Source: a virus
Strand: one strand, 5' to 3'
IMG/VR virus record: IMGVR_UViG_3300042887_005324
Span: 62,001-126,000 of that record
DNA: 64,000 bases
Position numbers and translations under genes: made by a program. Positions 1-64,000 of the stretch are shown here, piece by piece. The notes beneath the pieces are model-generated. The model saw only the letters and a program-made list of their open reading frames with translations, was not told the DNA's origin and did no database searches. How positions within the stretch are numbered: position 1 is the stretch's first letter; each line of letters opens with the position of its first letter.

Positions 1-12
1 TCATACAAGTAA
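1..12 (+). CDS. Possible 3' end of an upstream gene (partial)
   Basis: The first twelve bases read Ser-Tyr-Lys-stop in frame 1, and a strong plus-strand terminator follows 28 bases later. This suggests that a plus-strand gene ends here. The fragment is too short to be sure of the frame; another frame stays open into the hairpin. Confidence 0.25.
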   Translation, partial: SYK

Positions 13-40
13 CCCCTCTAAAAATAGTATTTTTAGACCG

Positions 41-72
41 ACACTCTCAAGAAATTGAGAGTGTTTCTTTTT
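41..72 (+). terminator. Rho-independent terminator
   Basis: A perfect 10-bp stem (ACACTCTCAA / TTGAGAGTGT) with a GAAA loop is followed by TTCTTTTTT on the plus strand. It would end a plus-strand transcript entering from the left. There is no T-run on the minus side, so it does not obviously serve the minus gene ending at 122. Confidence 0.8.
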
Positions 73-121
73 TAAAGAATATTCAATTTATTAATGTAAA
101 TGAGAAAGAGTAATGTAGATT

Positions 122-1519
122 CTATAATTTGAAATCTGTTCCACCTAAAGCACCATAATTCTTATCAAGTTCATCTTGAAGCTTTTTAACATTGTCTTGC
201 ATAGATTGAAAGTAATCTTTGTATCCGTGTTCAGGAGCTTCTTTTTCTTGTGGTTTTTCTTTATCGAGTTCCCACCAGTCAAAATCTGGATCATCGTAGT
301 AACCAAGTGGTGTCCAAGTAATTGTACCTTTATCATCGGTTTTCATCAAACTTGGTTTAGTAATACTTAGTCTATCTTTTTTATTAGATCTTATAAATAC
401 TAAAGCATCTTTAGTGTATTCACCACCTTTATCTGCCCAGAATCCAAGTAAATCGTACATATTATCTTTAATAGTATTCATGTCGGATTCAATTTCTCTA
501 AATGCTCTGTTGAATAGTGATTGATGTTCGTTCCATATCTCTCTTAGGGTAATTCTTTTACCATTTGAACTAGCAATTTTTAATTGATTATGAGCAGAAT
601 CTAACTTATCGCCCCAATATCCACCAAACATAACCTGATCAGATGAAAATTCTCTTGGCATTTGACCATATTCATCTCTACTTATATCATATAGTAGGTA
701 TAAACGAGAACATTTATCTTCTGGTGGTAATTTCTTGAAAATAACAATATAGAGTAGATATCTTGGAAAGTCTTGAATAAGTTCTTTAGTTTGAACTTCT
801 TTTTGCTTACCTGGTAAATTGAATAGTTTTTGCCACCAATTCTTTACTTCTCGAGTTGTTTTCTTAGTTCTATACCAATTATATCCACCATAATAAGATC
901 CTTTAGTGATATATTTTTCAATCCAATCTAAATTCTTTTTAAGTGCCATCATCCAAGGCATATCAGATGAGTATTTTATTGCAGCTTTATATGTTTTAGG
1001 TTTAACAGCCATTATTTCATTATCGTCATAAATAACATCAAATTCAGACTTATCAACAATAACATCATCTTCAAATAGAATATCCCAACCACGAGTCTGA
1101 TCACCCATTGTGTTCAATTTTCTAACATTCTTTTCAACTTCTTTAATTTCTAATTTATTCCAATCTTCTTTTGTAAAAAAGATAACACTGCAATTTCTAT
1201 CAGTTTGATTTTTGTTAATTACAAGAAATTTTAGTCCTTCAACATTAGATCTGTGTCTGATATCAGATACTGCCTCATAAAAGTTATTTAATCCAATAAA
1301 TCCAACAATATAATATCTTAAATAATATTTCTTATCAGATTTATTATATTTAGTATATTCTTTTTCTGATAATATTTTTTTAGTATCAAAATTTGGTAAA
1401 ATCCATTTAGTTTCACATCCTCCAACTTGACCTGGTATATAGGCAGTAATATCTTCTACTTTTTGAATAGTCTCGAGAACTTTATCATTAAAATCTTCAA
1501 ATAGCTTAAGATATTTCAT
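122..1519 (-). CDS. Phage protein of unknown function with capsid-targeting-like N-terminus
   Basis: A 465-residue protein I do not recognise. I chose the ATG at 1519, not the longer frame opening at 1549, for two reasons: it overlaps the upstream stop as TAATG, and it gives the N-terminus MKYLKLFEDF. That opening recurs in this genome and resembles the T4 internal-protein targeting peptide. The body is rich in Trp, Tyr and charged residues, with WYRTKK and WWQKLF around residues 220-240. No signal peptide or membrane segment is seen. It is probably co-expressed with the gene ending at 1519. It ends in TAG. Function is open; a virion-internal or head-associated role is only inferred from the N-terminus. 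Confidence 0.75.
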   Translation of the reverse strand: MKYLKLFEDFNDKVLETIQKVEDITAYIPGQVGGCETKWILPNFDTKKILSEKEYTKYNKSDKKYYLRYYIVGFIGLNNFYEAVSDIRHRSNVEGLKFLVINKNQTDRNCSVIFFTKEDWNKLEIKEVEKNVRKLNTMGDQTRGWDILFEDDVIVDKSEFDVIYDDNEIMAVKPKTYKAAIKYSSDMPWMMALKKNLDWIEKYITKGSYYGGYNWYRTKKTTREVKNWWQKLFNLPGKQKEVQTKELIQDFPRYLLYIVIFKKLPPEDKCSRLYLLYDISRDEYGQMPREFSSDQVMFGGYWGDKLDSAHNQLKIASSNGKRITLREIWNEHQSLFNRAFREIESDMNTIKDNMYDLLGFWADKGGEYTKDALVFIRSNKKDRLSITKPSLMKTDDKGTITWTPLGYYDDPDFDWWELDKEKPQEKEAPEHGYKDYFQSMQDNVKKLQDELDKNYGALGGTDFKL

Positions 1520-2481
1520 TACTTTAATTTGATGTTCAAATATAACCAAAAATCATTAGATGTCACACTTATTTGAACTTTATCTGACCACTTGAATTGA
1601 ATCAAAAAGTTTCTAAAATTAGATTTAACATTCTCAATTTCATTTTCGTCAATTTTACCGTTGTCCCATTTTCCAATTCCATAATAGCCAAATGTTATAA
1701 CATCTTTGTTTATCATTGTAGACTTTTTATTATCAGATGAACCAATTGAAAAACTTTTCATAGATTCCTTGATTTTAGAAATCAAGATTAATTTGTTTAT
1801 ATCAAAATTAACTAAATTCATTTTCATGTTAACAAGTGAAGGCGAAGATAAAGTTAGTAAATAATTTACAACTCCTTTTGTTATCTTAATTTGACCAAAA
1901 GGAATTACTTGAGTATCATTCATTATACCATATTGAAAATCTAATTTAGAAGTTATACCATAATATAATTGACATTCATTTTGTGTATAATCCAAACTTG
2001 ATATGAATTGATCAAAATATTGGTATCTTGACATTACTGACTTAACATCATTTACTGGTAGTTCTATTGTTTTATATAGGAAAATAAAATGATCAGAATA
2101 AGACTTAAAATCTATATTTATATTTTTTTGACCTAAAGCCGTGATTACTTTCAGAAAACATTTGAATAGATTCTTACCACCTAATATTTGATTTGACTCT
2201 AAAAGATTCGCATCTACATAAGCTGTGATATCTGGATCTTCTTCTTTTTCAGTTCTGTTTCTATAATCTTCAATTAACTTTAATATAGTATTTTGAGTTT
2301 CTTTATCCAATAAGTTAATTGCATTTGAAATTCTAATTGTTGGATCAATGTCTTGTGTATAGTTAGAAATGATATTAAGAATGTATTCATCATTTTTAGA
2401 TAAAGATTCAATATACTCACCAATACTGTCAAAACCTTTATAATAAGATTCTTTAATATACTCTTTATACTTTTTAATCAT
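1519..2481 (-). CDS. Phage protein of unknown function with capsid-targeting-like N-terminus
   Basis: A 320-residue protein starting MIKKYKEYIKES, again like the T4 capsid-targeting peptide, with a possible protease cut after IKE. The rest is mixed alpha/beta with no motif I recognise. Its stop overlaps the next start (TAATG), so translation of the two is probably coupled. The AT-rich element TTTTAATATATAAA lies only two bases before the ATG, in a 17-base gap after the LamG gene. Confidence 0.75.
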   Translation of the reverse strand: MIKKYKEYIKESYYKGFDSIGEYIESLSKNDEYILNIISNYTQDIDPTIRISNAINLLDKETQNTILKLIEDYRNRTEKEEDPDITAYVDANLLESNQILGGKNLFKCFLKVITALGQKNINIDFKSYSDHFIFLYKTIELPVNDVKSVMSRYQYFDQFISSLDYTQNECQLYYGITSKLDFQYGIMNDTQVIPFGQIKITKGVVNYLLTLSSPSLVNMKMNLVNFDINKLILISKIKESMKSFSIGSSDNKKSTMINKDVITFGYYGIGKWDNGKIDENEIENVKSNFRNFLIQFKWSDKVQISVTSNDFWLYLNIKLK

Positions 2482-2483
2482 AG

Positions 2484-2497
2484 TTTATATATTAAAA
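2484..2497 (-). promoter_or_regulatory. AT-rich start-proximal element (TTTTAATATATAAA)
   Basis: This copy of the recurrent element is two bases upstream of the ATG at 2481. If it is a -10 box, the transcript would be essentially leaderless; otherwise it acts in translation initiation. Confidence 0.5.
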
Positions 2498-2498
2498 G

Positions 2499-4490
2499 CT
2501 ATAATCCGAATCTATCTTTAGTGGCATTGAAATTCTGTAATACTTCTGTAGAATTCAATACTTTATTATACATTCTAGATAGAGCGATGTTACCAGTTAA
2601 GTAATCATCCCATAAACCTAATACAAAATTTGATGTTTGGTTTTGACCAGTTCTAGTTAGACTAGCTGTGTTATTCTCAACACCATTTATATAAATTCTA
2701 GCAGTTGCTGAGGTATTATTAGAATCACCTTCATAAACACAAGTCACATGATACCAAGTATCTGAGGATAATGAATTAGTTGTTGTAAACGATGACCCTG
2801 AGTCAATTTCCCATCTAATATTATTACCTTGAGCTTGGACATTTATATAATTACTGTTCATTGGATCATTAAAAGCAAACAATCCTTCATAAGCAGAACC
2901 ACTAAATTTAGCAACACACTCAACTGTAAATCCATTACTGAAATTAATAGTATATGTAGAAACAGAATCAGCAGTGTGACTTCCATCAAAAATAATATAT
3001 CCACCATCATTAGGACTATATGATAAACTATTCATTGTTAAATTTCTTGAATTTCCAGAAATATCAAACCAAGTTGTGCCAGTGCCAGGATATGATTGAG
3101 GTAATCCAGCATCAACATAAAATTGTAAACTTTCTGTTACATAAGGAGGTGCAAAAGAAGGTAAACTACTTGTCCAACCAATATTAGAAGCAGTTACACT
3201 ATGTAATAAACCACTCACATCCACACTTGGTGTTGTTTGTTGGGAGTGTATTAAAAATTTAGTATTAGAATATGTTGCACTTAACTGAACTTCTGGAACA
3301 CTAAAAGTTCCAGTATATAAACCAGTTCCATTTATAAATCTAACATTACTAATAATACCATTAAAATAGTAATCACTATATGATGTATAATATCTACCAA
3401 CAACTAAACTGCTAATAGTATAATCTGTAGTATCAGCAACTTTATTAACTAAATTACCATTAATAAAGTAACTTGAAGTACCACCAGTTCTTGATATAGC
3501 AACATGATACCATTCATCATTACTAGCAGTATATGTTGATAGTCCGGTTCCTGCTGAAGAAAATTCAATTAAAGGTTCTGATGTATTTGCCGATTGAAGG
3601 TTTATAGATATATTATTGTTACCAACTTGTCTTTGGGAAACAATCCCGGTATAAGGATTACTTGCTGTTGATGCCTTAAAGAAAGCTTCTACTGTAAAAT
3701 CATTCGTGCCTAAAACATAATCATTTGATGTGCTTATTAAATAAGAATCAGTATCATTAAATGTCATACTACCAAAAACATATCCATGTACAACTTTATT
3801 AGAATTAAAATTAGACAATATTCTACTCACACTAAATGCTTTGTCACTAACTCTAACTTTAGAAATTTTACCATCAAAATAAGTATTATAAAAATGACCA
3901 ATTTTTAAAGTTGATGTATCAGAAACACTATGTGTTCCAGGAGTATCTGTTTCCTTTAACTCACCATTAAGATATAGTTTTCTATTAGTTCCATCAAAAG
4001 TAGCAACACCGTAATACCAGTTACCAACTATCATTGAAGATGTTCCTGACAAACTAAATGTAATATCATTATTCCACCAATAATTAGTAAGTCCATTAGC
4101 AGATAGTCTAAGAACATTTGACATATTATCATTACTAATTGTTCCCCATCCAATAATAGCACCTTGTTCTAGAACATCATATGAATTTGAGTTAAACCAA
4201 GCCTCAATTGTGTATTGTGAATTTCCAGCTGGAATACCCTCTGATTGTGTGAATGAAATATAAGAACTTGAACCATCAAAAGATAATGATGTACTAGGTA
4301 TTGAACCAGTAACAGATGAAACATTATTCAATATACCATTATTTTTTCTTATACTTAAATCCGACCAAGTTACTCCTGTGCCTGGATAACTCAATATATT
4401 ATTGGAGTCAAGTGATAAAACCAAACTTGGTGTCGCACTTCCTTGAAATAATCCTTTAGGTCCTAAAAATGTTGAAGCTCTTGATATCAT
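2499..4490 (-). CDS. Adhesin/tail fibre protein with three LamG-like domains
   Basis: A 663-residue protein with three concanavalin A/LamG-type jelly-roll domains, at about residues 25-225, 255-405 and 450-655. Each has the hallmark strand set: FTVE(A/C), then WYH(V/A), then IYINGV or a similar Asn-Gly turn, then a final strand giving the extent of the inserted sequence. Such domains usually bind glycans, so a receptor-binding or fibre-decorating role is likely. The middle domain is clearly related to the first domain of the protein at 13099-14424. It lies 16 bases downstream of the giant cysteine-rich fibre and is probably part of the same adhesion device. It ends in TAG. Confidence 0.85.
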   Translation of the reverse strand: MISRASTFLGPKGLFQGSATPSLVLSLDSNNILSYPGTGVTWSDLSIRKNNGILNNVSSVTGSIPSTSLSFDGSSSYISFTQSEGIPAGNSQYTIEAWFNSNSYDVLEQGAIIGWGTISNDNMSNVLRLSANGLTNYWWNNDITFSLSGTSSMIVGNWYYGVATFDGTNRKLYLNGELKETDTPGTHSVSDTSTLKIGHFYNTYFDGKISKVRVSDKAFSVSRILSNFNSNKVVHGYVFGSMTFNDTDSYLISTSNDYVLGTNDFTVEAFFKASTASNPYTGIVSQRQVGNNNISINLQSANTSEPLIEFSSAGTGLSTYTASNDEWYHVAISRTGGTSSYFINGNLVNKVADTTDYTISSLVVGRYYTSYSDYYFNGIISNVRFINGTGLYTGTFSVPEVQLSATYSNTKFLIHSQQTTPSVDVSGLLHSVTASNIGWTSSLPSFAPPYVTESLQFYVDAGLPQSYPGTGTTWFDISGNSRNLTMNSLSYSPNDGGYIIFDGSHTADSVSTYTINFSNGFTVECVAKFSGSAYEGLFAFNDPMNSNYINVQAQGNNIRWEIDSGSSFTTTNSLSSDTWYHVTCVYEGDSNNTSATARIYINGVENNTASLTRTGQNQTSNFVLGLWDDYLTGNIALSRMYNKVLNSTEVLQNFNATKDRFGL

Positions 4491-4506
4491 TATCTATTTT
4501 ATTTAT

Positions 4507-4830
4507 TTATGATGCGAATGTTCCCATTTGTCCTAATACTTGAGCAACTGTTCCAGAACTATTAATAATAAACATAAGTCCAATTATATCTACTTGATCT
4601 GCATTACCAGTTGGTGCTTCACCATTCGCCCATTTAATTGTATGAGATGTAGTATTGATTGTAAGACCCGTAATCATATATGCACTACCACCTTGATTTA
4701 GTATAAGTGTGTAAGTAACAGTTGTATTAGGGATCAAAGGTACACTTGTGAAGTCAACATCAAAGTCTGTTGTTAAAGAACCAATATATTTTACTGCACC
4801 ATCTGTGAAACTAATTGATACTGGAGTTGA
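4507..4830 (-). other. C-terminal fibre domain shared between two fibre proteins
   Basis: The last ~108 residues of the giant fibre (FRQTVEVSD to MGTFAS) align by eye with the last ~115 residues of the protein at 14458-16143. Shared positions include (I/V)KW, then P(T/S)G, then QVD(I/V)(I/V)G and the Val-Ala-Gln-Val end. This may be a trimerisation or capping domain. Confidence 0.65.
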
Positions 4831-7800
4831 AGTGATTGTACTTGTTGTATCAGAAACTTCGACTGTTTGTCTAAAGTTAGTTGTGCCGTTCATAAATATA
4901 GTATTATTAAAATTACAGACTGACAAACCAGTACCACCTATTATTACAGAGTTACTTGTACAACAAAGTGTGTTACAACATCCACCTATAATAGCTGAGT
5001 TGTAAACATTACCACTTTCGCTACCTATCATGTTACAATATCCACCAAGTATTGATGAGTTTTTAAGGTTTCCGACGTAAGTATACATACTATTACATCT
5101 ACCACCAATAACTGATGAATAACAATCTCCATAAGTACAATTCTGTTTTCCCGATAGTATTGATGAGTAACAAGAACCATAGGTTCCATTACTAGATCCT
5201 CCTAGAATTACAGAATAATCAGAATCTTGTAATTTGTTACAACAACCTGATAGTATACCTGAGTAACAAGACGAATTTACTCGAGCACAAGCTCCAGTAA
5301 TAACAGCTGAATAACGACTATTACTACACACACAGTTATAACAACCAGCAATAACAGCTGAATAACAACTACTATTACAAATTGAGTTATAACAACCTCC
5401 AAGAATAGCTGAATGCTGTGAGTTATTTCTGATAACATTAGAACATCCACCAATTATACTTGATTGATCTGAACTACAAATGCAGTTATCGACTCCACCA
5501 ACTATTGACGATTCATAGGAGTAGTTACAGACTCGATTGCTTCTTCCACCAGTTACTGAGGATTGTATTGAATAATTTGAAACTGTGTTTCTACAACCAG
5601 CTCCGATAAAGGATCTTATAGAGGCGATATTTATGCAGTTATAGTAACCACCAGCAATGACTGAATTACAAGTTGGGTCTGGAGAACCTTCAGTTCCAAT
5701 AGAGTTACAGAAACCACTAACCACAGCAGACAGTCTTGAATCACCCTGTATGGCATTTTGACAACCACCCACAATAGATGACATTCTAGCATCTTGTTGT
5801 ACCGTGTTTTGACAACCGCCTAAAATTGTCGAAGAATGAGCGTACCCACAAATTCTGTTACTGCGACCACCTAGTATACCTGAATAATAGTTACAATCAC
5901 CACCTAAATTAAAAATACAGTTGTTTTGTCCGGCGATAATAGCTCCTGCATAACCTCTACACATATCATTGTTATCACCACCACTAATTATTGATTTGCT
6001 TGATCTACAAAGTGTGTTATTTCTACCACCCGTTACGGATGAATGGTCACTGTTATCATCTATTACATTTTGTTGACCGCCAAGTATTGTTGAATTACCT
6101 GATCCGTTATAGATGCCATTCGAGTAACCACCAAGTATTGTTGAATAAGATGAGTTACTACAAATGTCGTTACATCTTCCACCAATAATTGATGAGAACC
6201 CAGAGTTGTCACATATTTTATTTATATTCCCACTTATTACTGAACTACCAACAGAACCATCTACTCTATTAAGAGTACCTCCAATAATACTTGCTCCAGC
6301 CGAAGCGGTAACACCATTATAAGAACCACCAATTACAGAACCATTACTTGAGTTATAAATATAGTTACTTGTACCAGTCATTGACTCAGTTGCACCGTTG
6401 ATTATACCCCCAAAATTTGGTTGTAAACTAACTAATGTTCTATAGTTAATGTTACCAAGGCCATCTTTTGTAAGAATCTTATCATCTGAAGGTGAGTTAG
6501 AAACTGAACAAACTCTCAACTTAGGTACAGCGACCATACTATTCACGCCATCTAATGTCATATTGACTCCACCAATTATAGCTGAGTTATATGAGTTATT
6601 TATAGTGTTATTTCTACCACCAATAATAGATGAACGATAACTATAATTTTGAATATTATTTGAACATCCACTCAAGATACCTGATTCGAAAACACACGAG
6701 TTGATAATATTTTGATAACCACCTACAATTGCATCATTCGAAGCTGCTGTACAAATTGTATTACAGTAACCACCAGAAATCACTGAATAGTCAGATCCAC
6801 TACATATTATATTACAATATCCGCCAGAAATTAATGAATAATCAGAACTACAAATTGTATTACATTTACCAGCCACAACACCACTACTGATTGAAGAGTC
6901 ATGAATACAGTTAAAATGACCACCAGCTATGATTGATCTATCACTTTGTCCACAAATTTGGTTTTCGTGTCCACCAAGTATAGCAGTTCTTTGTGATGAA
7001 TTAAGAATAGTATGATTTGATCCACCAACTATTACAGAGTTGTATGATTGACACAACTGTGAATTGCAATTCGATATTATCGAACTTCTACATGCTCCAT
7101 CAATTTTATTATTCTCACCACCAATTATATTCGAATTATTCGAACTAGTTGCGATAATATTAGCGCATCCTGCTAAAATTGCAGAACGATAAGTATTATT
7201 TAGAATTGAATTACATACTCCGGATATAATACTAGAATCAGTAATTTGATTAGATATTATATTACAATATCCATTGTCAATCGAAACACGATATGAATTA
7301 TTAATAATACCGTACCTACCACCCATAACAATTGATATACCAGAGTTACAAATTTTTGATCCTTCACCACCAATTATTGAAGAGTAATCACTATTAGAAC
7401 AAATGATGTTGTAACATCCACCTAAAATTGAAGATCCTTCTGATCCTCCACAAATATTATTAATATATCCTCCAATAATAGCTGACTGATGTGAGTTATT
7501 ACAAATGAAGTTATTCTCACCTCCTATAATTGTTGCATTATCTGAAGTAGTAATATTACTATTTTGACCACCTACAATTGCTGCATTAGATGAAGTAGCA
7601 ATAGTATTATTTTCACCGGATATTTCGCCACTACCAATAGTAGAAGCTTGTCTAAAAGTTATATTACCATTTGCATCAGCTACCAAGACTTTTGTATTAT
7701 TATTACACTCATCTAAGTTATTAATCTTCAAATAAGGAACCAATACAGTATTACTTTGTGTAGCTAATGTTAAGTTTGAACCACCCAATATAACTGAGTT

Positions 7801-9393
7801 TTCAGAGTTAACAATACTATTTGTAAGACCTCCTATAATTGAGTTACCCCCAAGTTTAACGGTATAAATATCACCAAATTCATCACTAGCAGTAAGACCG
7901 CTTGTTATAATTAAATTTGATTCACCACCAATAATTGATGATTTAGTTGAATAACAATCTATTCTATTACAACACCCACCTAAAATACCAGAATTATTAG
8001 AGTAGCAATTTAAAGTATTATAACCACCTCCTAAAATAACACCATAGCCATTATCATTATTACCACCAATACATATTGTATTACAACAACCACCAATTAT
8101 AGCAGAGTATTGTGTTTCACAAATCAAACCACGAGAACCCCCAACTATAACAGAATAATCAGATTCTCCATAAATTTTGTTAACTTGACCACCAATAATT
8201 ACCGAGTGATCTGAAGAACAAATTATGTTATCACATCCAGCTATAATCGAGTTAACTCCAGAACCATAATCTCCAATAACTTTATTACAAGCTCCACCAA
8301 TAATTGATGAGTTACAAGAATTGGATACTATTTGATTATAATATCCACCAATAATAGATGAGTTATTTGAACCAGTCCCACCATAATAACCACCACCAGC
8401 GGTAGAACCAAAAATTTGGTTACAAACTCCACCAATAATTGATGAGTTACAAGATGCTAAATATATAACACTTCTATAACCACCTATTATAGATGAATAA
8501 GAACTTTGACAAACAATTGTGTTACAACATCCACCCAAGATAGATGAATTGCAACTTTGACAAACAATTTTGTTACGAGAACCACCCAAGATAGATGACT
8601 CCCTTGATTCATCACAAATACTATTGCAACATCCACCAATAACTGATGAATTACAAGAACCAAAACAGTAACCATTAGATTCGGTAATTCCATATTTGCC
8701 ACAAATACTATTACAACATCCACCCATTATAGATGATTCACAAGAGTATCCACAAATTACATTATATTGCCCACCAACTATTGAAGAGTTTTTTGAATTA
8801 TCACACACACAGTTATAATAACCACCTATTACAGAAGAACAACTTGATGAATCGTTCATACGGTTACCATAACCCCCAACTATAGATGAATCATTTGTAC
8901 CAGTACAAATTTCATTACATCTACCACCTATTACAGAAGAACCGCAACTATCTTCCATGCAGTTACGACATCCACCCAATATAGATGACCGACAACTATA
9001 GTCATTAATACAGTTTTCATATCCACCTATGATTGAAGATGAGTTAGATTCATAACAGATTTTATTAAGAGTACCTCCAATAATTGATGAATTAAATAAA
9101 CCCTCACCACCACCATCTAAGGAGTTTGTAAGACCACCTAAAATAACACCATTATCAGTGTTGTTTTTGGTGTGACCATTTCCTACAATAAGATTTTTGT
9201 CGGCGTCAAATGTGAAATTTTGTGATCCAGTTGCTGGATTACCAAGACCACCTCCAATTGAAACAAAATCTTCATTTAAAGTACCACCACCCGAAAGTGA
9301 AATTTCTTCAAGATATTGAAAGTTTCCATCCATTTCAGCGATGGTTAGTCTTCTACCGATTTGACCTCTTAATACTAACGAGTAAGTTGACAT
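4507..9393 (-). CDS. Giant cysteine-rich beta-solenoid fibre protein
   Basis: A 1628-residue fibre. Residues 1-35 (MSTYSLVLRG..., then LTIAEMDGNFQYLEE) are a common phage fibre N-terminus. About 74 repeats of 16-24 residues follow, pattern xSSIIGGxxNxIC, in three blocks of about 25, 21 and 28. Blocks one and two end in a non-repeat connector (VPYLKI... and VPKLRV..., then GNI), at about residues 530-600 and 935-1010. The final ~110 residues form a distinct domain shared with the protein at 14458-16143. The repeat resembles the YadA-head/hemagglutinin beta-roll motif, so a trimeric solenoid is likely. I count about 100 cysteines, mostly right after GG or before the next Ser run, so they would stack along the coil. 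No signal peptide is seen. Reverse-strand frames here are repeat shadows. Confidence 0.9.
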   Translation of the reverse strand: MSTYSLVLRGQIGRRLTIAEMDGNFQYLEEISLSGGGTLNEDFVSIGGGLGNPATGSQNFTFDADKNLIVGNGHTKNNTDNGVILGGLTNSLDGGGEGLFNSSIIGGTLNKICYESNSSSIIGGYENCINDYSCRSSILGGCRNCMEDSCGSSVIGGRCNEICTGTNDSSIVGGYGNRMNDSSSCSSVIGGYYNCVCDNSKNSSIVGGQYNVICGYSCESSIMGGCCNSICGKYGITESNGYCFGSCNSSVIGGCCNSICDESRESSILGGSRNKIVCQSCNSSILGGCCNTIVCQSSYSSIIGGYRSVIYLASCNSSIIGGVCNQIFGSTAGGGYYGGTGSNNSSIIGGYYNQIVSNSCNSSIIGGACNKVIGDYGSGVNSIIAGCDNIICSSDHSVIIGGQVNKIYGESDYSVIVGGSRGLICETQYSAIIGGCCNTICIGGNNDNGYGVILGGGYNTLNCYSNNSGILGGCCNRIDCYSTKSSIIGGESNLIITSGLTASDEFGDIYTVKLGGNSIIGGLTNSIVNSENSVILGGSNLTLATQSNTVLVPYLKINNLDECNNNTKVLVADANGNITFRQASTIGSGEISGENNTIATSSNAAIVGGQNSNITTSDNATIIGGENNFICNNSHQSAIIGGYINNICGGSEGSSILGGCYNIICSNSDYSSIIGGEGSKICNSGISIVMGGRYGIINNSYRVSIDNGYCNIISNQITDSSIISGVCNSILNNTYRSAILAGCANIIATSSNNSNIIGGENNKIDGACRSSIISNCNSQLCQSYNSVIVGGSNHTILNSSQRTAILGGHENQICGQSDRSIIAGGHFNCIHDSSISSGVVAGKCNTICSSDYSLISGGYCNIICSGSDYSVISGGYCNTICTAASNDAIVGGYQNIINSCVFESGILSGCSNNIQNYSYRSSIIGGRNNTINNSYNSAIIGGVNMTLDGVNSMVAVPKLRVCSVSNSPSDDKILTKDGLGNINYRTLVSLQPNFGGIINGATESMTGTSNYIYNSSNGSVIGGSYNGVTASAGASIIGGTLNRVDGSVGSSVISGNINKICDNSGFSSIIGGRCNDICSNSSYSTILGGYSNGIYNGSGNSTILGGQQNVIDDNSDHSSVTGGRNNTLCRSSKSIISGGDNNDMCRGYAGAIIAGQNNCIFNLGGDCNYYSGILGGRSNRICGYAHSSTILGGCQNTVQQDARMSSIVGGCQNAIQGDSRLSAVVSGFCNSIGTEGSPDPTCNSVIAGGYYNCINIASIRSFIGAGCRNTVSNYSIQSSVTGGRSNRVCNYSYESSIVGGVDNCICSSDQSSIIGGCSNVIRNNSQHSAILGGCYNSICNSSCYSAVIAGCYNCVCSNSRYSAVITGACARVNSSCYSGILSGCCNKLQDSDYSVILGGSSNGTYGSCYSSILSGKQNCTYGDCYSSVIGGRCNSMYTYVGNLKNSSILGGYCNMIGSESGNVYNSAIIGGCCNTLCCTSNSVIIGGTGLSVCNFNNTIFMNGTTNFRQTVEVSDTTSTITSTPVSISFTDGAVKYIGSLTTDFDVDFTSVPLIPNTTVTYTLILNQGGSAYMITGLTINTTSHTIKWANGEAPTGNADQVDIIGLMFIINSSGTVAQVLGQMGTFAS
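4900..9130 (-). repeat. About 74 in-frame 48-72 bp repeats encoding xSSIIGGxxNxIC
   Basis: Tandem degenerate coding repeats, separated into three arrays by two unique connectors near 7620-7800 and 6370-6570. Units vary in length and codons, so this is an old protein repeat rather than a recent DNA expansion. It could still support unequal recombination that changes fibre length. Confidence 0.85.
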
Positions 9394-9424
9394 AATTCTA
9401 TTATTATTTTATTAGTTTATTGGA

Positions 9425-9437
9425 TTATATATTAAAA
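9425..9437 (-). promoter_or_regulatory. AT-rich element (TTTTAATATATAA) upstream of the giant fibre
   Basis: It lies 31 bases before the ATG at 9393 in a 94-base divergent gap. The longer leader here fits a true late-type promoter better than the copies that abut the ATG. Confidence 0.5.
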
Positions 9438-9487
9438 AAAGAAAACTAAAAAAGTCAAACAATAAATTTTTTTTTCATATAAGCTCT

Positions 9488-10069
9488 ATGAATATTGTAA
9501 AACATGAATTTAAAATCTCTAAAGGTGACAGAGAAAAAATCAAAGACCAAAAATCAATGACTATTTGGATGTCTGGTCTATCTGGTTCAGGAAAATCAAC
9601 TATTGCAAACAATGTTGAGTTTTCACTCAACTCATTAGGATATCATACCTATATTTTAGACGGTGACAATACTAGACTTGGATTGAATAAAAACCTAGGA
9701 TTCTCTGAAGAAGATAGAATTGAGAATATTCGTAGAGTATCAGAAGTATGTAAATTGATGAACGATGCTGGTATAATTGTAATTTGTTCATTTATATCAC
9801 CTTTTCAGAAAAATAGAACTCAGGCTCAAGAAATAATCGGAGATAACTTCTTTGAAGTATTTGTTGATGCTGATTTATCAACTTGTGAAGAGCGAGATCC
9901 AAAAGGTCTTTATAAAAAAGCAAGAGCTGGTGAAATTAAAGACTTCACTGGGATATCATCACCATTTGAAGCACCGGAGAATTGTTTAGTATTAAAAAAC
10001 AATACACTCGAAGATTTAGAGAATAATACTAAAACTCTTGTAGAACTAGTAGTAAAAAATCAAAAATAA
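9488..10069 (+). CDS. cysC: Adenylylsulfate (APS) kinase
   Basis: A 193-residue protein close to full length for CysC, which phosphorylates APS to the sulfuryl donor PAPS using ATP. Visible features: P-loop GLSGSGKST near residues 30-38; [17 protein letters not shown] for the APS-binding segment; SFISPF with the conserved serine; [21 protein letters not shown]; and [13 protein letters not shown] near the C-terminus. The start ATG follows a poly-T/AT-rich leader with no Shine-Dalgarno site. It leads a tight three-gene plus-strand operon, five bases before the next gene. The nearby sulfotransferase would use its PAPS. Confidence 0.93.
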
Positions 10070-10074
10070 AATAT

Positions 10075-10536
10075 ATGTGGAGTAAAGTAAATCATGGTGG
10101 AGAACCAACTACTAACCCCGATAAAAAATACGCCATCTTTATTGGTCGTTATCAACCTTATCACTCGGGCCATATTGAATTAATTCAACAAAAACTAAAT
10201 CAAGGTATACCTGCTTTAATCATGGTCAGAGATATTGCACCTGATGAAAAAAATCCATTTACTACTGGCCAAACAGTTGAAATGATTCAAAAATACCACG
10301 CTGCTAAAGGTGATGATGTTAAGGTTGTTATAATTCCAGATATTGAATCAGTAAACTATGGTAGAGGTGTAGGTTATGAAATTAATGAGTTTACACCACC
10401 AGATAATATTGGCTTTATTTCAGCTACAAAGATTAGAGATTCTATCAAGAATGGTGATGACTCTTGGAGATCTATGGTTGATGAATCAATACAAGAAGAT
10501 ATAGTAAATTATTTAACTAAGTATGCAAAAAGCTAA
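10075..10536 (+). CDS. Cytidylyltransferase-like nucleotidyltransferase
   Basis: A 153-residue HIGH-superfamily nucleotidyltransferase. GRYQPYHSGH (about residues 24-35) holds the HxGH nucleotide-binding motif, and ISATKIR (about residues 125-131) is the second signature. Closest in feel are NMN adenylyltransferase/NadM-type enzymes. Because it sits between APS kinase and DUF2061, it could instead activate a sulfate-related or sugar substrate; the sequence alone does not settle that. It overlaps the next start by 14 bases. Confidence 0.8.
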   Translation: MWSKVNHGGEPTTNPDKKYAIFIGRYQPYHSGHIELIQQKLNQGIPALIMVRDIAPDEKNPFTTGQTVEMIQKYHAAKGDDVKVVIIPDIESVNYGRGVGYEINEFTPPDNIGFISATKIRDSIKNGDDSWRSMVDESIQEDIVNYLTKYAKS

Positions 10537-10960
10537 AGTTTTTCAGATTAGATTCAACACACATTCAAAATCTGAAGTAGATAGATGGAGACTTATTGAA
10601 AATGGTAACGAAATATTAGTTTCTGACATAATGATTGATGGTCATACATACACCACTAAAGATTGGATGGAAGAAATAAATGATTGGAAATGGCATATCA
10701 GTTGTAAAGGACACTGTGAAGTAAAAAACAATATAGCTTTCATTACTACTGTTAAAGAACAATCTGTCTTATTAAGACACTTTTTGAAAACTATAAGTTA
10801 TCGTTTTTTAGGAACTCTAACCACTGTTATCACAGCTTATTGTCTTGGTGCACCTATTGCATTAGCTTCAATGTTAGGTGTTGGTGAAATATTAATTAAA
10901 CCCGTTATTTACTTTCTACACGAAAGAATGTGGTATAAATTTGTAAAAGTTAAAAAATAA
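10523..10960 (+). CDS. DUF2061-domain membrane protein of the sulfation cassette
   Basis: A 145-residue protein. The first ~85 residues are soluble and hydrophilic. Residues ~88-145 match the DUF2061 pattern: HFLKTISYRFLGT, a membrane stretch TVITAYCLGAPIALASML, then a second one ending YFLHERMWYKF. DUF2061 proteins are often found with sulfate-activation genes, which fits the neighbouring APS kinase. Two membrane helices are predicted. The soluble N-terminal part is unrecognised. A bidirectional terminator follows at once. Confidence 0.75.
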   Translation: MQKAKVFQIRFNTHSKSEVDRWRLIENGNEILVSDIMIDGHTYTTKDWMEEINDWKWHISCKGHCEVKNNIAFITTVKEQSVLLRHFLKTISYRFLGTLTTVITAYCLGAPIALASMLGVGEILIKPVIYFLHERMWYKFVKVKK

Positions 10961-10988
10961 AAAACCTCTCAATTCGAGAGGTTTTTTT
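10961..10988. terminator. Bidirectional rho-independent terminator
   Basis: AACCTCTC / GAGAGGTT stem with an AATTC loop, A-run on the left and T-run on the right. It separates the convergent genes ending at 10960 (plus) and 10996 (minus). The core CCTCTC...GAGAGG is re-used in the terminator at 44691. Confidence 0.85.
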
Positions 10989-10995
10989 ATATCAA

Positions 10996-11802
10996 CTATT
11001 TCTTATTTTTTACTTTCCAAAACTCTGTATTATGTAGCTTTTTTGCCCAACTATCACCTATAATGTCTTTAGCGTCTGAAGTAGCAGGTAGAAGTTTTCC
11101 TTTTTTAATTTCGTGTAAATCACTACCCCACCCATATCCAGCATCATTTTCTCTAATTACTTGTTCAATACTATTGAAATCATGCTGGTAAAAATCCTCA
11201 CCAATGAAATCATATAGTTTCTTAAACCAAGTTTCAGGATCTGATGTCCATGCTTCATATGGGAAGAAAAGAATTCTATCACCTAAACCTCTCTGAATAG
11301 TATCTAAAAGTGAAACATAAGGTCTACCAATAACACCTTCATCAGAAGTCCAGACACCGACTCTGCCGTCAATTGTTTTCATTTGTGTATTGGAAAATTC
11401 TCCATGAATTTCACCTTCTGCTCTGTTTTTTCTAAATAACTTTTCAAAGCTAGAGCAAATATCTTCTAAGTTTCTAACACAGGCAATAATTCTTGCTTGT
11501 TTACCAGTCACTTTTTCAACAAACTCAATATGTGAAGACCAACCTCTATTTTTATCAAAGATAATTTCTTTATCGGTATTATGATAAGATTGCATAATAG
11601 CTCTGATTACACCCCACTTATCTTGGCCATCCGGAAAAGAACGATGTGATTCTAGTTTATCCCAATTGTCTCTCATTTGTAACATCAATTCTAGAAAAGA
11701 AGAAGTTGTTGTGGAATGAAATCTTGGATTTTGAAGAATTATATTTGTCAATAAGGTAGAACCACTTCTTGGTAGTCCACCAATAAAATAGTGTTTTCTC
11801 AT
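10996..11802 (-). CDS. PAPS-dependent sulfotransferase family protein
   Basis: A 268-residue protein. The N-terminal GGLPRSGSTLLTNIIL (residues 8-23) is the 5'-phosphosulfate-binding loop of sulfotransferases. IACVRNLEDICSSFEKL (about residues 105-121) matches the 3'-phosphate-binding R...S region, and FPYEAWTSDPETWFKKLYDFIGE is typical of the C-terminal part. It would move sulfate from PAPS to a hydroxyl, for example on a glycan. The start ATG overlaps the upstream stop (TAATG), so it is translationally coupled to the GT9-like gene. The acceptor is unknown. Confidence 0.88.
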   Translation of the reverse strand: MRKHYFIGGLPRSGSTLLTNIILQNPRFHSTTTSSFLELMLQMRDNWDKLESHRSFPDGQDKWGVIRAIMQSYHNTDKEIIFDKNRGWSSHIEFVEKVTGKQARIIACVRNLEDICSSFEKLFRKNRAEGEIHGEFSNTQMKTIDGRVGVWTSDEGVIGRPYVSLLDTIQRGLGDRILFFPYEAWTSDPETWFKKLYDFIGEDFYQHDFNSIEQVIRENDAGYGWGSDLHEIKKGKLLPATSDAKDIIGDSWAKKLHNTEFWKVKNKK

Positions 11803-12692
11803 TATAGTTTAATTAGTTTGTTTATTATTTCGTTTGAATCGAATAATTTTAGTTTATCGTATGGAAATTGAATTGGATTACCACCAATATCGAAATCCTC
11901 TAAGTAGGAAGAGTGATATGTATCAAAAGATGTTCCAACATTTGGTGTAACATTATTATGAAAATCATATCCAAGAACATCTGGTTTGTTTCCAATCCAA
12001 CAAACTACTGATACTTGATTTAGAGCCATAGCAGCGTGTTGTGAGAAAGAATCGATAAACAATCTTTTTCTAGAAAATAAAGGAGCTGCTAAGATTTCTC
12101 TTGTTTCCAATGTTAATTTGTTTGCTCCTTCAATAAGTCTTTGACCTTCGTATCCGATTTGATAGATATGATAATCATTTTTGAAGTAGTCAACTATCTC
12201 TTTTGCATTTTGGTGTGGTAAATCTCTGTACCAAGAATAAGGTCTTGAGTTCTGACCACCACCTCCGCCACTTGTATGAATTAAGAATATCGGTTTTGTA
12301 ACATTGTTCAACATCTTAATTTTTATGAATTCTAATTCAAGAGGCGAAAAATACAATTTTGGACCTGATTGATTATTTTTAATTCCGTAAAGATCACACC
12401 AAACATCGATTAGATGTTTTTTATTTAGAATATAATTCTCTGAATGATAAGGATCAATTCTAAAAACTTTTGTGTCTTTATCTTTTATAAAATTTTTATA
12501 AAAGTTTGCTATTTGTCCTAAAGGATAGACTTGATAAATATCTGGATTATTGAACCAAACTTGAGGCCAAGCAGTTACTAAAATAATATTTCTTTCGGGG
12601 TCACTTTCTTTAAGAGATGAAACTACAGCTGTGGCTAAGATATTTTTACCGATTCCTCCTTCAATGTGGAAAACACTGAATTTTTCTTTCAT
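11802..12692 (-). CDS. GT9-like (heptosyltransferase-type) glycosyltransferase
   Basis: A 296-residue GT-B-like protein. GGIGKNILATAVVSSLKE (residues 12-29) is the N-terminal nucleotide-fold start seen in ADP-heptose:LPS heptosyltransferase relatives. FIDSFSQHAAMALNQVSVVCW (about 212-232) is the C-terminal donor-site region, where a short sequence normally ends in a Ser/Asp-His-Ala motif. It probably adds a sugar to a virion protein or host surface glycan, which the coupled sulfotransferase may then sulfate. The donor and acceptor cannot be read from sequence. Confidence 0.72.
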   Translation of the reverse strand: MKEKFSVFHIEGGIGKNILATAVVSSLKESDPERNIILVTAWPQVWFNNPDIYQVYPLGQIANFYKNFIKDKDTKVFRIDPYHSENYILNKKHLIDVWCDLYGIKNNQSGPKLYFSPLELEFIKIKMLNNVTKPIFLIHTSGGGGGQNSRPYSWYRDLPHQNAKEIVDYFKNDYHIYQIGYEGQRLIEGANKLTLETREILAAPLFSRKRLFIDSFSQHAAMALNQVSVVCWIGNKPDVLGYDFHNNVTPNVGTSFDTYHSSYLEDFDIGGNPIQFPYDKLKLFDSNEIINKLIKL

Positions 12693-12744
12693 ATTTTGAC
12701 TTTTTCTTTTCTAATTATATCAAATTAATGAGAAAAGTTAGTAT

Positions 12745-12781
12745 AAAAAAAAAGAGTTAACTCAACTATTTGAGTTAACTC
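12745..12781 (-). terminator. Rho-independent terminator for the second structural block
   Basis: A perfect 12-bp stem (GAGTTAACTCAA / TTGAGTTAACTC, 4-base loop) is followed by nine Ts on the minus strand. It lies just downstream of the gene ending at 12808 and ends the minus-strand structural run that starts near 27241. Confidence 0.88.
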
Positions 12782-12807
12782 ATTTAAAGATTATATTGAA
12801 AGATGAA

Positions 12808-13044
12808 TTAAGCGCTGTATAGAGCAGTAAGTCTTGTGATGACATCAGCATCTGTCCACTGTCCAGCTGCATCATAATCTGCTCCTTCCCACAAAACAAC
12901 TGGCTCATCCAATTCTTCAACAAAACATCTTACAACTTTTTGCTTTGGTAAATCAACAACTCTAATTACTGTTAATGAGTCAATAGTCTTACTTTTTTCT
13001 TCTTGTAAAACAATCTTTTTAGGATTTGTAAGTGTAATATTCAT
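12808..13044 (-). CDS. Small phage protein of unknown function
   Basis: A 78-residue acidic protein with an alternating beta-like pattern (LTVIRVVDL, KVVRCFVEEL, EPVVLWEGADYDAAGQWTD). I do not recognise it. Its place at the end of the structural run and its own AT-rich element suggest a small virion protein. It is followed by a strong terminator. Confidence 0.75.
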   Translation of the reverse strand: MNITLTNPKKIVLQEEKSKTIDSLTVIRVVDLPKQKVVRCFVEELDEPVVLWEGADYDAAGQWTDADVITRLTALYSA

Positions 13045-13060
13045 ATTTTCATTTCTTTTT

Positions 13061-13074
13061 TTTATATATTAAAA
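13061..13074 (-). promoter_or_regulatory. AT-rich element (TTTTAATATATAAA)
   Basis: Sixteen bases upstream of the ATG at 13044, within the 54-base gap after the LamG gene. Confidence 0.5.
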
Positions 13075-13098
13075 AATTAAATCGTTTTTTTATTAAAA

Positions 13099-14424
13099 TT
13101 AACCAAAAGGTGATAAAGAACTCCAAGTAGAACCAAAAATACTCACGGGTCTACTAAAACCACTTGTATCTATTATTGAACCACTTTCCTTGAATTTCAA
13201 AAGTAATTTAGTACCAGATACTGCTGTTAATTCAGATGTTGGGACATTGATAGTTAAATCATTGACATTATAAACAGATGTTCCAGTGACTAATCTAAAA
13301 TTAGTCAAGTAACCATTCCAAACATTATTTGTTCCAGATCCTATCCACAGGTCATTACTGTTATTACTAATATTTGTATTAACAGTTCCTGTCCAAATTC
13401 TAGTTCCGTCTTTATAAACCGAAACTACACCAGATGTTCTCGAGATAGCAAAATGAACCCATTTATTTAAATAATTTGTAAGTGTTATATTTACATAATA
13501 TGTCATTCCATTATTCAACCAGAGTAAAAATAAACCATTTTCAATACTTACAGCTAAGGAATGTGTTGGCCAACTACCAACCTCAAAAAGTCTACTGTAA
13601 CTAGGTGGAGATGCTTGGGTTTGATACTGAAACCACTCTACCGTAAAGTCATTGGTATTAAATGCGAAATCGTTACTAGCAGGTAGTGTGATATACCTTT
13701 CTGTAGTATCATTCTGACCAAATCTGAAACTACCTCCAATAAATGGAAGACTCGATGTGAATCCAACAAGTTGATTTGTTATTTCATGATTGTAGATACT
13801 GTTATCAAATATGGCAGTATTTTGACTTCCAACATTGATTAAGAATTTGGTATCAAGTGTATTACTGTAAGTGAAACTTGCGGTAAAATTAGAAGTGTAA
13901 ATAGCCGTGCCAACAATTAATCTTGATTGACTAATTAATCCATCAAAATAATATCCATCATAGTTATTATAGTATCTACCAATGGCTAAGGAATTACCGG
14001 TGTAATTATTGCTATCACTGAATTCAAAAACTAAATTACCATTTAGATAACAACTCGCTGTTCCTCCTGTTCTTGAGATAGCAGCATGATACCAAACACC
14101 AGTATTGATTGGTGTCTCATTATATCCACCAATCGTGTAAAACTCGACATTTCCATCGTGTGTGTTTATCGAAAATCCATCTACACCTCCAAACTCTCTA
14201 TTAGTTAAAATACCCTTATATCCATTAGTATTATTGGACTTAAACCAACTTTCAACAGTAAAAGAACTAGTGCCAACTATATAGTCAGATGAATCTGATC
14301 GAAGATATGAAGAACTGGCTGATACTATCAATAATGACCCGTAATATATTGTATCCAACAAAGGTATTTGCACAGAAATCATTGATGAAAGTGGTCCAGA
14401 AAAGTTTGAGAATTTACCTATCAT
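13099..14424 (-). CDS. Adhesin/tail protein with two LamG-like domains
   Basis: A 441-residue protein with two concanavalin A/LamG-like domains, about residues 35-215 and 235-435. Each has the FTVE(S/W) strand, a W(Y/V)H(A/F)AISR strand and an Asn-Gly or Asp-Gly turn. The first domain matches the middle domain of the protein at 2499-4490 closely (NGNLVFEF, IGRYYNNY, FTSSLPF), so the two genes are paralogues. A glycan-binding role at the fibre or baseplate is likely. Confidence 0.82.
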   Translation of the reverse strand: MIGKFSNFSGPLSSMISVQIPLLDTIYYGSLLIVSASSSYLRSDSSDYIVGTSSFTVESWFKSNNTNGYKGILTNREFGGVDGFSINTHDGNVEFYTIGGYNETPINTGVWYHAAISRTGGTASCYLNGNLVFEFSDSNNYTGNSLAIGRYYNNYDGYYFDGLISQSRLIVGTAIYTSNFTASFTYSNTLDTKFLINVGSQNTAIFDNSIYNHEITNQLVGFTSSLPFIGGSFRFGQNDTTERYITLPASNDFAFNTNDFTVEWFQYQTQASPPSYSRLFEVGSWPTHSLAVSIENGLFLLWLNNGMTYYVNITLTNYLNKWVHFAISRTSGVVSVYKDGTRIWTGTVNTNISNNSNDLWIGSGTNNVWNGYLTNFRLVTGTSVYNVNDLTINVPTSELTAVSGTKLLLKFKESGSIIDTSGFSRPVSIFGSTWSSLSPFG

Positions 14425-14427
14425 AAC

Positions 14428-14440
14428 TTATATATTATAA
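14428..14440 (-). promoter_or_regulatory. AT-rich element (TTATAATATATAA)
   Basis: Three bases before the ATG at 14424, so it cannot be a conventional promoter with a leader for that gene. Confidence 0.45.
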
Positions 14441-14457
14441 AATAAAAGTTATAAGTA

Positions 14458-16143
14458 TTATCCAAATGTACTTACTTGAGCCAAAACTGACCAATCATTG
14501 TTTCTTCTTATGAATGAAAACCCAACAACATCTGTTTGGTTAACACTTCCGGAAGGTGTACTAGCGCCAACCCATTTTACACTATAAGTATTTCCATTTA
14601 TTAAAATTGGCGATGTAGGTAGATAAGCTGTTCCTTGTTGTTCAATAATAATCGTAGAGGTGATAACTTTCATTTCAATCTCTGGAACATTCTGGAAGTC
14701 TGGCTGAAAGTCTTCAGCCAAATCATCGTGTGTCCAGATTGAACCTAAATTGAAGTCATAAATAATTGTTGCACCTGCGGTTGAAGTATTTAGTTCTTCT
14801 ATTGTTTGTTGAAACTGAGTTGTTGCTTGAATTGAAAAAGTTGATCCATCGAATGTTAAATTATTTTGAGCAACTAACCCAGTTGACCCATCCGAAGTGA
14901 CTAAAGAGTTGTTTGATGCATTTGTTATAGTTAAGGTAGATGAGAAATTTGATGGACTTATTTCTATGTTCCAAAAACTATAAGTAGGAACCACACCATC
15001 ATTGTTTGTTGCTCCGAATTTCGGAGAATAGTTTACCACTAGTTCAAGTAAACCAGTCTCAAAGTTATATCCAGTTACTTCACCGACGAAATAAATACCA
15101 GCATCATCAACATAGTCATCAATTGCATAGTTATTATCAATAATATTGTAAACGATTAAACTATGTGCTTGTTTAAATCCGAGTCTATCTTGAGTTTGTA
15201 ATTCTATAATAAACCCTTCTTCAGGTAGTTGAAGATGTGAACTTGAGGTGCCAGAGTACCTGTATAATACAGATTGATTGTCTCTAATAATATCTCCAAC
15301 TGTTGGTAGTATAATATTACCATTTTTGAATTGTAAGTCAAAGTTTGAAGCAGATCCAATTGTTTGTATAGAAATATAACCATTATTATTTTCATCGATA
15401 TTGGATGAGATAATAGAACTTGGAGTTATGCCAGAAATAAAATTAACTGAAGATTCGACTATACTTAAAGAAGAATTAAATTGGACTGAATTATCAGTAG
15501 AAATTGTTGCAGTATCAATAAATGTAAAAGGAATGCCTTGTAAATTATTGTAAGAAATCGGTAGACTCTGAGTACTGTTGTAAAGTAGTGTATCTCCATC
15601 AGTCGAAAGCACAAATGGATTATCAACAGAACCTATGTTAACACTATTAACTACTAAGCTATTATTATGTGATGAAAGAGTTAAACCACCAATATAAATA
15701 GAACTTGTGCCAACATACAAACTCCTCCATTGTAACTGAGGTGATCCCAAGTTATAAGTACTGTTAGTGCCTGGTAAAAAGTCACCATTAAGTGTTAATT
15801 CACCACTACCTGGACTAATTGTATTAATATCTAAGTCTGAAAGTAATCCAGTAATGTAATTCTCTACATCTTTAGCAATGACAATAGGTGTATTTTGAGT
15901 TAACGTGTCAATTTGTGTTTGTAGTTGAGTTATTGCTGACTTAGCTTCATTTGAATTATAAAAATTCAGAAATATTATCTTATCATTTTTAAGATTAATT
16001 TTTACCAAATTATTATTCACCATCGTATTGACGATAGAAAATGGGTTCACAGTGTACTTAATCACACCAGTGCTATCTAAAATTTGGATATTTCTATCTC
16101 CCGTTCCTAACGGTCTTAAAAAATAATTTACATTATAAGTCAT
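14458..16143 (-). CDS. Tail fibre protein
   Basis: A 561-residue fibre. Residues ~70-90 may form a short coiled coil (AKSAITQLQTQIDTL). Residues ~130-160 carry a repeat typical of fibre shafts (NSTYNLGSPQLQWRSLYVG). The last ~115 residues match the C-terminal domain of the giant cysteine-rich fibre. The start follows AAAAAGGATG, one of the few Shine-Dalgarno-like stretches in the structural genes, about 12 bases before the ATG. It lies 15 bases downstream of the gene ending at 16159. Confidence 0.8.
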   Translation of the reverse strand: MTYNVNYFLRPLGTGDRNIQILDSTGVIKYTVNPFSIVNTMVNNNLVKINLKNDKIIFLNFYNSNEAKSAITQLQTQIDTLTQNTPIVIAKDVENYITGLLSDLDINTISPGSGELTLNGDFLPGTNSTYNLGSPQLQWRSLYVGTSSIYIGGLTLSSHNNSLVVNSVNIGSVDNPFVLSTDGDTLLYNSTQSLPISYNNLQGIPFTFIDTATISTDNSVQFNSSLSIVESSVNFISGITPSSIISSNIDENNNGYISIQTIGSASNFDLQFKNGNIILPTVGDIIRDNQSVLYRYSGTSSSHLQLPEEGFIIELQTQDRLGFKQAHSLIVYNIIDNNYAIDDYVDDAGIYFVGEVTGYNFETGLLELVVNYSPKFGATNNDGVVPTYSFWNIEISPSNFSSTLTITNASNNSLVTSDGSTGLVAQNNLTFDGSTFSIQATTQFQQTIEELNTSTAGATIIYDFNLGSIWTHDDLAEDFQPDFQNVPEIEMKVITSTIIIEQQGTAYLPTSPILINGNTYSVKWVGASTPSGSVNQTDVVGFSFIRRNNDWSVLAQVSTFG

Positions 16144-16158
16144 TGTTATTCATCCTTT

Positions 16159-17301
16159 TTATGCAGTTATATCAAGATTAATTTTCAATACATTTAAATA
16201 ATTTAATGCTATATCAGAAAAATCAAAATTTACAGAGTAAGTTCCTACTTCAAGTATTGTAGTTACTGTCCCAGAAGTTGAACCTAATATTAAATTAGAT
16301 CCAGTAATACCCATTACACCATCTCTGTTATCGGTAACTGAGTTAATAAGTAAGTCAACTATTTTATTTTTATCAATTACATTGCTTACTCCAAAAGTAG
16401 ACAATGAGATTGAAGTCGAGAATGTATTACCAATTGTAGTATCAGGGTTAATACCAGTTAATCCTAAATAATCATAGATATAATCTCCTGTATTTCCAAC
16501 TTGAGTATTAAATACTATTACTGGTTTCTCCGTATCCGATAGAGGACTAAGTGTATCAATATTAACATTTGGATTTTCCATAACATAGTTAAATATTGAA
16601 AATGCTTGTGATGCATCATTTACAGTTAAGAACTTTAAGAATATTGTTCCAAAGCTTTGATCATCAACTATTAATATATCGTCTGATCTTTCGATTGAGT
16701 TAATATTTGCTATTTTGATATAGACTAGTGGTTTAGGTGGAGCACTTTTGTCCTTAATAACAATTGATTCATTTATAACATAAGTGTGTATATCTGTATA
16801 TTCCAAGCCAGTGAAAGATAATCCTGATTGATTTAGTGTATCATTAAAGAACGAATAAGTATCATCTATAACCGCAACCATTATATCCAAGTTTACTGGA
16901 TAGTTTGAATTTGGATTCGTCAAATATAACTGTGGTATTCTATATGCTGAGTTGCCAGTTAATATCATCAATTGTGCCATATAATGATTCTTGGATAAGT
17001 CATCAGCAAAATTATATTGAATGTAATTATCTTCCTCTATTTTAGATTTCGGATCATAAGTTGCTGCAATTGATAAAAATGTTGCGTTGTCTCCTAATCC
17101 TAAATGATTCATTAAATAATCAACTTGACCAGCTTTTAATACAACTCTTCCTCTTAATAATTGAGTATAAGGAATTCTTAAATCTTTTAAAAATTGTCTG
17201 TCAACAGTATTTACACCTTCTACTGCTACTAAATCACCATTAAGAAATTTTATATATTTGTCAGAAGTGCCGAATAATGAACTCTGATTATTACAAGCCA
17301 T
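16159..17301 (-). CDS. Probable virion structural protein
   Basis: A 380-residue protein (MACNNQSSLFGTSDKYIKFLNG) with no motif I recognise. It is beta-rich, lacks membrane segments, and sits between a fibre and the large protein ending at 17360, so a tail or baseplate component is likely. A member of the AT-rich element class lies 20 bases upstream. Confidence 0.7.
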   Translation of the reverse strand: MACNNQSSLFGTSDKYIKFLNGDLVAVEGVNTVDRQFLKDLRIPYTQLLRGRVVLKAGQVDYLMNHLGLGDNATFLSIAATYDPKSKIEEDNYIQYNFADDLSKNHYMAQLMILTGNSAYRIPQLYLTNPNSNYPVNLDIMVAVIDDTYSFFNDTLNQSGLSFTGLEYTDIHTYVINESIVIKDKSAPPKPLVYIKIANINSIERSDDILIVDDQSFGTIFLKFLTVNDASQAFSIFNYVMENPNVNIDTLSPLSDTEKPVIVFNTQVGNTGDYIYDYLGLTGINPDTTIGNTFSTSISLSTFGVSNVIDKNKIVDLLINSVTDNRDGVMGITGSNLILGSTSGTVTTILEVGTYSVNFDFSDIALNYLNVLKINLDITA

Positions 17302-17321
17302 ATTTTGAACCTTATTTTTGA

Positions 17322-17333
17322 TTATATATTAAA
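17322..17333 (-). promoter_or_regulatory. AT-rich element (TTTAATATATAA)
   Basis: Twenty bases upstream of the ATG at 17301. Confidence 0.45.
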
Positions 17334-17359
17334 TTTATATAATCATTAATTCAAAAACA

Positions 17360-20047
17360 TCATCTAACTTCTCTCTCAATAAGGTATCTTTCTTCAATTG
17401 AGTCACCAACTGCATCAGAAATTCTGGTAATCTTGTACTTTATTCCTTTGTTTAACTTCAAATAAGGTTTATTAGATAATAAATAATTTGTACTTGAATT
17501 GAATGTTATTGGTAAACTGTTACTCGCTCCATAAGAAATAAGTGTTGCATTATTGTTAACATTTAGAGTTAGAATAGAATTAGTTGCTCCAACTGAATCA
17601 ACTACATATTGTCCTGAAAAATCAATTTTACTTATTGTACCAATTGTGAAATCCTTAATCTGATATGTATCACCAGCTTTAAATGAGTTGTTAACTAATT
17701 GTCCATTTTCGTTTATCGGTAAAGTTAGTAGACCACCAGAAGTCAATTGAAAGTCTTTTGTTAGATCTATATCGAAATTCACCGAGTTCCAACTTTTGGC
17801 ACTATTCGAGACTTGTGTTACGGTATTATAATAAACAGGTAAGTCAACTGTTTCAACTATTTGTGTTTCTACTGGAGTTGCTGTATCAAGACCTAATTTA
17901 TAATTTATGAAAATTTCAAGTTTCTTATTCTGTGTTGCAGTTAGATTTGAATCGATGATAATATCACAACTTTGTTTATAATCTAAGTCTCTATCAATTA
18001 AGATAGTAAGTTTATCATCATTCGGTAGTGTGAAATCATTTATATCATCATTAGTTACATAAATTAGAAAATTCTTGTTCTCAGGAACAGTAGCAATATA
18101 TGGAACTGCACCATTGATGTTATAAAGTTGAGAAGTGAATACTTCATAGATAACATTATAAGTAGCATCTTTGTTTCTTAACTTAATTCTCGGTGGTGAA
18201 ACAGTAGAGTCTAAGTCTACCGCAATTGTATCTGAATTTATTATTTGATTTGTTGAATAAAGTCTTAATAGATTATCTAAATTAGAAATTCTTGCATTGA
18301 TTGTTTGAAAATCTGTCTGTGAATATAAGAGTTGTCTCATATCAGAAACCTGTTGTTCAAGATCGCCTTGAGTTGCTAAAATTTCTAAAAATGATTGATT
18401 TACATTAGCCAATCTTCTCATCGCTTCATTAAACAGATTGAAACTAAATAATGAATTGATTGCTTGAGGATTATAGGTATCCTGTGGATTCTCATTGATG
18501 ATATTGAAACTAAGATTAAGTGAAAAAGCATAAGATGTACCGTCTTGTAAATCATTTGTAGCTAACTTTTTGAAAGTAGGTACTCTTAATGATACCTCAC
18601 TAGGCAAAGGATTGTTATCTGGATTATCGACAAACGAGATGCCATATAGGTTCGTCGTTTGATTACCATTAATATCTTCAACAGTATAATACCATAAAAT
18701 TGAGTTAAATTCGAAATCCTGAGGAACTTGATTATTTACTTCTAAAGCATTAAATTGATCAAAATTAGTAAGTTCTCTACCAATAATATTCATTTTAACA
18801 TAGTGTGCTGGGTCAAAATCTAAAGTAAGACCATCAACAGTTGAACCATTTACTACTGGAATATTAATATCACCAGAAATACCAAAATAATCACCACTCC
18901 TTCTAAGTGAATCACCACTTGCTGTCTCGTATGTAAAATCTTCAGTGTCGAACTGACCATAGTGATTACCTGGATAATTAACAGGAGTACTAACGATTGG
19001 ACTAGAAAACAATTCAGCTCCTATAATTTCAGGTTGATACTGACTTGGTAAAATCGGAAAAGTCATGTTTGGTTTGTAATTAACATCAAATTTAGTTCTG
19101 AATAATATGTCTGGTGTACGTCCTGTATGATCAGGTATATGTGCATATACTTCAGTATAGGATCTGTTAGCCTCTTGTACATTATTTACACCATTAACTT
19201 CTCCTATATACTGAACTAATCTTTGATATACTAATTTGACAAACGCCCCAGTTTCGTTAAATTCAGCATTTGTGTAATTCACATCAAAAACTATTTTCTG
19301 TCCAGTAGTAGAGGTTGCTGGTATAATTTTTTGAATTTTAGTTCTAAAACCTGACTCACCAAATAAACTAACTAAGATTGGATCAGTTATATTACCGAAC
19401 TCAACTAAATCATTAACTCTAAAATTCGTAGTTGATTGAAACTCTATTTCTAATTTATTAGAGTATCCAGCTTCACCAGACTCATAAAAACTTACAGTAG
19501 ACCACTCAACTACTTCTCTTTCTTTCCAAAGTAACTCTGGAAAATATTCATCATCATTTAAGTTATTCCTTTGAAATTCAGGTAAATTACCAAAGTATTC
19601 ATCTCCATCAACTGCTTGATCAAAATCAATTAGTCCTAGTTTTTTACACCATTTCCAGAATATTTTCTCAGTTGGTGTTTCTATTATTGTATTATCGTAA
19701 TAGTACTCTGTATTATTTAATCTTGACTCTTTAATTACAACTTCTTGGTTTGCTACATAGTTTCTCAAGGATTCAACCATTTGGTCTTGGTAGTTAGTTG
19801 CTGGTGTTGAGAAGTTTGATCTCTTAAATCCATATCCTAAGTTTGCAGTATTTTCAAAGTCCCAATAAATTGATGCAGTGCTACCACTCAGTTTTTGTAT
19901 AGGCAAATTTAATAAAACATATTTAGAAAAATACATTTTGTAATTCTCATTCTGATATGCAGCTGAAATATCTTCAGCAGCTCCAGGAAAAGCGTAAAAT
20001 GAGGTTCCGTTTGCTTTAAGTCTCTTATATAATGGGGTAGCAGCCAT
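17360..20047 (-). CDS. Large tail/baseplate structural protein
   Basis: An 895-residue protein starting MAATPLYKRLKANGTSFYAFPG. A helical, possibly coiled-coil stretch lies near residues 545-620 (LEQQVSDMRQLLYSQ, then ISNLDNLLRLY), within otherwise beta-rich sequence. I assign it to the virion from size, composition and position. Conserved neighbourhood and length would suit a baseplate wedge or tail-sheath-terminator-sized protein, but no family is certain. Confidence 0.72.
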   Translation of the reverse strand: MAATPLYKRLKANGTSFYAFPGAAEDISAAYQNENYKMYFSKYVLLNLPIQKLSGSTASIYWDFENTANLGYGFKRSNFSTPATNYQDQMVESLRNYVANQEVVIKESRLNNTEYYYDNTIIETPTEKIFWKWCKKLGLIDFDQAVDGDEYFGNLPEFQRNNLNDDEYFPELLWKEREVVEWSTVSFYESGEAGYSNKLEIEFQSTTNFRVNDLVEFGNITDPILVSLFGESGFRTKIQKIIPATSTTGQKIVFDVNYTNAEFNETGAFVKLVYQRLVQYIGEVNGVNNVQEANRSYTEVYAHIPDHTGRTPDILFRTKFDVNYKPNMTFPILPSQYQPEIIGAELFSSPIVSTPVNYPGNHYGQFDTEDFTYETASGDSLRRSGDYFGISGDINIPVVNGSTVDGLTLDFDPAHYVKMNIIGRELTNFDQFNALEVNNQVPQDFEFNSILWYYTVEDINGNQTTNLYGISFVDNPDNNPLPSEVSLRVPTFKKLATNDLQDGTSYAFSLNLSFNIINENPQDTYNPQAINSLFSFNLFNEAMRRLANVNQSFLEILATQGDLEQQVSDMRQLLYSQTDFQTINARISNLDNLLRLYSTNQIINSDTIAVDLDSTVSPPRIKLRNKDATYNVIYEVFTSQLYNINGAVPYIATVPENKNFLIYVTNDDINDFTLPNDDKLTILIDRDLDYKQSCDIIIDSNLTATQNKKLEIFINYKLGLDTATPVETQIVETVDLPVYYNTVTQVSNSAKSWNSVNFDIDLTKDFQLTSGGLLTLPINENGQLVNNSFKAGDTYQIKDFTIGTISKIDFSGQYVVDSVGATNSILTLNVNNNATLISYGASNSLPITFNSSTNYLLSNKPYLKLNKGIKYKITRISDAVGDSIEERYLIEREVR

Positions 20048-20070
20048 GTAATTAAAATTATTAATTTTAT

Positions 20071-20082
20071 TTATATATTAAA
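20071..20082 (-). promoter_or_regulatory. AT-rich element (TTTAATATATAA)
   Basis: Twenty-three bases upstream of the ATG at 20047. Confidence 0.45.
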
Positions 20083-20147
20083 TAAGATTAGCTCTTTTGT
20101 AAAACAATCGTAACGAATAAGAGTATAAAATAAAAATATTGATTTTT

Positions 20148-20588
20148 ATGTTAGGTGATATATTTTATTTCTTTGGTCTAATTCTTTTTATTTTGAACCT
20201 AAGTACACTACTAAATTTTCAAAACTACAATAGGATTTACGATTGGTATTATAAATTTAAAAAAGTTACAAAAAAGGAACCAACACGCAGTGATTTTAAG
20301 TCAAAAGACTTCGAATACTTCAGTTTCTACTTAGCACTTGAAATATTAAATATTTGTTGGGTTTTATTAGGACTTGTTACAAAAAGTTGGTTAATCTTCA
20401 TTACAATATTTATCTTTAATATTCTAATGAATTCGATTCTCAAGAAACTACACAACTATTTTGTAATTGTTAGATTTCTAAGACTTTTCAAGGTAACAAT
20501 AGTTACTATGATTTTCGGTTTTTTATTCCTTAATCATTTTCACTTACATAAAGATCCTTTAACTCTATTGAGCTTCTTTCTCAGATGA
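20148..20588 (+). CDS. Small integral membrane protein of unknown function
   Basis: A 146-residue protein with about four hydrophobic segments (near residues 3-22, 65-82, 84-103 and 118-136), separated by a basic loop (KFKKVTKKEPTRSDFKSK). I chose the ATG at 20148 over a TTG three codons upstream. It is the only plus-strand gene in a minus-strand structural run, and its 3' end overlaps the convergent gene by 24 bases. It could act at the host membrane (lysis or exclusion), but no hallmark is visible. Confidence 0.6.
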   Translation: MLGDIFYFFGLILFILNLSTLLNFQNYNRIYDWYYKFKKVTKKEPTRSDFKSKDFEYFSFYLALEILNICWVLLGLVTKSWLIFITIFIFNILMNSILKKLHNYFVIVRFLRLFKVTIVTMIFGFLFLNHFHLHKDPLTLLSFFLR

Positions 20589-20960
20589 ACCACTTTCTGA
20601 TAAGTCAGATATTATTTCTGATACTGCTCTTTTAGTACCTTTAATTATATAATCATATAAACTAAAAGTAGACATTTCTGAAGGTACTTCATCATAGAAG
20701 TTTACTTTTGATAAAAGTTCATCTATATCATTTCTATATTTCAAATAAAACTCATATACATCTGAATCATTAATTAATCCCTGTATTTGAGATTCTTCTG
20801 GATTTCTTATGAATGACTTTAGAAATTTATTAAAGGTTTCTTCATCCTCTGTATTTAAGGATTTTTTAATCATTTCAGAAATGTCATTTTTCAAATCTGT
20901 ATTTACTTCTGATGTTGTCTCAGCTTCTTCGAAAAGTCTGTAGTTCTTTAAAAATTTCAT
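20565..20960 (-). CDS. Unknown protein with capsid-targeting-like N-terminus
   Basis: A 131-residue acidic, mostly helical protein opening MKFLKNYRLFEEAETTSE. The LFE/A site fits a T4-type prohead protease cut. The start is three bases after the upstream stop, so it is likely translated with its neighbour. It ends in TAG. An internal head protein is possible. Confidence 0.65.
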   Translation of the reverse strand: MKFLKNYRLFEEAETTSEVNTDLKNDISEMIKKSLNTEDEETFNKFLKSFIRNPEESQIQGLINDSDVYEFYLKYRNDIDELLSKVNFYDEVPSEMSTFSLYDYIIKGTKRAVSEIISDLSESGSSEKEAQ

Positions 20961-20963
20961 AGG

Positions 20964-21293
20964 TTATTTGAATTTATTTGGGTATAGATGTCTTAATTCG
21001 TGTCCTTGTGGTATATCACTTGTTCTGATTCCAAAAACTTTTTTTTCAGGACAAGTATCTTTTCCATCCATGTAGAAATTATTATTACAAGCCCATACTT
21101 CAACATTTCTTGAAAGTAATTGACCTTCAGAAAAAGGAAATCTCACACCAGCTTCATTATCAATAGATATTATTCTACCATTTTCAGTAACCACAGTGAT
21201 CACAAGATTAGAATTTCTCTTACTGACAAAAGTAATTGTTTTATTTCTAAATGATTCATACTCTTCCAAATGCATTAATAATTTTCTTTTCAT
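20964..21293 (-). CDS. Small phage protein of unknown function
   Basis: A 109-residue protein opening MKRKLLMHLEEYESF. Beta-rich middle (TITFVSKRNSNLVITVVTENGRIISIDNEAG) with two cysteines (ACNNNF, DTCPEKK). No family recognised. Six bases before the ATG lies TTAATATATA, and it follows the giant gene at 21320. Confidence 0.68.
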   Translation of the reverse strand: MKRKLLMHLEEYESFRNKTITFVSKRNSNLVITVVTENGRIISIDNEAGVRFPFSEGQLLSRNVEVWACNNNFYMDGKDTCPEKKVFGIRTSDIPQGHELRHLYPNKFK

Positions 21294-21319
21294 ATTATCT
21301 ATATATTAATTCTTAATAT

Positions 21320-24300
21320 TTAATTACCCCACGAACCACTTTTGAATACACCATTATACCAAATTCCAGAATCAAATTGATCACCATCGAATATTCCATT
21401 AGTCCAAATACCACTATACCAATGAGCTCCTTTGAAGTGACTGACTACTCTTAATCCAGTTTCATATCCAACATTATCAATTGATCCTATTGTGTTATCA
21501 ACACCTAGTTGACTCAAATCATAATTTAAATACAAAGTTGTTCTTTCGAGAACTGAATCTTCAAGTATTTGTATGATTCTATAGCTAAGTGGATTTTCAT
21601 TATTACCAAGATTTGCGTATGCTTGATCTGTATAATCATCAATAATCCAAATTATATCACCGGTATTAAATTTGAAAATACCATTCAATACAATCGAATT
21701 AGTTGACGATGTATTGGGATAAATTTGATTTACACCAATTACTTGTATCTCTTCTAAAATTCCACCAAGCCAATCACCACTTCTAAAGTCGACGTTATAA
21801 GCTATACCACCATAGAATTTTCCTTTAAGCCAAATTCCAGTTCTCCAAATTGAATATTTGTGTATATCAGATACAAGTGTTTCACCACTTTCACTATCAA
21901 CATTTAGAAAAGAGTGAAACTCACCATCAACCCAACGACCACCATGCCAGTTTGCTGTTCTGCTATTACTTGCTTTTGTTCCAAATCTTGTTAGGATTTG
22001 CTGGTCATTACCAAATAAACCATTATACCAGATACCGTTTTCGAAGTCACCAGACTTAAAGGTTCCGTAAAGCCAATAAGCAGGTTTTGAATTACAATTA
22101 AAAATTCCTTTTTCCCAAGTTCCTTGTACCCAGACTCCACCTTCAAAATTACCATCTTTCCAAAGTCCATCGTTCCAAATACCATTATACCAGTTACCAG
22201 TGTTCCAGTCACCAGCATATCTTCTACCATTATACCAAGTACCTCCTTCCCAAGTACCATCAAACCACCTACCGTTAAACCATCTTGAAGCAGTATTGTC
22301 TATGTAAGAGGTATCTACTTCAACAGAAATTACTTTATATTTTGTGTTATAAGATTTCCAAGTTCCTTCATACCAATCACCACTTACCCATCTACCAGAA
22401 TACCATGTCCCTCCAAACCACCTACCACACCTCCAAATACCTGAGTACCAAACTAAACCATTCTTATCTCTACCAATTACAGCATTTGAAATCTCAGCCT
22501 CTAACAGCCAAGAAAAGTTTTGATTTACTTCATCTAATGAAAGACCATCAACAAACTCAAATTTGTATTTAGTCAAGTCCAAATCAACTAAACTATAAGT
22601 TGAACCAGTAAGTTTGAAATTTTCTGGCATTATTTCAATTGACCTAGTGACATTTTTATCAACGCCTAAGTTAAATAAATCAATATTTTGATAGTTGAAA
22701 AACGGATCTTTCTTAATAAATTTAACTTGAACATTATCGACTTCACCTAAATAATCAAAAGAGTAATAGTATTTTGATGTAGATATTTTTGTCGGTCCCT
22801 CATTGGATATAACTGTCTGTAGTCCTAAAACATTACTCAAATTAAATACTGAGCTTGTTCCGGATATAAGATATATCAAGTCACCAGGTTGTAATTCATT
22901 TTCCCCTATATTCAAAATTAATCTATTGGGTTCACCTTTTATTGGCTCATCATATCCATTCCAGTATGAAGAAGAAGAGTCTACACTAGTTACGTTATAA
23001 ACTAATTCCTTTTCGAGATTCAAAATATTCATTGATAGTTGATAGTCATAATCAACATATATTATTGAACTAATATATTTTCTTATTGAATAATCAGATA
23101 CCAAAGCCTTAAAATATGAGTCAGTACTAAACTTAGTTTTTAATTCATTCTCTAGTGTTGAAAAAGTATTTAAATATTGAACTGTTTTATTTTTCTGTGT
23201 TCTTTGAATATTATTCAATAGCTGAAGATCCTGACTTATTTCTAACAGTTCATTTCTACTTCTGATATCTAATTCAAAAACAGAAAAACTACCAGGTAGT
23301 TCAAACTTTCTATGAAACTCCATGACATATCCACCTAAGTTAGAGTCATAATATTTATTCGTTATTAGTAATCGTGTGTTAATAACATCACCATCTGTTG
23401 TGGATCTAAAAGTTATATCAACAAATGTATGTAACAACAATGAATCCCAATGGTTTTTATAATCAGACCCAAATATTAGTTGATTAGTTCCATTTCTATA
23501 CCAACTATAAGTACCTGTTTGAACTCCTACACTAGGATCAACAAATATGTTGGAATCAGTAAATGTGTTACTGTCATTTCCTACTAAATTTGTAAACTCT
23601 GGTAAGATTGAAAAAATCTTATCTGATGTGAAAATATCAGGATCTACCTTATTTAGATAATCAAAGATGTTATATGTAGGACTATAACCAAAATCTAAGA
23701 AGCTCTCCTTATAACTCAAATCACTGGTGAAATTACTTGATTGACTAATTAGATTAAATCTAGCTTGTAAATTATAATAAGCAGTCTTGTTGTTAAATCT
23801 TGGAGTTATGATTAAATCGTTATCTGATATTTCAAACTTATATGCTAATCCCAAAAAGTGATTGTCCAAATTCGATATTAGTGTATCAGAAGATGTATAT
23901 CTATTTAAATAAGTCAAACTAATAACGGCTGTAGATTTAGTGAGATTTTTAATTATTGTCTCATTAAATTCCGAATAGCAATACATATAAACATCATATC
24001 TCTTAGTTGTGTTAATTGTTACTGGTGGAAACTGACCAGCTGACATTCTTAACCTTGTTGTACTATTAGATGTTGTATATTCAAAAACTTCGATTCTATT
24101 AATAAGTAAGTTACAATCTATCACATCAGATGTTAATCTAACTATATCACCAACTTGTGGTAAAGTATCAATATTGTTAGAAGTTATATCAAAAGTCTGA
24201 CTGAATACTAAGATATCTCGATATGCCCAGATTTTATATGGCTGAGATGATGAGTTATTAGTGGGTAGAAAATTAGATGCAATTGGCGTTGAATTCTGAA

Positions 24301-27022
24301 AATATCTAGATGCGGTTGAACTTAATATTGAAGGTACCAATTTAATTATCTCTGAAACTTCGGTATTAACTTCTATGTTTGAATAAGTAACTATGTCGGT
24401 TCGATGTAGTGAATCAGAACTCGTTGTTAAATCATAAAATTTAAAAGTAGTACTAAATTCAACTTTATTTGCATCATTCATTGATGTATAATAAGCAAAG
24501 GTTTTCTCAGAGTCTTTATAATAATCCATCCAACTAAGTTCACCCGTCTTACTTGTGAAAGTAAAAGATGAAGTACCTGAGTTCAATAGGTTTACTTGTG
24601 ATTGAGTTAGAGTAATTGAATCAGGAACTCTATAGTTACCATTATCATCAAAAAAGTTAAGTTTTGAAGCGATATCATAATCTAAAAATACCATTCTAGA
24701 CTTGATTCTTTCGTTGAAAGTTGGATCTAATTCATAAAAATTAGATGATAAATAATCATTTGTTTTTAACAAAGCGTTATTTCCAGCTAAATATAAATTG
24801 GTGTCAGAAGACAGTAAAATATTTGGATATAAATCAACGACTTCACTTACACTCACTGATATCATATTACTTACTGTACTTGTTAATTTAGTAAAATCAC
24901 TTAGATTGAATTGATAGACCTTGTCTGACGCAAAATACCCATACTGTGTATTTTTATTTCTTTCAACTACTCTTAGATCACTATAATTTTGTGAGAATGA
25001 AGCATATACAAACTGTTGTTGACTTGGTGTGAAAATACTATTCACATCATAACAAACTAAATTATTATAATTACTCGCTAAAAGAATTAAACTTCCTTCA
25101 ACTGGTTGCATTTTAAATTCTTTATTCGATTGAATAATACCTGGGTTAATACCATCAGTCAAACCATCATAGTCATAAAAAATTTGTGCTGAAACGGTAA
25201 AACTATCGATTGAGATATTTCCATTAGTTAAAGGTAATGAACATGTGAAAACTAATTTCTCATAAGTTGTTGATGCCTGTATATAATGATAAAAGTCATA
25301 TGTTGTATCCTGAGCAGGTGCTATGTTGAAATTAGAATTTGTATATACAATTGATCCACTCTGTTCAATCTCTAAAGCTATCATAAGTTGAGATTGATTA
25401 CTAAATGTTGAATTACTAAAATATTTGTTATCAATTGTGATTTGTAAAGTCTCACCCATCAAACTATAATTGAAATACAAATTATTTGCAAAATCCACAG
25501 AAGTCAGATCATCAACATAAGAAGAAGACTTAATATTTGTCCAATTTGTTAGTGTCATTGAATTGATATCTTCAAATAACACAACTTCATCTATTTCATC
25601 TATTTTTTTGATTATTTTTCTCTTATATGCAATCCAATTATTTAGTGAATATGAAAGCTCTAAGAACACACCATTATCACCAGCAACATAAGCTTGATTA
25701 TAATTTGCATATATAACCTTATTATAAGAGTAATTATCAAATTGGCTAAAAGTTAACTTTGACCAGTTTAATCCTCCATCATTTGTATAGTAGATAGTAT
25801 TGTAGTCACCAACTGCTAAACCATTCAAGTCTTGATAGAAAGAAATGGATGTAAAATTAGAAGTTTCATCAATTAAAATTCTTTTAATTGAATAGTCGAC
25901 TTTAGAAATTCTCAAAATTGTACCTTCATCACCACAAGACCAATAATATTTAGTAGTTTCAGTAATTGATCTTAAATTGACTTTATATTTATTTGAAATA
26001 ACACTTGAATTACTATAAGTAAAGGATGAATTTAATTTATCTTGGTTATTTATAATTATTCCAAACTCACCAACTGCGATTGTTCTCTGAGGGACTGAAA
26101 ATGTAAATCCAGTGTTTACATCATAAAAACTTTGAGTTGCATGATTGATTATATCATAATAATTAATGTCATAGACATTATTATAATCTACCCTATTTCT
26201 TAAAACCCAGTTATGATTTTCTTTAAATTCAATGTTTTGATTTTCAGAAATTAATGGATAATAACCATTCTTCAGTCTAGATAGATGAAATTGTTTTTCA
26301 CGATTTGTAGTACCTAGTTTTACAGCTACACTATATCTGTATGCATCTTCATATAAGTCTAAATCTGCGGTTTTGACTAAAGTGTTATTTGTATATTCAT
26401 AAATACCATTTTGGTTATTATAATAAAAATATGTTATGTTTGTGCCATCATTATCAACCTCATAGTAATTTGAAGTCAAAATAGTGTTAGTAAAATACTC
26501 TTCTGCATCTACTGAAACAGATAAAACAATCTCAGTTGTCTGATTTTTAACAAGTACTCTATGACCTTCTAATAATACAACATCGTCAATTTGAAGTCCT
26601 ACTACTTGTTGTCCTAAATTTGTTAAAGAAACTGTTGTAGCAGCGTCTACATATAAATAGTTTTTAAGCTGGTCTTTAATTAATTTTGTAGGAGTGAATA
26701 GGTTTTTAATTGTAAAGGCATTCTCTTTTAGATATTTAGTATAAATTTCATCTGAATTGCTAGAATCTATTTGAAGTTGAGGACCAAGTGCAGGAGGATT
26801 TAATATTGAACCAGGAAAATTTGGATAATAACCAATTTTTGTAAATTTCATTACATCATAGATATCATCTAAGTTGTTGATTGGTAGATATGTTGAACCA
26901 CTCAAACATTTAGAATAAAGCTTAACTTTGTCTAAATCTTGTTTTAGACTATCATAGTAATCTTTATTTAAGGTCTCTTTTTGGTTTGACCATTTACCGG
27001 TGTCAACATTTCTTGTAAACAT
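21320..27022 (-). CDS. Giant baseplate/tail protein with propeller-like and Trp-Gly repeats
   Basis: A 1900-residue protein. The N-terminal ~300 residues are helical/beta and unrecognised. About residues 345-470 look like Ycf48/BNR propeller blades (WSCGDEGTILRIS, GLAVGDYNTIYYTNDGGLNWSKL, AYVAGDNGVFLEL). The middle is beta-rich. From about residue 1520 to the end are dozens of five-residue repeats of the form GxWxx (WYNGIWNDGLWKDGNFEGG, later WYSGIWTNGIFDG), interrupted by loops. These should form a Trp-lined solenoid. Its size and place suggest a long tail or baseplate component. The stop of this gene and the start of the next are 26 bases apart; it follows the gene ending at 27026 with only three bases between. 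Confidence 0.8.
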   Translation of the reverse strand: MFTRNVDTGKWSNQKETLNKDYYDSLKQDLDKVKLYSKCLSGSTYLPINNLDDIYDVMKFTKIGYYPNFPGSILNPPALGPQLQIDSSNSDEIYTKYLKENAFTIKNLFTPTKLIKDQLKNYLYVDAATTVSLTNLGQQVVGLQIDDVVLLEGHRVLVKNQTTEIVLSVSVDAEEYFTNTILTSNYYEVDNDGTNITYFYYNNQNGIYEYTNNTLVKTADLDLYEDAYRYSVAVKLGTTNREKQFHLSRLKNGYYPLISENQNIEFKENHNWVLRNRVDYNNVYDINYYDIINHATQSFYDVNTGFTFSVPQRTIAVGEFGIIINNQDKLNSSFTYSNSSVISNKYKVNLRSITETTKYYWSCGDEGTILRISKVDYSIKRILIDETSNFTSISFYQDLNGLAVGDYNTIYYTNDGGLNWSKLTFSQFDNYSYNKVIYANYNQAYVAGDNGVFLELSYSLNNWIAYKRKIIKKIDEIDEVVLFEDINSMTLTNWTNIKSSSYVDDLTSVDFANNLYFNYSLMGETLQITIDNKYFSNSTFSNQSQLMIALEIEQSGSIVYTNSNFNIAPAQDTTYDFYHYIQASTTYEKLVFTCSLPLTNGNISIDSFTVSAQIFYDYDGLTDGINPGIIQSNKEFKMQPVEGSLILLASNYNNLVCYDVNSIFTPSQQQFVYASFSQNYSDLRVVERNKNTQYGYFASDKVYQFNLSDFTKLTSTVSNMISVSVSEVVDLYPNILLSSDTNLYLAGNNALLKTNDYLSSNFYELDPTFNERIKSRMVFLDYDIASKLNFFDDNGNYRVPDSITLTQSQVNLLNSGTSSFTFTSKTGELSWMDYYKDSEKTFAYYTSMNDANKVEFSTTFKFYDLTTSSDSLHRTDIVTYSNIEVNTEVSEIIKLVPSILSSTASRYFQNSTPIASNFLPTNNSSSQPYKIWAYRDILVFSQTFDITSNNIDTLPQVGDIVRLTSDVIDCNLLINRIEVFEYTTSNSTTRLRMSAGQFPPVTINTTKRYDVYMYCYSEFNETIIKNLTKSTAVISLTYLNRYTSSDTLISNLDNHFLGLAYKFEISDNDLIITPRFNNKTAYYNLQARFNLISQSSNFTSDLSYKESFLDFGYSPTYNIFDYLNKVDPDIFTSDKIFSILPEFTNLVGNDSNTFTDSNIFVDPSVGVQTGTYSWYRNGTNQLIFGSDYKNHWDSLLLHTFVDITFRSTTDGDVINTRLLITNKYYDSNLGGYVMEFHRKFELPGSFSVFELDIRSRNELLEISQDLQLLNNIQRTQKNKTVQYLNTFSTLENELKTKFSTDSYFKALVSDYSIRKYISSIIYVDYDYQLSMNILNLEKELVYNVTSVDSSSSYWNGYDEPIKGEPNRLILNIGENELQPGDLIYLISGTSSVFNLSNVLGLQTVISNEGPTKISTSKYYYSFDYLGEVDNVQVKFIKKDPFFNYQNIDLFNLGVDKNVTRSIEIMPENFKLTGSTYSLVDLDLTKYKFEFVDGLSLDEVNQNFSWLLEAEISNAVIGRDKNGLVWYSGIWRCGRWFGGTWYSGRWVSGDWYEGTWKSYNTKYKVISVEVDTSYIDNTASRWFNGRWFDGTWEGGTWYNGRRYAGDWNTGNWYNGIWNDGLWKDGNFEGGVWVQGTWEKGIFNCNSKPAYWLYGTFKSGDFENGIWYNGLFGNDQQILTRFGTKASNSRTANWHGGRWVDGEFHSFLNVDSESGETLVSDIHKYSIWRTGIWLKGKFYGGIAYNVDFRSGDWLGGILEEIQVIGVNQIYPNTSSTNSIVLNGIFKFNTGDIIWIIDDYTDQAYANLGNNENPLSYRIIQILEDSVLERTTLYLNYDLSQLGVDNTIGSIDNVGYETGLRVVSHFKGAHWYSGIWTNGIFDGDQFDSGIWYNGVFKSGSWGN
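21325..22480 (-). repeat. Coding repeat array, 15-bp units encoding GxWxx
   Basis: The 3' part of the giant gene encodes tandem pentapeptides with Trp or Phe every fifth residue and Gly two residues before it. The array is interrupted near 21480-21800, 21880-21960 and 22280-22370 by non-repeat sequence. Confidence 0.8.
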
Positions 27023-27025
27023 AAA

Positions 27026-27241
27026 TTACTTTTTTACTTTTAAATTCCAAATAGCACTCTTTGAATCTAAGTCTACTTTTTCTCTAATTATAGAAACTTT
27101 AGACTTTTTTAGAACTTCTTTAATCTCATCTATGAACTTATCATATTTATAAATGTTTTCAATATACTCAGCAATATCAATTCTAAACTCTGAATCTTCA
27201 GAGAATATCAAATCATATATTAGTTGTTCTTTAGTTTTCAT
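27026..27241 (-). CDS. Small charged protein of unknown function
   Basis: A 71-residue protein (MKTKEQLIYDLIF...), helical and lysine/glutamate-rich. The frame extends to 27388, but that would overlap the divergent phoH-like gene. The ATG at 27241 is preferred because the AT-rich element sits ten bases upstream of it. It lies directly upstream of the giant baseplate gene and may be its chaperone or a small virion part. Confidence 0.65.
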   Translation of the reverse strand: MKTKEQLIYDLIFSEDSEFRIDIAEYIENIYKYDKFIDEIKEVLKKSKVSIIREKVDLDSKSAIWNLKVKK

Positions 27242-27251
27242 ACCTAATGTA

Positions 27252-27264
27252 TTATATATTAAAA
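27252..27264 (-). promoter_or_regulatory. AT-rich element (TTTTTAATATATA)
   Basis: Ten bases upstream of the ATG at 27241. It fixes the start and opens the structural run that ends at the terminator at 12745. Confidence 0.5.
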
Positions 27265-27313
27265 AGAACAATTCCATCATAAGGGAAAAATAATTTATTA
27301 ATAAATAAATCCG

Positions 27314-28081
27314 ATGGGAACAACAAATAAACAAAAACAAACTGGAAGAAAAGAACTCGAAATCGAAGCTCTTGAACTTCTCAAACAAAGAGAACTAAAC
27401 TCTCAGAAAAAAGGTAGACTAACTAAACAAGAGCTTGATTCAAAAAGAATTGAATTAACTCCTAAGCAATTAGAACTATACAAAGGTATTAGACACAACA
27501 CTTTAACTGTTTGTCAAGGACCGGCTGGTTCTTCAAAAACTTTCACAGCTTGTTACACAGCTTTAGCACTTTTAGCTGATAAAAAAGTAGACCAAATTAT
27601 TTTAACTAAGCCAATTCAAGAAAGTGGTGAGAATTTAGGTTTTTTACCTGGAACTAAAGAAGAAAAAGTAGATCCATTTATGAAATCTTATAGTTCTAAC
27701 TTTGAAAAAATAATCGGTAAGCCTACATTTCAATGGATGGTATCAAATAACGAGATAGTAGTTGAGCCATTAGCTTATATGAGAGGTACAACTTACGATA
27801 ACGCAATTATGATTTTAGATGAAGCTCAAAACTGTACTATGACACAACTAATGCTTTGGGTAACAAGATTAGGTAAAGATTCTAAGGCAATAATGATGGG
27901 TGATGTTTCTCAATATGATATTAAGAAAAAAGACTCAAGATTTTTAGAATTTATAAATCTTATTAGTGATGTAGAACAAGTTCATAACTTTAGATTTGGT
28001 GTTGAGGATATAGTAAGAAATAAATTTCTTATTGATATTGTTAACAAGTATGAGAAATGGAAATTTGATAATAATATTTAA
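27314..28081 (+). CDS. phoH: PhoH-like P-loop ATPase
   Basis: A 255-residue PhoH-family protein, common in phages. Walker A is QGPAGSSKTFTA (about residues 72-83), followed by ILTKPIQESGENLGFLPGT and the Walker B MILDEAQNCT. GDVSQYDIKKKDSRFLEF is the conserved C-terminal motif. The first ~55 residues are basic and helical. It is probably an RNA/DNA helicase-like ATPase; the role in phage growth is not settled. It is divergent from the baseplate run. Confidence 0.92.
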   Translation: MGTTNKQKQTGRKELEIEALELLKQRELNSQKKGRLTKQELDSKRIELTPKQLELYKGIRHNTLTVCQGPAGSSKTFTACYTALALLADKKVDQIILTKPIQESGENLGFLPGTKEEKVDPFMKSYSSNFEKIIGKPTFQWMVSNNEIVVEPLAYMRGTTYDNAIMILDEAQNCTMTQLMLWVTRLGKDSKAIMMGDVSQYDIKKKDSRFLEFINLISDVEQVHNFRFGVEDIVRNKFLIDIVNKYEKWKFDNNI

Positions 28082-29059
28082 TTACCAATTATCTTCTTCT
28101 ACTGATTCATTATCTTCTACTGACTCTAAACTACCATTAGCTTGAACTAAAGTGAATTGATAATTAGGTGAATTTATATCATTTCTAAGAAATCCTTTGT
28201 TTAGATCAAAATAAGGAAAGGTGTCTAAGTAAGGATAGTAATTGAAGTTATACTGTTGAAGCTTTATCTTACATTTTATTACTGTTCTTTCATTATCAAC
28301 ATCGAAAAATTGGTGTGATTTGGCTGATTGCTCCCATTTAGTGATATAACCATTTTCTTTTGCCCATTTTTTAAACAAATGAACATCAGAATCAAAAACA
28401 CTGTAGATTCTATCCATTACTTTTATATTAGATAAACCTTTAGATTGGAATCTATCATCAGACGAAATAACACTAACATCATCCCAAAGTAGAGCTCTTG
28501 ATCTAACTTTTTCTTCTCCATTTTGTTTAGTAATCAAACAAAGCATTTTGATTGGATTGTTAGAATACATTTGTAGATAACTTTGTCTTTTGGCGTATCG
28601 CATACAAGAATTCCAAAGTGTGCCAATATAATTTCCATCTGGAGCAAAATAGTTTTCATCTAAATACCACTTCTTAATTTCTTCTCCTTCTACAATTCTG
28701 AATTCTAATTCACTTGTATCAAACCAAGCTTTGTATTTATTTACAAAGTTCTCAATAGCACGGCTATCAATATTGTGTTCTAATATTAGTTTATCTGGAA
28801 TAAGTTTTTGAACAAGTCGGCCAATCTTCATTTGAGCTCTTCCTTTTGCTGTGAAAGGATCTAACTCACCATCTTTTAATTTATTTTCTGGTAAATAAGA
28901 AATTAAATCAGCCTTATCTGTTGGTGCAAGAAAGTCAATGCCTGGTTCGGTATTAATATTTAGCAATATCAAACAAATAATGTTGTGATTCATACTTAAA
29001 AAATCATAGAAACTTTTCTCTACTGTTAAGTTTCGATTTATTCTTACCATGTCTGTCAT
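28082..29059 (-). CDS. Conserved phage protein of unknown function
   Basis: A 325-residue protein. The stretch GTLWNSCMRYAKRQSYLQMYSNNPIKMLCLI (given here in parts: NSCMRY, then NNPIKMLCL) and RALLWDD...MDRIYS (about residues 145-225) resembles hypothetical proteins of T4-like marine phages, but no function is known to me. It ends with an acidic tail. It shares a 20-base divergent gap with the gene at 29080. A second in-frame ATG is at 29050. Confidence 0.72.
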   Translation of the reverse strand: MTDMVRINRNLTVEKSFYDFLSMNHNIICLILLNINTEPGIDFLAPTDKADLISYLPENKLKDGELDPFTAKGRAQMKIGRLVQKLIPDKLILEHNIDSRAIENFVNKYKAWFDTSELEFRIVEGEEIKKWYLDENYFAPDGNYIGTLWNSCMRYAKRQSYLQMYSNNPIKMLCLITKQNGEEKVRSRALLWDDVSVISSDDRFQSKGLSNIKVMDRIYSVFDSDVHLFKKWAKENGYITKWEQSAKSHQFFDVDNERTVIKCKIKLQQYNFNYYPYLDTFPYFDLNKGFLRNDINSPNYQFTLVQANGSLESVEDNESVEEDNW

Positions 29060-29066
29060 AAAAAAT

Positions 29067-29078
29067 TAATATATATTA
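29067..29078. promoter_or_regulatory. Palindromic TAATATATATTA between divergent genes
   Basis: A perfect 12-base palindrome of the AT-rich element, one base from the plus-strand ATG (29080) and seven bases from the minus-strand ATG (29059). The whole intergenic gap is 20 bases, so any promoter here would give leaderless or nearly leaderless transcripts on both strands. Confidence 0.5.
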
Positions 29079-29079
29079 G

Positions 29080-29292
29080 ATGAATTTTATTTTAGAGTTT
29101 AAAAGTTTTTATAAGCCAGGTGATTTAGTATTAATAAAATACTGGTATAACCGTATGGTAACACCAGTGAGAATTGTTGAAAAAAAAGGAAATAAGTTTT
29201 TAATTTCACACGATGTTGAATCTTCTAAAATTAGAAACGCTCCTGATGAATTAATCAAAAACTCTGAAATCATATCTCCGTATAGAAATTAA
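29080..29292 (+). CDS. Small conserved-looking protein of unknown function
   Basis: A 70-residue protein, MNFILEFKSFYKPGDLVLI..., with a beta-rich SH3-like feel (KPGDLVLIKYWYNRMVTPVRIVEKKG in parts: PGDLVLIKYW, TPVRIVEKKG). It overlaps the convergent peptidase gene by four bases. Function unknown. Confidence 0.6.
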   Translation: MNFILEFKSFYKPGDLVLIKYWYNRMVTPVRIVEKKGNKFLISHDVESSKIRNAPDELIKNSEIISPYRN

Positions 29293-30407
29293 GATAAATG
29301 AAAAATAATATCATCATAGAAGGCTTGATCTTTAGGATCATTCATATCTAAGTATTGTTCTTTAATAATCTCAAAGTCTTGAACAGTCAATTTATCATCG
29401 AACAACATCTGTTTTAAAGACTCATAATAAAACTTTGTTTCTCTTTGTGAAAAACTATCAGTAATATCGTTTTCGAGTGTATCTAAATAAATCTTTTGTG
29501 GTTTATTTTTTACAGTTTTCCACTTACTCTTAGGAGTTTCATCATACCAATCATCATAGTCACGAAAGGCTCTTGAAGAAAGCTTTCTACTTGTTCCACT
29601 TCTTGAAGAAAAACGACCAGTTGGATGATAACTATCATAAGTAGAATATTCACTTTTATAATAGTTTTTATATTCTTTATTCTTAGTATCTCTTTCAGTT
29701 GGTAGATTTTCCCAATCAATTTTAACAGAAGCATTACAAAGTTTCACTAAGTGTGCTAAATCTTGATGTTCTTCGTGTGTATGTTCTTTGTAATAACCAA
29801 CAGAGATATTTGTACATTCTGAAATAACACCAGTAAACTCAGCTGAGTCAGTATAAACACCAGTATCGTCTGGTGCCATCATCATACCATTACTATTATA
29901 CTGTTTTGCTAGTTCATTTGCAAATTTATCAGAACAACATCTTTGAGAAGATTGATAAGTAATAATAGAACCAGTACCTCTTCTATCAAAAGAAATCATT
30001 CTATTATAGTTCTTAAACAAATCATCTTTAGAAGCTGCACTTGAACCAATACATCCAACTTCTTCTCCGATGAAAAAACAATAAAGACCTGGAACATTTT
30101 TCTCTATCATATAAAGTAAGACTGTCATACCAGCTTTATCGTCAGCTCCTAAAATACTCTTACCATTTGTTCTGATATAATTTTTATCAAAAACATGAGT
30201 CACATTTACTTGAGCTTTACAAGCAGTATCTAAGTGACAAGTAAAAGCTGTTTTACTTTCGCCAATTTTATAGTAATAGTTTCCGTGTTCGTCTTTGAAA
30301 TATCCTTTTGGTAGAAAAATCTCTAATTCTTCTTCATAACCATAAGGAAAGGTTTTCATCGTAAGTGCCAGAAAAGTTTCTTTAATTTTCATTAGGTTAA
30401 TATTCAT
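29289..30407 (-). CDS. Zinc metallopeptidase of the M20/M42/M28 type
   Basis: About 372 residues. Metal-binding motifs are visible in order: TCHLDTA, GADDKAGM, GEEVGCIGS, and ISFDRRGT, with a final HTHEEHQDL segment. This is the layout of co-catalytic zinc aminopeptidases (tripeptide aminopeptidase/M42-like). The ~110 C-terminal residues are a basic, Ser/Tyr-rich extension not needed for the fold. The TATATTTG promoter at 30414 leaves six bases before the ATG at 30407; the ATG at 30392 is an alternative with a normal leader. An upstream TTG lies inside the promoter and is rejected. Confidence 0.8.
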   Translation of the reverse strand: MNINLMKIKETFLALTMKTFPYGYEEELEIFLPKGYFKDEHGNYYYKIGESKTAFTCHLDTACKAQVNVTHVFDKNYIRTNGKSILGADDKAGMTVLLYMIEKNVPGLYCFFIGEEVGCIGSSAASKDDLFKNYNRMISFDRRGTGSIITYQSSQRCCSDKFANELAKQYNSNGMMMAPDDTGVYTDSAEFTGVISECTNISVGYYKEHTHEEHQDLAHLVKLCNASVKIDWENLPTERDTKNKEYKNYYKSEYSTYDSYHPTGRFSSRSGTSRKLSSRAFRDYDDWYDETPKSKWKTVKNKPQKIYLDTLENDITDSFSQRETKFYYESLKQMLFDDKLTVQDFEIIKEQYLDMNDPKDQAFYDDIIFHLS

Positions 30408-30413
30408 TATATA

Positions 30414-30421
30414 CAAATATA
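30414..30421 (-). promoter_or_regulatory. Bacteroidota-type promoter, -7 box TATATTTG
   Basis: An exact TAnnTTTG match with a TTG about 20 bases upstream. It drives the metallopeptidase gene. Confidence 0.7.
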
Positions 30422-30498
30422 AGGTAAAAATCTGAAATATCCAAATTTGTCAGTATTTATTGGTTTTTTTCAGAAATTCAAATATAAACAAAAAATAT

Positions 30499-31248
30499 TT
30501 ATTTTAATTTAAATTTTAATTTTAATTCTTTTATTAAATGTGGATGAGCCCATTTTTCATCTAAAATATCAACTTCTACGACCTGTTTGTTGGGTATTAG
30601 GTTGTGTTTCAATTGATAATGATCACCTATAGATGTTGGATCAGATGGTTTATTAACTCTAAAAATACTTCCATCTTCAAGTTGAATAAATAAGGTTCCT
30701 TTTTTATACTTAAATTTGTTGCCATTATTATATTCTATTTCAACATCTTCTTTAACTTTCCAGCCTTTTACTTCATATTTTTTGGAATCAGGGTTATTAT
30801 CACTAAATAATTTATCAAGTTTGAAACTTCTATATTCCATTTGATTCATTACATATAATGGTTTTATTCTCCACTCACAAACACTATTCTTAGACAAGTG
30901 ACATTTAAGAGCCGCCTCATTTGCTTGATGTATTGAATGATATATTTTGTGATTCCAATATGTAGTCCATCCATACCATTCACCTTTATTGTCTTTCCAT
31001 CTTACTTCTAAAGTATATCCATAAGGATTTATATCATCAGCGACAGCTTGACATTTAAAATGAATTGATTCTTCTATTGCCCAATTTTTACCATTAACTG
31101 TGTAATAGTGTTTTGGAGTTACTAATTTTTCTGTGGATGTTCCGGTGATCTCTTTGAAAGAGTTGAGATCTGTGTTTGAATGTGTTTGATAACCTGAGTT
31201 GATATCTTGTCTGGTTAAATTGACAAGTTGAGAATTTTGTGAATTAAT
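30499..31248 (-). CDS. Unknown protein whose frame opens ATG-ATG-TAG
   Basis: An open, clearly protein-like frame of about 249 residues, of no family I know. It has aromatic-rich sequence (YGYTLEVRWKDNKGEWYGW, then YWNHKIYHSIHQANEAALKC) and a lysine-rich C-terminus. A TTG at 30897 is the first standard start codon, but the coding-like sequence continues about 350 bases further upstream. There it meets ATT, then TAG, then two in-frame ATGs (31252-31257), with the AT-rich element 18 bases further on. So the natural start appears to be ATG ATG TAG ATT. Options: readthrough of the TAG by a suppressor (see 31294-31374), an ATT start, or a recent inactivating mutation. The left boundary given assumes translation from ATT. 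Confidence 0.6.
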   Translation of the reverse strand: MNSQNSQLVNLTRQDINSGYQTHSNTDLNSFKEITGTSTEKLVTPKHYYTVNGKNWAIEESIHFKCQAVADDINPYGYTLEVRWKDNKGEWYGWTTYWNHKIYHSIHQANEAALKCHLSKNSVCEWRIKPLYVMNQMEYRSFKLDKLFSDNNPDSKKYEVKGWKVKEDVEIEYNNGNKFKYKKGTLFIQLEDGSIFRVNKPSDPTSIGDHYQLKHNLIPNKQVVEVDILDEKWAHPHLIKELKLKFKLK

Positions 31249-31275
31249 CTACATCATATTTTTTATTTTTATTTT

Positions 31276-31288
31276 TATATATTATAAA
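31276..31288 (-). promoter_or_regulatory. AT-rich element upstream of the TAG-interrupted start
   Basis: TTATAATATATAA, 18 bases before the ATG at 31257. It marks that ATG, and not the internal TTG at 30897, as the intended start region. Confidence 0.5.
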
Positions 31289-31293
31289 ATTTG

Positions 31294-31374
31294 TGCTTCC
31301 AGGAGGGCACGATCCCCTTTCCTCTGAGGTTAGAATTCAGATTATCCCCACGGATAATTTAAGGATCTGAAAGC
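31294..31374 (-). tRNA. tRNA-like cloverleaf with CTA in the anticodon position
   Basis: An 81-nt RNA folds as a cloverleaf by hand: acceptor GCTTTCA/TGGAAGC (one G-U pair) with A as discriminator; a long D-region with a 7-bp hairpin ATTATCC/GGATAAT; anticodon stem TCTGA/TCAGA with the loop ATTCTAACC, whose centre reads T-CTA-A; GGAA variable loop; T stem AGGGG/CCTCC with the loop ATCGTGC. CTA would read the UAG stop codon. Departures from a normal tRNA are the long D-region, a 9-nt anticodon loop unless the A-C pair is counted, and T-loop bases A54/T58 where T54/A58 are expected. It lies seven bases downstream of the CAT tRNA on the same strand, so they are probably one transcript. It may also be another structured RNA. 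Confidence 0.4.
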
Positions 31375-31381
31375 AATTTTG

Positions 31382-31454
31382 TGCGCCCTACTGGGATCGA
31401 ACCAGTGACCCGCTGATTATGAGTCAGCCGCTCTAACCTCTGAGCTAAAAGCGC
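31382..31454 (-). tRNA. tRNA with CAT anticodon (elongator Met or Ile2)
   Basis: A canonical 73-nt tRNA: acceptor GCGCTTT/AGGGCGC with two G-T pairs, D-arm AGCTCAGAGGTTAGAGC, anticodon stem GCTGA/TCAGC with loop CTCATAA, T-arm ACTGG-TTCGATC-CCAGT, discriminator A, no encoded CCA. CAT can be elongator Met, or Ile2 if the C is modified to lysidine. Ile2 would suit an AT-rich phage because it reads AUA. The D-arm looks more like tRNA-Ile2, the anticodon region fits either. Confidence 0.93.
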
Positions 31455-31482
31455 TAATTTTTAACAGTTGAGTTTATATTTA

Positions 31483-31490
31483 CAAATATA
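31483..31490 (-). promoter_or_regulatory. Promoter of the tRNA pair, -7 box TATATTTG
   Basis: An exact Bacteroidota -7 box with TTG 19 bases upstream, 28 bases before the first tRNA base. This is the best-formed promoter in the window. Confidence 0.8.
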
Positions 31491-31660
31491 AAAAGAGTTT
31501 GTTAATTAACAAGTTTTTTTTCATATTTTGTTCAAAACAAAGAATTATCTAACCAATATATAAATTAGCTGTTCGTCAATCTTATGTCGAGTGTTCAAAG
31601 TGACACTTTTAAGAGTTTGAAAAGACTCAAAGATATAGGACTAAAATAAAAGGAATAACT
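31491..31660 (+). other. Leader region upstream of the SHOCT gene
   Basis: Non-coding region of about 170 bases. It holds the left arm of a 12-bp inverted repeat (31565-31576), a short GTGT...ACAC hairpin near 31590-31606, and AAAGGAATAACT before the ATG, a rare Shine-Dalgarno-like leader here. Confidence 0.45.
31565..31576. repeat. Left arm of a 12-bp inverted repeat flanking the SHOCT gene
   Basis: TTAGCTGTTCGT, perfectly complementary to 32637-32648 on the other side of the gene. Confidence 0.6.
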
Positions 31661-32626
31661 ATGAAAGTTAAACAAAAAAAAGGCACTAATTTGCCTAGTG
31701 CCTTTATTGTAAATCCAAAAGATAAAGGCAGAAAATCAATCAAAGGAGATAAAATCTATCTCGATAATAATCAAGAATTTGAAATCGAAATCTTTAATCC
31801 TCTAAAAGAATCTGTCTTAGCAGATATTCGTTTGAACGGTAATTCAATTTCAAAGACTGGTCTTGTAATAAAACCAGGTCAACGAGTTTACTTAGATTGT
31901 TTTGTTGATGATAGAAAGAAATTCATATTTCAGACTTATCAAGTTGACGATAATCAAGAATCTATTGATGCTACTGCTGACAATGGCTTATTAGAAGTAT
32001 TTTTCTATAAAGAACAAGCAGTTACTCTCAAAGATTGGAATGATAGATTTCATAAGATCGTGGTTCATGAATACTATCCTGTCTATACAAGATGGTATTC
32101 AAATCCATATTATATCCCGTATTATGGAACAACGCTCACCACTACAAATGTAGTAAATAGTATATACACAACAAATGGTAGTAACACACTTACCGTTGGT
32201 AATTCAAATGTTTCATATTCATCAAACTTTAATGGAAGTTTGACCTCTGGGAGTTTATCATCAAACACTGCTTATTACAATTCACCTGTAGCTGGTTCTT
32301 TTGAAACCGGTAGAGTTGAAAAAGGTGAAAAATCTAATCAGAAATTTGTAGATGTCGATATGGAATTTGAAAAGAACTACATACACCATCTTGTATATCA
32401 AATTCTTCCGAGTTCAAGAAAACCAAAGGATATTAACGATATCTCAAAGTCTAAGAAGATTATGGAGAAACTAAAATCAAATAAGCCACAATTAAATGAT
32501 ATCTTAAAAAGAGAGTCAGAAGATGTAATCGAACTAATTAAAAAACTAGCTGACTTACACTCAGCAGGTATATTAACAGATGAAGAGTTTTCAGATAAAA
32601 AGTCTGAATTACTTAGTAAAATCTAA
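31661..32626 (+). CDS. Protein with C-terminal SHOCT domain
   Basis: A 321-residue protein. The N-terminal ~130 residues are beta-rich and acidic/basic mixed. Residues ~150-210 are low-complexity Asn/Ser/Thr/Tyr (YYIPYYGTTLTTTN and following). The C-terminal ~34 residues (VIELIKKLADLHSAGILTDE then EFSDKK) are a SHOCT motif, a short helical oligomerisation tail seen on many bacterial and phage proteins. No enzymatic motif. The gene has its own leader and terminator, and is bracketed by a 12-bp inverted repeat. A virion or membrane-associated role is possible. Confidence 0.7.
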   Translation: MKVKQKKGTNLPSAFIVNPKDKGRKSIKGDKIYLDNNQEFEIEIFNPLKESVLADIRLNGNSISKTGLVIKPGQRVYLDCFVDDRKKFIFQTYQVDDNQESIDATADNGLLEVFFYKEQAVTLKDWNDRFHKIVVHEYYPVYTRWYSNPYYIPYYGTTLTTTNVVNSIYTTNGSNTLTVGNSNVSYSSNFNGSLTSGSLSSNTAYYNSPVAGSFETGRVEKGEKSNQKFVDVDMEFEKNYIHHLVYQILPSSRKPKDINDISKSKKIMEKLKSNKPQLNDILKRESEDVIELIKKLADLHSAGILTDEEFSDKKSELLSKI

Positions 32627-32636
32627 AGACAATAAA

Positions 32637-32648
32637 ACGAACAGCTAA
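32637..32648. repeat. Right arm of the 12-bp inverted repeat
   Basis: ACGAACAGCTAA, ten bases after the gene stop and just before the terminator. Confidence 0.6.
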
Positions 32649-32650
32649 GA

Positions 32651-32678
32651 AAAGAGACTAAAATAGTCTCTTTTTTTT
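32651..32678 (+). terminator. Rho-independent terminator
   Basis: AAGAGACTA / TAGTCTCTT stem, AAA loop, T-run of eight. It ends the SHOCT transcript. Core AGAGACT recurs in the terminator at 40494. Confidence 0.85.
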
Positions 32679-32689
32679 ATATATACTAT

Positions 32690-33253
32690 ATGATTAAAAA
32701 TTGGTCAAAATTTAATGAATCCACATCTGAAGATTTCACGGAAGAAATGGCTCAAGAAATTCTTTATTTTTTTGGTGAGGACTCACAAGTATCTAAAGAT
32801 GGAGAGTTAAATTTCAATGAGATTTATAAAAAGTACAATTTAGAACATATAGTCTTTTATGAGACTAGTTATGATGAAATGAAGGAATTCACACAATATC
32901 TACTTAATAAATCCAAAGAAGATACAAATCTTAAACAGGAGCTAATTGAATTATATAATAAAATTCGGCAAAAAATGAATATGTTTCCTGAAGTTTATCA
33001 AATTGAAGATATGTATTTGAGTATAATTGAAGAATTAAATTATGATTTCTATTTAAATGTCAATTCAATAAGAAAAGAGATTGAAATTAGACTAACAAGA
33101 TGGAATGAATCAGAATTGAGTGAGTTTATAGAAACTTGTAAAATAGTTGAAGGTACACTCAAAAGATTGGAAAGTGATAAATATAAGACTAAACTAAAAT
33201 CTTGTGAATTACATAGTAGTTATACTCAATTTAAAATTGAATTAAAAGCATGA
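32690..33253 (+). CDS. Unknown protein with capsid-targeting-like N-terminus
   Basis: A 187-residue acidic, helical protein opening MIKNWSKFNES, then charged helices with no motif I recognise. TATATATA lies four bases before the ATG. Its stop overlaps the next start (ATGA), so the two are translationally coupled; they share nearly the same first eight residues. Confidence 0.7.
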   Translation: MIKNWSKFNESTSEDFTEEMAQEILYFFGEDSQVSKDGELNFNEIYKKYNLEHIVFYETSYDEMKEFTQYLLNKSKEDTNLKQELIELYNKIRQKMNMFPEVYQIEDMYLSIIEELNYDFYLNVNSIRKEIEIRLTRWNESELSEFIETCKIVEGTLKRLESDKYKTKLKSCELHSSYTQFKIELKA

Positions 33254-34605
33254 TTAAAAATTGGAAACAATTTAATGAGGAAAGACAATTAGATTTATTT
33301 GCTGGAACTTCATATGAAAAACCAGAGTTAATTCACAATAATCTTTATCCAATTGACGAAGATGATATTCGTGATTATTTAGCTGAAATTGAAGATGAGA
33401 AGTATATAATACAAGTCAATTTTGGATTCCTATCAAAATCAACTGGTGAATATACAGAATTAATTGATACTTATGATGTTAGACCTTGTATATCTGTTAA
33501 CATTATGAAAATGACTATAGATTATAAAGTAATAACTGGTAATGAGGATGTTACATCTTGTTTAACATCTTTTATTAAGAGAATTTCACATAAATTCAAA
33601 GAAATAAAAGTTCGAGATGATGAAGGATATCTGAATATTGAAGATATTAAATTAGAAGGTGGAATATTCCTAAAATCAGAGAGTGGAAATATTGAAGATG
33701 AGATAGAACTAATATCTCCACTGTGTATTCAATTAGTTTGGTTCGAAGATGTTCATTTAACAGATAAAATGATTTTTGATTACTATGGTATTCCAACAGA
33801 CGATTCGATGGAGTTTACCAAGAATGGATCATTACAAATTTCAGTACCTCGTGATAAAATAACAGGATGGCTCTTAAAAGCTTCTAAATATAGAGATATT
33901 TTAGACGATAATGATTATGATCCCTACGAATTTTATGACGAAAGTGATTGGTTTCCAGAACATGATTCTTTTTTCAAGTATGATTTAGAAGAAGAAACTA
34001 TACAAATGTTATTAAGATGTTGTCTTCATAATTTTGATGAATTAAAAAAAGAAGGTTCTAATTTTTTGACAAATTATGAATCTTTAGAAGACTTAATTAA
34101 AAAAACTATCGATGGAAGAACAAAATTGTCATACGACTTTGATAAATTAGGAAAATTCTTAACTGAAGTCAGTGATATGTATGGAGAATTACGAAGAATG
34201 TATGCTGATTATTCTTTACAAACAAAAGCTGATGATGATTACGAAGAAATAATTAGAGCATTTGATAAGATTGTAGAAGATCAATTAGAAACTAAAATTA
34301 TTAAAAAGATTTCTAAACAAGAACCTTTGAAATATAAAACAAAAGACTTGAATAATCAGGAAATTTACAAAGAAACTACTATCGAAAAAACATATTATGT
34401 TCTATCATTTAATTTACAATGGTTGAGTAAAGCTGGTAATTTATTTAATTTAGGAAGTTTAGAACAAGCAATCGATGATTGGTGTTATTACTCTATAGAA
34501 TCAGTTGAACTAAATCCAAATTTTTCTGATTATCCTCATGTTGATGATAAAAAGTTTAATGAAGAAGCAAGAAAAGAGTTGAAAGACGCACTTAATAAAT
34601 TATAA
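33250..34605 (+). CDS. Unknown protein with capsid-targeting-like N-terminus
   Basis: A 451-residue acidic protein opening MIKNWKQFNEERQLD, paralogous at the N-terminus to the gene just upstream. Two short similar segments (QVNFGFLSKSTGEY near residue 58 and SFNLQWLSKAGNLF near residue 400) suggest an internal duplication. No enzyme motif. The 3' end overlaps the convergent NUDIX gene by six bases. Confidence 0.7.
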   Translation: MIKNWKQFNEERQLDLFAGTSYEKPELIHNNLYPIDEDDIRDYLAEIEDEKYIIQVNFGFLSKSTGEYTELIDTYDVRPCISVNIMKMTIDYKVITGNEDVTSCLTSFIKRISHKFKEIKVRDDEGYLNIEDIKLEGGIFLKSESGNIEDEIELISPLCIQLVWFEDVHLTDKMIFDYYGIPTDDSMEFTKNGSLQISVPRDKITGWLLKASKYRDILDDNDYDPYEFYDESDWFPEHDSFFKYDLEEETIQMLLRCCLHNFDELKKEGSNFLTNYESLEDLIKKTIDGRTKLSYDFDKLGKFLTEVSDMYGELRRMYADYSLQTKADDDYEEIIRAFDKIVEDQLETKIIKKISKQEPLKYKTKDLNNQEIYKETTIEKTYYVLSFNLQWLSKAGNLFNLGSLEQAIDDWCYYSIESVELNPNFSDYPHVDDKKFNEEARKELKDALNKL

Positions 34606-35166
34606 ATTCAAATACTCTTTAAACTTAATCAACATTAGTTCAGTCAAAACATCTGAAGTATTAAGAGAATTCAAGTATTTCACATCTACTTTAACAGTCT
34701 GACTTAAACTTTCTGCTCTTGAACCATCCCCTTTTATTACAATTTCATGATAGTCATTTTCTGTTAAAGGTAGAATACAAGGAATTACTCTCATAGAAGT
34801 ATATTTACCTAAATAAAGTGGTTTGTCGAATTCAATTTTATAACTATCTCTTAAAACAAGACCAGCTTCTTCTTGAAGTTCTCTTAGTAATGCAGTTTCT
34901 GGATCTTCTCCGAGTTCAATACCACCACCAACACAAGCTAAATGATAATCAATTCCATCAGAATACTTAAATGAAGGAATATATTCTTGTCTAATTATAA
35001 ACTGATTTAGTTCAATTAAATAAGGAATGCAAACAACAGCGTCTTTACCAGCCAAAACCGACCAATCCTCATATTGAATAAGTTTAATATGATCATCACT
35101 ATATAAAACTTCATCAGATTTAAATAGCTTACTCACTTCAGGTTTTAGATTAGTAAATTTTTTCAT
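34600..35166 (-). CDS. NUDIX hydrolase
   Basis: A 188-residue protein with a NUDIX box around residues 82-104: GGGIELGEDPETALLRELQE then EAGL, matching Gx5Ex7REUxEExGU. Preceding HLACVGGG is typical of ADP-ribose/ADP-sugar pyrophosphatases. It may hydrolyse nucleotide sugars, ADP-ribose or capped RNA; the sequence alone does not say. An AT-rich element sits 17 bases upstream of the ATG. Confidence 0.88.
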   Translation of the reverse strand: MKKFTNLKPEVSKLFKSDEVLYSDDHIKLIQYEDWSVLAGKDAVVCIPYLIELNQFIIRQEYIPSFKYSDGIDYHLACVGGGIELGEDPETALLRELQEEAGLVLRDSYKIEFDKPLYLGKYTSMRVIPCILPLTENDYHEIVIKGDGSRAESLSQTVKVDVKYLNSLNTSDVLTELMLIKFKEYLNL

Positions 35167-35183
35167 TTAAGTAGTATTTTTTA

Positions 35184-35196
35184 TTATATATTAAAA
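35184..35196 (-). promoter_or_regulatory. AT-rich element (TTTTAATATATAA)
   Basis: Seventeen bases upstream of the NUDIX ATG at 35166. A similar TATAAATA-like stretch (35223-35234) precedes the divergent plus gene. Confidence 0.45.
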
Positions 35197-35245
35197 ATGA
35201 TTGAAAAAAATAATATATAGTTTATATAAATAAATAATTAATTAG

Positions 35246-35839
35246 ATGAATTACTCTCAAAACGATATTGAAAATGTTTTAGAATATTGGCAAGATATTT
35301 CTCAAGATGTTCAATATATCTCAGATGAATTAAACTTAGATATTAATAATGTAATTGATATATTATCAAAACTACAATCAGAAAATCAAATTAATGGATT
35401 CGAAAAAATTCAAAAAAGAAAACAAGTTTTACAAGAAAAAACAGTTCAATCATTTTTAGAGTCATTAGATCCAGAAACATTAAAAGCTCTTAAACTAGAT
35501 AAACTAAAAAGCAAAGAATATTTCTTCATCGAGAAAGAAGTAAATGAAATTTATGACAACCATATATTTTTAACCAAAGTTTCTAAAATAACTTGTGATG
35601 GAGACTTTGTTGTTATTACACTTAATATAGAATACAGAAACACAGAATTCGATATATTTATGGTTTACTTTTCTGATGATACAGTATTCTATGGTTCTGA
35701 AAAAGGAAAATCTGAACTATCAAGATTCTTCGAAACAATGGGACCAGATAATATTGAAGAGTTCAATATAGTAACAAGTAGAATATTAGACGATCATATT
35801 CCAGAGGACTTTTGGGAAGTTAGAGGGTTTGCTAATTAA
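35246..35839 (+). CDS. Unknown protein, possible helix-turn-helix N-terminus
   Basis: A 197-residue protein. Residues ~5-50 (IENVLEYWQDISQDVQYISD and following ELNLDINNVIDILSKLQ) look like a winged-helix or HTH segment, suggesting nucleic-acid binding. The C-terminal half is alpha/beta with ending FWEVRGFAN. No recognised family. It overlaps the convergent ligase-like gene by four bases. Confidence 0.6.
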   Translation: MNYSQNDIENVLEYWQDISQDVQYISDELNLDINNVIDILSKLQSENQINGFEKIQKRKQVLQEKTVQSFLESLDPETLKALKLDKLKSKEYFFIEKEVNEIYDNHIFLTKVSKITCDGDFVVITLNIEYRNTEFDIFMVYFSDDTVFYGSEKGKSELSRFFETMGPDNIEEFNIVTSRILDDHIPEDFWEVRGFAN

Positions 35840-36471
35840 AATTTATAATTTTTAGTAGCCTTTCTAAATTTAATCTGACTTTTAGTATTATTGTTTTCAG
35901 TATTACCAATTTCCAATTTAGCGGATTTTCTTTTACACACTAAACCTTCAATCATATCTATTTTAGATAAGTTAGTAAACAATTCTTTGAAATTTGAATC
36001 AAACGACTTGACTCGGTAAATATTTTCAGAAATAGAATATAAGTATTCTTTTTCAGAACTATTAGTACCAAATAAACTATCTAATAGTGATATTCTTTCT
36101 TGAAAAGAATTTCCTACTAAATAATTACCATCATAAACTAACAAATCAAAAATAACTAATTTATGATTGAAAACTTCATTATTTTCATCGTTTTTTGATT
36201 TATTCATATACTCACCATTGATAGCCATCCAACCACTACCAGAATAAAGTTGTAATAGTTCATCACTATTTAATTGAACATTACTCATTCGTTGATTGTG
36301 TCTATTAAAGAATAAAACATCTTTACCATTCATAAAAATGATCGCATTAGAACCATTTAATTTTGGTTGTGCAATCATCATATTATTGTCCCAAAAATCT
36401 AAGTCAGATAAAGGAACTGCATTCTTTGGTCGAGGAGGGTATAAATAGTGGAATGAATCAAACTTAATCAT
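35836..36471 (-). CDS. ATP-dependent RNA/DNA ligase-like nucleotidyltransferase
   Basis: A 211-residue protein with the motifs of the covalent nucleotidyltransferase fold: motif I QPKLNGSNAI (catalytic Lys near residue 37), motif III FDLLVYDG, motif IV EGLVCKR, motif V SQIKFRKAT. It has only the catalytic core and lacks an obvious OB or RNA-ligase C-terminal domain, like minimal phage RNA ligases. It would join RNA or DNA ends through an AMP-lysine intermediate. Promoter TATATTTG is just four bases before the ATG. Confidence 0.78.
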   Translation of the reverse strand: MIKFDSFHYLYPPRPKNAVPLSDLDFWDNNMMIAQPKLNGSNAIIFMNGKDVLFFNRHNQRMSNVQLNSDELLQLYSGSGWMAINGEYMNKSKNDENNEVFNHKLVIFDLLVYDGNYLVGNSFQERISLLDSLFGTNSSEKEYLYSISENIYRVKSFDSNFKELFTNLSKIDMIEGLVCKRKSAKLEIGNTENNNTKSQIKFRKATKNYKF

Positions 36472-36475
36472 TCCA

Positions 36476-36483
36476 CAAATATA
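36476..36483 (-). promoter_or_regulatory. Bacteroidota-type promoter, almost leaderless
   Basis: TATATTTG ends four bases before the ATG at 36471, with TTG 20 bases upstream. Given normal spacing, the transcript would begin at or near the start codon. Confidence 0.6.
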
Positions 36484-36507
36484 CGGATTTTAATTCAAAA
36501 AAACAAA

Positions 36508-37773
36508 TTAATTCAAATTAAAAACTGTCTGAAACTCTTTAACTAAATCATTTTTTTCCCAAGGAAACAACTCAACTTCAACAGTTTTCTCGTTTCCTAA
36601 AATATCTTTAAATGTTTTTGTTTTAACAAATGATTCTCTACCCATATGACCATAAGCAGCAGTTTCAGAATAAATTGGAGTTCTTAAATTAAATCTCTTT
36701 TCAATTGAGTAAGGTCTTAAATTACAAGAATCAAGTTCCATAATTTTCTTAGCAATTTCACCATCACTAAGTTTTACATTAGATGTATTATATGTATTAA
36801 CATAAAGACCAACTGGATCAGCCACTCCAATTGCATAAGCGACTTGTACTAAAACTTCGTCACAAACACCACTAGCAACTAAATTACGAGCAATATGTCT
36901 AGTAGCATAAGCTGCGCTTCTATCAACCTTACTTGGATCTTTTCCTGAGAAAGCACCGCCACCATGAGCTCCTTTACCACCATAGGTATCAACAATGATT
37001 TTTCTACCAGTTAATCCAGTATCTCCGTGAGGTCCACCAATTACAAACTTACCAGTTGGGTTGACGTGTAATGTAAAATCAGATTTGAAAAGTTTTTGAA
37101 TTCTTTTAGGACATTTACTAATAACACGAGGAATTAAAATCTTTTTAACATCTTTTCTAATTTTATCTAACATTTTATCATCGTCTTGTTCAAAATCATC
37201 ATGTTGAGTTGAAATTACAATCGTATCAATTCTTTTGGCTTTATGTTTTTTGTCATATTCAATTGTAACTTGACTTTTTGCATCTGGTCTCAAATATTTC
37301 ATTTTCTTACCTTCTTTTCGTATCTCTGATAGCTCTCTCAAAAGTAAGTGTGATAATTCTAAAGGTAAAGGCATATAATTATCAGTTTCATTTGTAGCAT
37401 AACCAAACATCATACCTTGGTCTCCTGCTCCTTGATCTTCTTTATTTGTTCTTTCAACACCTTGATTAATGTCAGTAGATTGCTCGTGAATTGCTGATAG
37501 TATACCACAAGAATTTGCATCAAACATATATTCACTTTTAGTATATCCAATATTTTCAATTACTTTTCTTGCAATTAATTGAACATTGAGTTGTGTTGTA
37601 GATTTAACTTCACCGGCTAAAATAACTTGACCAGTAGTAACAAGTGTTTCACAAGCGACCTTAGATTCTGGATCAAAAGCTAAGAAATTATCGATTAAGG
37701 CATCTGATATTTGGTCAGCAATTTTATCTGGATGACCTTCAGAAACAGATTCTGATGTAAAAAAATAAGACAT
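36508..37773 (-). CDS. metK: S-adenosylmethionine synthetase
   Basis: A 421-residue MetK-like enzyme, somewhat longer than usual, making SAM from methionine and ATP. Visible: [15 protein letters not shown] at the N-terminus; [53 protein letters not shown]; and YGHMGRES near the end, all conserved and catalytically plausible. It is a metabolic gene rare in phages. Its ATG lies inside a perfect 13-bp inverted repeat. The next upstream gene on this strand is a YqeY protein, 55 bases away. Confidence 0.94.
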
Positions 37774-37803
37774 AATATAAATTAATTTTCAATTTATATT
37801 ATG
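37771..37803 (-). promoter_or_regulatory. Perfect hairpin that includes the metK start codon
   Basis: Arms 37771-37783 and 37791-37803 (CATAATATAAATT and AATTTATATTATG) are exactly complementary with a 7-base loop. In the mRNA the start codon would be paired, or the DNA could be a dyad operator. Confidence 0.6.
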
Positions 37804-37828
37804 TCTTTAATAGGAAGTTTCTTAAAAC

Positions 37829-38245
37829 TTAACTCATCTTAGCCTTTGCTAATTCAGAGACTATCTTTTTATCTACAGGTAAAGAACTAAACTCTTTCAT
37901 AATAGCACCAATATTAGTAATACCAGAGGAAATTAAAGAATCGATTTTTGATTCAATTTCTTCAGCTGACATTTGTTTAGGCAAATAAGATTCTACAATT
38001 TCTAACTCGGTTTTAGAAAATGATAGTTTATCTGGATCGGTAAGAGAAGAAAGTGTTTCTTTTAATGACTTAACAGACTTGTTAAGAATTTTAGTAACAT
38101 CTTCATCTGTTAGATTTTCAACACCTGTGTTTTTTTCAATAGTTTGAATCTCACCTTTAATTACAGAAAGTAAGTTCTTTGATAAGGTGTTTTTAGCTTT
38201 GAAAGCGTCGATGTAATCTTTGTTGATTTTTTCTTTAAGTGTCAT
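37829..38245 (-). CDS. YqeY/GatB-related protein
   Basis: A 138-residue protein matching the YqeY (GatB_Yqey) pattern: MTLKEKINKDYIDAFKAKN at the start, LSVIKGEIQTIEK, then VESYLPKQMSAEEIESKI and GAIMKEF. YqeY is related to the tRNA-binding tail of amidotransferase GatB. I chose the ATG at 38245 because the longer frame runs into the tRNA-Cys at 38261. It lies next to that tRNA, which may be meaningful. Confidence 0.82.
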   Translation of the reverse strand: MTLKEKINKDYIDAFKAKNTLSKNLLSVIKGEIQTIEKNTGVENLTDEDVTKILNKSVKSLKETLSSLTDPDKLSFSKTELEIVESYLPKQMSAEEIESKIDSLISSGITNIGAIMKEFSSLPVDKKIVSELAKAKMS

Positions 38246-38260
38246 AGTTGTAAAAGTTTG

Positions 38261-38331
38261 AGGTCGGGGATAGATTCTCACTACCGTAAAAGACTTTGCT
38301 GGTCTCTGCCTAAATGCTCAGCCACCCGACC
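38261..38331 (-). tRNA. tRNA-Cys(GCA), divergent
   Basis: A 71-nt tRNA: acceptor GGTCGGG/CCCGACC fully paired, short D-arm, anticodon stem GAGAC/GTCTT with loop CAGCAAA (anticodon GCA), TTAC variable loop, T stem GGTAG/CTATC, discriminator T (U73 is a tRNA-Cys identity element). Oddities: A33 where U33 is nearly universal, and T-loop TGAGAAT instead of TTCGAAT. Could be functional but unusual, or decaying. No encoded CCA. Confidence 0.75.
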
Positions 38332-38338
38332 GTGTATA

Positions 38339-38473
38339 TTATTTATTTATTTCATCACGAAGTTCTTCCATCAAAATTTGATGTTCATAATCTTGAGCCA
38401 TACGAAAAAGATCACAAAAATTAATGTTTTGTTTATTCTCTATGATTTCTGATGTAACAGTTGTTATATACAT
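38339..38473 (-). CDS. Small protein, 44 residues, unknown function
   Basis: A short open frame starting MYITTVTSEIIENKQNIN and ending MEELRDEINK, with a helical acidic C-terminus. It has its own Bacteroidota promoter 18 bases upstream and ends eight bases before the tRNA-Cys, so both are probably on one transcript. Too short for family assignment. Confidence 0.55.
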   Translation of the reverse strand: MYITTVTSEIIENKQNINFCDLFRMAQDYEHQILMEELRDEINK

Positions 38474-38491
38474 ATTTCTAATTATTTAATA

Positions 38492-38499
38492 CAAATATA
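38492..38499 (-). promoter_or_regulatory. Bacteroidota-type promoter, -7 box TATATTTG
   Basis: TTTTG lies 19 bases upstream. It serves the 44-residue gene and probably the tRNA-Cys. Confidence 0.7.
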
Positions 38500-38510
38500 A
38501 GAAATAGTTT

Positions 38511-38774
38511 TCAATTATCAAAATCCTTAGGAAAAAAATCTCCTAATCTATTCTTTTTGGACAAATCTAATATTTCGTCTATTTTATCATCCCTAAGTCT
38601 TGATTGATCCTCTAACCACATATGAAAGTAGATTTCGTGAAAATCATAGAAGTAATCTTCTAATAAACCATCATACCATAACATGAAAAAATCACTATAT
38701 TCTTTTTGTTCATCAAAGAATTCTTTTTTTGATATATCATCTAATATTTCTTGTTTGGTTTTTCTATTGTTCAT
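38511..38774 (-). CDS. Small acidic protein, unknown function
   Basis: An 87-residue protein rich in Asp/Glu and aromatics (FFDEQKEYSDFFMLWYDG, then YFYDFHEIYFHMWLEDQS), predicted helical. Start overlaps the upstream stop by 11 bases. No family recognised; the acidic surface could mimic DNA, but that is speculation. Confidence 0.6.
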   Translation of the reverse strand: MNNRKTKQEILDDISKKEFFDEQKEYSDFFMLWYDGLLEDYFYDFHEIYFHMWLEDQSRLRDDKIDEILDLSKKNRLGDFFPKDFDN

Positions 38775-39111
38775 ATAATATCGACTTCAATTGTAAATCT
38801 CTTAATCTTTGTTTAATTATTGAATTATCTGTTGTATCTGAAATTACCTCAATAATTTGATTAACTCTAGTAATGAGTCCTTCTAAATTTGTAGTTCCTG
38901 GATCAGATGAGTATTTCGAGCCTTTCCAAATTAATTCAATTTTATTAAATTTGTCTGCTATATACCACATAGTAACATTGCTATAATTTAAATATTTTTT
39001 AGCTGACTCAAATTTGTCTCTAGCTGACTGATTAGTTAAACCATCAACATCAATATAAACTACAAAAATAGGGTTCTCTAAATCTAATTTTTCTTCAATC
39101 ATATAATTCAC
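38764..39111 (-). CDS. Unknown small protein
   Basis: A 115-residue protein: IFVVYIDVDGL at the N-terminus has the feel of a nucleotide-fold strand with an Asp-Val-Asp motif. The rest is alpha/beta (FESAKKYLNYSNVTMWYIAD). It overlaps both neighbours (17 and 11 bases), so a translationally coupled run. Alternative start at 39102 (second Met). Ends in TAG. Confidence 0.6.
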   Translation of the reverse strand: MNYMIEEKLDLENPIFVVYIDVDGLTNQSARDKFESAKKYLNYSNVTMWYIADKFNKIELIWKGSKYSSDPGTTNLEGLITRVNQIIEVISDTTDNSIIKQRLRDLQLKSILYEQ

Positions 39112-39460
39112 TAATAATTAAATCTCTTTGAGATTCAATAGACAAATCATTTTCTTCATATTCTTCAACTACAATCTTTAGTATCTGAAAAGAATTTGTT
39201 TTTGATAAAACACTAACTCTAATTACATCAAAACTTATATCTAAAAATATTTCATTGTTTTTTAAATAAACATTTTTAAATGTGTTGTTATTAGTTTTAT
39301 AGTTAGCCAATTCAAAATCAGAAGGCACTTTTATCTTAAATGAGTGATAAGCTATATTAGACCACATATTATCATCTTTATATGGATTTAAGGGTCCAAT
39401 ATATTTAAAGTTTTGAAGTAGTTCAATTTTATCAGAATTCTCGAATTTTATCCAATTCAT
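39095..39460 (-). CDS. Unknown small protein
   Basis: A 121-residue beta-rich protein opening MNWIKFENSDKIELLQNF, weakly like the capsid-targeting N-termini of this genome. Six bases separate it from the HAD-like gene. No family recognised. Confidence 0.6.
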   Translation of the reverse strand: MNWIKFENSDKIELLQNFKYIGPLNPYKDDNMWSNIAYHSFKIKVPSDFELANYKTNNNTFKNVYLKNNEIFLDISFDVIRVSVLSKTNSFQILKIVVEEYEENDLSIESQRDLIISELYD

Positions 39461-39466
39461 TAGATT

Positions 39467-39895
39467 TTATTTATCAGAGTTAGACCAAAGTTTACAAAAA
39501 GGTGTAGTGAAGTAATCATTATATTGTAAAGTATCATCAATATGTAAATTAATATTTTCTCTTCTACAATAATCAGCTTTAGTTTTATCCCAAAGTTCAT
39601 CTTCAATCAAAGCAAATCCAAATTTTGGATGAAATCCCTTAGTCGGCGTACCTAATTGTTTATGATAATCTGTGATAGAAAATATCTTAGTATATTTAAT
39701 TTTATAAGTAGCCAATAATTCAAAGTCTTTATCAGATAAACCACCTGTAATTATATGAACCTCACCACCAGATTTGATTATTGAGTTTGATAAAAATGAA
39801 AAGAACTCTGGCATTGTATCAATAACACCATGAAAATCTAAACCTACTTTGTAAGTATTTTTACTCTCAAAGATTTTAGAAAATTTTCTTATCAT
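39467..39895 (-). CDS. HAD-like protein with altered motif I
   Basis: A 142-residue protein. GLDFHGVIDT (about residues 18-27) is a HAD motif I in which the second Asp (general acid) is His. IITGG follows as motif II, and FALIEDELWD and LHIDDTLQYND resemble the C-terminal Asp motif. The N-terminus MIRKFSKIFES belongs to the capsid-targeting-like set. The Asp-to-His change suggests altered or reduced phosphatase activity. A TATATTTG promoter lies 15 bases upstream. Confidence 0.7.
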   Translation of the reverse strand: MIRKFSKIFESKNTYKVGLDFHGVIDTMPEFFSFLSNSIIKSGGEVHIITGGLSDKDFELLATYKIKYTKIFSITDYHKQLGTPTKGFHPKFGFALIEDELWDKTKADYCRRENINLHIDDTLQYNDYFTTPFCKLWSNSDK

Positions 39896-39910
39896 TTATT
39901 ATATATTATT

Positions 39911-39918
39911 CAAATATA
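39911..39918 (-). promoter_or_regulatory. -7 box TATATTTG (no clear -33)
   Basis: Upstream of the gene at 39895, in the 71-base divergent gap. No clear TTG is seen at the expected spacing, so it is weaker. Confidence 0.45.
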
Positions 39919-39966
39919 ATAATTTTTTTTAATATATAGTTTAGTGGATAAAAATAAAAATACTAA

Positions 39967-40512
39967 ATGGAAAGAGAAATTTTAGAAAATTACTTAAATG
40001 GTGGATTATCAACAAATGATATTGTTAAGATAACGAATAAGTCACAAACAACCATAGTTTATTGGATGAAAAAACATGGATTAAAATCAAATTTTATTAA
40101 CTTCAAAGATCAAGGAGTAAAAGACTACGGTGAATATAGATTTTGCCCAAGATGTAAAAAGGAATGTAAAACATCAGATTTTTATAACAGAAGAGGAAAG
40201 GCCAATAGTTCAGTTTACTGTAAGAGCTGCACAAGTGACCAAACATTAGAAAGAATGAGGGCATTAAAGTTACAAATGGTTGAGTATAAAGGCGGTTCTT
40301 GTGTAAAATGTGGATATAATAGATACTTAGGTGCTTTAGAATTTCACCATCTTAATCCAGATGAAAAAGACTTTAACCCATCTCAACTAAAAAGATACAA
40401 ATTTGATGATAATGTAAAGTCAGAACTGGATAAATGTATATTAGTATGTTCAAACTGTCATAGAGAAACACACGATGAAATTAATAGAAATAAAAAAGAG
40501 ACTCAAGATTGA
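39967..40512 (+). CDS. Free-standing HNH endonuclease, possible homing enzyme
   Basis: A 181-residue protein. The N-terminal ~45 residues hold a helix-turn-helix (STNDIVKITNKSQTTIVYWM). CPRCKKEC...CKSC is a treble-clef/zinc ribbon at about residues 60-88. GGSCVKCGYNRYLGALEFHH near residue 107 and VCSNCHRETH near the end form the HNH nuclease with zinc-binding CxxC pairs. It is convergent with, and ten bases from, the intron-bearing tRNA-Arg, with which it shares a terminator. A role in homing of the intron or tRNA locus is plausible but not proven. Confidence 0.85.
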   Translation: MEREILENYLNGGLSTNDIVKITNKSQTTIVYWMKKHGLKSNFINFKDQGVKDYGEYRFCPRCKKECKTSDFYNRRGKANSSVYCKSCTSDQTLERMRALKLQMVEYKGGSCVKCGYNRYLGALEFHHLNPDEKDFNPSQLKRYKFDDNVKSELDKCILVCSNCHRETHDEINRNKKETQD

Positions 40513-40521
40513 GTCTCTTTT
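40494..40521. terminator. Bidirectional terminator between HNH gene and tRNA-Arg
   Basis: AAAGAGACTCA / TGAGTCTCTTT stem with flanking A- and T-runs. It overlaps the last codons of the HNH gene and ends three bases before the tRNA 3' end. Confidence 0.8.
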
Positions 40522-40522
40522 G

Positions 40523-40802
40523 TGATTCCGGATGGATTCGAACCATCGACCCACAGCTTAGACATACCACTATAGCTTTCGCTACCTAATGTTTGTGGTC
40601 TGGACTATATCATCACCTTCAACCTAGTTGTTCAGGTGCTTCCCCCTTAGTCTCTACACACTCCCTCATTTCTGAGGTTTGGCTCGGTATTACCATCAAC
40701 ATTACTTGGAAGGTTTCACCGAATTCGAGAAGTTCTATCTAACTATTTCTAATTAAACGCCCCCTTTGAGGCTGTTGCTCTATCCAACTGAGCTACGGAA
40801 CC
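40523..40802 (-). tRNA. tRNA-Arg(UCU) interrupted by a group I intron
   Basis: Exon 1 (40769-40802, 34 nt) ends ACAGCCT; exon 2 (40523-40562, 40 nt) begins TCTAAGCTGT. Joined, they give a 74-nt tRNA with acceptor GGTTCCG/CGGAATC, D-arm AGCTCAGTTGGATAGAGC, anticodon stem ACAGC/GCTGT, loop CTTCTAA (anticodon UCU), T-arm GATGG-TTCGAAT-CCATC, and discriminator A. It closely resembles the E. coli argU tRNA-Arg(UCU). The intron lies between U33 and U34. Reads AGA, the main Arg codon of this AT-rich phage. Confidence 0.93.
40563..40768 (-). ncRNA. Group I intron (IC3-like, 206 nt)
   Basis: Core motifs read in order on the minus strand: AATTCGGTGAAACCT; ACCGAGCCAAA (at 40678-40688); GTAGAGACTA (40648-40657); GATATAGTCC (40602-40611); and a GCGAAAGC P9 tetraloop. 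These match the Azoarcus tRNA-Ile intron nearly in order and in length. P1 can form: exon GCCU plus intron C pair with GGGGC of the internal guide, with a U-G wobble at the 5' splice site. The intron ends in G before UCU. No ORF is inside; it should be self-splicing. Confidence 0.92.
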
Positions 40803-40819
40803 ATTTTTTATTTCTATCA

Positions 40820-40827
40820 CAAATATA
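40820..40827 (-). promoter_or_regulatory. Promoter of the split tRNA-Arg, -7 box TATATTTG
   Basis: TTG is about 20 bases upstream. It lies 18 bases before the tRNA 5' end and close to the end of the gene at 40839, whose transcript could also read through. Confidence 0.72.
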
Positions 40828-40838
40828 ATTTAAAGTTT

Positions 40839-41258
40839 TTAATTTTCCAAAATCAAATTAATTTTTCTATCTCTCTTGAATTGTGATATTAATTTTTCAA
40901 CTTCACATTCATCTTCATCTCCATCTGAAGAAACTTGAATATTACTACCAAAGTATTCCTTAGCAAGAAGTAAACAAGCATTTACATGTCGATCATAGGG
41001 TTTTAAGTTAGTTTTAGTAAATTGAAATCCAGTGGTGTCTTTACCTAAAGCAAAGGTTTCGTGTGAATTTTTATCAACTCCATTAAATCTGACCTCATCT
41101 TTTGTAAACTGGGCATCGCCTTCACCATCATATCCGGCAATTCCATGTCCAAAAATATTAGTAATTTCATCACAGATGATTTTACAATCTTCTGAATACT
41201 TCTCAAATTTTTGAGGATCAATTTGACCATTTACTATGTAATATCTTGTATATCCCAT
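40839..41258 (-). CDS. Phage protein of unknown function (MGYTRYY type)
   Basis: A 139-residue protein. The opening MGYTRYYIVNG and the middle FGHGIAGYDGEGDAQFTKDE belong to a small, often phage-borne hypothetical family I recognise by eye but cannot name. Acidic C-terminus (SSDGDEDECEVEKL). Function unknown. It is the last gene of a minus-strand run of five. Confidence 0.7.
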   Translation of the reverse strand: MGYTRYYIVNGQIDPQKFEKYSEDCKIICDEITNIFGHGIAGYDGEGDAQFTKDEVRFNGVDKNSHETFALGKDTTGFQFTKTNLKPYDRHVNACLLLAKEYFGSNIQVSSDGDEDECEVEKLISQFKRDRKINLILEN

Positions 41259-41267
41259 ATCTTAAAA

Positions 41268-41669
41268 TTATTGATTATAAACTAATTTTTTCCAACTTGT
41301 ATTTTCTATATGAATCACTAATGTATTTGGATTATTAGCCTTAATAACATTAGCTTCAAATTCAGAGTTTTCAAAGTGACATTCAATACCAAGTTCTTTT
41401 ATTTGTTGGTCTTTTAACACTCTATTTGTAAAATATATTTTTTTAACACCTAGTTCTTTTGCTAATTCAACTACAACTTCTGATTCACCAGAATAAACAC
41501 TTGGATGGTATCTTTTAGTGATAATACAAACATCTTTGCCTTGATTGATTAATTCTTTACATATTGATTGTATTTCTTCTTTTTGGGGATTTACAGTTCC
41601 ATCGAAATCATCATGTAAAGTTCCGTCAAAATCAAAGGAAATTTTATTTTGAGTAATGATTATCGACAT
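41268..41669 (-). CDS. HAD-like phosphatase
   Basis: A 133-residue protein with motif I SFDFDGTLHDD (about residues 11-21), then a DVCIITKR motif II and an IYFTNRV...K lysine region. It lacks a clear cap domain and the last Asp motif is weak, like short phage HAD proteins acting on small phosphoesters. The start ATG overlaps the greA stop by ten bases. Confidence 0.75.
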   Translation of the reverse strand: MSIIITQNKISFDFDGTLHDDFDGTVNPQKEEIQSICKELINQGKDVCIITKRYHPSVYSGESEVVVELAKELGVKKIYFTNRVLKDQQIKELGIECHFENSEFEANVIKANNPNTLVIHIENTSWKKLVYNQ

Positions 41670-42130
41670 CTAACATTAATAATTTCTAATTCAAGTAATC
41701 CAGCAGGAATATTGATATTTACTTTATCACCTACTTTATTTCCAATAAGAGCTTTTCCAATTGGACTTAATTGTGATATTTTTCCTTCTTTCAAAGAAAT
41801 CTCGTGTTCTGGTACAATTTTATATTCAATTTCTGAATTGTTTTTCAAATTTTTAACTTTAACCCAGGTAAGAAGTTGAACGGTTCCATCATCTACAACA
41901 CCTTCTACAATTTGAGCATTAGCAAGTAAACTGTTAACTTTCGAAAGTTTATTATTAAGATTGTCTAATGCTTGTTTTGCTGCTTCATATTCTGCGTTTT
42001 CAGATAAATCGCCTTTATCACGAGCATCAGCCAAGTTTTGTAAACACTCTCTTAATTCGACTGTTTTCATTTTTGTGTATTCCTCGCTCATTTTATTAAA
42101 TCCCTCACGAGTCATTGGTACTTTTTCCAT
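41660..42130 (-). CDS. greA: GreA-type transcript cleavage factor
   Basis: A 156-residue protein close to the usual GreA length. The N-terminal coiled coil contains the acidic tip sequence DARDKGDLSENAEYEAAKQA (residues ~35-54), which carries the Asp/Glu pair that chelates the cleavage magnesium. The C-terminal FKBP-like domain has SPIGKALIGNKVGD. Host GreA rescues backtracked RNA polymerase. A phage copy may assist transcription of its own AT-rich genome or replace host GreA. Rare in phages. No clear promoter; it may be read from the upstream SLOG gene. Confidence 0.9.
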   Translation of the reverse strand: MEKVPMTREGFNKMSEEYTKMKTVELRECLQNLADARDKGDLSENAEYEAAKQALDNLNNKLSKVNSLLANAQIVEGVVDDGTVQLLTWVKVKNLKNNSEIEYKIVPEHEISLKEGKISQLSPIGKALIGNKVGDKVNINIPAGLLELEIINVRCR

Positions 42131-42161
42131 AATGAATTTTTATATTTAATTTGTATTATAC

Positions 42162-42782
42162 TTATTTAATTTTGAAAGTTTTATTATATAAATTTTTAAT
42201 TGCTTCTATACCAGATTGATTAATCTTTCTTGTTCCAATTCCAGCAAAGTCTTCAACCAAAATTATTGGAACATTACATTCTACAAATGTAGAAGTATTA
42301 TAACTCCACTTAAACCATTTTAGTTTAGTCTGGTCAAAAACAAAAACATCTCTGTTATTATTGATTGCCATTTGAACGGCATACCCAGTACCACCATCAA
42401 CTGACTGGCATTTAGATTTTGAACTATATCCTCTACTTCCTTTTTCACCAGGATTAACTATTTGACCAATGGCGAAAACTTGTTTAGAGTATTTTACTTG
42501 AGCCCAATTTCTTGCTAAAAGATTCATAAATTTATCAATACCAAATCGTTTAAGAAAAAGATTTGCCTTTTTTACTTCAGATATACCTTCAGTATAATCT
42601 TCTTCAGATATTTCAACTTTGTTTTGAGATTGATGGTATTTAGTTTTATAGGAATATGCTTTGGTTTTCACACCAAACTCTTCTCCTATTTTCTCAAAGT
42701 AAGTATCTGCTCCATCAGCACCACCAGAATGACAAACTAATTTTGTTAAATCAATTTTAGGTGTATCAAATAAGTCTATCAT
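42162..42782 (-). CDS. SLOG-superfamily Rossmann-like protein
   Basis: A 206-residue protein. CHSGGADGADTYFEKIGEEF (about residues 18-37) is the nucleotide-binding GGxxGAD motif of the SLOG (DprA/LOG-like) family. DVFVFDQTKLKWFKW and EDFAGIGTRKIN later fit the fold. It overlaps the DUF4326 gene as ATGA, and these two are often paired. SLOG proteins bind nucleotide-derived ligands or act in nucleotide signalling; the actual role here is not known. Confidence 0.8.
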   Translation of the reverse strand: MIDLFDTPKIDLTKLVCHSGGADGADTYFEKIGEEFGVKTKAYSYKTKYHQSQNKVEISEEDYTEGISEVKKANLFLKRFGIDKFMNLLARNWAQVKYSKQVFAIGQIVNPGEKGSRGYSSKSKCQSVDGGTGYAVQMAINNNRDVFVFDQTKLKWFKWSYNTSTFVECNVPIILVEDFAGIGTRKINQSGIEAIKNLYNKTFKIK

Positions 42783-43138
42783 TTACAATATTTTTCTATT
42801 AGTTCTACAAGTACATCACCATGACAAGATTTTCCACCACCACCTTCATTCTTACACCAACATCCTAAAACTTTATCTTTTATTTCATGTAAATCTTTCA
42901 ATAAGTATTGACCTTCACCATTTTCTAACCAGTCTCGATATTTATCGATTGCTTCTTTACGAGAAGAACAAATAAACTTTGCTTGAGTATTTCTGTCTTT
43001 GATATGGGTAAATGGACAACCCCACTTCGAAGGTCTCGCAATAAAAACATCATAGTTTTCTTTTCTATGATGCACAACTCTTGTAGTGTGTTTCAACTTC
43101 TTGGGTTGTTTGAACATATTGTCAAATTCATCAAACAT
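42779..43138 (-). CDS. DUF4326-containing protein
   Basis: A 119-residue protein. TTRVVHHRKENYDVFIARPS (about residues 18-37), then KWGCPF, and LGCWCK...CHGDVLVELIEKY at the C-terminus are the DUF4326 signature. The cysteine and histidine pattern suggests a metal or catalytic site. A Bacteroidota promoter lies 27 bases upstream. Biochemical function unproven; the pairing with SLOG suggests one nucleotide- or base-modifying unit. Confidence 0.85.
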   Translation of the reverse strand: MFDEFDNMFKQPKKLKHTTRVVHHRKENYDVFIARPSKWGCPFTHIKDRNTQAKFICSSRKEAIDKYRDWLENGEGQYLLKDLHEIKDKVLGCWCKNEGGGGKSCHGDVLVELIEKYCK

Positions 43139-43165
43139 ATTTTATATCAACATAGTTATAGGCTT

Positions 43166-43173
43166 CAAATATA
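43166..43173 (-). promoter_or_regulatory. Bacteroidota-type promoter, -7 box TATATTTG
   Basis: TTTTG 19 bases upstream. It drives DUF4326-SLOG and perhaps greA onward, divergent from cysteine synthase. Confidence 0.72.
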
Positions 43174-43201
43174 TAAATTATAAATTCAATTTCAAAATAA
43201 A

Positions 43202-44071
43202 ATGTTAAAATTATCCGAAAAAGTTGGACAAACTCCTTTAATCAAAATCTCTGAAAAAATTTACGCCAAATTCGAAGGTTCAAATCCAAGTGGTTCTATC
43301 AAAGATAGAATGGCTACTTATATAATAAACCATGCTGAAGAAAATAATCTTATTAAAAAAGGTGATACTATTATTGAGGCAACATCAGGCAACTCAGGTA
43401 TAGCATTTGCTTTTCTAGCTGCCGAAAGAGGATACCATTGTAAGATTGTTATGCCAAGAAATATGTCTGAAGAAAGAAAACAAATGCTGAGATTATACGG
43501 TGCTGAATTGATTGAAGTCGATGATGGTAAATTTGACGACGCAATTGCTCTTAGAGATAAATTATCCATTGAAAATGGATGGTTTAATCCTAAACAATTT
43601 AATAATCCACTGAATATAGAAGCTCATCAGAAAACAACCGCAGTTGAGCTACTACATCAACACACAGAAGAAATATCAGCTTTTATAGATGGAACCGGAA
43701 CTGGTGGAACTTTAATGGGAATTAGTTCAATATTAAAAAATCATCATCCAGATATTAAAACAGTTGCAGTCGAACCAGCAGAATCACCAGTAATGTCAGG
43801 TGGTGAACCAGGTCTACATGGAATTCAGGGAATTGGTGATGGCTCAAAATTCTTAGTTGATTTGAATAAAGTAGATGAAATTATTATAATCTCAACAGAA
43901 GAAGCCAAAGAAAGAGCAAGAGCGTTAGCAAAAGAAAAGGGATTATTAGTAGGAATTAGCTCTGGTGCTAATATTTTAGCAGCTGAAAGATTTGTAGAAA
44001 AATATCAACCAAAAGGTAATGTTATAACTATTCTATGTGATAGAGGTGAAAGATATTTATCATGTTTATAA
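43202..44071 (+). CDS. Cysteine synthase (O-acetylserine sulfhydrylase)
   Basis: A 289-residue PLP enzyme of the CysK/CysM family, making cysteine from O-acetylserine and sulfide. GQTPLIKI, then SNPSGSIKDRMA (PLP lysine near residue 39), TSGNSGIAFAF, the phosphate loop GTGTGGTLMGIS, and LVGISSGAN near the end are all present. The short form resembles CysM. Such an enzyme is rare in phages. It is divergent from the DUF4326-SLOG operon and shares a 63-base gap with it. Fits a need for cysteine for the cysteine-rich fibre (inference). Confidence 0.92.
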   Translation: MLKLSEKVGQTPLIKISEKIYAKFEGSNPSGSIKDRMATYIINHAEENNLIKKGDTIIEATSGNSGIAFAFLAAERGYHCKIVMPRNMSEERKQMLRLYGAELIEVDDGKFDDAIALRDKLSIENGWFNPKQFNNPLNIEAHQKTTAVELLHQHTEEISAFIDGTGTGGTLMGISSILKNHHPDIKTVAVEPAESPVMSGGEPGLHGIQGIGDGSKFLVDLNKVDEIIIISTEEAKERARALAKEKGLLVGISSGANILAAERFVEKYQPKGNVITILCDRGERYLSCL

Positions 44072-44084
44072 ATTAATATATACT
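44072..44084 (+). promoter_or_regulatory. AT-rich element (ATTAATATATACT)
   Basis: Three bases before the ATG at 44088, supporting that start and not the longer frame from 44037 which overlaps cysteine synthase. Confidence 0.5.
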
Positions 44085-44087
44085 ATT

Positions 44088-44684
44088 ATGAAATGGATGA
44101 AAAAATTTGAAACATTTGTTACTGATCTTAACAGAGATACAGAAACAACTGATTATGTACCAAAACATAATCCAGTATTAAGACAAGTTGCTACTGAATT
44201 TGTAGATTCTTTACTAAAAGGTAATGATTATGATAAACTATTCAAATTGGTTGGTATGGAACTTCCTAAAGAAATTGAAGGTTCAGAACTAGACGAGTTA
44301 TTTGATGAAGTCAAAGATAAAGCAATCGAATTCTTTATTGATAATCCAGAACAAATTGGTAAAGATATTACCCTAAAACAATTTAGTGTTAATGGTGGGG
44401 ATGGTATACCAAGAGTTCAAAACAATTTAGGTGGTTCAAGTCATGCTAACTCTTTAATAATTGGTGAAAGTAAATCAAACTTCGACACTGAAGTTGAAAT
44501 ATCTGAAGACGATATGCAACAATTTCAAAACCAAGAACCACTAATAGAACTAATTAGAAAAAACAAAATAGGTTTAGGTAATAAGAAAGTTCACTTCAAC
44601 AAAAAAGATGAAGAAACTATTAAAACTTTAGATATCTATTTTGAAATAGATCAAAAAGATTTAGAATCTGATATAGAAGAATAA
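44088..44684 (+). CDS. Unknown protein with capsid-targeting-like N-terminus
   Basis: A 198-residue acidic protein opening MKWMKKFETFVTD. Middle region is Gly/Asn-rich (GGDGIPRVQNNLGGSSHANS), flanked by charged helices, and the end is acidic. No family recognised. The start follows cysteine synthase by 16 bases. A terminator follows directly. Confidence 0.65.
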   Translation: MKWMKKFETFVTDLNRDTETTDYVPKHNPVLRQVATEFVDSLLKGNDYDKLFKLVGMELPKEIEGSELDELFDEVKDKAIEFFIDNPEQIGKDITLKQFSVNGGDGIPRVQNNLGGSSHANSLIIGESKSNFDTEVEISEDDMQQFQNQEPLIELIRKNKIGLGNKKVHFNKKDEETIKTLDIYFEIDQKDLESDIEE

Positions 44685-44690
44685 AAAATT

Positions 44691-44716
44691 AAACCTCTCA
44701 ATCGAGAGGTTTTTTT
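44691..44716. terminator. Bidirectional rho-independent terminator
   Basis: AAACCTCTC / GAGAGGTTT stem, AATC loop, T-run of seven on plus and A-run on the other side. Separates convergent genes ending at 44684 and 44698. Confidence 0.85.
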
Positions 44717-44961
44717 ATATCATCAATCCTTTTAGACAAATCCGTATCCTTTTGAGTTACTCTACCTTCATCATGAGTAACTAATGTTATCTTAACTTTA
44801 TTATAATTCCAATTAATTTCTGGGTGATGATTCATTTCTTCTGATAATTCAGCAACCTTATTAACAAAATCTAAAGCTTCATTAAAATCCTTAAAAGAAA
44901 ATTCTTTTACAATTTTATCTTTGCCACTCCAATCAGATTCAAACAATTTGATATATTTCAT
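44698..44961 (-). CDS. Pterin-4a-carbinolamine dehydratase-like protein
   Basis: An 87-residue protein. FSFKDFNEALDFVNKVAELS and then EEMNHHPEINWNYNKVKITL, THDEGRVTQKD are the hallmark of PCD/DCoH, including the HHP catalytic site. The N-terminus MKYIKLFESDW is the capsid-targeting-like motif in place of the usual short lead-in. The enzyme recycles pterin cofactor; a phage copy is unusual. The AT-rich element is five bases before the ATG. Confidence 0.85.
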   Translation of the reverse strand: MKYIKLFESDWSGKDKIVKEFSFKDFNEALDFVNKVAELSEEMNHHPEINWNYNKVKITLVTHDEGRVTQKDTDLSKRIDDIKKPLD

Positions 44962-44977
44962 TAAGGTATATATTAAA

Positions 44978-46207
44978 TTATGACTTCAAATTGTTCCAAA
45001 GTATCTGATAGATATCTTCAATCTGGTCATATCTAATTCTGATGAGATTTATATAATTATCTTCACAATAATCATTTTTAATTTTGTCGTTGATTTTAAG
45101 AGATTCATAAGCCTTTACGCCACCAAAGAATTCCATAGGTTGATAATGTTGTTTGCCATCAAACTCAATACAAGTTCTTTTACTTGGTATGTAGAAATCA
45201 AATGGTAGTTTATATCTTTTACCAGCACATCCATCAAATCTATGCTGCCTAATATAATAAATCTTATATTTATTTAGGAATTTTGCAATTAACTTTTCAC
45301 CTCTGGACTCCGAGCAACTATTACACCCAAATCCTTGAAGATGTGAGACGGGTCTTTGTTCAAAATCTCCATGTATTGGACAAGTTATTAGTAATTTGGT
45401 CTGATTATTTATATAGACTGACTTATCATAATTATATTTATTGTCATGTACTCTAGATGATATTTCCTTGAATTCCTCAATTGTTCTTCTTTTTTTAACA
45501 TTTTCTATTAAGCCACTTGAATATAAATGAGCTCCAGCTTTTTGCTCATAAATTATCCCATTGTATTTAATTTTTACCTTTTTTTGAATTCCTTTGTATT
45601 CGACCAAAGAATAGTCATACTTATTCCCATGTCTTTGATAGCATTTTTTGATAAAATCATCGGTATTTTTTACATTTTGACTTTCACATTTATATCCAGA
45701 TAGATGTTGAGATGGCGTTTGGTAGTAGATATTATTTTTATATAATATCACAACATCTACATGAGAGCCTTTATATTCCACAAGTGAGTAGTCATATTTA
45801 TATCCCCAGATTTTACGAGCATCTTCGATAAATTCGTTCTTAGTTCTTAATTTCTTTCCTTTTTCTGGACATCTACCCATAAGATGTTTGCTTGGAGATT
45901 GTAAATATTCAGTATTATCTAATATGATTATGACATTACTTTTCATATTTATGAACTTTGTTTTACCATAATCATATTTATCACCATGTATTTTCTTTGA
46001 TTCAAAGATGAATCTTTCTGTACTCCATCTAAGCTCACATAGTTTACCAAGTAAATGATCTTCTGGTTTTTGTTCAAAAATCCAATCGTCATAAATTATT
46101 TTAACTTTTGATTTCATATTAACATAATTTACTAGTGAATAGTCATATTTATTTCCATAAATTTCCTTCGATTTATTTATGAATTCTTCGTTAGTCATTT
46201 TTTTCAT
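44978..46207 (-). CDS. Repeat-bearing PD-(D/E)XK nuclease, possible mobile endonuclease
   Basis: A 409-residue protein. About five N-terminal repeats of ~60 residues carry the pattern KYDYSLV-Y-(N/K)-(M/G)-K-(V)KI...(E)Q-P-HL (DUF723-like). A treble clef (CPIHGDFEQ...GCNSC) follows near residue 290. The C-terminus has LPFDFYIPSKRTCIEFDGKQ then HYQP, a Vsr-like PD-(D/E)XK site. This build is common in phage-borne mobile nucleases. The start is preceded by TTATATATAA-like sequence. It may be a homing-type or self-synonymous accessory. Confidence 0.8.
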   Translation of the reverse strand: MKKMTNEEFINKSKEIYGNKYDYSLVNYVNMKSKVKIIYDDWIFEQKPEDHLLGKLCELRWSTERFIFESKKIHGDKYDYGKTKFINMKSNVIIILDNTEYLQSPSKHLMGRCPEKGKKLRTKNEFIEDARKIWGYKYDYSLVEYKGSHVDVVILYKNNIYYQTPSQHLSGYKCESQNVKNTDDFIKKCYQRHGNKYDYSLVEYKGIQKKVKIKYNGIIYEQKAGAHLYSSGLIENVKKRRTIEEFKEISSRVHDNKYNYDKSVYINNQTKLLITCPIHGDFEQRPVSHLQGFGCNSCSESRGEKLIAKFLNKYKIYYIRQHRFDGCAGKRYKLPFDFYIPSKRTCIEFDGKQHYQPMEFFGGVKAYESLKINDKIKNDYCEDNYINLIRIRYDQIEDIYQILWNNLKS

Positions 46208-46342
46208 AATTTATATATAAATCTATCACTTCTTCATTCCCTCTTTTTAATAAAGTTTTTGTAATTTTTTTTTAATTTTAATAAAACACAAAACAGGTGA
46301 TTTGGAAGTTTATATATAAGTTATAAAAAATTAATTCATAAA

Positions 46343-47566
46343 ATGGCAAAAACTAAAGAAGTTAAGAAATTTGAGTTCAGTAAAGTTGGATCAATATTAG
46401 ATAATATTGCTAAAACAGTACCAGTTCAAATTAAAAAAGAAATTAAAGAAAAAGTATTTATTACTACTGGTGTTTACTTATTAGATGCAGCTTTATCAGG
46501 TAGATTATTAGGAGGTGGTGTTGCTAATAATAGAATAACCGCGTTTGCTGGTGAATCTGGATCAGGAAAATCATTTCTAGCATACTCTTGTGCAAGACAC
46601 GCCCAAAAATCTGGATATTCAATTATTTACATTGATACAGAACAAGCAATTGACTTAGAAGATCTTCCTAAATTTGGAATTGACAACTCATTAGAAAAAT
46701 TTAGATTAATCTCTTCAAATAAAGTAGAAGATGTTAATATCTTATTAACACAATTAATTGATGAACTTAAAGAACAAAAATTAGGTGGATTTGAATTACC
46801 AAAGCTAATGATTGTACTTGATTCATTGGGACAAATGGCTTCTAATAAAGAAAAAGAAGATTTATTGAAAGGCGATATCAAACAAGATATGACTAAAGCT
46901 AAAGCATTAGGTTCAATGTTCCGTTCAATCAATACAGATTTAGGATATTTAGAGATTCCAATGCTAGTATGTAACCATACCTATCAGACTTTAGATCTCT
47001 TCAGTACAGAAAAATTGAAAGGCGGTAATGGCCTTCTATATTCAGCTTCAGTAATTGGTTTCATGAGTAAATCAAAATTAAAGACTTCTGAGGAAGATGA
47101 GATGGATTTGGGAGCATCAGGTATTACTGTACTTTTCAAAACGGCTAAAAACCGTATGGCTAAACCAAAGAAAATCAGGTTTGATATTTCATTTATACAT
47201 GGTATGAATCCATATACTGGATTAGATGCTTTCTGTCGTCCAGAATATTTTAATCAAATTGGTATCGCTCAAGGTAAGGCAGAAGTTGATAAGTCAACCG
47301 GTGAATTTAAATTCACACCAGGTGGTAACCGTTGGTATGTTTCTCACTTAGATAAATCATTCACAACAAAACAGTTATTTACTTCAGAAATCTTTACACA
47401 AGAGGTTCTTGAGAAAATGGCTCCAATTGTTAATGATTATTTCCGATTCAAATCATTAGATGAAATTGAAGAAACTGAAAAGCAATTTAACCAAATGATA
47501 GAAGATGATGGAACTGATGATAACGGTTTCTCAGATAGTTTAAGTGCAGATGATTTGTTCAACTAA
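46343..47566 (+). CDS. uvsX: UvsX/RecA-type recombinase
   Basis: A 407-residue protein. Walker A GESGSGKSFLA (about residues 72-82), IIYIDTEQAIDLED, Walker B LMIVLDSLGQMAS, and the loop LVCNHTYQTLD, followed by GGNGLLYSASVIGF, match phage RecA/UvsX. The C-terminus is acidic (DDGTDDNGFSD), as in RecA. It drives strand exchange in recombination-dependent replication. The 135-base upstream gap holds TATATATAA-type elements. The gene leads a plus-strand run with the two genes that follow. Confidence 0.93.
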   Translation: MAKTKEVKKFEFSKVGSILDNIAKTVPVQIKKEIKEKVFITTGVYLLDAALSGRLLGGGVANNRITAFAGESGSGKSFLAYSCARHAQKSGYSIIYIDTEQAIDLEDLPKFGIDNSLEKFRLISSNKVEDVNILLTQLIDELKEQKLGGFELPKLMIVLDSLGQMASNKEKEDLLKGDIKQDMTKAKALGSMFRSINTDLGYLEIPMLVCNHTYQTLDLFSTEKLKGGNGLLYSASVIGFMSKSKLKTSEEDEMDLGASGITVLFKTAKNRMAKPKKIRFDISFIHGMNPYTGLDAFCRPEYFNQIGIAQGKAEVDKSTGEFKFTPGGNRWYVSHLDKSFTTKQLFTSEIFTQEVLEKMAPIVNDYFRFKSLDEIEETEKQFNQMIEDDGTDDNGFSDSLSADDLFN

Positions 47567-47583
47567 AAAGTTAAAAAAGTAAG

Positions 47584-48372
47584 ATGGAAATATCCGAAAA
47601 ACTTAGACACATCTATAATTATAATAATTTTGTAGATTTAATAGTAGAGGGATTGATACACACATATCCAATCAAGACTACAATTAAATTAATAAAAAGA
47701 GAATTAAATGGTATTAAATCAAAAATCGATATAGAAGAAGAGACTGGTACGATTTTTCTAAAAGGATACTCGAATCATTTCAATAAAGATAATATCATTC
47801 AATTAATAAGAGTTATTACTTTGTGTGGGTATTTTCCATCTATTTTTGAACTTTATGATGAAGATGATAACTTATTGAGGTCATTCAATTACAAATCAAC
47901 AAATGATAAAGAAAATGAGATATTTTTGTCTAATTTATTATTTGAGATTCAAAAATCATATTTTACTCAAATAATAATTGAATCTAAATTCAATCAAAAT
48001 ATTACTAATATACCAAATAAGCTTTATCATGTTGCTCCTTACACATTTAGAGACAAAATATTGGTAAAGGGTTTATCACCAAAAACATTAAGTAAGAAAG
48101 CATATCATCCGGGTAGAATATATTTGGGATTTAATCTTCTGATAACTAAAAATTTAGCTTATCAGTTTGAATATAAAGGAGAATATGTCTTATTTGAAAT
48201 CGACACAGAAAAAATAGGAGTAAATAATCTAAAATTAAAAGATTATATTCAGATCTATGATGATCCAGATTTTCCTAAAAATGGCTGCTATACAAATGAA
48301 AATATACCTCCAAATTGTATAAAAGAAATTTTAAAATTTAAAAATACTAACGATGAAACAAAAGGTTTATAA
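47584..48372 (+). CDS. Unknown protein, possible ADP-ribosyltransferase-like domain
   Basis: A 262-residue protein. Residues ~148-235 (LYHVAPYTFRDKILVKGLSP, then RIYLGFN) resemble the YHVT...I...GL-P...IYL layout of the KptA/ART fold. The N-terminal ~140 residues are unrecognised. No clear catalytic triad can be read, so the assignment is tentative. It follows uvsX by 17 bases. Confidence 0.5.
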   Translation: MEISEKLRHIYNYNNFVDLIVEGLIHTYPIKTTIKLIKRELNGIKSKIDIEEETGTIFLKGYSNHFNKDNIIQLIRVITLCGYFPSIFELYDEDDNLLRSFNYKSTNDKENEIFLSNLLFEIQKSYFTQIIIESKFNQNITNIPNKLYHVAPYTFRDKILVKGLSPKTLSKKAYHPGRIYLGFNLLITKNLAYQFEYKGEYVLFEIDTEKIGVNNLKLKDYIQIYDDPDFPKNGCYTNENIPPNCIKEILKFKNTNDETKGL

Positions 48373-48550
48373 TATTTTGCGAGAAAAGAATATTGACTAT
48401 AAAAAATTCAATATTGATACATTATGTGATGCGGGTATTAATAACATTGTAAACAACATAGAGTTTTATTTTGATAAACCTTATTCATGTGAGTCAGTTT
48501 TCAAAGAACTATTTACAAGGGGAGTAATTAATTATATAAATTCTAAGTAA
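48353..48550 (+). CDS. Small protein of unknown function
   Basis: A 65-residue protein (MKQKVYNILREKNIDYKKFN) that overlaps the upstream gene by 20 bases. Helical, basic; no family. A terminator palindrome follows the stop. Confidence 0.5.
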   Translation: MKQKVYNILREKNIDYKKFNIDTLCDAGINNIVNNIEFYFDKPYSCESVFKELFTRGVINYINSK

Positions 48551-48554
48551 AAAG

Positions 48555-48584
48555 AAAACCTCAGATTAATCTGAGGTTTTTTTT
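48555..48584. terminator. Bidirectional terminator (perfect palindrome)
   Basis: AAAACCTCAGATT / AATCTGAGGTTTT followed by Ts on plus. It overlaps the 3' end of the minus gene at 48566. Confidence 0.85.
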
Positions 48585-49036
48585 ATTGAAGATATTTTAT
48601 GTCTAAATATTATAAAAGACCAGAAAAATACTAAAAGTAAATTATAGAAATAATTAAACCATTCTATATTATAGACTGTCTTCAAAAAAATATCAATAAT
48701 TAGAAATGAAATTATCAGAAATATAAGATACTTAAAGAATGTATTAAAGGTATCTTTAAGTAAGTATAATTTTAATTTATTAATCTTTGAAAATAAACTA
48801 TATTTTGTAAGAGTGTCGAGTTTTTGATGTCTATAACATTTCTTACAAAGTTGATAGTTACTTTTATTCTGAGATAATATCAAGAGCTTTTGATGTATAT
48901 CCAGTTCAATTATTTCTTTACAAGAATAACACTTTTCGCCTAATTTTAGTTCAAAAGTAATATATTCACTTTTACGAGCAAGCATTGAGTAATAAATAGC
49001 AAAGAATAAAGGAATTAAAATAGTAAGGATAATCAT
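48566..49036 (-). CDS. Membrane protein with a zinc-ribbon segment
   Basis: A 156-residue protein. An N-terminal hydrophobic segment (IILTILIPLFFAIYYSML) acts as signal or membrane anchor. Two CxxC pairs (CYSCKE, CKKCYR, about residues 36 and 64) form a zinc ribbon. Two further membrane segments (YLIFLIISFLIIDIF, LLLVFFWSFIIF) follow. Its stop overlaps the terminator. Its start overlaps the preceding gene by four bases. Function unknown. Confidence 0.65.
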   Translation of the reverse strand: MIILTILIPLFFAIYYSMLARKSEYITFELKLGEKCYSCKEIIELDIHQKLLILSQNKSNYQLCKKCYRHQKLDTLTKYSLFSKINKLKLYLLKDTFNTFFKYLIFLIISFLIIDIFLKTVYNIEWFNYFYNLLLVFFWSFIIFRHKISSIKKTSD

Positions 49037-49485
49037 TTCAAAAGTGAATTTAACAAATGATTTCTTTTTTCAACTTTATTGATAGTCTTAAAACATTCTG
49101 GTCCGAATCCTGTTTCAATAGATTCTGGAACAGTTAATTGTCTACCACATTTACCACATTTACCATCGTGGTAAATCTCAATTAGTTCTGATAGTTGATT
49201 TTTTTGTAATTTATCAATTACATAAGTAAAAACTTTAACAGATTGTGAGTCTTGTTTAATATGAGATTTAATTGAATGTTTATAAACATTGTTTTTAACT
49301 GATCCGATAAATGTATAGGTATCGGGATTAGTCAAAACATTGACAAAGTAAAGATCGTATATTTTATGTTTGACTACTTTATAGGTGAATCTATTTTCGG
49401 TACTAGTATTTAAGAAAGTAACAAAAGATTTACCACCAAAGATAAAGTTTAAGGCTGATTCGTGTTTTATTATTCCAGATACCAT
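49033..49485 (-). CDS. DUF6011-like zinc protein
   Basis: A 150-residue protein. CGKCGRQLTVPESIETGFGP then ECF (about residues 110-133) is the DUF6011-like Cys-rich motif. The rest is alpha/beta. I chose the ATG at 49485 because the longer frame would include the TATATTTG promoter. Function unknown. Confidence 0.75.
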   Translation of the reverse strand: MVSGIIKHESALNFIFGGKSFVTFLNTSTENRFTYKVVKHKIYDLYFVNVLTNPDTYTFIGSVKNNVYKHSIKSHIKQDSQSVKVFTYVIDKLQKNQLSELIEIYHDGKCGKCGRQLTVPESIETGFGPECFKTINKVEKRNHLLNSLLK

Positions 49486-49504
49486 ATTATTTATGATTAG
49501 ATTA

Positions 49505-49512
49505 CAAATATA
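49505..49512 (-). promoter_or_regulatory. -7 box TATATTTG
   Basis: Nineteen bases upstream of the ATG at 49485. A TTTG is present but only about 12 bases upstream of the box. Confidence 0.55.
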
Positions 49513-49552
49513 ACTAAAATTTTTCAAAGAAAAAAGGAAAACATGAGAAGTT

Positions 49553-49560
49553 TATAAATA
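49553..49560 (+). promoter_or_regulatory. TATAAATA, exact T4-type late box
   Basis: Five bases before the ATG at 49566. This is an exact match to the T4 late consensus, but the spacing leaves no room for a normal leader. Confidence 0.5.
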
Positions 49561-49565
49561 ATATT

Positions 49566-50264
49566 ATGAAATATAATCTTATTGGAATTGACCCTTCATT
49601 GATTTCTACTGGTGTAGTTATTAATGGTAAAATGTTTAATTATTGTCGTGAAAGTGATGCTACTTTATCTAAAGGAGGATTTAGTAAATGGTTCAAGCTT
49701 TGTGAAGGCAAAATAGAGTTAAGATATATTAAATATCGTGAATTTGAAAATTATTCAGAGGGTGAACTAACTAAATTAAAAGATTATGATTTTATAACTG
49801 ATATGATCATTTCTGACATTGAAAAGAATATTGATAAGTCTTTAGAAAGTAAAGTAGCAATTGAGGGTTATAATTTTGGAGCACAAGTAGGTGATTTAAT
49901 TGATTTAGTTACTTTTTCAACATTACTCAGAAAAAAGATTTACGATTATATTACTAAAGACATTACTGTTTTATCGCCATCTACCTTAAAACAAGAATCA
50001 TGTAAGTTAACTTATAATCCAGTTGATATTGGTAAGAAAAAACCAAAATTAGAATGGAGAAATCATTTTGGGATTTCTGGAGGTAATTTCACAAAAAGAG
50101 AAATCTTTTTATCAATTGTTGAAAATAGTAATTGGACAGATGAATGGGCACTACATTGTAAGGATATACAAGTAGATTTATTAGAAAATAAGACTATTAA
50201 AAAACCTTATGAAGATGTCAATGATGCTTATATTCTTTGGCAGTATTTAAATAAAATCAGTTAA
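49566..50264 (+). CDS. RuvC-like Holliday junction resolvase
   Basis: A 232-residue RNase H-fold protein. GIDPSLISTGVVI (residues 5-17) supplies the first Asp; VAIEGYNFGAQ the Glu; VLSPSTLKQ a core segment; and the final EDVNDAYILW the last Asp pair. It is longer than bacterial RuvC, as in phage resolvases. It would cut branched DNA before packaging or in repair. It follows a late-type box. Confidence 0.85.
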   Translation: MKYNLIGIDPSLISTGVVINGKMFNYCRESDATLSKGGFSKWFKLCEGKIELRYIKYREFENYSEGELTKLKDYDFITDMIISDIEKNIDKSLESKVAIEGYNFGAQVGDLIDLVTFSTLLRKKIYDYITKDITVLSPSTLKQESCKLTYNPVDIGKKKPKLEWRNHFGISGGNFTKREIFLSIVENSNWTDEWALHCKDIQVDLLENKTIKKPYEDVNDAYILWQYLNKIS

Positions 50265-50281
50265 AAAGTTAATAACTTTTT
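50263..50281. terminator. Weak AT-rich terminator-like hairpin
   Basis: AAAAAGTT / AACTTTTT with AAT loop between convergent genes; stem is AT-rich, so of modest strength. Confidence 0.4.
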
Positions 50282-50290
50282 CGACTTCGA

Positions 50291-50596
50291 CTAAAAGCCA
50301 TAGTCATTTAATAGTTCGATTAATCTATCTTTAAAATCTGTTTTACCATGTTGAGAAGACAGTATACCTTGAATAGTTCTATCAGCTAAAACTTTTCTTT
50401 CTTCGACTTGCTCATCTAGCTGTTTTTGTTTCATAGATTTTTCTTCAAGTTCAGAAAGGTATTTACCAGAAGTTTCTTTTCTTCTTTTTTCGATTTCTTC
50501 CAATCTTGCTTTTTCGAAGTCTTCTCTTGCCTTTTGTTGAAGTTCAAGTTGTCTTTTATAATCGAGTTCTTCGTTGAATTTAGATAAATGTTTCAT
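50291..50596 (-). CDS. Coiled-coil protein with capsid-targeting-like N-terminus
   Basis: A 101-residue protein: MKHLSKFNEELDYKRQLEL followed by a long charged helix (RQLELQQKAREDFEKARLEE, then KRRKETSGK) typical of a coiled coil or scaffold. The FNE/E site fits prohead protease cleavage. Ends in TAG. It lies next to the adhesin operon but points the same way as it. Confidence 0.7.
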   Translation of the reverse strand: MKHLSKFNEELDYKRQLELQQKAREDFEKARLEEIEKRRKETSGKYLSELEEKSMKQKQLDEQVEERKVLADRTIQGILSSQHGKTDFKDRLIELLNDYGF

Positions 50597-50627
50597 ATTG
50601 TATATATTTAGTTTTAATATTAAAAAA

Positions 50628-53123
50628 TTATCGTCCTGGTACTACAAAACTTGGATCTACTGGAGTATTACCAGTTAAAGGAGTTGATAGGAAATGACCG
50701 TGTAAAAGGCCTTTAGGTGATCCGTTTGGTAGATTATTGTAATAATAAACTCCTTGTAAGTTGAAATTGGTTCCAGTAAGAGAAGTAATACTTTCGTTAT
50801 TATTAATTATTAATCTACCTGGCTGAGCATCAATATTTCTTACAACAGAAACATTTCTTACATTTACAAATTTAGCAAATTTTTCACCACCGTTATTTTC
50901 TTCTTCTTGAAACCAAACATAAAAGAAACTTGCACCAGTTGTAGTAGTGATGTTGCAAAATCTATCTGGTCTTCCAGTAAAAAACTCATCCATAATAAGT
51001 GTAGCACCAGGAACTACTAAAACATTTTCTAACGGACATCTGTTGAATCCAATTAGTCGAGTTGAGTTAAGTCTAAGAGTAGCGTTTCGACTAATAACTC
51101 TACCTCTATTATAAGTTAAAGTACCACTGTAACTAAATGTTTTACCAGCTTGAAATGTCACTGATTCAGCGTCTATTATAATAGGTAAACTAAAACTTGG
51201 AGTTGAAGTAGCTTGATTGTCTATTGTAACTTCACCAACTAAATAGATTGATGATGTTCCAGAAAAGCTTGGAGCACTACCAGTAAGTATTAAACTTCTA
51301 AATAAGTATATTGGATTAACATTAATACTAGTTAGTGTGGTTGTTACACCCATAGAAAGTGTCCTAGCTTTTACTATTGATGTAAAATTATGTACACCAT
51401 TTATCAATGTCAAATTGTTTAATAATATTTCACCTGGACTAAAAGTTACTATATTATTGGCATATTTTGTCATTGTATTGTTATTAGTAAAGGCATCAAC
51501 ATACCCTTTTATCCATTCAAAATTGTGAACAGCAAAATAACTACCACCCAGTGTTATAACACCATTGGTATCAATTACAACACCTTGTGTTGCTCCGTAT
51601 CCAGTCAGAAAACTAGAAATAGTAAGTGTTCCAGTACCAACCATTCGAATGACTGTTTGATAAATATTTGATGACCCAGTGACTTGGAAACTACCAGCAA
51701 CATAAATAGTATTATTAGAACTTGTTATTCCTATTATTGAACTTGTAAGTAAGCTACCAGTCAGATAAAGATCACCTCTAGTTATTAACTGATGTGAACC
51801 ACCGCCACCAGCGTATGTTATGTTAGCAAAAGTCATACCTGGAGTATCAAAAATTGTAGTATTAGTAGTCATAACTATTGTACTATTAGTGGTAACAAGG
51901 TTTCCCGCAACATATCGTAATGTTCCACCATCAAAGTAAACTGTTCCGGATATTCTTCTAGTACCTGATGTATTGAATTCGATTAAACCTCTATTTCTAA
52001 AAGTAGTACCACCATTCCCCAAAACACTTCCAACACTCCAAGTACCTGTGCCAACAAGTTTTATATCCGCTCCTCCTGCTAATCTTGTAGCGTTCCCCCA
52101 TTGTTGTAGATTTTGATTGACCGAGATTGTTAAACCAGTTGGTAAGAGACTACAGTTCAGAGTTGTTGAGCCAATATCAAAATTGAGAACATCTAATGAG
52201 TTTGGTAAAGTAAGTGTTTGACCAGTATTATTATAATAAAGACTTCCAGTGAGATTATTATTAGCATCAGTAAAAAGTAAACTATAAGTTCCAAGAGAGA
52301 ATGAATGTAAAGCTCCACTGCTTCCTAAAGCTAAGTAACCACCGATTCTTATATTATTATTCGATGTTAAAACTCCTCCCAGGTTCCAGTTAACTATATT
52401 AAAAACTGGATTAAAATTTACAAATGACATAGAACCATATAAGTGAAAAGTTGTAGTTGTTGGTGGTGCTATTGTACCAGAAACAACAGTAATGGTTGGT
52501 CCACCATATCGAACAGTTGAACCAAAAGAAAAAGTACCAGAAGAATTTATATTTACCGGTAATCGAAAATAACTTGTACCAGAAGTGTGTGACCAGCTAC
52601 TACTTGCTACAATTCGTGTGGTTCCAGATGGTACTACACCAGCGGATGGTTGACTATCAATATTGGTACAAGATATTGTAAATCCATTTATTGTGGCACC
52701 GGATACTTGACTTGATATAGTGAGTGTTGTAGTTCTCCAATCATCTAATAAATTACTGTTGGTACCACCTCTAAATTGTAATGATGGGAAAAAAACTCTA
52801 TTTGACCTAAAATTACCGCTACCATTTATAGTAAAGAAATTTGCACCAGCTATACTCATGGTTTGACTACCGGTGAAACCATTATTCACAGATAAAGGTT
52901 GTGTTAAAGTGAGTGTACCTGAATAACGAGTACAATCTAAAGTTCTGACTGTGAATCCTCCTGCGACATTGCTTGTAACATTACCACTTGCTGCTTCAAA
53001 TATGACATCATCTGTTGATACAGGTGTGCCAGTCACTCCAGTATAGGTAGGAGATGGTGTACTACTCCAACTTGAGGTAGCGTTCCAGTTTGTAGATGTA
53101 TTTCTAAGGTAATATAGTGCCAT
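50628..53123 (-). CDS. Beta-rich adhesin/fibre protein
   Basis: An 831-residue protein. MALYYLRNTSTNWNATSSW with TPVSTDDVIFEAASGNVT at residues 38-55 is typical of surface adhesins. The remainder is a long beta-helix-like series of short Gly/Asn/Thr strands (TLTLTQPLSVN, SGTFSFGSTVR, GSSLNLSG-like). No signal peptide. It is the fourth of five consecutive minus-strand fibre-type genes. Confidence 0.8.
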   Translation of the reverse strand: MALYYLRNTSTNWNATSSWSSTPSPTYTGVTGTPVSTDDVIFEAASGNVTSNVAGGFTVRTLDCTRYSGTLTLTQPLSVNNGFTGSQTMSIAGANFFTINGSGNFRSNRVFFPSLQFRGGTNSNLLDDWRTTTLTISSQVSGATINGFTISCTNIDSQPSAGVVPSGTTRIVASSSWSHTSGTSYFRLPVNINSSGTFSFGSTVRYGGPTITVVSGTIAPPTTTTFHLYGSMSFVNFNPVFNIVNWNLGGVLTSNNNIRIGGYLALGSSGALHSFSLGTYSLLFTDANNNLTGSLYYNNTGQTLTLPNSLDVLNFDIGSTTLNCSLLPTGLTISVNQNLQQWGNATRLAGGADIKLVGTGTWSVGSVLGNGGTTFRNRGLIEFNTSGTRRISGTVYFDGGTLRYVAGNLVTTNSTIVMTTNTTIFDTPGMTFANITYAGGGGSHQLITRGDLYLTGSLLTSSIIGITSSNNTIYVAGSFQVTGSSNIYQTVIRMVGTGTLTISSFLTGYGATQGVVIDTNGVITLGGSYFAVHNFEWIKGYVDAFTNNNTMTKYANNIVTFSPGEILLNNLTLINGVHNFTSIVKARTLSMGVTTTLTSINVNPIYLFRSLILTGSAPSFSGTSSIYLVGEVTIDNQATSTPSFSLPIIIDAESVTFQAGKTFSYSGTLTYNRGRVISRNATLRLNSTRLIGFNRCPLENVLVVPGATLIMDEFFTGRPDRFCNITTTTGASFFYVWFQEEENNGGEKFAKFVNVRNVSVVRNIDAQPGRLIINNNESITSLTGTNFNLQGVYYYNNLPNGSPKGLLHGHFLSTPLTGNTPVDPSFVVPGR

Positions 53124-53128
53124 ATCTA

Positions 53129-53551
53129 TTAGTAGTCACCCGCATAAGCTAAGGCATCAAATTGGTCTTGTGCACCAGCATAAATAGATTGACCTACTAA
53201 CATTGATTGACCAGAAAGTAAGATTATTGGTTGATCGAAAGTAAATATTGAAGTTGCTCCAACAGCTGTTGTGCTTCTTGTAGCGGCAGAAGTAACAACT
53301 TCACCCACTAATCTGTTATTACTTCCAGTTGTACTATTAATAAAAATTCTATGAACCATGTTAGAAGAAGCAGTTGCTGATGATGCTTGTGAGTTTCTAA
53401 ATCTGACTCCATCAATTCTAGTACCATCGACACCTGATGTAACTACTGTAAAAAGTGTACCACTACCGTCAGATGCTGTATTAGCAGTTGTTAATCTAGC
53501 TGGTGTAAAGTTACCTTGTTTGATGAAAATTGGTGATGTATTAGCTGGCAT
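53129..53551 (-). CDS. Small virion-type beta protein
   Basis: A 140-residue Ser/Thr/Ala-rich beta protein (MPANTSPIFIKQGNFTPA), with a jelly-roll feel. Position between fibre genes suggests a virion decoration or fibre-connector protein. No family recognised. No clear start-proximal element. Confidence 0.7.
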   Translation of the reverse strand: MPANTSPIFIKQGNFTPARLTTANTASDGSGTLFTVVTSGVDGTRIDGVRFRNSQASSATASSNMVHRIFINSTTGSNNRLVGEVVTSAATRSTTAVGATSIFTFDQPIILLSGQSMLVGQSIYAGAQDQFDALAYAGDY

Positions 53552-53556
53552 AATTT

Positions 53557-53808
53557 TTATCTATTTCCATTTATGTAATCAATTAATTCTTGATCACTAC
53601 TTTCTCTTATTGTTATTGTCATTATTTCATTTTCAACGAATCTTAATATTCTGATTTGTTGAATACCTATTGGTTTAGCAGAACCAGTTGTTTCAATCGA
53701 TTCATATCTACCTTCTGGTAAAAAAGTACAACTAAGTGAATATGTCACTTCTTCAGGATAGGGTCTTGACTCAATCACAAACCCATCAGGTGCGGTATAT
53801 TTCATCAT
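53557..53808 (-). CDS. Small protein between fibre genes
   Basis: An 83-residue protein (MMKYTAPDGFVIESRPYPEE), mixed alpha/beta, probably a structural or chaperone component. AATATATAAGTT lies immediately upstream of the first Met. The second Met is an alternative start. Ends in TAA, five bases before the next gene. Confidence 0.65.
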   Translation of the reverse strand: MMKYTAPDGFVIESRPYPEEVTYSLSCTFLPEGRYESIETTGSAKPIGIQQIRILRFVENEIMTITIRESSDQELIDYINGNR

Positions 53809-53834
53809 AACTTATATATTGTATTTTTTATTTT

Positions 53835-55220
53835 TCATATAAAATTATAGTAATTAAATAAATTTGTTGCTGGTGAAACCCCTGCTGGGCCGATATTTCC
53901 TTGAGGACCAGTAGGACCTTGAGGACCAGAACCTTGAGGACCAGTAGGCCCTTGAGATCCAGTTGAACCTAAACCAGATGTTCCTTGTGGTCCAGTTGGA
54001 CCTTGTGAGCCATTGGCACCAGATGAACCTTGAGGTCCAGTAGGACCCTGTGTGCCTAAACCTTGTGGTCCGGTTGGTCCTTGAATACCGGTATCTCCTT
54101 GACTACCCTGAGATCCTGTTGGTCCTTGGAATCCTTGGAGTCCTTGAGGACCAATGACACCAGAAGAAACGATTGATAAGATAATTGGGTGATTTAGTGG
54201 TACAGAATAGGTTCCGCTTACTAAATTAACTGGAAAAGTTAAATAACTATTATAGATTACAGAGGGTGTACTAGAAATTATCCATTGTTGAAAGTTTGCA
54301 GAATCGTTTGAATCTTGGATTGTTAAGTAATCATTTATTTTAAGTAAGGCCAAGAAAATATCAACATCAATATTGTCGACAGTAAGATGTGAAACATAAA
54401 TTGTGTTTGAAGCAGTCTGTGTTGAATTACTCCAAGAAATAGAACCAGTTGCAGGTGGCACAGAGGTAGCACCACCTACATAATTATAAAATGAAGTTGA
54501 TTGTCCATTTGCTCCTTGAAATCCTTGAGGTCCAGTTGGTCCTTGAAAACCTTGGTATCCCTGATCACCCTGAAAACCTTGAGGACCTTGATCACCTTGA
54601 AATCCAATATCTCCTTGTGGTCCTTGATCACCCTGAAAACCTTGAGGACCTTGATCGCCTTGAAATCCAACATCTCCTTGTGGTCCTTGATCGCCTTGAA
54701 ATCCAACATCTCCTTGTGGTCCTACTGGACCTTGATCTCCCTGAGGACCTTGATCACCTTGTAAACCTTGAGGACCAACATCACCTTGTACACCTTGAGG
54801 TCCTTGATCACCTTGTGGTCCTGGATCACCTTGTGGACCTTGAAACCCTTGATCACCCTGAAATCCCTGAGGGCCTTGATCGCCTTGTGGTCCAGTTGGT
54901 CCTTGACTTCCCGAACCTGTTCCACCACCTGCTGGTCCCTGTGGACCCTGAAATCCTTGTGGTCCGGTCGATCCCACACCAGTCGGACCTTGAAATCCCT
55001 GAGGACCGGTTGTTCCCTGAGGACCAGTTGCTCCTTGACTACCAGAGCCAGTCCCACCTCCACCACCTGAACCCTGAGGTCCAGTCGGACCCTGAAAACC
55101 CTGTGGTCCCGAAGCAGTAGAAACAGTCAAAACCCAACCATATCCATTAAAAATAAATAGATTTCCATTGAATGAATATGTTTGACCAGATGAAGGTGGA
55201 TTCGGGAAATTAATTGCCAT
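53835..55220 (-). CDS. Collagen-like fibre protein
   Basis: A 461-residue protein. Residues 1-35 (MAINFPNPPSSGQTYSFNGN) are an anchor domain. Two collagen-like blocks of Gly-X-Y follow, about residues 40-230 and 355-445, rich in GPQG, GFQGPTG and GDQGPQG. They flank a ~115-residue globular domain (SFYNYVGGATSVPPATG and following). A short tail follows the second block. Triple-helical shaft predicted. Reverse-strand frames are shadows of the repeat. Confidence 0.88.
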   Translation of the reverse strand: MAINFPNPPSSGQTYSFNGNLFIFNGYGWVLTVSTASGPQGFQGPTGPQGSGGGGGTGSGSQGATGPQGTTGPQGFQGPTGVGSTGPQGFQGPQGPAGGGTGSGSQGPTGPQGDQGPQGFQGDQGFQGPQGDPGPQGDQGPQGVQGDVGPQGLQGDQGPQGDQGPVGPQGDVGFQGDQGPQGDVGFQGDQGPQGFQGDQGPQGDIGFQGDQGPQGFQGDQGYQGFQGPTGPQGFQGANGQSTSFYNYVGGATSVPPATGSISWSNSTQTASNTIYVSHLTVDNIDVDIFLALLKINDYLTIQDSNDSANFQQWIISSTPSVIYNSYLTFPVNLVSGTYSVPLNHPIILSIVSSGVIGPQGLQGFQGPTGSQGSQGDTGIQGPTGPQGLGTQGPTGPQGSSGANGSQGPTGPQGTSGLGSTGSQGPTGPQGSGPQGPTGPQGNIGPAGVSPATNLFNYYNFI

Positions 55221-55252
55221 ATCTTATTTATTAATTAAGTGGTTTTTCATTT

Positions 55253-58200
55253 TTAAGGTATAAATTGACTATCCCCGGTGATTGTAAATATTGTATATAA
55301 ACCATCAGTTGATGTAGTATAGGTTCCAATGACAGTACTATTTTGAGAAGTCAAAACACGTAATATAACTACACCATTACTACCATTGCCACCTTGACCG
55401 GTATTAGTAGCACCACCACCACCACCCATACCATAACCACCAGCACCATTTGTACCAGCACCTCCAGTTGTATTACCACCCTTACCACCAGTATTTCCAG
55501 TACCACCGGATGATTGAACGGATCCGTTACCCCCACCACCACCACCACCAGCAGAGTAATAAGAAGATGTTCCGGTAATTGAACTTGTTTTACCAGCACC
55601 ACCATCACCACCGGCTTGTGAAGTTTGTCCCTCTGTACCAACTGCACCAGCACCACCTCCACCACCACAACCGAAAGTACTCAATCCTCTTGACTGACCA
55701 CCACTGTTGTATGAATTAATAGTTTGAAATTCTATAGTTACATTATTGACACCAGATCCACCAGCAACTGTTCCACCAGAACCTGGAAAACCTGCTCCTC
55801 CACCAGAACCATTACCGTTTGAATTCCCAACAACTGCTGTAGATCCACTTGAGTTGAATCCACCACCACCACCTCCAGAACCCGTGATAGTGAAATTACT
55901 AGAAGTATATTTTACACCTTGTATATATGATGTACCACCATTACCGCCAGCTCCTGTAGTAGTTGCTCCAGCTCCACCAGTTCCAACAATAACATCATAA
56001 ACAAATCCTTTAGCAAATCCAGAAGTTCCTTCTACGAAGGCTCCACCACCTCCGCCACCACCCCAGTTGCATCCACCTCCGCCACCGCCACCAATGACTA
56101 GATATTGAACTGAAACGTATGAGTAAATTGGTGGCTTTACAAAATTACCTTGTAAATATGGACCAAATTGTTGACCTGTTTCAGTTGTAACATTACCTCC
56201 AGAACCTTGTAGACCATACATTTCAATATAATCAGTGATACCATCCATAAAAATCATTGCACTAATCATTGTTCCAACACCATTAGTATTACAAGGAACC
56301 CTAACACCTCTTTTAAATTCATATCCATTTTTATAAAGTGACATAATTTGTGAGCCAGCATTTGAGGCGTATGTGACAACACTGATATGACCATGAAACA
56401 GATAATAGCCTGCTAAAGTTGGCGTAAATCGATAGGTTGAAGTGCTGAATGCGTTATCAGAATCAAATTCTTCAGTATCTAAAGTTATTTTAGTTACTAC
56501 ATTGTTATTTAGTGTTGTCGCAACACTTCCATAAGCTGAAAATGCAGGACCATCAAGTGCTTTGAAAGTGGCAATTTGATAAGTAGCGGCATTAAATGTA
56601 GTAGCGGATGCTAGATTGATTACTGAAATAGTACCAGCTGTGAGTGTATTGGTTATTGTTGCATTATTCGTTACTGATAATGAACCAGTTGCAGATATAT
56701 TACCTAGAATAGATTGTGTACCTGAAGATAAAGTTCCTCTTAGATTTGAGTTTCCAGTAATAGTCAATGAACCAGTTGCACTAATATTTCCTAATACAGA
56801 TTGTGTACCGGAAAATACATTACCAGTCAATATTGAGTTTCCAGACACATTCAAATTACTACTAATTGTAGTTGGTTGGAATAACAAAATTGAGTTTGTT
56901 CCAAATGTCGACATTGTGGTAGAACCAATACCACCAGTATATAATGATATATTAGTGTTTGAACCAACTGATATTCTTCCATTACCAGTGATGAAGTCTG
57001 TAACGATTCCATTTGTAAAACTACTAGAATATGTAGAAGTTGACAGTAATCCACCTATGACACTATAGTTGCCATAACCATCCAAAGTAGAAACTAAAGT
57101 TGTACCAGCATACCATTTGTGTGAAGATCCTTGAGTATCAACACCATACCATAATGTAGAAGGAGCCACACCAAACGCGTAACCAGCACTAGCAGTACCA
57201 ATTGTTTCATATAAGACTATTTTACTACCAATACTTCTTGTCGTGAAGGTAGGTGGTGCAGAACCACCAAAATTAGTCATATTAATCCAGCCACCGTTTG
57301 CATTGTTACCAGTCAATGTAACTAAAGCTCCACCACTACTAGATGTTATAGTTATTGGTGAATTTATATTGACCATATTTGTTGTAAATGTGATACTACT
57401 TGTACTTGAAATAGCTGATGTTCCAGAATAAAAAGCAATTTGATTAGTAGTTCCATTATTTACAGTGTTTATAGATGACCAAGTTGTACCATTATAAAAA
57501 CTATAAAGTGATAGATTTGTATCAAATACTAACAAACCAGCAGTAGCTGATACAATTGCATTTTTTTCAGAAGATAACATTCTTGGTGGTAAGAAACCTT
57601 TAGTTGTTGAATTTAATGTCAAAATAGAACTTGTAACTCCTAAGAATGTTCCCCCATTTTGCAACATCAAACTACCATCCACAAACATTAACATATTCGT
57701 TGTGGTGCTGTTTCTCCATTCAAAAAGTGGTCTTGTTGTGACTAAACTACTACCATTTAATCTAGATTCAAATCTAGTTATTGATGTTGTCCCAATATCA
57801 GTGCCCGTCAATAAATCCGAAAGAATCCAAGTTGATGGATAACCATTTGTATTAGATCTAGACCATATCGTTGGTGCAAAAATATTTGCTGTTTGAACTC
57901 CATTTGTAAAACGTACATATCCGTCTGTCGATGATACACCATTTCCATACATTACAATAAAACTATTACCGGTTGAAGTCACTTCCAATGAATATGTTGA
58001 ACCAGTACCGGTGATTCTTTGTCTACCAACTACATCTAAGTTAAAAGAAGGTGCAGTCATACCTATACCAACACTTCCAACAGAATCCACAACAAAAGGA
58101 CTTGAATCTGGATTACTAGAGTCTTCAACAATAAGTGCATTTCCTGAACCTGTTTGTGTTATTCTTACCAAATCTGTTGAGGTCTCACCTGAAACTCTCA

Positions 58201-61200
58201 AACCAATTGTTGAACCGGTTGACGCATCTATATCTAATTTTGATCCAGGTGTTATTGTACCGATACCTAAGTTACCATTATTAAAATATGAGTCACCGAC
58301 TGTTGCAAAGTTTATGAGAGCTCTTCCAGCAACTGAATTTTGAATTGATCTATTAGATGTACCATTTATAAAGATGTTTCCATAAAGAAGTGTATTGCCA
58401 CTTACATTAAGAACCGAGGTAGACGAAGTTGTTATTCCAATATAAACCTTTCCATCTGCAGCTACAAGAAATGGACTCGAATCTGGATTTGTGGAATCCT
58501 CTACAAGAATCGCATTTCCATCACCTAACTGTGTTATTCTGACCATGTCAGTTGAACTACTACCCGATACTATTAATCCAGAACTAGTAGAATTATTTTG
58601 AATCTCAAGTGATGCAGTTGGCGATGCAGTTCCTATTCCGACTTTTCCATCACCACTTATTGTTAGTCTTATACCTTTACTACCTCCATTATTAGTAACA
58701 AAATGATGACTCTTATTTTGATAGTTATTTACATAAATAGCATCATTTCTATTCGCGAATAAATTGTTCCAAGAAGGCCCAGTAGCTCTATCTAATGAGA
58801 TATAAAAAGAATTGTTTATGTTATAAGCATCATTTCTGTCACTTAATACAATAAATGGAACTTTGGTTGTTGTGTCTGCTCTAGTCACTAAATTAGCATT
58901 GGCTAAAGTCCCACCATCAAAAAACATCACAGAATCAACACCACTTGTTGATAGTGCATGTAATTGGTATGATGGTGCAGTTATACCTAATCCGAGTCTA
59001 TTGTTAGTTTGATCCCAGTAGAATTGTGAGCTTTGTTGTAATACATTACCAGATCCCTGGAATAATACATATCCGACAGTACCACTCAAAATAGAAGTAG
59101 AACCAACTGTCAGACTATTTGGACCAGTAGGTCCTTGGTTTCCTTGAAATCCCTGATTTCCTTGTGGACCAGTTGGTCCTTGATTACCTTGATTACCCTG
59201 AAATCCTTGAGGTCCAGTTGGTCCCTGATTTCCTTGTGGTCCAGTTGGTCCTTGAAAGCCTTGGTTACCTTGAAATCCTTGAGGACCGGTCGGACCTTGA
59301 TTACCTTGATTTCCCTGAAATCCCTGAGGTCCAGTTGGTCCTTGATTGCCTTGGTTTCCTTGAAAGCCTTGAGGTCCAGTTGGTCCTTGAAATCCCTGAT
59401 TACCTTGAAAGCCTTGAGGTCCGGTCGGACCTTGATTGCCTTGGTTACCTTGAAAACCTTGAGGTCCGGTTGGTCCTTGACTTCCTTGGTTACCCTGGAA
59501 TCCTTGTGGTCCAGTTGGTCCTTGGAATCCCTGATTACCTTGAAATCCTTGTGGTCCGGTTGGTCCTTGTGAGCCAGTAGCGCCATTTGAACCTGTTCTA
59601 CCTTGAAATCCCTGATTACCCTGGAATCCTTGTGGTCCGGTTGGTCCTTGAAATCCCTGATTGCCCTGGAATCCTTGAGGACCGGTAACACCACTGCCTT
59701 GAAAACCCTGAGGTCCAGTTGGTCCTTGATTTCCTTGAACTCCTTGTGATCCGGTTGTTCCTTGAGCTCCTTGTCCATTAGTAATAAGTACTGCACTAAA
59801 CCAAGTACCCGAACCTAATGTACTACCTTTCAAAAGAGTCTGAGGTACCCCAGTATAAGCAGTAAAATCTACATAATCTGTAGTTCCGTTTAGGTATATA
59901 AGTTTAGTACCACCTGATGAAAATCCAGAAAATGTAGCTGAAGTTATTTGAGCTTGACTTATTAAGAAAGTACCACCGTTTTTACGAGCTTGTAAATTAT
60001 GCTGATTATTAACACTATATGTACCTGACCACCAGCCATTTAAAGTAATTTCATAATATCCAGCTATTGTTGGTAAGAATTGTTTAGTTGATGCATTCCA
60101 CCAATTTTGAGGATCAAAATCACTCACAAAAGCAATTAAAACATCACTAGCTGTAAATGGTTGGTTAGCACTTAATATGCCTTGAGAAACATAATTAGAT
60201 ACAGACAAGTCAGCAGATGGACCAGTAACTCCCTGAAATCCTTGTGGACCAGTAGTGCCCTGTGGGCCTACTGAACCCTGATTACCTTGAAATCCAGTTG
60301 GTCCTTGAGGTCCTTGAGCACCAGATCCTTGTGGACCAGTTGTACCTTGTGGTCCAGTTGGTCCTTGGTTACCTTGATTACCTTGAAAACCAGTCGCTCC
60401 ATATCCTTGTGGACCAACAGAACCTTGAAATCCTTGTGGACCAGTTGGTCCTTGATTACCTTGATTACCTTGAAATCCTTGTGGACCAGTTGGTCCTTGA
60501 AATCCTTGATTGCCTTGAAACCCCTGAGGACCAGTTGGTCCTTGTGATCCAGTAGCACCATTAGAACCCGTTCTACCTTGAAATCCTTGATTACCTTGAA
60601 ATCCTTGTGGACCAGTCAATCCCTGAAATCCTTGATTACCCTGGAATCCTTGTGGACCAGTTGGTCCTTGATTACCCTGGAATCCTTGTGGACCAGTTGG
60701 CCCTTGAAGTCCTTGAAAACCAGTCGCTCCATATCCTTGAGGTCCAGTAGATCCTTGAAAACCTTGAAATCCAGTTGGTCCTTGAAACCCTTGAAATCCC
60801 TGAGTACCTTGGAATCCTTGAAATCCCTGAGGTCCAGTTGGTCCTTGATTACCTTGAAATCCTTGAAACCCAGTTGGTCCTTCAACTCCTTGATCACCCT
60901 GGAGTCCCTGAGGACCACTTGGTCCCTGATCACCTTGATCACCTTGAAAACCAGTTGGTCCTTGAAACCCTTGATCACCTTGAAATCCCTGAGGTCCTTG
61001 ATCACCTTGATTACCTTGAAAACCTTGAGGTCCAGTTGGTCCTTGTCGACCTTGAAAACCTTGAGGTCCAGTTGGTCCTTGTCGACCTTGGAAACCCTGA
61101 ACTCCTTGAGGACCAGTTGGTCCTTGTCTTCCCTGAAAACCTTGGAAACCTTGTGGTCCAGTTGGTCCTTGATCACCTTGAACACCTTGAAATCCCTGAG

Positions 61201-61987
61201 GACCAGTCGGTCCTTGAAATCCCTGGTCACCCTGAGGACCAAGTATACCAGTTAAGTTGACAGTCCATTCTGAATATGTAATACCAAATGTCGCGCCAAG
61301 TTCATTACACTCAACAATCATTTGTCCAGTACTTGCTGAGTAAGCAAGAATGTCTCCATTAAACTTATCAAGTTTATTACTAATTGGTGTTACTATTACC
61401 TGTTGTGTTTCAGTGTAAGCTAATAATGTATCAATTGTAAATGAAACAGTAAAACCTAAATCTGGAACAGCGAAAGTATCATAGGTAAAGGTAGAATACT
61501 TATCACCTTTTGTTCCTTGAAACCCTTGAGGACCAGTAGCACCTTGATTACCTTGAAAACCTTGATTACCTTGAAAACCCTGAAATCCGGTTGGTCCTTG
61601 AAAGCCCTGGTTACCTTGAAAACCTTGAGGTCCTTGAAATCCCTGTGCTCCCTGAAATCCTTGCGCACCTTGAAATCCTTGCGCACCCTGAAACCCTTGA
61701 TAACCCTGTGGACCTTGGGATATAAAAGGAGTAACCCATTGAAAGCTATCACCATCACTGAAATAAACAAACTCAGTACCAGTACTTAAATCATACCATC
61801 TGTCACCGGTTATAGCATCAGTTGGTGCTGGTGGTTCTTGAACAAAGTATCGGTTACTTACTGCAGCACCACCTACATCTAAAACATTACCACTTCCATC
61901 ATAAAAAACGCCGTTGATATATTGAACTATTCTCGGAAATAATTCCGGTACTATTTGTTCTATCTTATTCGGATTCTGCCTAGCCAC
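55253..61987 (-). CDS. Giant collagen-like adhesin with C1q-like domains and glycine-rich tip
   Basis: A 2244-residue fibre, starting at GTG (61987), as the nearest upstream ATG is out of frame. After a ~90-residue anchor come long Gly-X-Y stretches (GPQGFQGNQG, GPTGPQGFQG). A C1q/TNF-like domain lies near residues 600-735, then a second collagen run to ~970. Next is a long beta-rich region with LGLGITAPSYQLHALST-type 'condition' repeats (GVGIGTxxPxxxLxI). A second C1q-like domain lies near 1820-1960. The final ~290 residues are glycine-rich (ViggggggGC, then SGGGGGG) and probably the receptor-binding tip, like polyglycine II adhesins. The AT element is 22 bases upstream. Host range determinant (inference). 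Confidence 0.9.
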   Translation of the reverse strand: MARQNPNKIEQIVPELFPRIVQYINGVFYDGSGNVLDVGGAAVSNRYFVQEPPAPTDAITGDRWYDLSTGTEFVYFSDGDSFQWVTPFISQGPQGYQGFQGAQGFQGAQGFQGAQGFQGPQGFQGNQGFQGPTGFQGFQGNQGFQGNQGATGPQGFQGTKGDKYSTFTYDTFAVPDLGFTVSFTIDTLLAYTETQQVIVTPISNKLDKFNGDILAYSASTGQMIVECNELGATFGITYSEWTVNLTGILGPQGDQGFQGPTGPQGFQGVQGDQGPTGPQGFQGFQGRQGPTGPQGVQGFQGRQGPTGPQGFQGRQGPTGPQGFQGNQGDQGPQGFQGDQGFQGPTGFQGDQGDQGPSGPQGLQGDQGVEGPTGFQGFQGNQGPTGPQGFQGFQGTQGFQGFQGPTGFQGFQGSTGPQGYGATGFQGLQGPTGPQGFQGNQGPTGPQGFQGNQGFQGLTGPQGFQGNQGFQGRTGSNGATGSQGPTGPQGFQGNQGFQGPTGPQGFQGNQGNQGPTGPQGFQGSVGPQGYGATGFQGNQGNQGPTGPQGTTGPQGSGAQGPQGPTGFQGNQGSVGPQGTTGPQGFQGVTGPSADLSVSNYVSQGILSANQPFTASDVLIAFVSDFDPQNWWNASTKQFLPTIAGYYEITLNGWWSGTYSVNNQHNLQARKNGGTFLISQAQITSATFSGFSSGGTKLIYLNGTTDYVDFTAYTGVPQTLLKGSTLGSGTWFSAVLITNGQGAQGTTGSQGVQGNQGPTGPQGFQGSGVTGPQGFQGNQGFQGPTGPQGFQGNQGFQGRTGSNGATGSQGPTGPQGFQGNQGFQGPTGPQGFQGNQGSQGPTGPQGFQGNQGNQGPTGPQGFQGNQGFQGPTGPQGFQGNQGNQGPTGPQGFQGNQGNQGPTGPQGFQGNQGFQGPTGPQGNQGPTGPQGFQGNQGNQGPTGPQGNQGFQGNQGPTGPNSLTVGSTSILSGTVGYVLFQGSGNVLQQSSQFYWDQTNNRLGLGITAPSYQLHALSTSGVDSVMFFDGGTLANANLVTRADTTTKVPFIVLSDRNDAYNINNSFYISLDRATGPSWNNLFANRNDAIYVNNYQNKSHHFVTNNGGSKGIRLTISGDGKVGIGTASPTASLEIQNNSTSSGLIVSGSSSTDMVRITQLGDGNAILVEDSTNPDSSPFLVAADGKVYIGITTSSTSVLNVSGNTLLYGNIFINGTSNRSIQNSVAGRALINFATVGDSYFNNGNLGIGTITPGSKLDIDASTGSTIGLRVSGETSTDLVRITQTGSGNALIVEDSSNPDSSPFVVDSVGSVGIGMTAPSFNLDVVGRQRITGTGSTYSLEVTSTGNSFIVMYGNGVSSTDGYVRFTNGVQTANIFAPTIWSRSNTNGYPSTWILSDLLTGTDIGTTSITRFESRLNGSSLVTTRPLFEWRNSTTTNMLMFVDGSLMLQNGGTFLGVTSSILTLNSTTKGFLPPRMLSSEKNAIVSATAGLLVFDTNLSLYSFYNGTTWSSINTVNNGTTNQIAFYSGTSAISSTSSITFTTNMVNINSPITITSSSGGALVTLTGNNANGGWINMTNFGGSAPPTFTTRSIGSKIVLYETIGTASAGYAFGVAPSTLWYGVDTQGSSHKWYAGTTLVSTLDGYGNYSVIGGLLSTSTYSSSFTNGIVTDFITGNGRISVGSNTNISLYTGGIGSTTMSTFGTNSILLFQPTTISSNLNVSGNSILTGNVFSGTQSVLGNISATGSLTITGNSNLRGTLSSGTQSILGNISATGSLSVTNNATITNTLTAGTISVINLASATTFNAATYQIATFKALDGPAFSAYGSVATTLNNNVVTKITLDTEEFDSDNAFSTSTYRFTPTLAGYYLFHGHISVVTYASNAGSQIMSLYKNGYEFKRGVRVPCNTNGVGTMISAMIFMDGITDYIEMYGLQGSGGNVTTETGQQFGPYLQGNFVKPPIYSYVSVQYLVIGGGGGGGCNWGGGGGGGAFVEGTSGFAKGFVYDVIVGTGGAGATTTGAGGNGGTSYIQGVKYTSSNFTITGSGGGGGGFNSSGSTAVVGNSNGNGSGGGAGFPGSGGTVAGGSGVNNVTIEFQTINSYNSGGQSRGLSTFGCGGGGGAGAVGTEGQTSQAGGDGGAGKTSSITGTSSYYSAGGGGGGGNGSVQSSGGTGNTGGKGGNTTGGAGTNGAGGYGMGGGGGATNTGQGGNGSNGVVILRVLTSQNSTVIGTYTTSTDGLYTIFTITGDSQFIP
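59110..60770 (-). repeat. Duplicated collagen blocks within the giant adhesin gene
   Basis: Two stretches about 1 kb apart share the block encoding GFQGRTGSNGATGSQGPTGP (near 59560-59620 and 60535-60595) with only a few silent changes, flanked by near-identical GNQGFQGPTG units. Such similarity favours recombination and length change. Confidence 0.75.
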
Positions 61988-62009
61988 TAAAATTCATTAA
62001 GATTTAACT

Positions 62010-62024
62010 TTATATATTAAAAAT
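62010..62024 (-). promoter_or_regulatory. AT-rich element upstream of the giant adhesin
   Basis: TTTTTAATATATAAA-like, 22 bases before the GTG at 61987, in the divergent 84-base gap. Confidence 0.45.
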
Positions 62025-62071
62025 ATAAGTGACCACTATAAACCAAATGAACATATTTAAATATAAAATTT

Positions 62072-62566
62072 ATGAAAAAGAAGAAGCTTAAAAAAATAGC
62101 TAAATTTATTTTTGATAGTGTTGAAAAAAAACAACTTAGATCTTCAGAAATAAAAGAAACATATGAATCTTCACTTGCTCTTTCATATGACGAAGAAACA
62201 TCGAATAAAATTTCAGATTTTATTCTCAATCTAATTACACTAGACTCTAAAATAAATCTTGAGATTAACGAAAACTATATAAACATCTATTGTAACTTAT
62301 CTCAATTCTCAAACCATTCAAAAGGAAATACTTTGACAAAAGATGAATCACTAGAATTAAACATAACAGACTCATCTCTAAGAATTAGAAAAGATTATGG
62401 TACTTATATTGTTTATAAAGATTCAGTTACTTTCAACAAATTAAAACCTATTCTTTTAGAGAAGCATCAAAAGAATTCAAACGAAGAGTTACAGAAAATC
62501 ATAAATGATGTAATGATTGTAACAAAATTATCAAGAGATAGTAATTTAAATATTCTACTCGATTAA
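62072..62566 (+). CDS. Unknown protein next to the recombination genes
   Basis: A 164-residue protein opening with a strongly basic stretch (MKKKKLKKIAKFIF), then acidic-mixed helices (DEETSNKISDFILNLITLDS). No family recognised. It is 17 bases upstream of the gp46-like gene, so likely co-transcribed. Confidence 0.65.
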   Translation: MKKKKLKKIAKFIFDSVEKKQLRSSEIKETYESSLALSYDEETSNKISDFILNLITLDSKINLEINENYINIYCNLSQFSNHSKGNTLTKDESLELNITDSSLRIRKDYGTYIVYKDSVTFNKLKPILLEKHQKNSNEELQKIINDVMIVTKLSRDSNLNILLD

Positions 62567-62583
62567 AAATTAAAAATACTTAA

Positions 62584-64000
62584 ATGATTATAAGTGAAAT
62601 AGGAATTAAAGGATTCAAGAGTTTTGGAAACAATGAGCAAACTCTTAAACTAAATAATGAAAAAGGTGAACTAATTTTATTAACTGGTTCTAATGGTAAT
62701 GGTAAGTCATCATTCATTGAATCATTTGAATATGTTTTATATGGTAAAGTAAAGTCTATGAAAAAAAAGAAATGGGCTACCCTATCAACTTTACCTAACA
62801 GAATAAATAATGAGTTACAAAATAGAATCAAATTCGTTTCTAATGGTACTGAAATTGAAGTAATAAGAGGAATCAATCCAGGTACACTTAAACTAATAGA
62901 AAATGGTTTAGAAAACGACAGAGCAGGTAAAGCAAACTTAGATGAGAAAATTGAAAATTATATCGGAATGGATATTGAAACATTTAAGTCTTTTATTTCT
63001 ATGTCAATTAATGACTTCAAAAACTTTATAAGTCTATCAACTGACGAAAAACAGTTGCTATTAGATAAGTTATTTAACTTAGAAGTCATAAATATTTTGA
63101 ATCAAATTCTTAAAGACTTGAATAAAGTTAATAAAATTCAATTAGCAAAGTATGATTCTGAGATTTCTACACTAAATGATTCAATCTCATCTATACAAAG
63201 GTCTATTCAAAAAGCTATTGAAAAAGAAAAGTTGAATATTCAATCAGAAATTGATGAGATAAAAAAACAAATTGATGACAGAAAATCTGAATATCAATTA
63301 CTTAAAGAAAAAGTAGAAAAAATAAAAGTTAAAGAAAATGAACTTAAAACAGAACTTGATTCAGAAAAAGAACAATATATTAATCTCAACTCTGAGATTA
63401 AGTCTGCTCAAAAAGACATTGATTTATATGATTCAGGAAAGTGTCCTACTTGCGGAACCGATTTTGATAATGATCATTTCCACAATCTTAAAGATGTATT
63501 ATTAGAAAAAAAGAATTCATTAGAATCTCTTAGAAATGAAATAGAAGCAAACATCAGAGGCATTAAAGAAAAGCAAGTTAAACTTCAAGGTATTTCTGAT
63601 ACAACTACTAAGTCATTTAATGATATTACTTATTTGCTTAGAAACTATAAAACACAAATAGAAAAACTACAGTCTCAGAAAGATAGAGAATCTGGTCAAT
63701 CTAATGTCAATGTTGTCGAATTTGAAAATACAATAAAAGAATTAGAATCTAAAAAAGAAACTAGTGTTGAATATCAGACTATTTCTAAGGAAAAAGAACT
63801 CTACTATAAAGAACTCTCGAAAGTATTTGGTGAAGATGGTGTCAAAAAAACTATTATCTCAAGTATTATAAAGCCGATTAATCATTTTATCAACGATAAT
63901 GTTAAAAAGATGAGTCTTCCTTTTCAAGTTCAATTGGATGAAACATTTACGGCTCAAATCAAACAATTTGGCGGAGTAATTGAACATGATTCTTTATCGA
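62584..64000 (+). CDS. gp46/SbcC-type recombination ATPase (partial)
   Basis: The start of an SMC-like ATPase, open to the window edge (472 codons). MIISEIGIKGFKSFGNNEQ then Walker A LLTGSNGNGKSSFIES are the N-terminal features. Long coiled coil follows, with the zinc-hook CPTCGTDF (about residues 287-294). In T4, gp46 with gp47 makes the nuclease that processes ends for replication. The partner nuclease would be outside this window. Confidence 0.92.
   Translation, partial: MIISEIGIKGFKSFGNNEQTLKLNNEKGELILLTGSNGNGKSSFIESFEYVLYGKVKSMKKKKWATLSTLPNRINNELQNRIKFVSNGTEIEVIRGINPGTLKLIENGLENDRAGKANLDEKIENYIGMDIETFKSFISMSINDFKNFISLSTDEKQLLLDKLFNLEVINILNQILKDLNKVNKIQLAKYDSEISTLNDSISSIQRSIQKAIEKEKLNIQSEIDEIKKQIDDRKSEYQLLKEKVEKIKVKENELKTELDSEKEQYINLNSEIKSAQKDIDLYDSGKCPTCGTDFDNDHFHNLKDVLLEKKNSLESLRNEIEANIRGIKEKQVKLQGISDTTTKSFNDITYLLRNYKTQIEKLQSQKDRESGQSNVNVVEFENTIKELESKKETSVEYQTISKEKELYYKELSKVFGEDGVKKTIISSIIKPINHFINDNVKKMSLPFQVQLDETFTAQIKQFGGVIEHDSLS

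What the first reader, a model, noticed from the sequence alone, without database searches (positions are those of the whole stretch)
30499..31374. Possible built-in amber suppression: a CTA cloverleaf RNA precedes a frame that starts ATG-ATG-TAG
Seen directly: the frame 30499-31248 is open and protein-like for 249 codons but has no standard start until TTG at 30897. Just before it are two ATGs and an in-frame TAG, with the usual AT-rich element upstream. Immediately upstream on the same strand is an 81-nt cloverleaf whose anticodon-loop centre reads CTA, behind a clean tRNA and a strong promoter. Inference: the tRNA-like RNA may read UAG and permit expression of this gene, a feed-forward or timing switch. 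The RNA departs from tRNA consensus, so this is speculative. Six other genes here end normally in TAG, so genome-wide recoding is unlikely.
Basis: partly seen in the sequence, partly recalled or inferred. Interest (0 to 1): 0.85.

Follow-up and report, generated by a model that had tools for sequence, protein, structure and literature searches.

The report
Phage genes gated by amber-suppressor tRNA
Many large phages put a UAG stop codon a few codons into one gene or gene pair for tRNA-handling enzymes and usually also carry a tRNA that should read UAG, so the gene is probably made only when that tRNA is present; the window holds a shortened version of this module.

Summary
The 81-nt RNA is a divergent tRNA with a CUA anticodon: it aligns with five relatives and its stems are kept by compensatory changes. 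The ATG-ATG-TAG-ATT start is the surviving front of a phage Pth2-type peptidyl-tRNA hydrolase gene, fused by deletion to the next gene. In relatives, intact PTH2 genes and an adjacent or fused HD-domain gene carry an in-frame TAG, nearly always 1-11 codons after ATG. TAG is the nearest in-frame upstream stop, with a start before it, in 58/66 PTH2 and 51/60 HD loci. The following base is never T (0/97, against 24/73 at terminal TAGs). Sequence after the TAG evolves as coding sequence. A CUA tRNA lies in 46/50 IMG/VR records and in all 17 other amber-bearing records checked; the two phages whose PTH2 has an ordinary start lack one. Wholesale recoding is excluded, since TAG still ends other genes. 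Most likely mechanism: suppressor-tRNA-dependent readthrough that gates translation-rescue enzymes. Readthrough itself, the inserted residue and the purpose are inferred, not shown. Two papers report phage CUA suppressor tRNAs without finding their targets; this supplies a candidate for one of them (XacN1).

The parts
31483..31490 (-). Bacteroidota-type -7 element (TATATTTG) upstream of the tRNA pair; a similar element precedes the CUA tRNA in L058, L061 and LR745206
   Evidence: direct reading; not tested for function; sigma-70 scan not above chance
31381..31454 (-). tRNA with CAU anticodon (called tRNA-Met)
   Evidence: ARAGORN; Rfam RF00005 66.5 bits
31293..31374 (-). divergent tRNA with CUA anticodon (putative amber suppressor)
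   Evidence: cloverleaf; alignment with five relatives; compensatory stems; CTA model 18.8 bits unfiltered; not called by ARAGORN or Rfam
31331..31333 (-). CTA anticodon in the 7-nt loop TTCTAAC
   Evidence: direct reading; loop aligned in six sequences, CTA invariant
31252..31257 (-). ATG ATG, in-frame start codons upstream of the amber codon
   Evidence: direct reading
31249..31251 (-). in-frame amber codon (TAG), followed by A (+4)
   Evidence: direct reading; conserved in PTH2/HD relatives
31186..31248 (-). remnant of the PTH2 gene N-terminus (INSQNSQLVNLTRQDINSGYQ)
   Evidence: tblastn to L003 4992-5096; full PTH2 in L003 and LR745206, PTH2 Pfam hit; no full PTH2 in the 174-kb record
30499..31136 (-). 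gene-2 domain of unknown function fused to the PTH2 remnant, up to the stop codon; 67% identical to L003 5369-6040, where it has its own ATG
   Evidence: relative in LR745206; no Pfam or PHROG assignment

Best explanation
The locus is a reduced copy of a phage module in which expression of a translation-rescue gene depends on amber suppression. A phage tRNA with a CUA anticodon is made, is charged by a host synthetase (inferred) and reads the UAG placed a few codons after the start codon. Without it RF1 ends translation after 1-11 codons; with it the ribosome goes on and makes the enzyme: a Pth2-type peptidyl-tRNA hydrolase and/or an HD-domain protein related to the HD domain of a tRNA A-adding enzyme. 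tRNA and amber gene thus form a coherent feed-forward gate. In the window the PTH2 body has been deleted, so the gate now controls the next gene, fused in frame to the PTH2 N-terminus. Shown here: the conserved amber codons, coding constraint after them, the covarying CUA tRNAs and their co-occurrence. Inferred: charging, readthrough in vivo, and the regulatory purpose (making rescue or tRNA-end-processing enzymes only once the phage tRNA set is present, or when UAG suppression itself creates stalled and peptidyl-tRNA-loaded ribosomes).
For: (1) Nearest in-frame upstream stop is TAG with an in-frame start at most 12 codons before it in 58/66 PTH2 and 51/60 HD loci. Of 54 PTH2 genes with no ATG after that stop, 53 have TAG. 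The amber genes form 23 PTH2 and 19 HD clusters at 70% identity. (2) TAG position and flanking codons vary (codon 2-12) but the TAG stays; some lineages have it inside HD (GAP32 group, codon 47; L181), between PTH2 and HD (L180), or at the start of fused PTH2-HD or HD-PTH2 proteins. (3) +4 base A 69, G 21, C 7, T 0 of 97; terminal TAG T 24/73; Fisher p=1e-10, cluster representatives 0/42 p=5e-6. (4) pN/pS after the TAG 0.24 (PTH2), 0.38-0.51 (HD). The HD model (pLDDT 97) uses the residues right after the TAG as helix 1. (5) CUA tRNA in 46/50 IMG/VR records (33 by ARAGORN; 7 by covariance model; 5 elsewhere in the record; 1) and in XacN1, RAS14, pT24, GAP32, XbC2, CBB, SNUABM_19, ME3, Arash, HyRo, Breeniome, ScoobyDoobyDoo, LR745206, LR756500, LR756501, LR756502, LR756504. 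RaK2 and Hallingskeid, whose PTH2 is not amber, have none in the whole genome. (6) Six-sequence covariation of the window's RNA class. (7) TAG still ends 62/785 ORFs in LR745206 and 11/157 here.
Against: No expression, charging or readthrough data. The window RNA departs from tRNA consensus (T-loop ATCGTGC, no canonical D-arm) and is missed by ARAGORN and Rfam, so this copy could be decaying. L089, L091, L092 and L099 have amber HD genes but no CUA tRNA was found in the sequence examined. Stenotrophomonas phage Summit has an annotated suppressor tRNA but no PTH2/HD gene, so the pairing is not universal. L062 and some single genes have ordinary starts although a CUA tRNA is present. HD genes have an ATG 6-13 codons after the TAG, leaving reinitiation possible for them. 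pN/pS between TAG and that Met is only 0.51. The background frequency of CUA tRNAs in comparable phages was not measured.
Confidence: 0.78

Rival explanations
1. The ATG-x-TAG is a minimal leader ORF (like the lambda bar minigenes) and the real protein starts by reinitiation at a non-AUG codon or at the next AUG.
For: TAG sits at codon 2-12 as in minigenes; the HD proteins have a conserved Met 6-13 codons after the TAG; in LR745206, L060 and LR756502 a separate short amber-containing ORF with a hairpin does lie upstream of PTH2.
Against: 53 PTH2 genes have no ATG between TAG and the domain core and the codon after TAG varies (ATT, AAC, GTT, GTA, ACA, GGC), so no fixed start codon exists. Sequence between TAG and core is under coding constraint and is helix 1 of the HD model. 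TAG also lies mid-gene in the GAP32 group and L181. Amber heads use TAG, not TAA or TGA, which a leader stop would not need.
Confidence: 0.1
2. The UAG senses RF1 rather than a suppressor tRNA: when RF1 is limiting, near-cognate tRNAs read the UAG (comparable in logic to prfB autoregulation), and the CUA tRNAs are coincidental or auxiliary.
For: UAG is the one stop read only by RF1; weak termination context (+4 never U); four amber-bearing loci have no detected CUA tRNA.
Against: Tight co-occurrence with CUA tRNAs and their absence where PTH2 has no amber head; adjacency of tRNA and gene in many loci.
Confidence: 0.08
3. The phages use genetic code 15 (TAG = Gln) throughout, and PTH2/HD is just one recoded gene.
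For: Related huge phages (Lak) are recoded (PMC6784885).
Against: TAG ends 62/785 ORFs in LR745206 and 11/157 in the window's record, and early or internal TAG does not stand out in other genes there.
Confidence: 0.02
4. In this particular phage the locus is a decaying remnant: the PTH2 gene is truncated, the RNA is a pseudo-tRNA and the fused gene is silent.
For: PTH2 body deleted; T-loop deviates; no HD gene seen in this record.
Against: The fusion stayed in frame, the gene-2 part is intact over 249 codons at 67% identity to L003, and every acceptor and D-like pair of the RNA is still formed, with the usual closing mismatches of the class in the anticodon and T stems.
Confidence: 0.3

Closest known systems
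Code-15 phages (Lak, some crAss-like) with CUA suppressor tRNAs
   Same: phage-encoded CUA tRNA, in-frame TAG read as sense (PMC6784885, PMC9523058)
   Different: there many genes are recoded; here one gene or gene pair carries the TAG, nearly always at the N-terminus, while TAG remains a stop elsewhere in the genomes checked
Engineered suppressor-tRNA feed-forward loop (leak dampener, PMC7969014)
   Same: nonsense codon in a controlled gene plus a co-regulated suppressor tRNA
   Different: that is synthetic; this is a natural, conserved arrangement in phages of Bacteroidota, Pseudomonadota and Actinomycetota
prfB (RF2) autoregulation by an in-frame UGA
   Same: in-frame stop near the start of a translation-factor gene (from general knowledge)
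   Different: prfB uses a +1 frameshift; here the frame is the same on both sides and a cognate suppressor tRNA is encoded
Pyrrolysine UAG decoding
   Same: dedicated CUA tRNA and gene-specific UAG (general knowledge); ARAGORN labels these tRNAs 'Pyl'
   Different: the tRNAs are mostly canonical in shape; no pyl genes were seen in annotated neighbourhoods, and none were systematically searched for
Pth2-type peptidyl-tRNA hydrolases of jumbo phages (PMC7824862) and of mycobacteriophage tRNA arrays (PMC5966550)
   Same: the same protein family (PF01981; 2zv3 E=6e-8)
   Different: the in-frame amber codon and its link to CUA tRNAs are not mentioned in the passages read

Membership tests
tRNA (window RNA 31293-31374) | 7-bp acceptor stem and paired anticodon stem | tested here: met
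   all 7 acceptor pairs and 4 of 5 anticodon pairs form; 42/42 acceptor pairs over six relatives
tRNA (window RNA 31293-31374) | 7-nt anticodon loop with U33 and anticodon | tested here: met
   TTCTAAC, anticodon CTA
tRNA (window RNA 31293-31374) | canonical D-arm after two linker bases | tested here: not met
   10-nt linker and a 6-bp hairpin in place of the D-arm; shared by the class
tRNA (window RNA 31293-31374) | T-loop TTC...A | tested here: not met
   ATCGTGC in the window; TTCGAAT, TTCGACC or TTCGACT in the five relatives
tRNA (window RNA 31293-31374) | recognised by ARAGORN or Rfam RF00005 | tested here: not met
   relative L003 scores 17.6 bits with RF00005
tRNA (window RNA 31293-31374) | aminoacylated and active in translation | not testable with these tools
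   needs acid-urea northern or tRNA sequencing
amber-gated PTH2/HD module | in-frame TAG within about 12 codons of ATG at the head of the gene | tested here: met
   ATG ATG TAG ATT in the window; family pattern
amber-gated PTH2/HD module | CUA tRNA in the same genome | tested here: met
   31293-31374, by comparison with relatives
amber-gated PTH2/HD module | PTH2 and/or HD catalytic domain downstream | tested here: not met
   only about 21 PTH2 residues remain; no PTH2 in the 174-kb record; a reduced derivative, not a full member
code-15 recoded phage | TAG not used as a terminator | tested here: not met
   11/157 ORFs of the record end in TAG

The most novel reading that the evidence does not exclude
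A homeostatic UAG-decoding circuit: the suppressor tRNA switches on enzymes (PTH2 plus HD) that act on the peptidyl-tRNAs or tRNA ends which suppression itself produces. In some phages an upstream amber-containing leader peptide with a CCTCC/GGAGG hairpin adds an attenuator that also reads the level of suppression.
Probability: 0.25. Interest if true: 0.95.

Novelty: new variant of a known kind. Interest (0 to 1): 0.9.

Why it matters
Phages that use the standard code can carry CUA suppressor tRNAs with no known job; the XacN1 and Summit genome papers say that no target gene could be identified. This analysis names a candidate target family, present in dozens of phages including laboratory mycobacteriophages. 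It explains broken annotations (one gene deposited as two CDSs in the GAP32 group, truncated Pth2 in Arash) and suggests a natural counterpart of an engineered suppressor-tRNA feed-forward gate. It is testable in cultured phage-host pairs.

Tried and rejected
AUU as start codon: attractive from the window and first relatives (TAG ATT), rejected because other lineages have AAC, GTT, CTT, ACC or GGC after the TAG. A repeated DNA motif ATGNNGTAGATT: not enriched genome-wide over the reversed-pattern control. Relaxed ARAGORN thresholds gave thousands of spurious calls and were ignored. Relaxed Rfam search of the window RNA gave only chance hits. Summit (suppressor tRNA with unknown target) was tested as a blind prediction and failed: no PTH2/HD gene. 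RsoM2USA is not in the collection. Foldseek of the HD model against PDB gave no significant match (best E=0.26, PhnZ HD-fold); the only sequence link is the HD region of Aquifex poly A polymerase 3wfp (E=4e-4).

Full report
Observation. On the minus strand the frame 31248-30499 is open for 249 codons, has no ATG/GTG/TTG before 30897, and is preceded in frame by ATG ATG TAG (31257-31249). Upstream on the same strand are a clean tRNA-Met(CAT) and an 82-nt RNA that folds as a cloverleaf with CTA at the centre of the anticodon loop. The record is a 174-kb fragment of a huge phage; the best named relatives are 634-642-kb metagenomic phages. TAG ends 11 of 157 selected ORFs, so TAG is a working stop in this genome.

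What the gene is. The closest relative, L003 (44.9-kb contig), has three genes in a row. A PTH2-like gene begins ATG AAG TAG ATT. Gene 2, the relative of the window's protein, has its own ATG. An HD-domain gene begins ATG ATG TAG ATT. LR745206 has the same order, with ATG AAC AAT TAG ATT (PTH2) and ATG AAT ACT TAG ATT (HD). The window's frame therefore fuses about 21 PTH2 residues, amber included, to gene 2; no complete PTH2 is left in the record.

The amber codon is a family trait. A search with the HD protein gave 51 IMG/VR loci; reading them with TAG marked shows an in-frame TAG shortly after an ATG in most, in many codon contexts. Separate PTH2 genes beside HD show the same. A systematic scan found TAG as the nearest in-frame upstream stop, with an in-frame start at most 12 codons before it, in 58 of 66 PTH2 and 51 of 60 HD loci. 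Where one of the pair lacks it the other usually has it (ME3, Arash, L076, L105 have it in PTH2; L086, L089, L091, L092 in HD). Of the 54 PTH2 genes with no ATG after the stop, 53 have TAG; the exception, L062, is a truncated PTH2. The amber genes form 23 PTH2 and 19 HD clusters at 70% identity. If the stop type were drawn at the local TAG rate of about 8%, 23 independent TAGs would have probability about 1e-25; this is a rough yardstick, since the clusters were selected as amber-bearing. In the GAP32, CBB, XbC2 and SNUABM_19 phages the HD gene carries a further TAG at codon 47 and is deposited as two CDSs. In XacN1 and RAS14 the domain order is HD-PTH2 and the TAG is at codon 3. Mycobacteriophages have ATG TAG GTG or GTG TAG GTG at the head of their annotated 'peptidyl tRNA hydrolase'. 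GTDB contigs found afterwards mostly fit too: L177 and L179 have MT-TAG-VR with a CUA tRNA just downstream, L181 has ML-TAG in PTH2 and a mid-gene TAG in HD, L180 a TAG between PTH2 and HD; L176 and L178 have no amber in HD.

Readthrough is the likely decoding. The base after the TAG is A, G or C in all 97 genes and never T, against T in 24 of 73 terminal TAGs (Fisher p=1e-10, cluster representatives p=5e-6); U at +4 is the strong-termination context in bacteria (abstract of PMC5289835). Sequence after the TAG evolves like coding sequence (pN/pS 0.24 PTH2, 0.38 HD; 0.51 for the HD stretch between TAG and the conserved Met). An AlphaFold2 model of the HD protein (pLDDT 96.9) has helix 1 at residues 3-12, immediately after the TAG. 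The codon after the TAG is not constant, which excludes a fixed alternative start codon as the general explanation.

The tRNA. ARAGORN finds well-formed CUA tRNAs within a few kb in 33 IMG/VR loci (alignment). A covariance model built from 30 of them adds seven loci with divergent ones. Record-wide searches add L060, L066, L074, L093, L105 and L087. Total 46 of 50; L089, L091, L092 and L099 remain without one. Of the named and metagenomic phages checked, all 17 with amber PTH2/HD have a CUA tRNA (the LR756504 candidate was read by eye). RaK2, whose PTH2 has an ATG after the stop, and Hallingskeid, whose PTH2 is part of a longer ordinary ORF, have none in their whole genomes. The window's RNA belongs to a divergent class with L058, L061 (the L003 contig), L059, LR745206 (507340-507421) and LR756502: 7-bp acceptor, 9-11-nt linker, a 5-6-bp hairpin in place of the D-arm, a 5-bp anticodon stem whose last pair is usually a mismatch, loop YTCTAAM, and a T-arm with a conserved G-U. 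Own-arm pairing is 42/42 acceptor, 30/31 D-like and 25/30 anticodon; with arms swapped between sequences it is 121/210, 77/150 and 75/150. The stems were placed by hand, which favours own-arm pairing somewhat. In the window the T-loop is ATCGTGC instead of TTCGAAT-like, the main reason to doubt this copy.

Function. PTH2 matches Pth2 (PF01981; 2zv3, E=6e-8). HD matches the HD region of Aquifex poly A polymerase (3wfp, E=4e-4), but Foldseek found no significant fold match. PHROG 14850 joins the two as one protein. tmRNA genes lie beside the module in several loci, and RF-1-domain proteins of rescue-factor size occur in LR745206, LR756502 and HyRo. The theme is ribosome rescue and tRNA handling. 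I infer that the amber codon makes these enzymes depend on the phage's suppressor tRNA; whether this serves timing, leak prevention or feedback on suppression is open.

Literature. The XacN1 paper reports two CUA suppressor tRNAs and says no target genes could be identified (PMC5852040); our candidate is its ORF364, with TAG at codon 3. The Summit paper says the same of its suppressor tRNA (PMC9022506), but Summit has no PTH2/HD, so that target stays unknown. PTH2 is known in jumbo phages (PMC7824862) and in mycobacteriophage tRNA arrays (PMC5966550), with no mention of amber codons in the passages read. An engineered circuit with the same logic exists (PMC7969014). I found no description of the natural one, but subscription journals and most preprints are not in the library.

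Limits. All evidence is comparative. The background rate of CUA tRNAs in size-matched phages was not measured, loci in IMG/VR are not all independent, and some records are fragments.

Noticed in passing
L042 18007-18150 (LR745206 338007-338150); L060 from 1826; L115 from 2361: Upstream of PTH2 these phages carry a short conserved ORF that itself has an early in-frame TAG (MM#INTYYNFVVVPP*, MM#ILTYNNLERPP*, MN#IKTYKNLVVKPP*) and ends in CCTCCTTAA, which pairs with a downstream GGAG element in a long hairpin; it looks like an amber-dependent leader peptide or attenuator.
   Followed up: partly
L065, L067, L077, L095, L103, L104, L106: A tmRNA gene lies within a few kb of the amber module, and several loci also hold sets of tRNA-Thr genes with three or four different anticodons.
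   Followed up: no
L219, L220, L221: LR756502, LR745206 and mycobacteriophage HyRo encode small RF-1-domain (PF00472) proteins of ribosome-rescue-factor size; a GGQ motif was seen in the HyRo protein.
   Followed up: partly
L058 883-2000; L070 1669-2660: Long extra open frames, possibly homing endonucleases, lie between the CUA tRNA or the amber start region and PTH2; in L070 the inserted frame starts with its own MKNM#IK amber head.
   Followed up: no
window 38260-38331, 40522-40591 and 40729-40802, minus strand: A tRNA-Cys called only by ARAGORN and two weak tRNA-like matches to the CTA model (23.0 and 18.7 bits); possibly decayed tRNA genes.
   Followed up: no
L119 1841-1913: Lak-B7, a recoded phage, has a UUA-anticodon tRNA beside its PTH2 gene, which carries no TAG head.
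   Followed up: no
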